Shown in pieces: positions 1-33,303 of a DNA stretch of 33,303 nucleotides (position 1 is the stretch's first letter; every line of letters starts with the position of its first letter). Origin of the DNA: Acidimicrobiia bacterium (lineage in GTDB: Bacteria > Actinomycetota > Acidimicrobiia > Acidimicrobiales > MedAcidi-G1); contig DUAC01000061.1 in assembly GCA_012961035.1 (NCBI GenBank), positions 1 to 33,303 of the forward strand. Direction: 5' to 3'. The translations under genes and the position numbers were made by a program. The notes below the pieces were generated by a model. That model worked only from the letters and a program-made list of their open reading frames with translations. It did not search any database and was not told the DNA's origin.

Positions 1-107
1 CTTCCACAGGAAGCAGGACCAAGCCCGTGGGGGCCTGCCGGGCATGGGCCCGGGTGCAGGTTGCCGCAGCCGACGACAGTCGGGTCCGACCTCCCTCCGG
101 GCGTCGC

Positions 108-113
108 TACCCT
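108..113 (+). promoter_or_regulatory. -10 element of a probable leaderless promoter (antiporter)
   Basis: TACCCT matches TANNNT and ends 6 nt before the GTG at 120. Transcription would therefore begin at or next to the start codon, and no Shine-Dalgarno is seen. The same arrangement recurs in front of several other genes in this window. It is a pattern match only; no transcript data are available. Confidence 0.5.
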
Positions 114-119
114 CGGGTC

Positions 120-1073
120 GTGGCCCAGAACCTCATCCTCCTCGTGGTCGGCCTGGTCGGCCTGACCTTCGCCGCCGACCGGTTCGTGTTGGGCGCGGCG
201 CAGGTGGCAGCCCGACTGCAGGTCTCGACGGTGGTGACCGGTGCGCTCATCGTCGGCTTCGGGACCAGCGCCCCGGAGCTGGTCGTCTCGACCATGGCGG
301 CGCTCACGGAGGGCGCCGAGGGAACCGCCCTGGCGATGGGCAACATCGTCGGCTCGAACGTGGCGAACCTGACGCTGGTCCTGGCCCTTCCGGCCCTCAT
401 ATACGGACACATCGCCATCGAGGAGGGTGTGAAGCGCCAGGCGGCGTTGTCGGCGGTGGGGGTGACGGTCTTCGCCGTCTCCGTCCACTTCTTCCAGCCG
501 ACGATCTGGCTGGGTGTCGGCCTGGGGTTGCTCACCCTCGTGGCGCTCCGGATCGTGGTCTGGCTCGGCGACCGCTTTGGCGGGGTGCCGCCGCCTGACA
601 CCACCGAGGGGTACGGGCCATGGATCTGGACCGTGGTCGGGCTCGTGGGGACCGTGGTGTTCGCATACCTGGTGGTCAGCTCGGCCAGCTCGATCGCCGA
701 CGACCTCGGCTGGACCGGTGGCTTCGTGGGCTTCGGCCTGGTGGCGGTGGGAACGTCGCTGCCCGAGCTGGTCACTGCACTGGCCGCCGCCCGTCGTGGC
801 GAGTCGGGGCTGATCATCGGCAACCTGCTCGGGTCGAATCTCTTCAACAGCCTCACCGTCGGGTCCGCCGTGTTCCTGGCCAACGGTCCAACCCCGTTCA
901 GCGACGCAGCGGGCCTGCCGCCCTTGATGCTGCTCGGTATGGTCGCCGTGTCCTGGCTGGTGATCCTCTTCATGCGGACCAACAGGCGGATCGATCGGTC
1001 CGAGGCGAGGGTCCTGATCCTCATCTACCTGACGATGCTGGGTTGGCTGGCCATGACCGGCGCCACTGCCTGA
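120..1073 (+). CDS. CaX-type Na+/Ca2+ (cation) antiporter, CaCA superfamily
   Basis: Integral membrane cation/Ca2+ exchanger of about 317 aa. It is built of two homologous halves, each carrying an alpha repeat: GTSAPELVVS followed by GNIVGSNVANL in the first half, and GTSLPELVTAL followed by GNLLGSNLFN in the second. These are the ion-binding signatures of the CaCA superfamily (YrbG/CaX type). Hydrophobic segments run through the whole protein, consistent with about 10 TM helices. The reading frame is open from position 27, but the upstream 31 codons are Arg-rich and unlike a membrane N-terminus. The GTG at 120 follows a -10-like TACCCT and begins directly with the first hydrophobic helix, so I chose it. 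Family assignment is firm; the transported ion (Ca2+, Na+, K+ or H+) cannot be read from the sequence. Confidence 0.9.
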   Translation: MAQNLILLVVGLVGLTFAADRFVLGAAQVAARLQVSTVVTGALIVGFGTSAPELVVSTMAALTEGAEGTALAMGNIVGSNVANLTLVLALPALIYGHIAIEEGVKRQAALSAVGVTVFAVSVHFFQPTIWLGVGLGLLTLVALRIVVWLGDRFGGVPPPDTTEGYGPWIWTVVGLVGTVVFAYLVVSSASSIADDLGWTGGFVGFGLVAVGTSLPELVTALAAARRGESGLIIGNLLGSNLFNSLTVGSAVFLANGPTPFSDAAGLPPLMLLGMVAVSWLVILFMRTNRRIDRSEARVLILIYLTMLGWLAMTGATA

Positions 1074-1103
1074 GCGCAGGAGGGCGGAGGGGCGCTGAGC
1101 GCC

Positions 1104-1109
1104 TAGCCT
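1104..1109 (+). promoter_or_regulatory. -10 element upstream of rimO, abutting a small hairpin
   Basis: TAGCCT lies 9 nt before the rimO ATG, so the leader would be absent or only a few nt long. Directly upstream is a 5-bp inverted repeat, GGCGC-TGA-GCGCC (1091-1103), which could end transcripts from the antiporter gene. No Shine-Dalgarno is visible before the ATG. Confidence 0.45.
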
Positions 1110-1118
1110 GAGCCGATC

Positions 1119-2378
1119 ATGGGCGAAGGGACGTATCACCTCGTCACCCTCGGGTGCCCGAAGAACCAGGTCGACTCCGACAAGTTGGCCGGGACGTTGG
1201 CGGCCGACGGGATGGCGCCGACGGACAGCCCAGCCGAGGCTGATCTGATCGTCGTGAACACCTGCGCGTTCATCGCTGACGCACGCCAGGAGTCCGTTGA
1301 CACGGTGCTGGCGCTGGCCGACCTCCGTCGGGACGGCGCACGCCTGGTGGTCACCGGCTGCATGGCCGAGAGGTACGGCGACGAGCTGGCCGCTGCCCTG
1401 CCGGAGGTGGACAGCGTCGCCGGATTCGGCGTGCCGGTGGTGCTGGGTCGCCGTCCGGACGGCCCGTCGGATAGCGGGCCGCCACTGCCCTCGTTCGACC
1501 TGTTGAACCTGCCTCGGCCCGCCTCGGCCCGGCCCTGGGCCTACGTGAAGATCGCCGAGGGCTGCGACCGGGCCTGCGGGTTCTGTGCGATCCCCACCTT
1601 CAGGGGCCCACAGCGGAGCCGCTCCATCGAGTCCATCCTGGACGAGGTTGATGCACTGGAGGTCCGGGAGGTGGTCCTGGTGGCCCAGGACCTCGCCGCC
1701 TACGGCCGCGACCAGGGCGAGGGCGTCAGGGCCATCGTGCCGCTCGTCGAGGCGGTGGCCGACAGGGTGGACCGCGTGCGGCTGCTCTACCTCTACCCGT
1801 CGGACCTCAACGACCGGCTTGTCGACACGGTCTGTGCGACCGGCGTGCCGTACTTCGACCTGTCCCTCCAGCACGTATCGCCGCCGTTGATGCGTCGGAT
1901 GCGGCGCTGGGGCGATGGCGCCCGGTTCCTGGAGCGGATCCACCACATCCGGTCCGTCGAGCCCGATGCGGCCTTCCGGTCCAACTTCATCGTCGGTTAT
2001 CCAGGTGAGACCGAGGAGGACCACGACGCCCTGCTGGACTTCGTCGCCGCTGCCGAACTCGACTGGTGCGGGTTCTTCTCCTACAGCGAGGAGGAGGGGA
2101 CGTACGCCACCACGCTGGACGGCGCTGTGGATCACAGCCTGGCCGTCGAGCGGCTCCACGAGTTGGGCGAGATGCAGGACCGCATCACGGCTGCACGCCG
2201 GGATGCCCTCATCGGGAAGCGGATTTCGGTGCTGGTGGACGAGCCGGGGGTCGGCCGTACCCACAGGGAGGCACCGGAGATCGACGGGATCGTCACGGTC
2301 CCCTCGGACCTCCCGGCAGGCCGGTTCGCGGACCTGACGGTGACGGGCGCCATCGGGCCGGACCTGGTGGCGGCGTGA
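1119..2378 (+). CDS. rimO: Ribosomal protein uS12 methylthiotransferase RimO
   Basis: Radical-SAM methylthiotransferase that adds a methylthio group to the conserved Asp of ribosomal protein S12. The 419-aa protein has the three-part MTTase architecture. The N-terminal UPF0004 domain supplies Cys13, Cys49 and Cys81 for the auxiliary 4Fe-4S cluster (LGCPKNQVDS, VVNTCAF, VTGCMAER). The radical-SAM motif is Cys149-x3-Cys153-x2-Cys156 (GCDRACGFCAIP). A C-terminal TRAM-like domain begins near residue 360. LGCPKN rather than YGCQMN at the start marks RimO rather than MiaB; a true MiaB is encoded at 6742, so both paralogues are present. The stop overlaps the pgsA GTG by 4 nt (GTGA), indicating translational coupling. 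Confidence 0.95.
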   Translation: MGEGTYHLVTLGCPKNQVDSDKLAGTLAADGMAPTDSPAEADLIVVNTCAFIADARQESVDTVLALADLRRDGARLVVTGCMAERYGDELAAALPEVDSVAGFGVPVVLGRRPDGPSDSGPPLPSFDLLNLPRPASARPWAYVKIAEGCDRACGFCAIPTFRGPQRSRSIESILDEVDALEVREVVLVAQDLAAYGRDQGEGVRAIVPLVEAVADRVDRVRLLYLYPSDLNDRLVDTVCATGVPYFDLSLQHVSPPLMRRMRRWGDGARFLERIHHIRSVEPDAAFRSNFIVGYPGETEEDHDALLDFVAAAELDWCGFFSYSEEEGTYATTLDGAVDHSLAVERLHELGEMQDRITAARRDALIGKRISVLVDEPGVGRTHREAPEIDGIVTVPSDLPAGRFADLTVTGAIGPDLVAA

Positions 2379-2947
2379 AGCACCTCCGCACCGTCGTCTC
2401 GCCGGCGAACCTGGTGACCCTGGCCCGGTTGCTGCTGGCACCTGTGCTGTTCGCCATGGTGCTGGGCGCCGAGGACCGCGGCGGCACCACCTGGGCCGGT
2501 TTCGTCCTGGGGCTGGTGCTGGCCTCGACCGACTACTTCGACGGGATCCTGGCCCGACGCCGCGGCACGGTCAGTCGCTGGGGTGCATTCCTGGATCCGC
2601 TGGCCGACAAGGTGGTGGTGATCGGGGTCGGGGTGAGCCTGGCCATGGTCGGCCGCTATGCCTGGCTGCCGGTCGTGCTGCTCACGGTCCGGGAGGTGGC
2701 CATCACCGGTTACCGCCTCTGGTTCGCCCGCCAGGGCCTGGCGGTGCCGGCTCGGAGGTCGGCGAAGTGGAAGACCATCGTGCAGGGGGTGGCGCTGCTG
2801 ATGGCCGTGCTGCCGCCGTTGGAGGACGCCGACCTGGTGGTCCAGGCCGGCCTCTGGTTGGCGGTCGCCTTCACGCTCGTGACGGGTGCCCAGTACCTGA
2901 TGGATGGTGGTCGGGCCACCAGCACCACCGGTTCCAAGTCGGCCTGA
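2375..2947 (+). CDS. pgsA: CDP-diacylglycerol-glycerol-3-phosphate 3-phosphatidyltransferase (PgsA family)
   Basis: CDP-alcohol phosphatidyltransferase of 190 aa. PgsA makes phosphatidylglycerol phosphate from CDP-diacylglycerol and glycerol 3-phosphate in the membrane. The diagnostic CDP-OH-P motif is complete: D-x2-DG-x2-AR, then G-x3-D-x3-D, read as STDYFDGILARR and GAFLDPLADK near residues 50-78. About five hydrophobic helices follow, and the length is usual for PgsA. The GTG start at 2375 overlaps the rimO stop. The neighbourhood rimO-pgsA-cinA-(recA) is a common actinobacterial order, which supports PgsA over other CDP-alcohol transferases such as phosphatidylinositol phosphate or cardiolipin synthases, though these cannot be excluded from the motif alone. 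Confidence 0.88.
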   Translation: MKHLRTVVSPANLVTLARLLLAPVLFAMVLGAEDRGGTTWAGFVLGLVLASTDYFDGILARRRGTVSRWGAFLDPLADKVVVIGVGVSLAMVGRYAWLPVVLLTVREVAITGYRLWFARQGLAVPARRSAKWKTIVQGVALLMAVLPPLEDADLVVQAGLWLAVAFTLVTGAQYLMDGGRATSTTGSKSA

Positions 2948-2975
2948 GGGCCGGCGGGTAGGAGGGGAGTGGATC

Positions 2976-4238
2976 GTGCGTTGTGAGATCGTCGCCGTGG
3001 GCACCGAGCTGCTGCTGGGCCAGATCGTGGACACGAACTCCTCGTGGATCGGCGAGCACCTGGCCCTGGCCGGGATCGACTGTCTCAGGCACACGGCGGT
3101 GGGCGACAACCGGGAGCGCATGCGGGTCGCATTCACCGAGGCGTTGGACCGGTCCGACGCGGTGATCGTCACCGGGGGACTGGGCCCCACCCAGGACGAC
3201 ATCACGCGTGAGGTGCTGGCCGAGGTGCTGGGCGTGGAGATGGTCAGGGACGACGACCTGGTTGTCAGGATCCAGGCGGTGTTCGGTGGTAGGGGGCGGC
3301 CCATGCCGGCCAGCAACCTCCGCCAGGCCGACGTGCCGGTCGGTGCGCGCACGATCGCCGAGATGCCCGGGACCGCACCCGGCCTGGTCTGTCCGGTGGG
3401 TGGCGGTGGCGACGACAGTCCGAAGGTGATGTACGCGGTGCCCGGCGTGCCGTGGGAGATGAAGCAGATGCTGGAGGGCACGATCCTCCCGGACCTGAAG
3501 CGTCGGGCGGGCATCTCCAGCGTCATCCGGTCGCGCACGCTACGCACCTGGGGGCGTTCGGAGTCGGGCCTGGCCGAGGACCTGGCTGCGGAGATCGAAC
3601 GCCTCGACGCCGAGGGTGGCCCGACCATTGCATTCCTGGCCAGCGGGATGGAGGGCCTGAAGGTCCGGATCACCGCCAAGGCGCCCTCCGACGCCGAGGT
3701 GGACGACCTGCTGGCCGAGGAGGAGGCCCGGGTGAGGGCCATCGTGGGACCGATCGTGTTCGGTGTCGACGACCAGACGATGGAATCGGTAGTGCTGGAC
3801 CTGCTGGTCGAGCAGGGGCTGCGGATGGCGACGGCGGAGTCGATGACCGGCGGGATGATCGGGTCCCGCCTGACCGACGTGCCGGGTTCCAGCCGGGCCT
3901 TCGTTGGTTCCGTCGTGGCCTACGACGGTGACGTGAAGCGGTCGCTGCTGGGGGTGCCCGACGGGCCGGTGGTGTGCGAGGCGGCGGTGACCGCCATGGC
4001 GGCCAACGTGTGCCGGGTGCTTGGGGCCGACGTGTCGGTGGCGGTCACCGGCGTGGCCGGGCCGGACCCCCAGGAGGGCGAGGAGCCCGGCACGGTGTGG
4101 ATGGCCACCTGCGTGGATGGGGTGGTGGACGTGGTGCGGACACGCTGGCCGTTCGACCGCACCCGGATCCGGCAGTTCACCGTGATCACGGTGCTCGACG
4201 CCCTGCGCCTGCGCCTGCTTGCCCGACGCGACGCCTGA
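2976..4238 (+). CDS. cinA: CinA family protein: MoaB-like domain plus nicotinamide-nucleotide amidohydrolase (PncC) domain
   Basis: Two-domain CinA of 420 aa. The N-terminal MoaB/COG1058 half has VAVGTELLLGQIVDTNS at the start and VTGGLGPTQDDITREVL. The C-terminal PncC half (about 270-420) has ATAESMTGGMIGSRLTDVPG and VAVTGVAGPDP, typical of the amidase that deamidates nicotinamide mononucleotide and so recycles NAD by-products. The GTG at 2976 was chosen because it opens the conserved CEIVAVGTE strand and has AGGAGG at 2960-2965, a 10-nt spacing; this is one of the few clear Shine-Dalgarno starts here. The gene is 28 nt after pgsA. Its classical competence-induced link to recA is only positional here. 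Confidence 0.93.
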   Translation: MRCEIVAVGTELLLGQIVDTNSSWIGEHLALAGIDCLRHTAVGDNRERMRVAFTEALDRSDAVIVTGGLGPTQDDITREVLAEVLGVEMVRDDDLVVRIQAVFGGRGRPMPASNLRQADVPVGARTIAEMPGTAPGLVCPVGGGGDDSPKVMYAVPGVPWEMKQMLEGTILPDLKRRAGISSVIRSRTLRTWGRSESGLAEDLAAEIERLDAEGGPTIAFLASGMEGLKVRITAKAPSDAEVDDLLAEEEARVRAIVGPIVFGVDDQTMESVVLDLLVEQGLRMATAESMTGGMIGSRLTDVPGSSRAFVGSVVAYDGDVKRSLLGVPDGPVVCEAAVTAMAANVCRVLGADVSVAVTGVAGPDPQEGEEPGTVWMATCVDGVVDVVRTRWPFDRTRIRQFTVITVLDALRLRLLARRDA

Positions 4239-4257
4239 GGGTTTCGGTTCGGCGGCC

Positions 4258-4752
4258 ATGCGCCTTTTCATCGCCGTTCGCCCGTCGGCGGCGGCCGTCG
4301 CTGATATCGACCGCCTGCCCCGCCCCGAGGCACCGGGGGTGCGGTGGCTGCCCGCCGACCAGTGGCACGTGACGCTGCGGTTCCTGGGGGAGGCTGATCC
4401 GGATGCCGCAGCCGCTGCCATGGCCGGTCTGGTGGCTGCTCCCGTCGAGGCTGTGGCGGGCCCGGCCACCCGCCTGCTGGGCGACTCGGTCCTGGTCGTT
4501 CCGGTGGCGGGCCTGGAGCGGCTGGCCGCAGCGGTGATGGCGGTGACCGCCGAGGTGGGGAAGCCTCCCGAGGACCGTCCGTTCCTAGGTCACCTCACGT
4601 TGTGCCGGTTTCGTGACGAGCCGCCGTCGGGAGCGGTCGGGGCGGCGGTCTCGGCGACGTTCCGCGTGGACGAGGTGGTCCTGGTCCGGAGCCGGACCCT
4701 GCCCGGTGGCGCCGTCCACGACGTGCTGGAACGGTTCCAGCTGGCCGCTTGA
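4258..4752 (+). CDS. thpR: RNA 2',3'-cyclic phosphodiesterase (2H family, former 2'-5' RNA ligase)
   Basis: 2H phosphoesterase of 164 aa. Both HxTx motifs that form the active site are present: HVTL at about residues 37-40 and HLTL in the second half. The protein opens with MRLFIAVRP, typical of ThpR/LigT. Members hydrolyse 2',3'-cyclic phosphate RNA ends. The ATG at 4258 is 19 nt past the cinA stop. An upstream in-frame ATG at 4219 would overlap cinA and add 13 residues without conserved features, so it was not chosen. The gene is probably the last of the rimO-pgsA-cinA-thpR run, as the next gene is convergent. Confidence 0.9.
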   Translation: MRLFIAVRPSAAAVADIDRLPRPEAPGVRWLPADQWHVTLRFLGEADPDAAAAAMAGLVAAPVEAVAGPATRLLGDSVLVVPVAGLERLAAAVMAVTAEVGKPPEDRPFLGHLTLCRFRDEPPSGAVGAAVSATFRVDEVVLVRSRTLPGGAVHDVLERFQLAA

Positions 4753-4826
4753 CCCGGCGACCGGTCGATCGGGGCGCTGGGGCGTGAACCCGTAAGCGCC
4801 CACCGACAGGTGCCTGGCGGCGGTCC

Positions 4827-4846
4827 CCTGGCGGTGGTCCGCCGGG
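4827..4846. terminator. Possible bidirectional terminator hairpin between thpR and msrB
   Basis: An 8-bp stem (CCTGGCGG / CCGCCGGG, one G-U pair) closes a 4-nt TGGT loop between two convergent genes. There is no U-tract, so it may be a weak or factor-assisted terminator, and GC-rich DNA forms such stems by chance. Confidence 0.35.
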
Positions 4847-4853
4847 CGGCGGG

Positions 4854-5297
4854 TCAGCCTCCGGGGCGTTCCTCCAGGACCAGGCAGGCCGAGTTGATGC
4901 AGTAGCGCTCGCCCGATGGCCCGGGGCCGTCATCGAAGACGTGGCCCAGGTGGGCGCCACAGGAACCACAGGTGGTCTCGGTGCGGGCCATCCCGAGGCT
5001 GGCGTCGGTCCGGTGGTCCACCGGCGCATCGTCCATCGGCGTGGTGAAGCTGGGCCAGCCACACCCGGAGTCGTACTTGTCCTCACTGGCGAACAGGGCC
5101 TCGCCACAGACCACGCAGGCGTAGGTGCCCGGCTGTTTCTCATCGCAGTACCCGCCGGTGAAGGGCCGCTCGGTGGCCGCCTCCTGGGTGCACTGCCATG
5201 ACATCGGCTCGAGCCGCTCTCGGAGATCGGGGTGCTGTCCGGCGTGGGCGGCACGCTTTTCCTCGGGTGTGCGGGCGTCGGTCGTGTCCTCGTCCAT
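4854..5297 (-). CDS. msrB: Peptide-methionine (R)-S-oxide reductase MsrB
   Basis: Repairs the R form of methionine sulfoxide in proteins. The 147-aa protein has four zinc-ligand cysteines in two CxxC pairs (Cys61/Cys64 in CVVCGEALF, Cys110/Cys113 in CGSCGAHLGHVF) and the catalytic Cys133 in RYCINS. WPSF and the HR/GHVF substrate residues are also present. The frame is open for another 52 codons upstream, but that stretch crosses the recA promoter and has no family similarity. The ATG at 5297 has TACCGT 8 nt upstream on the same strand, fitting a leaderless start. It is transcribed divergently from recA. Confidence 0.95.
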   Translation of the reverse strand: MDEDTTDARTPEEKRAAHAGQHPDLRERLEPMSWQCTQEAATERPFTGGYCDEKQPGTYACVVCGEALFASEDKYDSGCGWPSFTTPMDDAPVDHRTDASLGMARTETTCGSCGAHLGHVFDDGPGPSGERYCINSACLVLEERPGG

Positions 5298-5305
5298 GTG
5301 GGCCG

Positions 5306-5311
5306 ACGGTA
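5306..5311 (-). promoter_or_regulatory. -10 element of msrB promoter
   Basis: Read on the minus strand, TACCGT ends 8 nt before the msrB ATG. The spacing suggests a leaderless or nearly leaderless transcript, as for other genes in the window. Confidence 0.4.
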
Positions 5312-5351
5312 CTCCCCGCTCGGCCCGTGGGACATTTCCGGGGTTGGGTAC

Positions 5352-5381
5352 TTGCACCGAACGCCTGTTCGCAATTACGCT
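5352..5381 (+). promoter_or_regulatory. recA promoter with LexA (SOS) box
   Basis: A -35-like TTGCAC (5352-5357) and a -10-like TACGCT (5376-5381) are 18 bp apart. The spacer begins with a perfect actinobacterial SOS palindrome, CGAAC-GCCT-GTTCG at 5358-5371. LexA bound there would block RNA polymerase. Transcription would start near 5388, leaving a leader of about 115 nt before recA. The box matches the ones beside lexA in this window. Confidence 0.85.
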
Positions 5382-5501
5382 GTTGTCATTCGATACGGAC
5401 CCGTTGTCACAGGCCCTACCTAAGGTCATCCCCGACAACCCCGACAGACACAAAAGTCAGACGACCAGGACCACGAGGGTCCGGAGAACACGGAGCACAC
5501 C

Positions 5502-6665
5502 ATGGCGAAGCACGGCAGGACGATGAGCGGCGGCGACCTCGAGGCGGGCGTCGAGCGCACCAAGGCGCTGGACATGGCGCTCGGCCAGATCGAGAAGCAG
5601 TTCGGCACCGGTGCCGTCATGAAGATGGGCGACAAGGGCTCCCTGTCGATCGAGACGGTGCCCACCGGCGCCCTGGCGCTGGACCTGGCGCTCGGCATCG
5701 GCGGCATCCCACGGGGCCGCGTCATCGAGATCTTCGGGCCGGAGGGCTCGGGCAAGACCACGCTGGCCACCCACATCGTGGCCGAGGCCCAGCGCAACGG
5801 CGGCATCTGCGCCTACATCGACGCCGAGCACGCCATGGACCCGATCTACGCCCGTGCAATCGGCGTGGACGTCGACGAGCTGCTCATCTCCCAGCCGGAC
5901 ACCGGCGAGCAGGCACTCGAGATCGCCGACATGCTCATTCGGTCCGGGGCGCTCGACGTGGTCGTCATCGACTCGGTGGCGGCGCTCACCCCACGGGCCG
6001 AGATCGAGGGCGAGATGGGAGACACCCACGTCGGCCTGCAGGCCCGGCTCATGTCCCAGGCCCTGCGCAAGCTCACCTCGAACCTCAACAAGTCCAAGAC
6101 GATCCTCATCTTCATCAACCAGCTGCGGGAGAAGATCGGCGTGATGTTCGGCTCGCCGGAGACCACGCCCGGTGGCCGGGCGCTGAAGTTCTACGCCTCG
6201 GTCCGCCTCGACATCCGCCGGATCGAGGCCATCAAGGACGGGCTGGAGGTGGTGGGCAACCGCACCCGGGTGAAGGTGGTCAAGAACAAGTGCGCACCGC
6301 CGTTCCGCCAGGCCGAGTTCGACATCATGTACGGGCGGGGCATCAGCCGGGAAGGCTCGGTGGTGGACCTCGGAGTGGACCTCGGCATCGTCAAGAAGGC
6401 GGGTGCCTGGTACACGTACGAGGGCGAGCAGTTGGGCCAGGGTCGGGAGAACGCCAAGAAGTTCCTGGTGGACAATCCCGAGGTCATGGTCGAGATCACC
6501 GACCGGGTCTGGCGGGAGGTCCGGCCCACCGAGGAGCCCGAAGCCGAGGTGACCGTGGACGAGGTGACCGTGGACGAGGTGATCGTGGAGGAGGTGACCG
6601 TGGACGAGGTGACCGCGGACGAGTTCACCGAGGCCGACGACCTGCCCATCTCCATCGACGGCTGA
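5502..6665 (+). CDS. recA: Recombinase RecA
   Basis: Strand-exchange ATPase of homologous recombination and co-protease for LexA self-cleavage. The 387-aa protein carries Walker [10 protein letters not shown] (residues 79-87), Walker [13 protein letters not shown], and the conserved [19 protein letters not shown] stretch leading to loop L2 around [10 protein letters not shown]. The core ends near residue 345. It is followed by an unusual acidic tail made of repeated EVTVD units (see repeat). The ATG at 5502 lacks a strong Shine-Dalgarno. An SOS box sits in the promoter, so SOS induction is expected. recX, which follows recA in many actinobacteria, is absent here; miaB comes next after a long hairpin. 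Confidence 0.98.
6546..6620 (+). repeat. Five 15-bp tandem repeats in the 3' end of recA (pentapeptide EVTVD)
   Basis: Five in-frame 15-bp units start at 6546, 6561, 6576, 6591 and 6606. Units 1, 2 and 4 are identical (GAGGTGACCGTGGAC); unit 3 has changes giving EVIVE, and unit 5 gives EVTAD. A partial copy (GAG TTC ACC GAG) follows. The unit is a multiple of three, so copy-number change would alter tail length without a frameshift. The tail is strongly acidic, like other RecA C-termini that modulate DNA binding. Confidence 0.9.
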
Positions 6666-6689
6666 CACCCACCCTTCCCGGGCCACCCG

Positions 6690-6729
6690 ACGGCCCCGGC
6701 ACCGGTCCCCTCCCCGGTGTCGGGGCCGT
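6690..6729 (+). terminator. Long GC-rich hairpin after recA, touching the miaB -10 box
   Basis: Two 16-nt arms (6690-6705 and 6714-6729) pair fully, with one G-U wobble, around an 8-nt loop TCCCCTCC. It lies 24 nt after the recA stop and is the strongest hairpin in the area. There is no U-tract. Its last base is the first base of the miaB -10 element, so the recA terminator and miaB promoter are fused. Confidence 0.6.
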
Positions 6730-6734
6730 AGCCT
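6729..6734 (+). promoter_or_regulatory. -10 element of miaB (leaderless)
   Basis: TAGCCT is followed by exactly 7 nt and then the GTG start at 6742, so the transcript should begin at the start codon. The same TAGCCT-7 nt-start layout is found at dapD. Confidence 0.55.
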
Positions 6735-6741
6735 TCGTGGC

Positions 6742-8205
6742 GTGACGAGGTCATACGCCGTGCGCACCTACGGGTGCCAGATGAACGAGCATGACAGCGA
6801 GCGAATCGCAGGCCTGCTCGAGGCTGACGGGATGGTGCCGGCCGTATCCGAGGCCGAAGCCGACGTGATCGTCCTCAACACCTGCTGCATCCGAGAGAAC
6901 GCCGACAACAGGCTCTACGGGGCCTTGGGCAACCTGAAGGCCCTGAAGGAGGCCCGACCGGAGCTGCAGGTGGCGGTCGCCGGTTGCCTCGCCCAGAAGG
7001 ATCGGGAGCGGATCCAGGCACGGGCCGGACACGTCGACGTGGTCTTCGGAACCCACAACGTGCATCGGGCCGCCGAGCTCCTGGCCGAGGCCAGGGAACA
7101 CGGTCCTGTGATGGAGATCCTGGAGGAGACGGTCCGCAGCGACGCCGATGCCTTCCCCACGGTGCTGCCAGCCCAGAGGGACTCCGATCACAAGGCCTGG
7201 GTGACCATCCAGATCGGCTGCGACAACAGCTGTGCGTTCTGCATCGTGCCGGCCGTCCGCGGCCCCGAGATGAGCCGGCCGTTCGGTCAGATGGTGGCCG
7301 AGGTGGAGTCCCTGGCCGCAGCGGGCGTCACCGAGGTGACCCTCCTGGGCCAGAACGTGAACTCCTACGGACGTGATCTGACGCTGCGCCTCCGGTCGGA
7401 GGTGGAGCTTCCCACGGACGCCTACGAGGTGGGTGCCGACTGGGTCGCCCACGCCGGTCGCCGGGTTCGCCCGCTGTTCGCCGACCTGCTGGTGGCGACC
7501 GGTGCGGTGGACGGCATCAACCGGGTCCGTTTCACCAGCCCGCATCCCAAGGACCTGCGGTCGGAGACCATCTCTGCGATGGCCGACACCCCCGAGGTGT
7601 GCGAGCACCTGCACCTGCCGCTGCAGTCGGGAAGCAACCGGGTGCTGGCCGCCATGCACCGCGGCTACACGGCCGAGCGCTACCTGGAGCGCCTGGCGGC
7701 GGCACGGGCCGGCATTGACGACCTCGCCGTCACCACCGACCTCATAGTGGGGTTCCCGGGCGAGACCGAGGCCGATTTCGACGAGACCCTCGAGGTCGTC
7801 GCCGAAGCCGCCTACGACTCGGCCTACTGTTTCGTGTTCTCACCGCGCGAGGGCACCGAGGCGGCCGCCATGGCCGACCATTTCGTCGACCACGCCGTCT
7901 GTGTGGACCGCTACGAGCGGCTCCAGCAGGTACTGAAGCGCTCGGCACGCATCACGCATGGGGCGAGGGTCGGCCGGATCGAGGAGATCCTGGTCGAGGG
8001 CCCTGCCAAGCGTGAACCCGACCAGGTCACCGGGCGGACCCGCCAGAACAAGCTGGTGCACCTGGCGGCGGCCGAAGACCTGCGTGTCGGCGCCTACGCC
8101 GACGTGAAGATCGTGGACGCAGCGAACCACTACCTCCTCGGAGAGCTGGTGGAGGTCACGGCGGCGCCACGACACCGACGCCGCATACCAGTCGCGTCGG
8201 TCTGA
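6742..8205 (+). CDS. miaB: tRNA (N6-isopentenyl adenosine(37)-C2)-methylthiotransferase MiaB
   Basis: Radical-SAM enzyme that converts i6A37 of tRNA to ms2i6A37, acting after MiaA, which is encoded next. The 487-aa protein has YGCQMNEHDSERI (Cys12), LNTCCIRENA (Cys48), VAGCLAQKD (Cys82) and the radical-SAM cysteines 160, 164 and 167 in GCDNSCAFCIVP. A C-terminal TRAM domain follows (about 415-475). Residues 213-243 look like an insertion: after QNVNSYGRD most MiaB proteins go almost directly to FADLL, whereas here about 30 residues intervene, making the protein slightly long. The GTG at 6742 is supported by the leaderless promoter and by the conserved RTYGCQMN only nine codons later. Confidence 0.97.
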   Translation: MTRSYAVRTYGCQMNEHDSERIAGLLEADGMVPAVSEAEADVIVLNTCCIRENADNRLYGALGNLKALKEARPELQVAVAGCLAQKDRERIQARAGHVDVVFGTHNVHRAAELLAEAREHGPVMEILEETVRSDADAFPTVLPAQRDSDHKAWVTIQIGCDNSCAFCIVPAVRGPEMSRPFGQMVAEVESLAAAGVTEVTLLGQNVNSYGRDLTLRLRSEVELPTDAYEVGADWVAHAGRRVRPLFADLLVATGAVDGINRVRFTSPHPKDLRSETISAMADTPEVCEHLHLPLQSGSNRVLAAMHRGYTAERYLERLAAARAGIDDLAVTTDLIVGFPGETEADFDETLEVVAEAAYDSAYCFVFSPREGTEAAAMADHFVDHAVCVDRYERLQQVLKRSARITHGARVGRIEEILVEGPAKREPDQVTGRTRQNKLVHLAAAEDLRVGAYADVKIVDAANHYLLGELVEVTAAPRHRRRIPVASV

Positions 8206-8210
8206 ACCTG

Positions 8211-9137
8211 ATGAGCCCCAATGGGCACCTGGTCGTCGTGGGCGCGACGGCCTCCGGCAAGTCGGCGATCGCCCTCGAGGTCGCCCGTCGACGGCCCGGC
8301 GTGGAGCTGGTCTCGATGGACTCCATGGCCCTCTACCGGGGCATGGACATCGGTACGGCGGCTCCGACCGCAGCGGAGCGGGCCGAGGTCCCGCACCACC
8401 TCCTGGACCTGGTCGACCCGACCGAGGACTTCACCGTGTCCGACTTCCAGGCGGCAGCACGGCAGGCACTCGCAGGCATGGAGGACCATGGGGCCAGGGC
8501 CGTCCTCGTGGGTGGCACCGGCCTCCACGTCCGGGCAGTGGTCGACGACCTCGAGATCCCCGGCCGCTACGACGAGGTTCGTGCCGAGCTGGATGCCGAC
8601 GCCGACACCCACGGGCTCTACGCCCGGTTGGCCGACCTGGATCCGGTGGCCGCCGGTCGGATGGAGCCCACGAACCGCCGTCGGGTGGTCCGTGCCCTGG
8701 AGGTGACCCTCGGGTCCGGCCGACCCTTCTCCTCCTTCGGACCCGGTCTGGAGGCCTACCCGGTAACGCCATTCACGCAGGTCGGCCTGCGTGTCGACCG
8801 CGACGTCCTGGATCGTCGAATAGCGGAGCGGTACCAGCGCCAACTCGACGACGGGTTCCTGGACGAGGTTCGCCGCCTTTCGGAGCTGGATGGAGGGCTG
8901 TCGCGCTCAGCGACCCAGGCACTCGGCTATCAGGAGCTGCTGGCGCACCTCCGGGGCGACTGCACCCTCGAGGATGCCGTCGCCGATGCCGTGGTGGCCA
9001 CCCGGCGCTTCGCCCGGCGCCAGGAACGCTGGTTCCGTCGGGATCCCAGGATCGAGTGGTTCGACGTCGCCGAGGACCCGTTGGAGGCGCTGGACGGGGT
9101 CCTCGAGAGGTTCGACCGCTGCGGGGTGCCCGGATGA
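8211..9137 (+). CDS. miaA: tRNA dimethylallyltransferase MiaA
   Basis: Transfers the dimethylallyl group to A37 of tRNAs reading UNN codons, producing the MiaB substrate. The 308-aa protein has a P-loop GATASGKSAIALE near residue 11, the substrate loop SMDSMALYRGMDIGTA, GGTGLHVRAVV and NRRRVVRALEV, all typical of MiaA/IPT. The ATG is 5 nt after the miaB stop, so the two are surely co-transcribed. Length is usual for the family. Confidence 0.96.
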   Translation: MSPNGHLVVVGATASGKSAIALEVARRRPGVELVSMDSMALYRGMDIGTAAPTAAERAEVPHHLLDLVDPTEDFTVSDFQAAARQALAGMEDHGARAVLVGGTGLHVRAVVDDLEIPGRYDEVRAELDADADTHGLYARLADLDPVAAGRMEPTNRRRVVRALEVTLGSGRPFSSFGPGLEAYPVTPFTQVGLRVDRDVLDRRIAERYQRQLDDGFLDEVRRLSELDGGLSRSATQALGYQELLAHLRGDCTLEDAVADAVVATRRFARRQERWFRRDPRIEWFDVAEDPLEALDGVLERFDRCGVPG

Positions 9138-9198
9138 CCGGGCACGCACGGTGTGAACGGACCGTGGCTGGAGCCCGGTGGTGGGCGAGACTGTCGCC

Positions 9199-10071
9199 GT
9201 GGAGCTGACAAGACACCACGGCCTCGGCAACGACTTCCTGATCACGTTCGCCGATGACGTCCCGCCTGACGGCGTCGACCTGGCGCGTCGTCTATGCGAC
9301 CGTATTGACGGGATCGGCGCTGATGGCCTCGTGTTCGGCACGCCGGTCGGAGGCTCCGGGGACGCAACGTGGCGGTTCACACTCTTCAACAGCGACGGCA
9401 GTTCTGCTGAGGTGAGCGGCAACGGCCTGAGGTGCTTCGGCCAGGCGCTGCTTCGCAGGGAGGCCACTGGGACCACGGGCCTGGAGGTCGTGGTCGAGAC
9501 TCCGGCAGGGGACCGTCGGATCACCGTGGATGGCTCGACCTCCGACCTGGAGGTGGAGGCAGAGGTGGAGATGGGGGCCGCCGCAGCTGGCCCTTCGATA
9601 GAGGGGATCCAGATCGACCTGGGTGGCGTGCAGGTTCGGGCGGCCCACAGCATCGACTTCGGCAACCCGCACCTGGTGCTCCTGGTCGACGACCCCGACG
9701 ATGTGGACCTGGCCGTCGCCGGCCCTGTGACCGAATCCTTCTTCGCCCCGACGGGCTGCAACGTGCACCTGGTGTCCGTGGTGGACCGGTCCACTGTCCG
9801 GATGCGCACGTGGGAACGCGGTGCGGGCCTGACGATGGCGTGCGGCTCGGGGGCCTGCGCGGCGGCACACGTCCTCCACGGCAAGGGCCTGGTGGACGAC
9901 GTGGTGGAGGTTCGGATGCCCGGTGGGGCGGCGACGGTCATGGTCGGGGACACGGTGCGTCTGGCCGGAACGGCGACCTTCGTGGATTCCCACACGGTGG
10001 ACCTCGGAGACGATCAGGTCGGTGTGCCCGGCAACGGGGTCCCTGGAACCGAGGTGCCTGCCAATGGGTGA
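9199..10071 (+). CDS. dapF: Diaminopimelate epimerase DapF
   Basis: Interconverts LL- and meso-diaminopimelate, giving the peptidoglycan and lysine precursor. The two-fold architecture has both catalytic cysteines: the first in the NGLRC motif after NSDGSSAEVSG, the second in MACGSGACAAA. The start is uncertain. In-frame GTG codons lie at 9178, 9181 and 9199. The last begins VELTRHHGLGNDF, which aligns with the usual DapF N-terminus, so I chose it (290 aa). A Gly/Pro/Val-rich tail of about 15 residues extends beyond the conserved domain. The end overlaps the hflX ATG by 8 nt. Confidence 0.94.
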   Translation: MELTRHHGLGNDFLITFADDVPPDGVDLARRLCDRIDGIGADGLVFGTPVGGSGDATWRFTLFNSDGSSAEVSGNGLRCFGQALLRREATGTTGLEVVVETPAGDRRITVDGSTSDLEVEAEVEMGAAAAGPSIEGIQIDLGGVQVRAAHSIDFGNPHLVLLVDDPDDVDLAVAGPVTESFFAPTGCNVHLVSVVDRSTVRMRTWERGAGLTMACGSGACAAAHVLHGKGLVDDVVEVRMPGGAATVMVGDTVRLAGTATFVDSHTVDLGDDQVGVPGNGVPGTEVPANG

Positions 10072-11506
10072 GCCGACCGACCTGGATGAAGCGTCGGACC
10101 TGGACCCGGATCTGAGCCAGGCCCCGGACCCGGAGTCGGAGTCGGACAATGACCCGGGCCAGGAATCGCACCGCGGCGCCTTCGGCGAGTTCGGTGGCGA
10201 GTCGACCGGTCTCATCGACCGGGCGTTCCGGGAGCGCATCGTCCTCGCCGGGTTGACCCTCGGGCGTTCCGACCCGGAGGCCACCGACGCCTCCATGGAC
10301 GAGCTGGCCCGCCTGGTCGAGACCGCCGGTGCCGATCCGGTTGCCCGCGTCCTCCAGCACAGGGATTCGCCGGACCGTGCCACCTACGTGGGCAAGGGCA
10401 AGGTCATGGAGATCAAGACGGTGTCCGAGGCGTTGGACGCCGACACCGTCGTGTTCGACAACGACCTCACCCCGGCACAGCAGGGAAACCTCGAGGAGAT
10501 CCTGAAGCGTTCGGCGCTGGATCGCACCGCGGTGATCCTGGACATCTTCGCCCAGAACGCCAGCAGCCCCGAGGGAAGGGCTCAGGTGGAGCTGGCCCAG
10601 CTCCGCTACCGGCTGCCCCGACTGAGGCGTTCCGGTCGCACCTTCAGCCAGCAGGCCGGTGGAATCGGCACCCGGGGCCCCGGCGAGACCCAGCTGGAGG
10701 TGGACAGGCGGCGTCTCATGCGACGCATCACGCGCCTCGAGTCGGACCTGCGGCGAATCCGCGGGAACCGCGCCACCCAGTCCAAGGCCCGGAAGCGGAC
10801 GAGCAACAGGGCGGTGGCCATCGTGGGCTACACCAACGCCGGCAAGTCCACGCTCCTGAACCACCTGACCGACGCCGGCGTCCTCGTCGAGGACCGGCTC
10901 TTCGCCACCCTGGACGCCACCACCCGACGCCTCCAGCTGCCCGGTGGCGAGGCGGTCTTCCTGAGCGACACCGTTGGCTTCATCCGCAAGCTGCCGCACC
11001 AGCTGGTGGAGGCCTTCAAGTCCACCCTCGACGTGGCGGTGGACGCCGACCTGCTGGTCCACGTCGTGGACGCCTCGGATCCCGACCCGGAGGGCTGCAT
11101 AGCGGCGGTCAGGACGGTGCTCGACGAGATCGGCGCCGACCGGGTACCAGAGCTGTTCGTCTTCAACAAGGCCGACCTGGCGCCGGCGGCAGCGGCCCGC
11201 CTGGTGGACCGGGAGCCCGGCTCCGTGGCCATCTCGGCGACGACCGGAGCCGGGATGGACGACCTCCTGGCCATGGTCGGGCGACGGCTCCGGCGCCAGA
11301 CGATCGTGGCCAGGTTGCTGGTGCCGTACGCCCGTGGTGACGTGCTGGCGATGGCCCACCGGGAGGGCGAGGTGCTCGAGGTGGACGAAGCCGTCGACGG
11401 GTGGGTAGTGCAGGTCCGCGTCGACGAGGGTTCCGCCGGCCGACTGGCCGAATACCGTGTCGACGAAGAGCCCTCCGTAGGGGCGGAACCGGATGGCCGA
11501 TCATGA
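10064..11506 (+). CDS. hflX: GTPase HflX
   Basis: Ribosome-associated GTPase that splits stalled or stressed ribosomes. The 480-aa protein shows the HflX N-terminal domain (YVGKGKVMEIK, DNDLTPAQQGNLEEIL, GIGTRGPGETQLE) and then the G domain: G1 GYTNAGKS at 255-262, the LFATLDATTR switch, DTVGFIRKLP and FNKADL. The first 45 or so residues are a low-complexity acidic stretch rich in Asp, Ser and Pro, probably disordered. The ATG at 10064 overlaps the dapF end; the frame is open upstream but only as a dapF shadow. The stop overlaps the dapC ATG by 4 nt. The miaA-dapF-hflX order is common in actinobacteria. Confidence 0.96.
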   Translation: MGEPTDLDEASDLDPDLSQAPDPESESDNDPGQESHRGAFGEFGGESTGLIDRAFRERIVLAGLTLGRSDPEATDASMDELARLVETAGADPVARVLQHRDSPDRATYVGKGKVMEIKTVSEALDADTVVFDNDLTPAQQGNLEEILKRSALDRTAVILDIFAQNASSPEGRAQVELAQLRYRLPRLRRSGRTFSQQAGGIGTRGPGETQLEVDRRRLMRRITRLESDLRRIRGNRATQSKARKRTSNRAVAIVGYTNAGKSTLLNHLTDAGVLVEDRLFATLDATTRRLQLPGGEAVFLSDTVGFIRKLPHQLVEAFKSTLDVAVDADLLVHVVDASDPDPEGCIAAVRTVLDEIGADRVPELFVFNKADLAPAAAARLVDREPGSVAISATTGAGMDDLLAMVGRRLRRQTIVARLLVPYARGDVLAMAHREGEVLEVDEAVDGWVVQVRVDEGSAGRLAEYRVDEEPSVGAEPDGRS

Positions 11507-12636
11507 AATCCGAGACGGGGTCCACCGGGTTCGTCCCGTCGCCGTACCCGTTCGACGTGCCCGCCGAGGTGCGCGCCCTGGCCGACGCCATGCCGGGCGG
11601 GGCCGTGGACCTGTCGCTTGGCGTGCCGTGCGATCCGGTGCCGGACGTGGTGGCGGTAGTGCTGGCCGAGCCCGATCCGGCGCGTCCGTACCCGCCGTCG
11701 ATCGGCACGCCGGAACTACTCGATGCCGTGGTCGGCTGGTGCGGACGTCGCATCGGTGTGGAGATCCAGCCCGATCAGGTGGGGGCCTGCGTGGGGACGA
11801 AGGAACTGGTGACGGGCCTGCCCCACCTGCTGAAGCTCCGGAACCCCGACCGCGACACCGTCCTCTACCCGGCCGTGTCGTATCCGTCCTACGAGATGGG
11901 AGCGGTGCTGGCCGGTTGCCGTGCCGTGCCGGTGCCCATGGATGCGTCGTGGCGGATCGACCTCTCGGCGATCCATGAGGAGGACGCCGAACGCGCCCTC
12001 TGCCTGTGGGTGAACACCCCCGGCAACCCGGCGGGCGCCCTCGACGACCTTGGGGCGGCGGCCGAATGGGGAAGGGCACGGGGGATCCCGGTGCTGTCAG
12101 ACGAGTGCTACGTGGAGCTCACCTGGAACGGCCCGTCGCGTTCCATCCTCCAGCACGGAACCGAAGGGGTGCTGGCTGTCCACTCCCTTTCGAAGCGATC
12201 CAACCTGGCCGGGCTGCGCGTTGGCTTCTACGCCGGTGACCCGGACCTGGCCTGGTACCTGCGGGAGACCCGTCGACACCAGGGGTTCATGATCCCCGGA
12301 CCCGCCCAGGCGGCAGGTGCGGCGGCACTACGGGACCAGGACCACGTCGACGTCCAGGCCGCCCGGTACCTCAGGCGCCTGGAGGTCCTCGTCGAGGTCC
12401 TGGGATCGCTGGGGGTCCGGGCCGAGCTGCCGGAGGGCGGCTTCTACCTGTGGGTGGAGGCGCCCGGTGGTGACGAGATGGCCCTGGTGCGACGGCTGGC
12501 CGGCGACCTGGGGGTCATCACCAGCCCCGGAACGGTCTTCGGTCCCGGTGGTGCCGGCTGGGTGCGGGTGGCGGCCGTGGTCACCGACGACGACCTGGAG
12601 GTCGTGTGTAGCCGGGCTTCCGCTTTGGCCGGCTGA
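11503..12636 (+). CDS. dapC: N-succinyldiaminopimelate aminotransferase DapC (class I/II PLP aminotransferase)
   Basis: PLP aminotransferase of 377 aa. The PLP-anchoring lysine is Lys231 in HSLSKRSNLAGLRVGF, the form typical of actinobacterial DapC. NTPGNPAGA and SDECYVEL are the cofactor-contact motifs. It is expected to transaminate N-succinyl-2-amino-6-ketopimelate. Its position directly between dapF/hflX and dapD-dapE supports this over a generic aminotransferase. The ATG at 11503 forms an ATGA overlap with the hflX stop and leads straight into the conserved PSPYPFDV. An upstream extension within hflX is a shadow. Confidence 0.93.
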   Translation: MKSETGSTGFVPSPYPFDVPAEVRALADAMPGGAVDLSLGVPCDPVPDVVAVVLAEPDPARPYPPSIGTPELLDAVVGWCGRRIGVEIQPDQVGACVGTKELVTGLPHLLKLRNPDRDTVLYPAVSYPSYEMGAVLAGCRAVPVPMDASWRIDLSAIHEEDAERALCLWVNTPGNPAGALDDLGAAAEWGRARGIPVLSDECYVELTWNGPSRSILQHGTEGVLAVHSLSKRSNLAGLRVGFYAGDPDLAWYLRETRRHQGFMIPGPAQAAGAAALRDQDHVDVQAARYLRRLEVLVEVLGSLGVRAELPEGGFYLWVEAPGGDEMALVRRLAGDLGVITSPGTVFGPGGAGWVRVAAVVTDDDLEVVCSRASALAG

Positions 12637-12649
12637 CCGTCCCTGAGCG

Positions 12650-12669
12650 GACCGGAACTGGTTCCGGTC
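12650..12669. other. Near-perfect inverted repeat between dapC and dapD
   Basis: Two 9-bp arms (GACCGGAAC / GTTCCGGTC) are separated by only 2 bp, 13 nt after the dapC stop and 18 nt before the dapD -10 box. It could be a terminator stem for the upstream operon or a DNA operator in the -35 region of dapD. The tight 2-bp centre fits an operator at least as well as an RNA hairpin. Confidence 0.5.
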
Positions 12670-12686
12670 GGGGAGGGGCGTGGCGG

Positions 12687-12692
12687 TAGCCT
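12687..12692 (+). promoter_or_regulatory. -10 element of dapD (leaderless)
   Basis: TAGCCT is followed by 7 nt and the ATG at 12700. The sequence and spacing are the same as for miaB, implying a leaderless transcript and a separate dapD-dapE transcription unit. Confidence 0.55.
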
Positions 12693-12699
12693 CGGCGCC

Positions 12700-13524
12700 A
12701 TGTCAGACCTCAAGGCACAGATCGAAGAGCTCTGGTCGGGTCGCGACGACCTGGACGTGGACGACACCGAGGCCAACGCGGCCATCCACGCCGCCATCGA
12801 CCTGCTGGACACCGGTCAGGCCCGGGTGGCGGAGCCGGATGGCTCCGGCGGGGTGATCGTGAACGAGTGGCTGAAGCTGGCCATCCTGCTGTTGTTCCGC
12901 CAGTCGAAGATGGAAACGATCGAGATGGGCCCGTTCGAGTTCGCCGACAAGATCCCCCTGAAACGCGACTGGATCCAGCGCAGGGTGAGGGTGGTTCCCG
13001 GGGCGCAGGCCCGCTGGGGGAGCTACCAGGGGCCCGGCGTCGTGATGATGCCCAGCTACACGAACATCGGTGCCTACGTGGGAGACAACACGATGGTCGA
13101 CACCTGGGCGACGGTGGGGTCGTGCGCCCAGATCGGCCGCAACGTCCACCTCTCCGGTGGGGTGGGCATCGGCGGCGTCCTGGAGCCACCCAACGCCGTG
13201 CCGGTGATGATCGGCGACGACTGCCTGATCGGCAGCCGTTGCATCGTGGCCGAGGGCGCCCGGGTGGGTGACGGCGTGGTGCTGGGTGCCGGAGCGGTGC
13301 TGACCGGTTCCATCCCGGTGATCGACGCTGCGACCGGCGAGGAGCTGGGTCGAGGCGTTGTGCCGGCGTGGTGCGTGGCCGTCCAGGCCAACCGTACGAA
13401 GGTATTCGACGGTGGCGAGTTCGGCCTGCCCTGCGTCCTGGTCCTGAAGTACCTGGAGCCCGGTGAACGCCACGACAAGTCCGCCCTGAACGACGTCCTG
13501 CGTACGCACGGCGTCTCCACCTGA
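12700..13524 (+). CDS. dapD: 2,3,4,5-tetrahydropyridine-2,6-dicarboxylate N-succinyltransferase DapD
   Basis: Transfers succinyl from succinyl-CoA to tetrahydrodipicolinate, the first step of the succinylase branch. The 274-aa protein has an alpha-helical N-terminal domain (to about residue 95) and a left-handed beta-helix of hexapeptide repeats including [40 protein letters not shown] and [15 protein letters not shown]. Length and these blocks resemble the proteobacterial (E. coli-type) DapD, whereas mycobacterial DapD is longer and only distantly similar. The ATG is fixed by the -10 spacing. dapE follows 20 nt later. Confidence 0.95.
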   Translation: [274 protein letters not shown]

Positions 13525-13544
13525 CGCCAGCGGTCGACCGTCCC

Positions 13545-14606
13545 GTGACCGACCTGCTGGCCCTCACCGCTGAACTGGTCGACATCCCGTCGGTCAGCTT
13601 CGACGAAGCAGCCATCGTGGCGCACCTGGAGGCCGAGCTGCGCGCCATCCCGGGCCTGGCGGTGGACCGGATCGGCGACAACCTGGTGGCCCGCACGGAC
13701 CTGGGCCGTGGACACAGGCTGATCCTGGCGGGCCATACGGACACGGTTCCCGGCGATACCTCCGGCTCACGCCTCGACGGGGACGTTCTCTGGGGGCTGG
13801 GCACGACCGACATGAAGGGCGGCCTGGCCGTGATGCTGGAGCTGGCCCGCGTGGTCCGGGAACCGGCGGTGGACGTGACCTGGGTCTTCTATGCCCGCGA
13901 GGAGGTGGCGATGGTCCACAACGGCCTTCGTGAGCTCTTCGCCGAGGCACCGGAGCTGCTGGCCGGCGACGTCGCCATCCTGGGAGAGCCGACCGCCGGT
14001 GCAATCGAGGCCGGATGCCAGGGCACGATGCGTTTCGAGGTGGCCCTCGCCGGGGTCCGGGCCCACACCGCCCGGCCGTGGATGGGGCGAAACGCGGTGC
14101 ACCGTCTTGGCACCCTGCTGACGGCCCTCGAGGCGTACCCGCACCGCGAACCCGTGGTGGACGGCTGCCGGTACCGCGAGGCGCTCCAGGCCGTGCACGT
14201 GGAGGGCGGAGTGGCCGGCAATGTCGTGCCCGACAGCGCCATGGTGAGGATCAACCACCGCTACGCCCCGGACCGCACCGGTGCCGAAGCCGAGGCCCAC
14301 GTCCGGGAGTTCCTGGCGCCGTTCCTTGATGGCGGCGACGTCGTCGAGTTGGTGGACCACTCACCGGCCGCTCCGCCGGGGATGTCACATCCGCTGCTGC
14401 GTGCCATCACGGATCGGCACCACCTGGAGGTGCGGGCCAAGTTGGGCTGGACCGACGTGGCGTTCTTCGCGGAGCACGGGGTTCCGGCCGTGAACCTGGG
14501 CCCCGGGGAGCCGACGTTGGCCCACACTGCGGGGGAGTGCCTGGAGCGGGCGCCCCTGGAGTCCTGCTTCACGATCCTGCGGGACCTGCTCGAACACGGC
14601 GCCTGA
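13545..14606 (+). CDS. dapE: Succinyl-diaminopimelate desuccinylase DapE (M20 peptidase family)
   Basis: Di-zinc amidohydrolase of 353 aa that releases succinate to give LL-diaminopimelate, the DapF substrate. Metal-site motifs are visible: AGHTDTVPG, GLGTTDMKGGLAVM, YAREEVAMV and GEPTAGAIEAGCQGTMRF. The dimerisation domain (about 170-280) has HTARPWMGRNAVHR. Start is the GTG at 13545, in a short gap after dapD, with VTDLLALTAELVDIPS as expected. The similar M20 enzymes ArgE and carboxypeptidase are less likely given the dap neighbours. The gene is convergent with lexA. Confidence 0.94.
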   Translation: MTDLLALTAELVDIPSVSFDEAAIVAHLEAELRAIPGLAVDRIGDNLVARTDLGRGHRLILAGHTDTVPGDTSGSRLDGDVLWGLGTTDMKGGLAVMLELARVVREPAVDVTWVFYAREEVAMVHNGLRELFAEAPELLAGDVAILGEPTAGAIEAGCQGTMRFEVALAGVRAHTARPWMGRNAVHRLGTLLTALEAYPHREPVVDGCRYREALQAVHVEGGVAGNVVPDSAMVRINHRYAPDRTGAEAEAHVREFLAPFLDGGDVVELVDHSPAAPPGMSHPLLRAITDRHHLEVRAKLGWTDVAFFAEHGVPAVNLGPGEPTLAHTAGECLERAPLESCFTILRDLLEHGA

Positions 14607-14615
14607 CCAGCCGCA

Positions 14616-14665
14616 GGCCAGCGCCCCGGTTTCGGGCCGAGATGCATCGTGGGGCCAGCGCCCCG
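14616..14665. repeat. 13-bp direct repeat in the dapE-lexA convergent gap
   Basis: GGCCAGCGCCCCG occurs at 14616-14628 and again at 14653-14665. The first copy overlaps a short CCCG/CGGG stem. The repeat fills most of the 68-nt gap between convergent genes. It may be part of a terminator region; no function can be shown. Confidence 0.45.
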
Positions 14666-14674
14666 ATCAGGCGG

Positions 14675-15307
14675 TCAGATGCGTCGTAGGACCGTCACGA
14701 CCAGGCCGAAGATCGTCACCTCGTCAGACGGGTACCGCAGCTCCTGGAAGGCGGGGTTCGCCGGCACCAGGACCACGGTCTCGCCGTCGCGTTCGAAGTA
14801 CTTGACGGTGCCCTCGTCGCCGGGGATGCCAGCCACCACCAGGTCGCCGGGTTCGGCCGTCTGCTGGACCTTCACGACCACGTGGTCGCCGTCCAGGATG
14901 CCGGCCCCGATCATCGACTCGCCGCGGACACGGAGCATGAACAGATCGCCCTCTCCGGTGAACTCGACCGGCATGGGGACCGATTCCATGATGTTCTCGT
15001 GGGCCAGGACGTCGGTTCCGGCGGCCACCTCGCCAACCAGGGGTATGTGGCGGGCGGTTCCCCTGTCGACGGCGGCACCGCTGACCGGATCCAGGCAGAC
15101 CTCCAGAGCCCGTGGCTTGGAGGGATCCCGGCGCAGGTAGCCGCGGTCCTGGAGCGTGGCCAGGTGGGAGTGGACCGTGGACGGTGACGTGAGGCCCACG
15201 GCCGAACCGATCTCCCGTACCGACGGCGGGTAGCCACGCTCCCTGGTCTGGGCATCGATGAACTCCAGGATCTCCTGCTGGCGACTGCTGAGCCCTGTGG
15301 TGGTCAT
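14675..15307 (-). CDS. lexA: SOS repressor LexA
   Basis: Represses SOS genes until RecA-stimulated self-cleavage. The 210-aa protein has an N-terminal winged helix (SSRQQEILEFIDAQTRERGYP; recognition region GLTSPSTVHSHLATL) and a C-terminal S24 peptidase domain. The cleavage site is Ala96-Gly97 in GEVAAGTD; the catalytic dyad is Ser131 (RGESMIGAGI) and Lys169 (GTVKYF). The frame is open 56 codons further upstream, but that stretch spans the SOS boxes; the ATG at 15307 opens the conserved MTTTGLSSRQQEIL. It is divergent from a LysM gene across a four-box control region, so autoregulation is expected. Confidence 0.97.
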   Translation of the reverse strand: MTTTGLSSRQQEILEFIDAQTRERGYPPSVREIGSAVGLTSPSTVHSHLATLQDRGYLRRDPSKPRALEVCLDPVSGAAVDRGTARHIPLVGEVAAGTDVLAHENIMESVPMPVEFTGEGDLFMLRVRGESMIGAGILDGDHVVVKVQQTAEPGDLVVAGIPGDEGTVKYFERDGETVVLVPANPAFQELRYPSDEVTIFGLVVTVLRRI

Positions 15308-15351
15308 GGGGGTGCGTCCTCTGCTGGTCGATCGGCCGGTTGCCGGTCCGC

Positions 15352-15441
15352 TTGACAGCGAACACCTGTTCGATACACTGACATCGTGATCGAACACCTG
15401 TACGCCGAATACATGTTCCCCGAACAGGCGTTCCGTGTCAA
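15352..15441. promoter_or_regulatory. Divergent lexA / LysM promoter region with four SOS boxes
   Basis: Four LexA-box-like palindromes lie in this 90-bp stretch: 15359-15372 (CGAAC-ACCT-GTTCG, perfect), 15391-15404 (CGAAC-ACCT-GTACG), 15406-15419 (CGAAT-ACAT-GTTCC) and 15421-15434 (CGAAC-AGGC-GTTCC). A rightward promoter TTGACA (15352-15357)-16 bp-TACACT (15374-15379) has box 1 in its spacer. A leftward promoter for lexA can be read as TTGACA (15441-15436)-17 bp-GAACAT (15418-15413), with box 4 in its spacer and box 3 over its -10. The leftward -10 is weak and less certain. Confidence 0.85.
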
Positions 15442-15498
15442 GGACCCACAGGGGCCGGCCGGTCACCGCTGTCACACCCCATCGTCAGGATGTAGAGC

Positions 15499-16056
15499 AT
15501 GAACACGATGACCCTGGAACTTCCGTTCGACCTGGTCGCCGACACCGGGTCACGTCCGGCCGTGCGGCCCGGTGGGCGTGGAGTCGTGCAACGCATGTTC
15601 GCCGATGTCCTCTCGGCCGAGCCCTACGCCGTCGGATCCCTCCGGGTGCCGTCAGCTGCGGGTCCGGCGCCCGTCGACTCTCCGGCCGTCGGCACCGGTT
15701 ACGTCGGTACCGGGCCCTTCGACACGCGGCCTGTCGGCGTGAGGGTGGCCGGTCCGGGGACCTACCGTCGTCGTCGCATCCTGGTGGCGGCGCTCCTCGG
15801 CCTGGTGCTCTCGGCCCTGCCACTGCTGGGTGGCGAGCTGATCGGCCGGGTCACCGGCACCCCCGGAGCAACCGTGGTCGAGGCTTCAGGCGAGCCCGTC
15901 ATCTACGTGGTCCAGCCGGGCGACACCCTCTGGTCGATTGCCGAACGGGTGAACCCTCCGGGCCGGGACCTCCGCTATACGGTCGACCGTCTCTCCAAGG
16001 TGACCGGTGGTTCGCTCCTGCATCCCGGCCAGCGGATAGTCATTCCCAGCGGCTGA
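15499..16056 (+). CDS. SOS-controlled single-pass membrane protein with LysM domain (YneA/ChiZ-like)
   Basis: The 185-aa protein has a 90-residue Gly/Pro/Val-rich N-terminal region, an RRRR stop-transfer patch, one TM helix (about 94-116) and a C-terminal LysM domain (about 135-183, YVVQPGDTLWSIAERV to HPGQRIVIP). LysM binds peptidoglycan, so the C-terminus should face the wall. Position and promoter match the lexA-divergent SOS cell-division suppressors, Rv2719c/ChiZ in Mycobacterium and YneA in Bacillus, both LysM proteins. That role is inferred from context; no hydrolase domain is evident to me. Start ATG 15499 has AGGA 8 nt upstream; ATG 15508 is an alternative. Confidence 0.85.
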   Translation: MNTMTLELPFDLVADTGSRPAVRPGGRGVVQRMFADVLSAEPYAVGSLRVPSAAGPAPVDSPAVGTGYVGTGPFDTRPVGVRVAGPGTYRRRRILVAALLGLVLSALPLLGGELIGRVTGTPGATVVEASGEPVIYVVQPGDTLWSIAERVNPPGRDLRYTVDRLSKVTGGSLLHPGQRIVIPSG

Positions 16057-16113
16057 TCTGCCCAGCGGCTGACTTGCTCCGTGGCCTGGTCGCACGGTCA
16101 CGGGCACCCCGCC

Positions 16114-16890
16114 TCAGACGACCAGGTACCTGCAGAAGAGGAAGTCATCGTGGGCGAGCACCCGGTCCAGTCGGAGTCCCGATGGCACGGCGAACGCCTC
16201 ACCGTCGAGGAGCCCGGGTCCGGTCGTACCGGCTCCGCCGACGACTCTGGGCGAGATGGTGAGGCACAGTTCGTCGACCAGGCCGGCGGCCAGCAACTGG
16301 TGGTTCAGGCGAGGTCCGCCCTCGCACAGCACGGTTCGCGCCCCGATGTCTCCGAGGGTCGCCAACAACCCCGTGAAGTCCACCCGGGTGTCACCCAGGT
16401 TGATCAGGTCGGCCACATCGGCGAGGGCATCACGCCGGTCCGCCGGCGCCGACCGCACGGTTGCGATCAGGGGAGGGGGGTCCTCGGGGAGGCGTTCGGT
16501 GAACAACGGCGCCGTCGGGTCCAGGTCCAGGCTTGCGGAGACCACCACCAACCGGGGTCGGACCCACTGGCCTGCGGTGGCCCGAGCCGACGCCAGGCTG
16601 TCATCGGGGGTCCGAGGTGGTCGGTAGCCCTCGGCCCGCACGGTTCCGGCCCCCACGAGGATCATGTCGGCCAGGCCGCGCAGGGTCCGGAACACCTGGC
16701 GATCCCCGGCGCCTCCCAGCCGGCCGGAAAGCCCCTGGATGGTCGTGGCGCCATCCACGGAGGCCACCATGTTGAGCATCACCCAGGGTCGACCGGGTGG
16801 GGGTGGGCGTTCGAGGTCCAGGTGGATGTCGGAGATATCCACCTCGGGGCCGGTCGTGGGGTGGAGGAGTCGCACGACGTGACGGTACAT
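16114..16890 (-). CDS. RibD C-terminal-like (pyrimidine reductase/DHFR-fold) protein
   Basis: 258-aa reductase of the RibD_C family. Motifs include VMLNMVASVDGATT near residue 37, ILVGAGTVRAEGY (NADPH-binding region) and LCEGGPRLNHQLLAAGLVDEL. The N-terminal deaminase domain of bifunctional RibD is missing, and no other riboflavin gene is nearby. It may therefore be a stand-alone reductase acting on a pterin- or pyrimidine-like substrate; many actinobacteria have such paralogues of unknown substrate. The ATG at 16890 gives a short N-terminal leader before the fold. It is convergent with the LysM gene and divergent from nrdJ. Confidence 0.85.
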   Translation of the reverse strand: MYRHVVRLLHPTTGPEVDISDIHLDLERPPPPGRPWVMLNMVASVDGATTIQGLSGRLGGAGDRQVFRTLRGLADMILVGAGTVRAEGYRPPRTPDDSLASARATAGQWVRPRLVVVSASLDLDPTAPLFTERLPEDPPPLIATVRSAPADRRDALADVADLINLGDTRVDFTGLLATLGDIGARTVLCEGGPRLNHQLLAAGLVDELCLTISPRVVGGAGTTGPGLLDGEAFAVPSGLRLDRVLAHDDFLFCRYLVV

Positions 16891-17226
16891 CGCCCTGGCT
16901 GTGGAGAACGTCGACGTAATCCACCGGGAAATCCACAGTGAATCCCACTATCCGTCCACAGCCTGTGGTCCGTAGATTTCGCATTCGTGGCCGGTGGCGG
17001 TCTGCCCGGCAGAAGTCGTCGAACCGATCCGTCGGAGAGGCGTTGGGATGACCGCACCGATATCCGGGAAGGGTGTTCGCATGGCGGGCTCCTCGACCTG
17101 GGCCTGCCGTCATCGGCCACGACACCAACGGCCACCGAGTAGCCCCGGGGTCGTCACAGGTTGTCCGTACCTTCCGGAACAGTGGTCGGGCCGGTCGGAA
17201 ACGGGCGCAGGAGGACGAGGAACCAG
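16891..17226. promoter_or_regulatory. 336-bp intergenic region upstream of nrdJ with TGTGGA/TCCACA cluster
   Basis: There is no convincing gene. Between 16899 and 16968 the hexamer TGTGGA or close reverse-complement variants occur five times (near 16900, 16919, 16931, 16955, 16963). The last two form a perfect palindrome CCACAG-C-CTGTGG at 16956-16968, five bp before a -10-like TAGATT (16973-16978). A second -10-like TACCTT is at 17168-17173. AGGAGG at 17209-17214 lies 12 nt before the nrdJ ATG. I do not recognise a NrdR box or a cobalamin riboswitch. Confidence 0.45.
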
Positions 17227-20200
17227 ATGTCTGTAGCGCCCGAGCGGGGGGTACTTGGAATCCGCCGCCACTTCACGACGCCCGGGATCGATCCATACGA
17301 CGAGATCGACTGGGACGTGCGGACCTCCCGCCTGGTGGACCACCGCGACGGGTCGGTCGCCTTCCAGCAGGACGGCGTGGAGGTGCCGTCGGACTGGTCG
17401 GTGAACGCCACCAACATCCTGGCCCAGAAGTACTTCCGCGGGCCCCTGGATGGTCCCGGCAGGGAGTCGTCGCTGCGTCAGGTGGCCGACAGGGTCGCCG
17501 GCACGATCGCCGACTGGGGCCGGAGGGACGGCTACTTCTCCGACGACCATGAAGCCGAGGCCTTCGCAGCCGAACTCCGCTACCTGATCGTGACCCAGCG
17601 GGCCGCCTTCAACTCGCCCGTCTGGTTCAACATCGGCGTGCCCGGGGTCCCCCAGCAGGCCTCGGCCTGCTTCATCCTCTCCGTCGAAGACCAGATGTCA
17701 TCGATCCTGAACTGGTACGTCGAGGAGGGAACGATCTTCAAGGGTGGTTCGGGTGCCGGCGTCAACCTGAGTGCCATCAGGTCCTCCAAGGAGGCCCTGA
17801 AGGGTGGCGGCGAGGCCAGCGGGCCCGTCAGCTTCATGAGGGGCGCGGATGCCTCGGCCGGAACCATCAAGAGCGGGGGCAAGACCCGCCGCGCCGCCAA
17901 GATGGTCATCCTGGACATCGACCATCCGGACGTCCAGGAGTTCATCTGGTGCAAGGCTCGTGAGGAACGCAAGATCCGGGTCCTGGCCGACGCCGGATTC
18001 GAGGTCGGCTTCGACGGCGCTGACAGCCACTCGATCATGTACCAGAACGCCAACAACTCCGTCCGTGTGACGGATGAGTTCATGGAGGCCGTGGCGGCCG
18101 ATGCCGACTGGGACCTCACGGCGGTCACCGACGGTTCGGTGATCGAGACGGTCCCGGCCCGTAGCCTGTTCCGGCAGATGTCCGAGGCTGCATGGGAGTG
18201 CGCAGATCCGGGCATCCAGTTCGACACGGCCATCAACCGGTGGCACACGGCGTCCAATACCGGCCGGATATCGGCCAGCAATCCGTGCTTCACCGGTGAC
18301 TCGCTCGTCCACACCGACCGGGGCCTGGTTCGCTTCGACGAGCTCGTGGATCGGATCAACAGGGGCGAGGAGTTCAGGGTCTGGACGCACGACGCCACCG
18401 GCGCCGGGGAACCCACCGAGGGGGTCGTCCTGACCTCACCGGACGCCGTGATGATCACCGGGGTGAACCCGGTCCTACGGCTCCAGTTCAACACGGGGCA
18501 CGAGGTCCGGTGCACGCCGAACCATCGGCTGTTCACCGCCAACCGTGGCTGGGTGGAGGCTCACGAGCTCTCGGAGGAGGACGATGTCCGCCTGCTGGAC
18601 CTGCCCTCGTTTGCCGAAGAGGCCGACTCTGCGATCCCGGTCTCGTCGGATCCCGAGCACTACCGGGCCAGCGGCGACCATGCCGGAGACCTCCGTCTGC
18701 CCGACGAGTGGAGCGCCCTGTTCGGGCACTACCTCGGGTGGCTGATCGGTGACGGCTCCACGTCCGGGACGACGACGGCCACCGTCTACGGCTCGGCCGA
18801 GGACCGCGACGAGATCATGGTCCGACACCACGCCCTGCTCGAATGGATCAACGACGACCGCCCGCTGAAGGCCTCCGAACAGGCCAATGGAACCGTCCAG
18901 CTGCGGCTCTCCAGGCGCCGGTTCAAGAGGTACCTCGAGGCGCTCGGTGTGCTGTCCGTGACCGGTGCCCACAAGGTCGTGCCCTGGTCGATCCTCCAGG
19001 CGCCACCCGAGATCGCCGCAGCGTTCCTCCGGGGCCTCTTCGATGCCGACGGCTGCGTCTACCGGAGCGAGGACCACGGTTCGTACGTGGGGTTGTCGTC
19101 CATCTCCCGGGGCCTGCTCGTGGGGGTGCAGAGGCTGCTGCAGACCTTCGGCATCACCAGTCGGATCCATGCAACGGGCCGTGGTGGCGTGGGCGGTCTG
19201 GAGTACACGCGCTCTGACGGCACGGTGGTCTCCTACCGGTCGAAGGCAACCTGGGACCTCCGTATCACCGGCCGTTCCGTCGAGCCGTTCGGAGCCCACG
19301 TCGGCTTCGACCTGGGTCGCAAGCAGGGGCTGCTCAACGGCCTGCTGGCTGATCGGAAGCGCGTCGGATACCGGACGGCCACGACGGCCCGCCTCGTAGC
19401 GCGGATCGATGACGGTGACGAGCTGACCTACAACCTCACCGAGCCTCGCAACCACTCCTACGTCGTGAACGGGCTGCTGGTCTCGAACTGCTCTGAGTAC
19501 GTCCACCTGGATGACAGCGCGTGCAATCTGGCGAGCATCAACCTGCTGAAGTTCCTGGGTGACACCGACGACGACAGCGATGCGATCGGGGGCTTCGACA
19601 TCGACGGCTTCCGCCATGCGATCGAGGTCGTCTTCACCGCCCAGGAGATCCTGGTCGGCAACGCCGACTATCCGACGGAGACCATCGGCGAGACCACCCG
19701 GGCCTTTCGACAGCTGGGGCTGGGCTACGCCAACCTGGGTGCGCTCCTCATGGCCCTTGGCCTCCCCTACGACAGCGACGATGGTCGGGCGGTGGCCGCC
19801 GCCATCACGTCGGTGATGACCGGGCACGCCTACCGGACCTCGGCCCGGTTGGCGGACCGCATGGGGCCGTTCGACGGCTTCGAGCACAACCGCCAGCCCA
19901 TGCTCGGCGTGCTGGAGATGCACCGTGATGCGGCAGAGCTCCTGGACGCCGAGGCGGCGCCCGCCCTGGTGGCCGCCGGCCGCACGGCCTGGTTCGAGGC
20001 CTGTGCGCTGGCCCAGCGGGTCGGCGTTCGCAACAGCCAGGCCACCGTGCTGGCGCCCACCGGCACCATCGGCCTCCTCATGGACTGCGACACCACCGGG
20101 ATCGAACCCGACCTGAGCCTCGTGAAGCACAAGCGCCTCGTCGGCGGTGGCACGATGTCGATCGTCAACCGGACCGTTCCCAGGGCGCTGCGACGCCTCG

Positions 20201-21204
20201 GCTACGACGAGGCCTCAGCCGCCGCCGTCGAGGCCTGGGTGGACGAACACCAGACGATGGTCGGCTGCCCGGAGATCAGGCCGGAGCACCTGGCGGTGTT
20301 CGCCACGTCGATGGGCGACAACCCGATCCACCACATGGGCCACGTCCGCATGATGGGAGCGGTCCAGCCGTTCCTGTCGGGTGCCATCTCCAAGACCTGC
20401 AACATGCCGGAGACCGTCAGCGTGGACGACGTCGAGGAGCTCTACCTGGAGTCGTGGCGCCTGGGCCTCAAGGCCGTGGCCATCTACCGCGACAACTGCA
20501 AGGTGGCCCAGCCGCTATCGGCCGGCAGTGGGGCCGGAGCCAAGCCAGCCGAGGCCGTGGCGGACTTCGCCGCAACCCTGGCCGAACCGGTCCGCCGCAA
20601 GCTTCCCCGGAGTCGACGCTCGCTCACCCTGGAGTTCCGGGTGGCGGACTGCAAGGGGTTCGTCACGATCGGGGAGTACGAGGACGGTCGTCCGGGTGAG
20701 ATCTTCCTCCGGGTCTCAAAGCAGGGGTCGACCCTCGCCGGGATCATGGATGCCTTCGCCATCTCGCTCAGCCACGGCCTCCAGTACGGCGTGCCCCTGC
20801 GGGCGTTCGTGGGTGCCTTCACGGGAATGAGGTTCGAGCCGGCCGGGATGACCGACGATCCGGACCTCCGGATCGCCACGAGCATCATCGACTACCTGTT
20901 CCGCCGCCTGGCCGTCGAGTACATGAGCGTCGAGGAACGGGCGGAGCTGAACATCCTCACGACCAGCGAGCGGACCCAGCCCACGCTGCCGGGCGTGGAG
21001 GAGTCCGTCGCCGAGACCCGTCAGGGTTCCGACGTGCCACCGGACCCGCCCACCGTGCCGTCGCCAGCCCAGTTCGCAGCCCAGCTGGCGCTCGGCTCGA
21101 GGGGGGCCGACGCGCCGCTCTGCATGCAGTGCGGTGTGGCCATGCAGCGTGCGGGCTCCTGCTACGTCTGCACCGACTGTGGCGCCACGAGCGGTTGTTC
21201 GTGA
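17227..21204 (+). CDS. nrdJ: Vitamin B12-dependent (class II) ribonucleoside-diphosphate reductase NrdJ, intein-containing
   Basis: Makes deoxyribonucleotides using adenosylcobalamin. The precursor is 1325 aa; removal of the 401-aa intein leaves 924 aa. N-terminal motifs (DPYDEIDWDVR, FNSPVWFNIG, GSGAGVNLSAIRSS) and the post-intein blocks (CSEYVHLDDSACNLASINL, APTGTIGLLMDCDTTGIEP) are typical of actinobacterial NrdJ. A TSCPD domain (RVADCKGFVTIGEYEDGR...) and a C-terminal zinc ribbon (CMQCG...CYVCTDCG, ending SGCS) follow; the latter resembles the disulfide-relay tail. The active-site N-x-C-x-E motif is split by the intein just before the Cys. The ATG at 17227 has AGGAGG upstream and fits the family start; the frame is open to 17161. 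tdk follows 43 nt later. Confidence 0.97.
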   Translation: MSVAPERGVLGIRRHFTTPGIDPYDEIDWDVRTSRLVDHRDGSVAFQQDGVEVPSDWSVNATNILAQKYFRGPLDGPGRESSLRQVADRVAGTIADWGRRDGYFSDDHEAEAFAAELRYLIVTQRAAFNSPVWFNIGVPGVPQQASACFILSVEDQMSSILNWYVEEGTIFKGGSGAGVNLSAIRSSKEALKGGGEASGPVSFMRGADASAGTIKSGGKTRRAAKMVILDIDHPDVQEFIWCKAREERKIRVLADAGFEVGFDGADSHSIMYQNANNSVRVTDEFMEAVAADADWDLTAVTDGSVIETVPARSLFRQMSEAAWECADPGIQFDTAINRWHTASNTGRISASNPCFTGDSLVHTDRGLVRFDELVDRINRGEEFRVWTHDATGAGEPTEGVVLTSPDAVMITGVNPVLRLQFNTGHEVRCTPNHRLFTANRGWVEAHELSEEDDVRLLDLPSFAEEADSAIPVSSDPEHYRASGDHAGDLRLPDEWSALFGHYLGWLIGDGSTSGTTTATVYGSAEDRDEIMVRHHALLEWINDDRPLKASEQANGTVQLRLSRRRFKRYLEALGVLSVTGAHKVVPWSILQAPPEIAAAFLRGLFDADGCVYRSEDHGSYVGLSSISRGLLVGVQRLLQTFGITSRIHATGRGGVGGLEYTRSDGTVVSYRSKATWDLRITGRSVEPFGAHVGFDLGRKQGLLNGLLADRKRVGYRTATTARLVARIDDGDELTYNLTEPRNHSYVVNGLLVSNCSEYVHLDDSACNLASINLLKFLGDTDDDSDAIGGFDIDGFRHAIEVVFTAQEILVGNADYPTETIGETTRAFRQLGLGYANLGALLMALGLPYDSDDGRAVAAAITSVMTGHAYRTSARLADRMGPFDGFEHNRQPMLGVLEMHRDAAELLDAEAAPALVAAGRTAWFEACALAQRVGVRNSQATVLAPTGTIGLLMDCDTTGIEPDLSLVKHKRLVGGGTMSIVNRTVPRALRRLGYDEASAAAVEAWVDEHQTMVGCPEIRPEHLAVFATSMGDNPIHHMGHVRMMGAVQPFLSGAISKTCNMPETVSVDDVEELYLESWRLGLKAVAIYRDNCKVAQPLSAGSGAGAKPAEAVADFAATLAEPVRRKLPRSRRSLTLEFRVADCKGFVTIGEYEDGRPGEIFLRVSKQGSTLAGIMDAFAISLSHGLQYGVPLRAFVGAFTGMRFEPAGMTDDPDLRIATSIIDYLFRRLAVEYMSVEERAELNILTTSERTQPTLPGVEESVAETRQGSDVPPDPPTVPSPAQFAAQLALGSRGADAPLCMQCGVAMQRAGSCYVCTDCGATSGCS
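18286..19488 (+). mobile_element. Intein with LAGLIDADG homing endonuclease in NrdJ (401 aa)
   Basis: In-frame protein splicing element, precursor residues 354-754. Block A is CFTGDSLVHTDRGLVRF with nucleophile Cys1. Block B is GHEVRCTPNHRLFT with the Thr-x2-His motif. Both LAGLIDADG helices are intact: YLGWLIGDGS (near 18730) and LRGLFDADGC (near 19030), each with its catalytic Asp. The end is YNLTEPRNHSYVVNGLLVSN, followed by Cys+1 of the host. The terminal Asn is present, but the penultimate residue is Ser where His is usual. The frame is uninterrupted, so splicing and homing may both be active. Base composition looks like the host gene. Confidence 0.95.
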
Positions 21205-21247
21205 GTTCCGTGGCCGGTGCCGGGGCCAGGGTGGGACGACGCTGCTG

Positions 21248-21898
21248 ATGGCCGTCCTGCGGTTCTCCTTCGGGACCATGGGATCCGGCAAGAGCACCCT
21301 CGCGCTCCAGATCCACCACAACCTCCTGGAGCGTGGCCTCCAGGGGATCCTCTGCAGCCAGCTGGACCGGTCCGGCGGCAGGGTCTCGAGTGCCCTCGGG
21401 GTGTCGGCTGACGCAGTCGAGGTGGGTCCGAGGCTGGACCTGTTCGAGTTGGCGCTGGCCGTGGCGTCCCGGCGTGGCCGCATCGACTACCTGGTGTGCG
21501 ACGAGGCCCAGTTCTACCGTCCCGAACAGATAGACCAGTTGGCCCGGATCGTCGACGACCTGGGCGCCGACGTGTTCGCCTTCGGCCTGCTCACCTCCTT
21601 CCAGGGAGAGCTCTTCGAGGGGACGAAGCGCCTCCTGGAGCTGGCCGACGAGCGGGTCGAGGTGCAGGTCGAAGCCAGGTGCTGGTGTGGTGCGAGGGCC
21701 ACCCACAACGCCCGCCTGGTGGACGGGGTGCAGGTGTACGACGGAAAGCTCTTCGTGGTCGACGATCCCGAGGACCACCGGGTCAGCTACGACCTGCGTT
21801 GTCGTCGCCACTGGTTGGCCGGAGACGCCGGGCCGGTCGACGGACAGGCCATTGTCCAGCAGGGCTCAGAGGTCGAGGCGGCGCAGCATGTGGTCTGA
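21248..21898 (+). CDS. tdk: Thymidine kinase (type II)
   Basis: Salvages thymidine to dTMP. The 216-aa protein has a P-loop FGTMGSGKSTLALQ at residues about 7-20, the Walker B/DEAQFY motif (YLVCDEAQFY) and a zinc-lasso region with CWCGARATHNARL and a later CRRHW, giving the structural-zinc ligands of type II enzymes. The ATG at 21248 lies 6 codons before the P-loop strand. It follows nrdJ closely, so ribonucleotide reduction and thymidine salvage are probably co-transcribed. The 3' end overlaps the convergent minus-strand gene by 33 bp. Confidence 0.93.
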   Translation: MAVLRFSFGTMGSGKSTLALQIHHNLLERGLQGILCSQLDRSGGRVSSALGVSADAVEVGPRLDLFELALAVASRRGRIDYLVCDEAQFYRPEQIDQLARIVDDLGADVFAFGLLTSFQGELFEGTKRLLELADERVEVQVEARCWCGARATHNARLVDGVQVYDGKLFVVDDPEDHRVSYDLRCRRHWLAGDAGPVDGQAIVQQGSEVEAAQHVV

Positions 21899-22318
21899 GA
21901 GGTCCCCGACGAGGTCCGCGGCGTAGATCCTCTCGGTGAACCTCCAGGTGCCGTCGACGCGTTCGAAACGGTCGTTGTAGCGGCCGCTGATGATCGGTTG
22001 CAGTGGGCCGGCGGCCACCTGTTGGAAGACCGTGTAGGTGCTGCGACAGGTCGCGGTGCCGGCTTCGGCGTCCACCTCCAGGATCGGGGTACCGACCAGG
22101 TGACGGGTGCGCGGCGTGCCGTCCTCGTGGATGGCCACCATGGACCGCCAGACCTCCAGGAGGCCGTCACGGTCCACCACGACGGGTGGATCGGCTTCAT
22201 GGTCCAGCACGACGCGTGCGTGGGCGAACAGGTCGCAGCACGCCTCCAACTGGCCGCTGTCGAGTAGCTCGGCGTAGAGGTGGATGAGGTTCGTTATCCG
22301 GGTGTCGTCGGTGGTCAC
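21866..22318 (-). CDS. SnoaL/NTF2-like domain protein
   Basis: About 150 aa with an NTF2-like cone fold: the N-terminal helix ITNLIHLYAELLDSGQLEACCDLFAHARVVL, then DGLLEVWRSMVAI, TRHLVGTPILEV and SGRYNDRFERVDGTWRFTERIY. This is the SnoaL_4-like arrangement seen in polyketide cyclases, ring-hydroxylating dioxygenase beta-like subunits and many actinobacterial proteins of unknown function. Three starts are possible: position 22360 (longest), ATG 22330 and GTG 22318. I prefer GTG 22318, because TATGTT ends exactly 7 nt upstream, matching the leaderless pattern. Function and substrate are unknown. Confidence 0.8.
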   Translation of the reverse strand: MTTDDTRITNLIHLYAELLDSGQLEACCDLFAHARVVLDHEADPPVVVDRDGLLEVWRSMVAIHEDGTPRTRHLVGTPILEVDAEAGTATCRSTYTVFQQVAAGPLQPIISGRYNDRFERVDGTWRFTERIYAADLVGDLSDHMLRRLDL

Positions 22319-22325
22319 GGCGTGG

Positions 22326-22331
22326 AACATA
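22326..22331 (-). promoter_or_regulatory. -10 element of the NTF2-like gene (leaderless)
   Basis: On the minus strand TATGTT is followed by 7 nt and GTG at 22318. The ATG at 22330 lies inside this -10 element, which argues against it being the real start. Confidence 0.4.
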
Positions 22332-22380
22332 ACCCGGCGCGGCCCGGTGCCCGGCTCCAATGCGCCCGGGGAGAGGGCGG

Positions 22381-22386
22381 TAGCGT
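22381..22386 (+). promoter_or_regulatory. -10 element of the acyl-CoA dehydrogenase operon (leaderless)
   Basis: TAGCGT is followed by 6 nt and the ATG at 22393. It is divergent from the NTF2-like promoter, whose -10 lies about 50 bp to the left. Confidence 0.5.
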
Positions 22387-22392
22387 GCGGAC

Positions 22393-24195
22393 ATGAGCGA
22401 CTACCGGCCTCCCCTGGGCGACATCCGCCTCGTCCTCGACGAGATCAGCGACATAACGGCCATCTGCGACCTTCCGGGCTTCGAGCACGTGGACGTGGAG
22501 ACCATCCACGGCGTCCTCGACGAGCTGGGCCGCTTCGTGGCCGAGGTGGTCGCCCCGGTGAACCGGATCGGGGACGAGCAGGGCTGCTCGGTGACCGACG
22601 GCGTGGTTACCGTCCCCGACGAGTTCGGCGTGGCCTGGGACAAGTTCGTGGAGTCCGGGTGGAGTGCCATCAGCCAGGACCCCGACTACGGCGGCGGCGG
22701 TTTCCCCGGCGCCATCCAGACGGTGGCCAGCGAGCTGCTGGCCACGGCATCGCGTGCATGGTCGATGGGGCCGATGCTGACGGTCGGCGCTGTCGAGGCC
22801 ATCCGCGTCTTTGGCGACGAGGGCCTGAAGGAGACCTTCCTGCCCAAGATGGTCACCAACGAGTGGTCGGGAACGATGAACCTCACCGAACCGCAGGCCG
22901 GCTCCGACGTGGGGGCGCTGACCACCCGTGCCGTGCCCCAGGACGACGGCACCTACCGGATCTTCGGAACCAAGATCTTCATCACCTTCGGCGAGCACGA
23001 GCTGACCGAGAACATCATCCAGCTGGTCCTGGCCCGCACTCCGGACAGTCCGCCGGGAACCAGGGGGATCTCGCTGTTCATCGTCCCCAAGTACCTGGTG
23101 GCTGACGACGGCAGCCTCGGAGAGCGCAACGACTACAGGTGCGTCTCGGTCGAGCACAAGTTGGGCCTGCACGCCAGCCCGACCTGCGTCCTGGCCTACG
23201 GCGACGCCGGCGACGGTGCGGTCGGCTATCTCCTGGGTGATGAACACCAGGGCATGAAGTGCATGTTCTCGATGATGAACAACGCCCGTCTGGGGGTTGG
23301 CATCGAGGGCCTGGCCGTCACGGAGCGGGCCCTCCAGCAGGCCTCCGACTATGCGATGGAGCGTCATCAGGGCCGGGCCATCGGTGGCCCCGCCGGCGAG
23401 CAGGCGGCGATCATCAGGCACGCGGACGTGCGGCGGATGCTGCTCACGATGCGGGCCTACACCGACGCCATGCGATGCCTGCTGTACTTCAACGCCGCCA
23501 CCCTGGACGTGGCCGGACGCCACCCGGATGCCGACACCCGCCAGCGGGCGGCCGAGCGGGCAGAGCTGCTGACGCCGATCTCGAAGGCCTGGTGCACCGA
23601 TCTGGGCGTCGAGATGGCCTCGGTCGGCATCCAGGTCCACGGCGGCTACGGCTACATCGAGGAGACCGGTGCCGCCCAGCACCTCCGGGACGCACGGATC
23701 TCACCGATCTACGAGGGGACCAACGGCATCCAGGCCATGGACCTGGTGGGCCGCAAGCTCCCGATGCGCGAGGGTGCGGTTATGGCCGACCTGCTTGCCG
23801 ACATCGCAGGCACGGTCTCCGACCTGGCTTCAGCGGGCGAGGACTTCGACTCGATCCGCGTAGGCCTGGCCGACGCCCTGGCGGCAACCGAGGAGGCCAC
23901 CACCTGGCTGATGGTGCACGGTCTGGCCGACCCCAACGACGCCATGGCAGGGGCCTCGCCGTACCTGAAGATGTTCGGCCAGCTGGTCGGAGGTTGGATG
24001 GTGGCGCGCCTCGCCCTCGGCGCACATCGCAGGATCCGGGCCGGTGAGGGCGATGCCGACTTCCTGGGGTCCAAGATCGTGGCGGCCCGCTACTACGCAG
24101 AGCAGCTCCTGCCCGTGACCAGGGCCCAGCTGGGTGCGGTGACCGCCGGTGCGGGCGACCTCTACGCCATGGCGGACGATGCCTTCTCCGCCTGA
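22393..24195 (+). CDS. Acyl-CoA dehydrogenase (long, ~600-aa FadE5-like type)
   Basis: FAD enzyme catalysing the alpha,beta-dehydrogenation of acyl-CoA in beta-oxidation. At 600 aa it is much longer than the ordinary 380-aa form. It has the middle-domain MNLTEPQAGSDVGAL flavin/substrate motif, a KIFITFGEHELTENI stretch typical of the long class, and QVHGGYGYIEETGAAQHLRD. The catalytic Glu is probably that of ISPIYEGTNGIQAMDL. About 170 residues after this form an extra helical domain. The start is set by the -10 spacing. lgt follows after 15 nt. Substrate chain length cannot be told. Confidence 0.93.
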   Translation: MSDYRPPLGDIRLVLDEISDITAICDLPGFEHVDVETIHGVLDELGRFVAEVVAPVNRIGDEQGCSVTDGVVTVPDEFGVAWDKFVESGWSAISQDPDYGGGGFPGAIQTVASELLATASRAWSMGPMLTVGAVEAIRVFGDEGLKETFLPKMVTNEWSGTMNLTEPQAGSDVGALTTRAVPQDDGTYRIFGTKIFITFGEHELTENIIQLVLARTPDSPPGTRGISLFIVPKYLVADDGSLGERNDYRCVSVEHKLGLHASPTCVLAYGDAGDGAVGYLLGDEHQGMKCMFSMMNNARLGVGIEGLAVTERALQQASDYAMERHQGRAIGGPAGEQAAIIRHADVRRMLLTMRAYTDAMRCLLYFNAATLDVAGRHPDADTRQRAAERAELLTPISKAWCTDLGVEMASVGIQVHGGYGYIEETGAAQHLRDARISPIYEGTNGIQAMDLVGRKLPMREGAVMADLLADIAGTVSDLASAGEDFDSIRVGLADALAATEEATTWLMVHGLADPNDAMAGASPYLKMFGQLVGGWMVARLALGAHRRIRAGEGDADFLGSKIVAARYYAEQLLPVTRAQLGAVTAGAGDLYAMADDAFSA

Positions 24196-24210
24196 GTCGG
24201 TTTTCCGGGG

Positions 24211-25047
24211 GTGGACGTGATCCTGACCGGAGTGATCGGCGCGATTCCCAGCCCGTCGGGGAACTCGATCTCGATAGGCCCCCTGGAGCTCCGGGCCTAC
24301 GGCCTGATGATCGCCCTCGGGGCGCTCGTGGCGGTGATGTGGAGCCAGAAGCGCCTGGCGGCCCGCGGTGGGGATCCGGAGGACATCGCCACGATTGCCA
24401 TGTGGGCGGTGCCGGCCGGCCTCATCGGTTCCCGGCTCTACCACGTGGCGACCGACTGGCGGTCCTTCAGGGGGCGTTGGGAGGACGTGCCTGCGGTCTG
24501 GCAGGGCGGTCTGGGAATCCCCGGCGGGCTGATGGCCGGCGTTCTGGTGGGCGTGCTCGTGGCCCGTCGCCGTGGCCTCTCGATGGCCTCGGCGATGGAC
24601 GTCATGATCCCGACCATCCCGGTGGCCCAGGCCATCGGAAGGTGGGGCAACTGGTTCAACCAGGAGGTCTTCGGCCGACCTACGGACCTGCCGTGGGCGC
24701 TCGAGATCGACGCCGTCCACCGTCCGTCCGCCCACCTGGACGCCGCCGCGTTCCATCCGACGTTTCTCTACGAGGGCCTCTGGAACGTGACGCTGGCGGT
24801 GGTACTGGTACGCGTCGAGCGGCTTTCGATCCTGCGCCCCGGCTACATCGTGGCGCTGTGGGTGTTCGGATACGGGTTGGGGCGGCTCTGGGTGGAGGCG
24901 TTGCGGTCCGATGCGGCCTCGCTGATAGCCGGGGTGAGGGTCAATATCTGGATGGCCCTCCTGGCGATCCTGGTGGGCGCGGTGGTGGCCCGGGCCGGGC
25001 GGATTCCTCCCGGGGAGCGGACCAGCGGAGAGGCGGTCCTCCGATGA
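24211..25047 (+). CDS. lgt: Prolipoprotein diacylglyceryl transferase Lgt
   Basis: Transfers diacylglycerol from phosphatidylglycerol to the lipobox cysteine of prolipoproteins, in the membrane. The 278-aa protein has about seven hydrophobic segments and the Lgt signature GRWGNWFNQEVFGRPTDLPW (about 147-166). Also present are LELRAYGLMIALG, GGLGIPGGLMAGVL, and HPTFLYEGLWN with the essential YE pair. The GTG at 24211 was taken; a second GTG is two codons on. The stop overlaps the ATG of the cyclase-like gene (ATGA). An unusual partner set: acyl-CoA dehydrogenase before, nucleotidyl cyclase after. Confidence 0.95.
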   Translation: MDVILTGVIGAIPSPSGNSISIGPLELRAYGLMIALGALVAVMWSQKRLAARGGDPEDIATIAMWAVPAGLIGSRLYHVATDWRSFRGRWEDVPAVWQGGLGIPGGLMAGVLVGVLVARRRGLSMASAMDVMIPTIPVAQAIGRWGNWFNQEVFGRPTDLPWALEIDAVHRPSAHLDAAAFHPTFLYEGLWNVTLAVVLVRVERLSILRPGYIVALWVFGYGLGRLWVEALRSDAASLIAGVRVNIWMALLAILVGAVVARAGRIPPGERTSGEAVLR

Positions 25048-25577
25048 GCGGCAGTGCACTTCCCAGGAGGGCCCTGAAGAGGGTGGAGCGGACCTTCGCG
25101 TTCCTGGACCTCTGCGGATTCACCGCCTACACGGACGAGAAGGGTGACGCGGCGGCGTACGACGTGATCTCCAGTTTCCGGACGGCGGTGCGACAGGTGG
25201 CCGCCGAGAGGGGGGTTCGCCTCGCCAAGTGGCTGGGCGACGGCGTGATGATGATCGGCGTCGAGCAGGAGGACCTTGTCGAGGCGGTCATCGACATCGA
25301 GTACCTGGTCGACGAGAGCAGGTCGCCGCTACCCATGCGCGCCGGCATCGCGAGGGGTCGGGTGCTCCTCATCGACGGTGACGACCACGTCGGATCGGCG
25401 GTGATCCTGGCATCGCGTCTCTGCGACCGGGCCGAGCCGCACCAGATCCTGGCCCAGGCTGGCACGGTCTCCCTTCAGATGGTGAACGCCGTGGAGATCC
25501 GCCTGGGGGAGCACGACGTGCCGGGATTCGCCCACAGGATCGAGATAGTCCAGCTCACGGCGCCGAGTGGCCGCTGA
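25044..25577 (+). CDS. Stand-alone class III nucleotidyl cyclase-like domain protein
   Basis: A 177-aa protein consisting almost only of a class III adenylate/guanylate cyclase catalytic domain. Both metal-binding aspartates are visible: Asp22 in FLDLCGFTAYT and Asp66 in KWLGDGVMM. Lys62 sits in the purine-specifying region. The conserved transition-state region reads HVGSAVILASRL; Arg125 is kept, but the Asn normally found in the VN-x-AAR motif is Ile121. It may thus be weak, regulatory or dependent on a partner. No receptor, HAMP or TM segment is attached. It overlaps lgt by 4 nt and is translationally coupled to it; the ATL gene follows after 6 nt. Confidence 0.85.
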   Translation: MSGSALPRRALKRVERTFAFLDLCGFTAYTDEKGDAAAYDVISSFRTAVRQVAAERGVRLAKWLGDGVMMIGVEQEDLVEAVIDIEYLVDESRSPLPMRAGIARGRVLLIDGDDHVGSAVILASRLCDRAEPHQILAQAGTVSLQMVNAVEIRLGEHDVPGFAHRIEIVQLTAPSGR

Positions 25578-25583
25578 GGCACC

Positions 25584-25883
25584 GTGACCGCTCCGACGCT
25601 GGGAGCCGATGAGGGCTTCACACCCTTCGAGGCATCGGTCGCAGCGGTGCTCGACGCCCTGCGGTCCGGCGAGGTGGTGACGTATGGCGAGGTGGCTGCC
25701 GAGGCCGGCCATCCCGGGGCCCACAGGGCGGTCGGGAGGTTCCTGGGAGTGCATGACGGCTATCCGTGGTGGCGGGTCGTGACCTCGACCGGGCGCCTTG
25801 TGCCGGGTCACGAGGTCGAGCAGGCGGACCGTCTGGCTGCCGAGGGGGTGGCGACCGGCGACGGCAGGGTGCGGCCCGGCTGA
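25584..25883 (+). CDS. Alkyltransferase-like (ATL) DNA-binding protein, MGMT C-domain family
   Basis: A 99-aa protein equal to the DNA-binding domain of O6-alkylguanine-DNA alkyltransferase. The winged helix VVTYGEVAAEAGHPGAHRAVGRFL includes the probable nucleotide-flipping Arg48. In the active-site motif the alkyl-accepting Cys of PCHRV is replaced, reading PWWRVV with Trp62. Loss of Cys with Trp in its place defines ATL proteins, which bind alkylated guanines and hand them to nucleotide excision repair instead of repairing them directly. GTG start, 6 nt after the cyclase gene. Confidence 0.9.
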   Translation: MTAPTLGADEGFTPFEASVAAVLDALRSGEVVTYGEVAAEAGHPGAHRAVGRFLGVHDGYPWWRVVTSTGRLVPGHEVEQADRLAAEGVATGDGRVRPG

Positions 25884-25924
25884 CACTCCATCCGTCCGGC
25901 ACACCCCGGGCACCGGCGCGACGG

Positions 25925-26032
25925 TAGGATGGGGGCACCCACCCGGGTCCGGTCGGCCGCCTGTATGCCGACCCCGGGTCGGATTCGTCACCCGGGATGA
26001 GCGGTGACGGTACCCGCCGAGGCGCGGGTGAC
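25925..26032 (+). promoter_or_regulatory. Promoter and highly structured 5' leader of the DEAD-box helicase gene
   Basis: TAGGAT (25925-25930) is a good -10; transcription near 25937 would give a leader of about 130 nt. Three hairpins follow: 25951-25957 with 25967-25973 (7 bp), 25973-25979 with 25990-25996 (7 bp), and 26012-26017 with 26024-26029 (6 bp). GTCACCCG at 25987-25994 can instead pair perfectly with CGGGTGAC at 26025-26032 (8 bp), or partly with GGTGAC at 26003-26008. These helices exclude one another, as in a conformational switch. I do not recognise a known RNA family; cold-shock-type control of a helicase gene is a plausible guess. Confidence 0.5.
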
Positions 26033-26067
26033 GATTCGGTGGCCATGCCGCCGGGAAAAGAAGTCCA

Positions 26068-27258
26068 ATGACGACGACCCAGTTCGCCGAGACGACGATC
26101 CAGTTCACCGATCTGGGCATCGACCAGGATCTGGTTGATGTCCTTGCCAAGCGGGGGATCACCACTCCGTTCGAGATCCAGACCCTCGCCATCCCCGACG
26201 GCATCGCCGGGCGGGACGTGTGTGGCAAGGCCAAGACGGGGTCGGGCAAGACCCTCGCCTTCGGCATCCCGATGATCCAGCGCATCTCCAAGGCGAAGCC
26301 CCACCGGCCCACCGGCCTGGCCCTCGTGCCCACCCGTGAGTTGGCCGTGCAGGTCTGCAAGGAACTCGAGCCGCTGGCCGCCACGCGGGGCCTCACCTTC
26401 GAGGCCATCTACGGCGGTTCGCCGATCGAGAAGCAGATCGCCGCACTGAAGAGGGGCGTCGACTTCGTCGTGGCCACCCCCGGACGGATGATCGACCTCA
26501 TCCAGCAGGAGGAGCTCTCGGTGGCCGACCTGGAGGGCGTCGTGATCGACGAGGCCGACCGCATGGCCGACATGGGCTTCATGCCCCAGGTTGAGTGGAT
26601 CCTGAGGCGCGCCAAGAAGGACCACCAGACGCTGTTGTTCTCCGCCACCCTGGACGGCATGGTGGGTGCCCTGATCAGCCGCTACCAGACCGATCCGGTG
26701 ACCCATGAGGTGGCATCTAACGATGTGACGGTGGCCGAGATGGAGCACCGCTTCCTGGCCGTCCACGAGATGGACAGGGTCAGGGTCGCTGCCCGGATCG
26801 TGGAGGCGTCCAACAGGACGATCATCTTCTCCCGCACCAAGTGGGGTGCGGACAAGCTGACCGACAAGCTGCTCGGTGAGAACGTGAGGGCGGCCGCCAT
26901 CCACGGCGACCTGAGGCAGGCCCAGCGGGAGAAGGCACTCTCCGACTTCCAGGCCGGCAAGGTGAAGTGCCTGGTGGCCACGGACGTGGCCGCACGGGGG
27001 ATCCACGTGGACGACGTGGACGTGGTCATCCACTACGACCCGCCGTCCGATGCCAAGACCTACGTGCACCGCTCCGGCCGAACAGCGCGGGCAGGGGAGT
27101 CCGGCGTGGTGGTCAGCCTGGTGCTCTGGAACGAGGAGCTCGAGGTGCGCAAGCTGCTGCGCCGTCTCGGGTTGAAGCAGCCGATCGTGGAGGTCTACTC
27201 CAACGATGTGCGGCTGGACGACCTGATGGCGTGGGACCCGGCCAACGAGGCCGCCTGA
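26068..27258 (+). CDS. DEAD-box ATP-dependent RNA helicase
   Basis: 396-aa RNA helicase with all core motifs in order: Q motif TPFEIQTLAIP, motif I AKTGSGKT, PTRELAV (Ia), TPGRMIDL (Ib), VIDEADRMAD (II, DEAD), LFSAT (III), IIFSRTKWGADKL (IV), VATDVAARGIHVDDVDVVIH (V) and HRSGRTARAG (VI). The protein ends soon after the HELICc domain, so it lacks the long basic RGG or DbpA tails of many RhlE/CsdA-type enzymes. Likely roles are ribosome assembly or mRNA turnover; these are family knowledge, not read here. Start ATG 26068 has a weak AAGAAG upstream and a structured leader. The MTase gene follows after 30 nt. Confidence 0.95.
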   Translation: MTTTQFAETTIQFTDLGIDQDLVDVLAKRGITTPFEIQTLAIPDGIAGRDVCGKAKTGSGKTLAFGIPMIQRISKAKPHRPTGLALVPTRELAVQVCKELEPLAATRGLTFEAIYGGSPIEKQIAALKRGVDFVVATPGRMIDLIQQEELSVADLEGVVIDEADRMADMGFMPQVEWILRRAKKDHQTLLFSATLDGMVGALISRYQTDPVTHEVASNDVTVAEMEHRFLAVHEMDRVRVAARIVEASNRTIIFSRTKWGADKLTDKLLGENVRAAAIHGDLRQAQREKALSDFQAGKVKCLVATDVAARGIHVDDVDVVIHYDPPSDAKTYVHRSGRTARAGESGVVVSLVLWNEELEVRKLLRRLGLKQPIVEVYSNDVRLDDLMAWDPANEAA

Positions 27259-27288
27259 CCTGACGCGCAAGATCGGGATCGGCTCCGG

Positions 27289-28896
27289 GTGACCGACCGG
27301 CGCCTGGACCTGGCGGCCGACCGGCTCGCCGACGAGGCGTCCGTCCGGCTGCAGTCGGTCGATGATCGTCGGCGACGCGGTGCGTTCTTCACCCCGCCGG
27401 ACGTCGCCTCGGCCCTTGTAGCCGAGGTCGTTCAGCGGGGAACGGTCCTGGACCCTGCCTGTGGCAGCGGGGTGTTCCTCCTGGCCGCGGCCAGACGTCT
27501 CCTGGAGGTCGGTGCGGCCGATCGTCGTTCCATCGTCCGGCGGCACCTCTTCGGTGCCGACGTGGATCCCGCCTCGGTGGACGCCACGCGTCGTGTGCTG
27601 GGGGCCTGGGCCGGAGTCGATCCCGACGAGGTATCCGGCGTGGTCGTGGCTGATCCGCTGCACGAAGGAGTCGATCCATGGCCGGACCGGCCAGCCGACG
27701 GGTTCGACGCCGTGGTCGGAAATCCACCGTTCCTGGGCCAGCTCAAGGCGTCAACATCGAGGACGGGTGCTGACCGTCAGGCGCTGCGGGAGAGATTCGG
27801 CGACCTCGTGGGGGCCTACACGGACGCTGCCTGGCTGTTCCTGGCCCTCGGCCTGGAGGTGCTGGCGCCGGGCGGTCGGATGCTCCTCATCCAGCCGCAG
27901 TCGCTGCTGGCGGCAAGGGATGCCGGCCCCGTCCGGGACCGGCTGGTGACGTCTGGTCGGCTGACGGGCCTGTGGCTTGACCGTTCGGGCGTCTTCGCCG
28001 GTCACGCCGAGGTGTGCGCCCCGATCGTGGAGTCCCGGACCTCCGGGTCGCAACCCGATGTCCCGGTGCGTCTCCTCGTGGATCGTTCGGTCGAGGCGGC
28101 TGGCCATGTACCGCCACCCGTACCGGGCGAGACCTGGGGCGGCCTGGTGGCCGGCCTCCTGGGAATTCCAGAGGCCGGTCGGATCGGTGACCGGTCGGCT
28201 GGCGACGGGCGGATCGGCGACAGGGCAGGCGTCACGGCCGGCTTCCGGCAGCACTACTACGCCCTGGTCGGAGCCGTATACGAGCGGTCCGGGCCGGAGG
28301 ACCGTCGTGCGCCACTGCTGACCACGTCGTCGGTGGATCCGCTGCACTCCCGTTGGTCGAGCGTGCCGTGCCGCTTCGACGGACGCCGTTGGACGGCGCC
28401 GGTGGTGGACCTGACGGCGGTCGGGGCCACCGACCCGACGGTCGGCTCCTGGTTGGAGGCACGCCGTCGCCCGAAGCTCCTGGTGGCCACCCAGACGACG
28501 GTCGTGGAGGTCGTCGTGGATCCGGTCGGGGACCTGGTCCCCCTCACCCCACTTGTCGTCGTCGAGCCGGATCCCGGCGACCTCTGGCACCTGGCGGCAG
28601 CACTCAGCGCCCCGGCGGTGACAGCCCTGGCGGCCAGGCGGTCGGTCGGCGCTGCCCGTTCGGCCGGACGCATCAAGTTGTCGGCCAGCCAGGTGGCGGA
28701 CCTGCCCCTGCCTGCCGACTCGACGGCATGGGACGAGGGGGCCGACCTGGCCAGGGCGCTCCACGGCGCCGGACGGGCCACCACCCGGGATGCCTGGATG
28801 GAGTTCGGCGCGGTCATGGGACGTGCCTACGGGGCGTCGGAGGAGGGCCTCCTGGAATGGTGGTGGGCCCGCCATCCGGCCCGTTCCAGGGCCTGA
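27289..28896 (+). CDS. N6-adenine DNA methyltransferase (Eco57I/TaqI-like, gamma class)
   Basis: 535-aa SAM-dependent DNA methyltransferase. The order is motif X region (RGAFFTPPDVASALV, about 30-44), SAM motif I DPACGSG (55-61) and catalytic motif IV NPPF (145-148), which is the gamma-class arrangement. The C-terminal half (about 250-535) is probably the target-recognition domain, ending with IKLSASQVADLPLP, as in TaqI/Eco57I-type proteins. No nuclease motif is seen in it and no restriction gene is next to it, so it looks like a solitary methyltransferase. A short imperfect GRIGDR duplication occurs near residue 300. GTG start at 27289; the target site is unknown. Confidence 0.87.
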   Translation: MTDRRLDLAADRLADEASVRLQSVDDRRRRGAFFTPPDVASALVAEVVQRGTVLDPACGSGVFLLAAARRLLEVGAADRRSIVRRHLFGADVDPASVDATRRVLGAWAGVDPDEVSGVVVADPLHEGVDPWPDRPADGFDAVVGNPPFLGQLKASTSRTGADRQALRERFGDLVGAYTDAAWLFLALGLEVLAPGGRMLLIQPQSLLAARDAGPVRDRLVTSGRLTGLWLDRSGVFAGHAEVCAPIVESRTSGSQPDVPVRLLVDRSVEAAGHVPPPVPGETWGGLVAGLLGIPEAGRIGDRSAGDGRIGDRAGVTAGFRQHYYALVGAVYERSGPEDRRAPLLTTSSVDPLHSRWSSVPCRFDGRRWTAPVVDLTAVGATDPTVGSWLEARRRPKLLVATQTTVVEVVVDPVGDLVPLTPLVVVEPDPGDLWHLAAALSAPAVTALAARRSVGAARSAGRIKLSASQVADLPLPADSTAWDEGADLARALHGAGRATTRDAWMEFGAVMGRAYGASEEGLLEWWWARHPARSRA

Positions 28897-28966
28897 TCGG
28901 CCACCTGGCGCCGACTCGTCTCGACCCGGTACCAATCCGTTCCGTGTTACAGGTGGTCCTCCCGCC

Positions 28967-28972
28967 TAGAAT
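28967..28972 (+). promoter_or_regulatory. -10 element of the metX riboswitch transcript
   Basis: TAGAAT, one of the best -10 matches in the window. Transcription would begin near 28979, right at the 5' strand of riboswitch helix P1. No convincing -35 was found. Confidence 0.6.
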
Positions 28973-28979
28973 GTCGTCA

Positions 28980-29092
28980 CAACATCACGAGAGGCCCGGT
29001 TCGCCGGGTCCGGCAACCTGGGACGGACACCCAAGGTGCTCACCCACCGGAGACGGTGGGGATGTGGCCCGAGAGGGCAACGAAGTGTCCGC
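28980..29092 (+). ncRNA. SAM-IV-type S-adenosylmethionine riboswitch upstream of metX
   Basis: The conserved SAM-I/IV core can be read: CACGAGAGG at the start, CCGGCAACC (29010-29018) and AAGGTGCT (29033-29040). Helices: P1 28982-28986 with 29061-29065; a compact P2 hairpin (CCCGG-TTCG-CCGGG); P3 29019-29022 with 29030-29033; P4 29043-29049 with 29054-29060 closed by GAGA; P5 29067-29070 with 29075-29078, also GAGA. The P3 loop CGGACA (29024-29029) is perfectly complementary to TGTCCG (29086-29091), the second pseudoknot expected for SAM-IV, and P2 lacks a K-turn. The downstream genes are methionine-synthesis genes, as expected for SAM control. Confidence 0.9.
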
Positions 29093-29141
29093 CGGCTGGC
29101 CCACGGGTCATGCTGTCGGCGCAGAGCGCTGGTGTCACCCG

Positions 29142-29156
29142 GGCAGGAGACCTGCC
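29142..29156 (+). promoter_or_regulatory. Shine-Dalgarno-sequestering hairpin of metX
   Basis: GGCAGG-AGA-CCTGCC is a perfect 6-bp stem with a 3-nt loop. The Shine-Dalgarno AGGAGA (29145-29150), 8 nt before the ATG, lies in its 5' arm and loop. This is the likely expression platform of the riboswitch, acting on translation. Nucleotides 29093-29141, between aptamer and hairpin, may hold the anti-sequestering partner. Confidence 0.7.
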
Positions 29157-29158
29157 GC

Positions 29159-30385
29159 ATGACGCACGAACCGACGAGCGACGACGGACATTCCGTCGAC
29201 CAGCCCGTCCACCCGCGCGCCTATGCGGGCGACCTGCCGGTCACCGGTGCATGGCGTCCGGGCGACCCGGTCGGTGATCGGCGCTTCGCTCCGGTCGGTG
29301 GCGGCCGTCCCTTCGTGCTGGAGGGCGGCGGCGTCCTCACCGAGGTGTCGATGGCCTTCGAGACGTGGGGGGAGCTCACTGCGGCGGCCGACAATGCGAT
29401 CCTCATCTGCCACGCCCTCACCGGCGACAGCCACGCCCATGGCCAGGCCGGTGCCGCCCATGCCACCCCCGGCTGGTGGAACCGCGTCATCGGGCCGGGG
29501 TGCGGCATCGACACCGACCGGTACTTCGTGGTCTGCGTCAACTCGTTGGGCGGCTGTCAGGGTTCCACCGGCCCCTCATCGCTGGATCCGGAGACCGGCA
29601 CGCCCTACGGATCCAGGTTCCCGACGGTCACCACCCGGGACATCGTCCGCTGCCAGGCAGCCGTGGCCGACCACCTCGGCGTCGACTCATGGATGGCCGT
29701 CGTAGGCGGTTCCATGGGTGGGATGCAGGTCCTGGAGTGGGGCGTCATGTTCCCCGACCGGGTGCGTGCCATCGCTCCGATCGCCACGACGCTGGCTGCC
29801 AGCGCCCAGCAGGTGGCGTGGAGCGCCGTGGGTCGAACTGCCCTTGCGCTGGATCCGCGGTTCCGGGGTGGCGACTACTACGACGCCAGACCCGGCGACG
29901 GTCCGTTCGCCGGCCTGGCGATCGCCCGGTCGGTGGCCCAGATCACCTACCGCAGCGCCGAGGTGTTCGACGACCGGTTCGCCCGTGAGCTGGTGGACCC
30001 CCGGTCGGTCTTCGGCCACTGGGACCGGTTCCAGGTGGAGTCCTACCTCGACTACCACGGTGAGAAGCTGGTCCGCCGATTCGACGCCAACAGCTACCTG
30101 ACCCTGAACCGGACCATGGACCTGCACGACCTGTCGCGTGACAGGGGATCCATGGAGTCCGCGATCCGGCGTCTGGCGGACCTTCCCGCCATGACGATGA
30201 GCATCAGTTCCGACGTGTTGTATCCGACCGCCCAGCAGGCGGCCATTCGGGATGCCATCCGTGCGGCAGGTGGTCGCTGCGACCACCATGTGATCCAGAG
30301 CCCTGACGGGCACGATGGCTTCCTGCTGGCGGCCCGACAGGTCGGGTCGCTGCTGGCCGGATTCCTGAGAGAGGTTGATGTCTGA
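29159..30385 (+). CDS. metX: Homoserine O-acetyltransferase MetX
   Basis: Activates homoserine with acetyl-CoA for methionine synthesis. The 408-aa alpha/beta-hydrolase has ILICHALTGDSHAHG, GPGCGIDTDRYFVVCVNSLG, the nucleophile Ser185 in GGSMGGMQVLEWG and the late DGHDGFL histidine. The enzyme family also includes succinyl-using members, so acyl donor specificity is not certain. The first 30 residues are a hydrophilic extension. The ATG at 29159 is fixed by the AGGAGA Shine-Dalgarno; the frame is open to 29036 but this runs through the riboswitch. The stop shares one base with the next ATG (TGATG). Confidence 0.95.
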   Translation: MTHEPTSDDGHSVDQPVHPRAYAGDLPVTGAWRPGDPVGDRRFAPVGGGRPFVLEGGGVLTEVSMAFETWGELTAAADNAILICHALTGDSHAHGQAGAAHATPGWWNRVIGPGCGIDTDRYFVVCVNSLGGCQGSTGPSSLDPETGTPYGSRFPTVTTRDIVRCQAAVADHLGVDSWMAVVGGSMGGMQVLEWGVMFPDRVRAIAPIATTLAASAQQVAWSAVGRTALALDPRFRGGDYYDARPGDGPFAGLAIARSVAQITYRSAEVFDDRFARELVDPRSVFGHWDRFQVESYLDYHGEKLVRRFDANSYLTLNRTMDLHDLSRDRGSMESAIRRLADLPAMTMSISSDVLYPTAQQAAIRDAIRAAGGRCDHHVIQSPDGHDGFLLAARQVGSLLAGFLREVDV

Positions 30386-31587
30386 TGGTCGAACCACGGA
30401 ACGGTGCCGGAGGCGAGGTCCCACCGGACGTCGGCCCGGAGACGGCTGCCATCCTGGCCGGACGGGTCGAGGGGGAGCGGTCCTTGGCACCGGTGCTCTA
30501 CCCGTCGTCGACGTTCGAGTTCTTCACGGTCGAGGAGGGCCGGCACCAGGCCACCTCCATCGCGCCCGAGCGGTTCTACAGCCGCTACGGCAACCCGACC
30601 ATCAACGCCTTCGAGGCCACGATCGCGGAGCTGGAGGGTGCCGAGGCAGCGCGGGCCTTCGCCTCGGGCATGGGGGCGATCAGTGCCGTGGTGCTGGGCA
30701 TCTGTTCGTCAGGCGACCACATCGTGGCCCAGCGCCAGCTCTACGCCGGGACGCAGCTGTTCCTGCAGACGGCCTGCCCGCGCTTCGGAATCGACGTCAC
30801 CTTCGTGGACGGCACCCAGCCCGGAGCCTTCGCCGAGGCGGTCGTGCCTGGAAAGACGATGCTGGTGCTGGCCGAGACTCCGGCCAACCCGCGCCTCGAC
30901 ATCATCGACCTGGATGCCCTGGGTTCCATCGTCAACGCCCTGACCGTCGTGGATTCGACGTTCGCCACGCCGATGGGCCAGACGCCCCTCGCCCACGGGG
31001 TGGACCTGGTGCTCCACTCGGCGACGAAGGGGATCGCAGGCCACAACGACGCCACGATCGGCGTGGTGGCAGGCTCCGAAGACCTGATGGCGTGGCTGTG
31101 GGGCTTCGCCGTGCTGCACGGCGCCAACGCCTCGCCCTACGACGCCTACAACGCCCACAGGGGGGTGCGGACCCTGGGCATCCGCCTGCGCCAGCAGACC
31201 GAGTCGGCACGACTCCTGGCTGACTTCCTGGAAGCCCACGATGCGGTGTCCGACGTGCGGTATCCGGGTCTGGCTTCCCATCCCCAGCACGAGCTGGCTG
31301 TGCGCCAGATGCGGTCCATGGGCGGTCTGCTCACCTTCGACCTGGCCGGTGGCCTGGAGGCGGGTCGGCGGTTCGTGGAGGCCACCTCTATTGCACGTCA
31401 GGCCACCTCCCTGGGAGGACCGGAGACGCTGCTCTGCCATTCGGCCACGACCACGCACGTGAGCCTCACGCCCGAGGAGCTGGAGGCCTCCGGGATCGGG
31501 GAGGGGACGGTCCGGGTGTCGTGCGGGCTGGAGAACGTCGACGACCTGGTGGCTGACTTCGGCCGGGGGCTGGATGCTGCGGGCTGA
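30385..31587 (+). CDS. Cys/Met-metabolism PLP enzyme: O-acetylhomoserine sulfhydrylase or cystathionine gamma-synthase
   Basis: 400-aa gamma-family transsulfuration enzyme. The N-terminal RFYSRYGNPTINAFE motif binds the cofactor phosphate of the neighbouring subunit. Lys215 in LHSATKGIAGHNDATIG is the PLP lysine, VVDSTFATP supplies the Asp that holds the PLP nitrogen, and SLGGPETLLCHSATTTH is the C-terminal signature. Coupling to metX, with a 1-nt overlap and a shared SAM riboswitch, implies use of O-acetylhomoserine for homocysteine or cystathionine. The sequence alone does not separate MetY, MetZ and MetB, so no symbol is given. Confidence 0.92.
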   Translation: MVEPRNGAGGEVPPDVGPETAAILAGRVEGERSLAPVLYPSSTFEFFTVEEGRHQATSIAPERFYSRYGNPTINAFEATIAELEGAEAARAFASGMGAISAVVLGICSSGDHIVAQRQLYAGTQLFLQTACPRFGIDVTFVDGTQPGAFAEAVVPGKTMLVLAETPANPRLDIIDLDALGSIVNALTVVDSTFATPMGQTPLAHGVDLVLHSATKGIAGHNDATIGVVAGSEDLMAWLWGFAVLHGANASPYDAYNAHRGVRTLGIRLRQQTESARLLADFLEAHDAVSDVRYPGLASHPQHELAVRQMRSMGGLLTFDLAGGLEAGRRFVEATSIARQATSLGGPETLLCHSATTTHVSLTPEELEASGIGEGTVRVSCGLENVDDLVADFGRGLDAAG

Positions 31588-31597
31588 CGCACGCAAC

Positions 31598-31603
31598 TAC
31601 CAT
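31598..31603 (+). promoter_or_regulatory. -10 element upstream of the small membrane protein gene
   Basis: TACCAT, followed by a purine-rich GGAGGAGGGG segment (31611-31620) and the ATG at 31631. The leader would be about 20 nt. This gene appears to use a Shine-Dalgarno rather than leaderless initiation. Confidence 0.4.
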
Positions 31604-31630
31604 CGGATCACGGAGGAGGGGCTGCCCGTG

Positions 31631-32095
31631 ATGCGATCGCGTTCCACAACCAGGAGGTCGGCGCGTGCCGGCATGGCTGTCGTGGTGCTGGCCGGCGGGC
31701 TGTTGCTCGGCGGTTCCGGTCCAGCCCTCGCCCAGGTGACCACGGTGGAGACCGTGCCGCCCGAGGTGGACGAGGACGGTCGGACTGCGGGGGACCGGAT
31801 CGACCGGATAGTCGTGACGCTGCGGGTCCTGGCTGCGGTGCTCCTCGTGGGGACCGGGGCCTACTGGTGGCAGAGCCGCCCGGCCAACAGGGTGGCCGCC
31901 GGTCTGGCCGATCCCGGTTCCACCGACCGGTTGGCCCGTGTGGTCGCCGAGGCGGGACCGTCGGAAGAGGGTGTCCTGGAGGCCCGGATGCCGACGATCC
32001 AACCACCGGACGAGGTGGAGGCCGTCACGCTGCTCTCTGCTTCGGAACCGGTTCACGAACCGCCTGACGATCCAGCGTCCGGACAACCTGTCTAG
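31631..32095 (+). CDS. Small secreted/membrane protein of unknown function
   Basis: 154 aa, not recognised. The N-terminus has an Arg-rich head, a hydrophobic core (MAVVVLAGGLLLGG) and an ALA-Q signal-peptidase-like site after residue 34. A short acidic Thr/Val/Glu linker is followed by a TM helix (about 60-80, VVTLRVLAAVLLVGTGAYWW) and an acidic Pro-rich cytoplasmic tail of about 70 residues. A GTG one codon earlier (31628) and a longer frame from 31574 are possible; ATG 31631 best fits signal peptide and Shine-Dalgarno. The stop codon TAG is part of the next gene's -10 element. Confidence 0.7.
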   Translation: MRSRSTTRRSARAGMAVVVLAGGLLLGGSGPALAQVTTVETVPPEVDEDGRTAGDRIDRIVVTLRVLAAVLLVGTGAYWWQSRPANRVAAGLADPGSTDRLARVVAEAGPSEEGVLEARMPTIQPPDEVEAVTLLSASEPVHEPPDDPASGQPV

Positions 32096-32098
32096 GGT
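32093..32098 (+). promoter_or_regulatory. -10 element of the 76-aa gene, overlapping the upstream stop codon
   Basis: TAGGGT is followed by 6 nt and the ATG at 32105. Its TAG is also the stop codon of the preceding gene. The layout fits a leaderless transcript. Confidence 0.45.
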
Positions 32099-32104
32099 CG
32101 GACC

Positions 32105-32335
32105 ATGTCCGAACCCGATCTCGACCTCGAGGCCATGTTGGAGCGGTTCCGGGAGCGTGCCAAGGCGGTGCGGACCCGCACCCTGCCCCCGGTGGGTGGC
32201 GAGGAGCGCCAACGCTTCATCGACCAGGCCCAGCACGACTTCCAGGACTTCGCCATCATCGGGGACGCCGAGGCCAGCCTGGATGAGGGCATCCTGACGC
32301 TTCGGATCGACCTGGGCGGCACTTCCGGGGGCTGA
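32105..32335 (+). CDS. Small acidic protein of unknown function (76 aa)
   Basis: 76 aa, not recognised. The N-terminal half is a charged amphipathic helix (LEAMLERFRERAKAVRTR). A middle part, PVGGEERQRFIDQAQHDFQDF, is followed by a short beta-like segment (DEGILTLRIDLGG). No cysteines, TM segment or signal peptide. The start is supported by the TANNNT-6 nt-ATG arrangement. Coding potential is supported by high third-position GC and lack of better alternatives. tRNA-Gly follows 49 nt later. Confidence 0.7.
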   Translation: MSEPDLDLEAMLERFRERAKAVRTRTLPPVGGEERQRFIDQAQHDFQDFAIIGDAEASLDEGILTLRIDLGGTSGG

Positions 32336-32367
32336 CCCTCGGCAACGCCAAACGAGCGGCCTTCCGC

Positions 32368-32373
32368 TATCGT
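32368..32373 (+). promoter_or_regulatory. -10 element of tRNA-Gly
   Basis: TATCGT, 11 nt before the mature tRNA 5' end. Transcription would start near 32380, giving a very short 5' extension for RNase P to remove. Confidence 0.5.
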
Positions 32374-32384
32374 TCCGGTCTGAC

Positions 32385-32460
32385 GCGGACGTAGCTCAGC
32401 TGGTAGAGCATCACCTTGCCAAGGTGAGGGTCGCGGGTTCGAATCTCGTCGTCCGCTCCA
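32385..32460 (+). tRNA. tRNA-Gly(GCC)
   Basis: 76 nt including an encoded CCA end. The acceptor stem GCGGACG pairs with CGTCCGC (32450-32456), the discriminator is T and CCA is at 32458-32460. The D arm has AGCTCAGCTGGTAGAGC, the anticodon stem TCACC/GGTGA encloses loop TTGCCAA with anticodon GCC (32418-32420), and the T arm reads CGGGTTCGAATCTCG. All stems are intact; it decodes GGC and GGU. Confidence 0.97.
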
Positions 32461-32467
32461 TTGGAAT

Positions 32468-32495
32468 CCCCTGCTTAGCAGGGGGTTCTTTTGTT
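32468..32495 (+). terminator. Rho-independent terminator after tRNA-Gly
   Basis: A perfect 7-bp stem CCCCTGC-TTA-GCAGGGG (32468-32484) is followed by a T-rich run (TTCTTTTGTT, 32486-32495). It lies 7 nt after the tRNA and is the only classical intrinsic terminator in the window. Confidence 0.92.
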
Positions 32496-32572
32496 CTAGG
32501 ACTCTGTGGGTTCTGAACCAGTCAAGTGATGACTGAAGCGCAGCTCCTCGGCTAAGCCCTGCTGGCGGGACG

Positions 32573-32578
32573 TAATGT
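32573..32578 (+). promoter_or_regulatory. Candidate -10 element for the acyl-CoA synthetase gene
   Basis: TAATGT, about 66 nt upstream of the ATG at 32645. A purine-rich AGAGAGGGG (about 32629-32637) can serve as Shine-Dalgarno. No conserved -35 was found. Confidence 0.4.
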
Positions 32579-32644
32579 GGGAGCCGCGTAGGTCAACGGC
32601 TACAAGATTGGGCCACGGGCGAAGTCGAAGAGAGGGGTCGAACC

Positions 32645-33303
32645 ATGGCTGTACTGACAAGGGAAGCGGCGGCCACTCGCGGCGACGAGCTTGCACTCGC
32701 CGACGACGACGACACGCGGACATGGGCTCAACTCGACATCAGGGTGAACCGCCTCGTCCACGCACTCAGGGATGCCGGACTCGGGTCGGGCGACACCATC
32801 TCGGTGGTGTCCGGCAACCGCAACGAGTGGTTTGAGGTGGCTCTCGCCTGCTCACACGCCGGCGTCGTGTTCGTGCCCGTCAGCTGGCATCTCGTGGCCT
32901 CGGAAATGGCCTACATCATCGAGGACTCCGGTTCCAAGGCTGTCCTGGTTGGCCACCGCTTCACCGACGTGGTTGCCGAAGCCCTTGCCGACCCCAGGTC
33001 CTCCGCCGTGGAACTGGCGGTGGCCATCGGCGCCCCGGACGATACGCGTTTCGCCGACTTCGAGGCGTTCCTCGGCTCCGGGTCGGACGCCGAACCGAAG
33101 GACCAGGCCTTCGGTGGACCGATGTTCTACACCTCGGGCACGACCGGGCATCCCAAGGGCGTCCGGAGCAGTCTGTCCTCCCCCGAACCCGGCACGCCGC
33201 CCGAAGTGTGGCAACTCGTCGCCTCCGGCTTCACCGATCTCATGACGCTGCCGGGAACCGCCGTCCTCTGCGGGCCCTTCTACCACTCGGCCCAGTGGGC
33301 CTT
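32645..33303 (+). CDS. AMP-binding acyl-CoA synthetase/ligase, N-terminal part (runs off window)
   Basis: The open frame continues to the window end, with 219 residues visible of a probable 500-550. It begins MAVLTREAAATRGDEL and shows the ANL-superfamily layout: TWAQLDIRVNRLVHALRDAG, GDTISVVSGNRNEWFEVALA, VPVSWHLVASEMAYIIEDSG and the ATP-binding P-loop FYTSGTTGHPKGV (about residues 160-172), then a FYHSAQW segment. Such enzymes adenylate a carboxylic acid and join it to CoA. The substrate is not predictable from this part; fatty or aromatic acids are both possible. The catalytic lysine domain lies beyond the window. Confidence 0.93.
   Translation, partial: MAVLTREAAATRGDELALADDDDTRTWAQLDIRVNRLVHALRDAGLGSGDTISVVSGNRNEWFEVALACSHAGVVFVPVSWHLVASEMAYIIEDSGSKAVLVGHRFTDVVAEALADPRSSAVELAVAIGAPDDTRFADFEAFLGSGSDAEPKDQAFGGPMFYTSGTTGHPKGVRSSLSSPEPGTPPEVWQLVASGFTDLMTLPGTAVLCGPFYHSAQWA

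Follow-up and report, generated by a model that had tools for sequence, protein, structure and literature searches.

The gene for a DEAD-box RNA helicase in the window, that is the whole stretch of 33,303 nucleotides analysed here, is preceded by a leader RNA which, from the comparison of related sequences, we consider with near certainty to be a real and conserved RNA. The best explanation is a cis-regulatory leader that is bistable and most probably serves the autogenous control of the helicase, a reading to which an even chance is given. Since two mutually exclusive folds have been retained, the leader probably controls helicase production.

The contig of the window belongs to a marine Acidimicrobiales-type genome (2.37 Mb in 212 contigs), and the leader lies on the + strand between a small alkyltransferase-like gene, which ends at 25883, and the helicase gene (26068..27258, + strand, 396 aa; Pfam DEAD 3.9e-46 and Helicase_C 7.8e-31). 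The helicase protein missed every cut-off of the NCBIfam equivalogs, and its N-terminus (26068-26120) has an apparent short insertion, the near-repeat TTTQFAETTIQFTDLG, where relatives have TTTQFADLG. Immediately upstream of the leader RNA (25931-26067, + strand), which extends from there to the helicase start, a -10 promoter box TAGGAT was located at 25925..25930 (+ strand); it reads TAGRNT in 27 of 27 aligned leaders, with T, A, G and the last T invariant and the TANNNT frame thus perfectly kept, and no conserved -35-like sequence was found upstream of it in the same alignment. The preliminary description had held a transcription start 3' of 26032 to be incompatible with its reading; the sole conserved -10 box stands 5' of the entire element, and the start is inferred from its position to be a few bases downstream. 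A short ORF beginning with the ATG at 26045 (26045-26071, MPPGKEVQ) overlaps the helicase start and is absent from other leaders or broken in them by indels, and it was therefore not counted as a conserved leader peptide. Further downstream, a lone N6 DNA methyltransferase-like gene (27289-28896) follows the helicase immediately, and an ordinary methionine locus comprises a SAM-I/IV riboswitch (28977-29094, 54.4 bits) 5' of an alpha/beta-hydrolase gene, likely metX (about 29186-30385), and a gene for a Cys/Met PLP enzyme (30385-31587).

Within the window sequence taken by itself, all the partners that had been claimed for an 8-nt segment at 25987-25994 (GTCACCCG) are present. Its perfect 8-bp complement at 26025-26032 (CGGGTGAC) is part of a longer helix of 10 bp, between 25985-25994 (TCGTCACCCG) and 26025-26034 (CGGGTGACGA); the match to GGTGAC at 26003-26008 grows to a 7-bp helix of 25986-25992 (CGTCACC) with 26003-26009 (GGTGACG); and the pairing of 25973-25979 with 25990-25996 also exists. 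The fold z-score of the window leader was -1.28, with 20 of 200 shuffles folding equally well, and a perfect 10-bp helix arose in 24 of 500 dinucleotide shuffles. The structure of the single sequence is thus unremarkable for its composition, and consequently the reality of the leader structure had to be judged from relatives.

For this purpose the helicase was located in 58 of the 61 relatives searched, the leaders were excised from those loci and 27 of them were aligned. The RNAalifold consensus of the alignment consists of a 5' hairpin (P1), two local helices of the core (a:b and c:d) and a hairpin before the start codon (P3), and 97.5% of the cells in these helices are paired. Changes on both sides of a pair were found at 9 pairs, amounting to 36 cells, a number reached by none of 500 shuffles, and controls in which the pairing count was slid along the alignment were all far lower. 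The conservation and covariation that the preliminary description had proposed to look for in relatives were thus both found, with the covariation lying mostly in P1 and P3 and supporting these two hairpins. Within the genus, identity was 89% for the core, 75% for the 5' domain and 69% for P3 and its linker, compared with about 47% for the upstream spacer and 52% for fourfold codon sites of the helicase, and an identity above that of both spacer and fourfold sites implies strong selection on the element.

In place of the three GC-rich hairpins described at the outset, the leader is better divided into a bipartite 5' hairpin, a core and a pre-start hairpin (all on the + strand). P1 (25941..25979) has an outer stem (25941-25946/25974-25979), an inner stem (25953-25957/25967-25971) and a conserved GC in its loop; 5 of its pairs show changes on both sides and one inner pair is G-C in 16 and A-U in 11 of the 27 leaders. 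P3 (26037..26053), with changes on both sides at 4 of 7 pairs and 98.9% of cells paired in the 27 leaders, precedes CCGRGAA and the region of the start codon. Between them, the core (25985-26034) is built of four short words. Word a (25985..25994, UCGUCACCCG, consensus UCGUCRCCC) can pair with either b or d; word b (26003..26009, GGUGACG, consensus GGUGRCG) carries A at its R position in 10 leaders and G in the other 17, so that a U-A or U-G pair is retained; word c (26012..26017, ACCCGC, consensus RCCCGC) pairs with d; and word d (26024..26034, GCGGGUGACGA, consensus GCGGGYGACGA) consists of two overlapping halves, GCGGGY required by c and GGGYGACGA required by a, and is conserved across both of them.

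Two states are therefore defined by the words themselves: state 1, in which the local hairpins a:b and c:d coexist, and state 2, the long-range helix a:d, which excludes both. Each of the three helices can be formed in nearly every leader, as the proportions of paired cells among the 27 leaders indicate (a:b, 100%; c:d, 99.4%; a:d, 99.5%), and the mutually exclusive helices first noticed in the window are therefore conserved in relatives. Only one of the proposed partners of the segment failed in this comparison, since the pairing of 25973-25979 was kept in 65.6% of cells, no better than its shuffles, and is thus a chance feature of the window sequence. The a:b and c:d helices vary by wobble-type changes only, at four pairs in the case of c:d. 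The a:d helix is nearly without G-U pairs or mismatches, carries one both-side change, from one genome, and is accompanied by an inner helix of three pairs (alignment columns 74-76 with 88-90) that is 98.8% paired. In the divergent leader L024, words a (CGUCGCCC), c (GCCCGC) and d (GCGGGCGACGA) are altered jointly, the A to G change of word c being matched by U to C in word d, and both a:d and c:d are kept.

A covariance model of the leader was then run on 48 genomes that share the GTDB family of the window (marine Acidimicrobiales), and 31 of them were matched with 87-144 bits and one copy each; when a completeness of at least 90% is required, 22 of 23 genomes carry the leader. All 31 matches lie directly 5' of the helicase gene, the only gene with this leader, and the supposed tie between leader and helicase is accordingly that of a conserved structured 5' leader fixed to one gene. 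Genera g3 (MedAcidi-G1) and g5 lack the leader, as does most of g2 (MedAcidi-G2B), and its absence from genera of the same family indicates that the helicase can do without it. Marine MAGs account for the named helicase relatives, and MedAcidi-G1 and MedAcidi-G2B belong to the same family. Across 397 genomes of the order no strong match was obtained in any other family, and the weak ones (21-26 bits) were ruled out as instances of the leader since none adjoined a helicase gene. A phylum sample of 296 genomes gave nothing beyond the window's own matches. Searches against Rfam release 15 at the gathering score left the leader unmatched and recovered a tRNA and the SAM-I/IV riboswitch elsewhere in the window, and at lax thresholds the best match in the leader region was at chance level, in agreement with the early impression that no known RNA family is present. 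As judged by these searches, the window leader is a structured RNA family outside Rfam, limited to one marine Acidimicrobiales family in the genomes scanned.

A scan of relatives in other families did not bring up this RNA again; a different leader appeared instead. In family f23, the helicase orthologues are preceded by a -10 box, a covarying hairpin, GGGCCC and then a hairpin of the form CGGUU-loop-RACCG-AGAAA, whose loop sequence GGGUCC (loop nCGGGUCC) is complementary to GGGCCC and is predicted to form an H-type pseudoknot with it. This type stands 5' of the helicase orthologue at L114-L178 (for example L130 and L136), L193-L203 and L205; in 29 sequences 97.0% of cells are paired, the first hairpin has five both-side-changed pairs and the pseudoknot stem is nearly invariant. 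A model of it matched f23 genomes 12 times, each time directly 5' of the helicase; two further matches near 27 bits do not lie there, and no Rfam family was matched in the loci tested. Further families have still other leader types on their helicase orthologues. An apparent f23-type pseudoknot with altered stems (GGGYCCAUCUCC ... UGGUU GC GGGCCC GACCA) was noticed at L162, L164, L170 and L172, and a third type that looks paired (CGCGGGUCNACCUC ... GAGGCAGACCCACC ahead of the start codon) at L043, L044, L051, L053 and L157. The final pre-start hairpin ends in CCGRGAA in the window (26050-26060) and across several types of leader, among them the reduced leaders that AT-rich genomes carry (L022), and a hairpin with this ending may be an ancestral common part. 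With different leaders on the same gene in other families, structured control of the helicase seems to be recurrent across the order.

As a possible mechanism for the window leader, the local hairpins a:b and c:d would form first during transcription, and passage to a:d would require the opening of both, a task suited to an RNA helicase or chaperone. The helicase, or the ribosome or RNA-decay machinery that it serves, would recognise or remodel the core and in this way set the level of the helicase's own mRNA or protein, with mRNA decay, transcription elongation or ribosome loading as the output rather than a simple masking of the start region. Since the RNA occurs on no gene but that of the helicase, the most economical regulators would be the helicase or its partners, and one gene per genome with no regulon fits autogenous control better than metabolite sensing. 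The actual use of both states appears fairly probable from the alignment, and control exerted through the helicase itself is proposed more tentatively, at somewhat less than an even chance.

The switch has to be weighed against a static leader with a single fold, in which only one of the two states would form, to give the mRNA stability or to set the spacing of the ribosome, and the other complementarity would be a by-product. This is consistent with the RNAalifold consensus, which chose state 1 and not state 2 and requires no other fold, and with a start region equally open in either state. However, state 1 alone would leave the GACGA half of word d free, whereas this half hardly varies and is complementary to a; state 2 alone would leave b and c free, whereas their pairings are kept almost throughout. 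If one fold sufficed, part of b, c or d could drift; none of them drifts, which favours a switch and makes a static leader rather unlikely in our estimate. Nonetheless, there is little variation in words a and d, and the argument for switching would therefore rest mainly on complementarity preserved by invariance, and the same invariance could instead reflect a protein-binding sequence with a single real fold. A related explanation, considered about equally unlikely, makes the core an aptamer or cleavage site recognised by a different trans factor (a ribosomal protein, RNase III or RNase E, PNPase or a small molecule), with the helicase as the output. The core is indeed constrained beyond the needs of pairing, as its within-genus identity indicates, and related decay genes are regulated in this manner, for example PNPase via its own leader (cited in PMC2864571); on the other hand, the element occurs on one gene only, whereas ligand or ribosomal-protein elements are usually found on matching genes. 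Local alignment of six leaders to 16S and 23S rRNA was no better than for shuffles, one marginal case (4 of 100 shuffles) excepted, which speaks against rRNA mimicry and led to the rejection of words a and d as a mimic of the 16S decoding-site helix (CGUCACACC/GGUGAAGUCG). An element acting at the DNA level, such as an inverted-repeat operator, is highly improbable; inverted repeats immediately 3' of a promoter can act as operators, but the compensatory changes in P1 and P3, the tolerated wobbles, the varying loop lengths and the position of the element wholly 3' of the -10 box argue for RNA.

A temperature-dependent device, either a cspA-type cold-sensing leader or an RNA thermometer in which temperature sets the fold balance and hence helicase output, was also considered. 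Thermosensing is possible. In all 27 leaders the energies computed for the two states at 37 C differ by 0-8 kcal/mol, state 2 being usually the lower. Moreover, helicases of this kind are often required in the cold, and DEAD-box helicase genes are often cold-induced, some in a leader-dependent manner, according to the portions of the reports cited (PMC5472812; PMC3485376). However, cooling from 37 to 15 C moves the state balance by no more than a few kcal/mol and in no uniform direction, and the predicted openness of the start region merely rises from 0.64 at 10 C to 0.70 at 37 C. The mean unpaired probability of the ribosome-binding region was 0.68 in both states at 37 C and 0.61 and 0.63 at 10 C, so that masking of the SD in one state was not seen in the predictions and no direct read-out is visible. 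With equal access and a weak temperature effect, a thermosensor or an SD-masking riboswitch is not supported, and cold sensing as the explanation of the leader is judged improbable. An intrinsic terminator (hairpin and U run) was also searched for in 25400-26400 and none was present, which leaves no intrinsic attenuator there.

Among known systems, the cspA-type leaders, carried by a cold-linked RNA chaperone gene, likewise have two mutually exclusive folds, and differ from the helicase leader in that the start region of the latter is predicted to have the same openness in either fold, with hardly any effect of temperature. In E. coli, the rne leader is a substrate of the enzyme that it precedes. 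The same is described for the E. coli pnp leader (PMC2864571, in the part drawn on here). These leaders and Actino-pnp (RF01688) resemble the present one as structured leaders on an RNA-decay gene, but they belong to other genes and structures, and the helicase leader has no Rfam match. Closer in gene type, a 186-nt structured leader is needed for full expression of Caulobacter crescentus rhlE, which is more highly expressed in an rhlE mutant (PMC5472812, as excerpted); the likeness lies in a long structured leader affecting the expression of a DEAD-box helicase, whereas the phylum is another one and the excerpt describes no sequence or structure family and no conserved alternating helices. 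Synechocystis crhR, a DEAD-box helicase controlling its own expression together with temperature, shares the self-control and differs in working by transcript and protein turnover, with no comparable conserved leader RNA described in the cited part of its report (PMC3485376). By analogy, the rhlE and crhR precedents point the same way as control involving the helicase itself.

Taken together, a bistable leader under autogenous control would add a defined RNA to the control of bacterial RNA helicase levels, for which few cases are known and most are without one. It offers a compact conserved RNA on one helicase gene, in which words a, b, c and d predict the effects of single and compensatory mutations, and if the helicase does remodel its leader, the leader would serve as a natural assay for the activity of the enzyme towards its own message. 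More speculatively, and rather less likely than autogenous control as such, the helicase may sense its own activity by converting the local hairpins of its transcript to the long-range fold, or the reverse, the leader thereby reporting free helicase capacity, with Acidimicrobiales families having evolved different RNAs for this on the same gene. The second leader type found in another family suggests that such a control point was perhaps built more than once.
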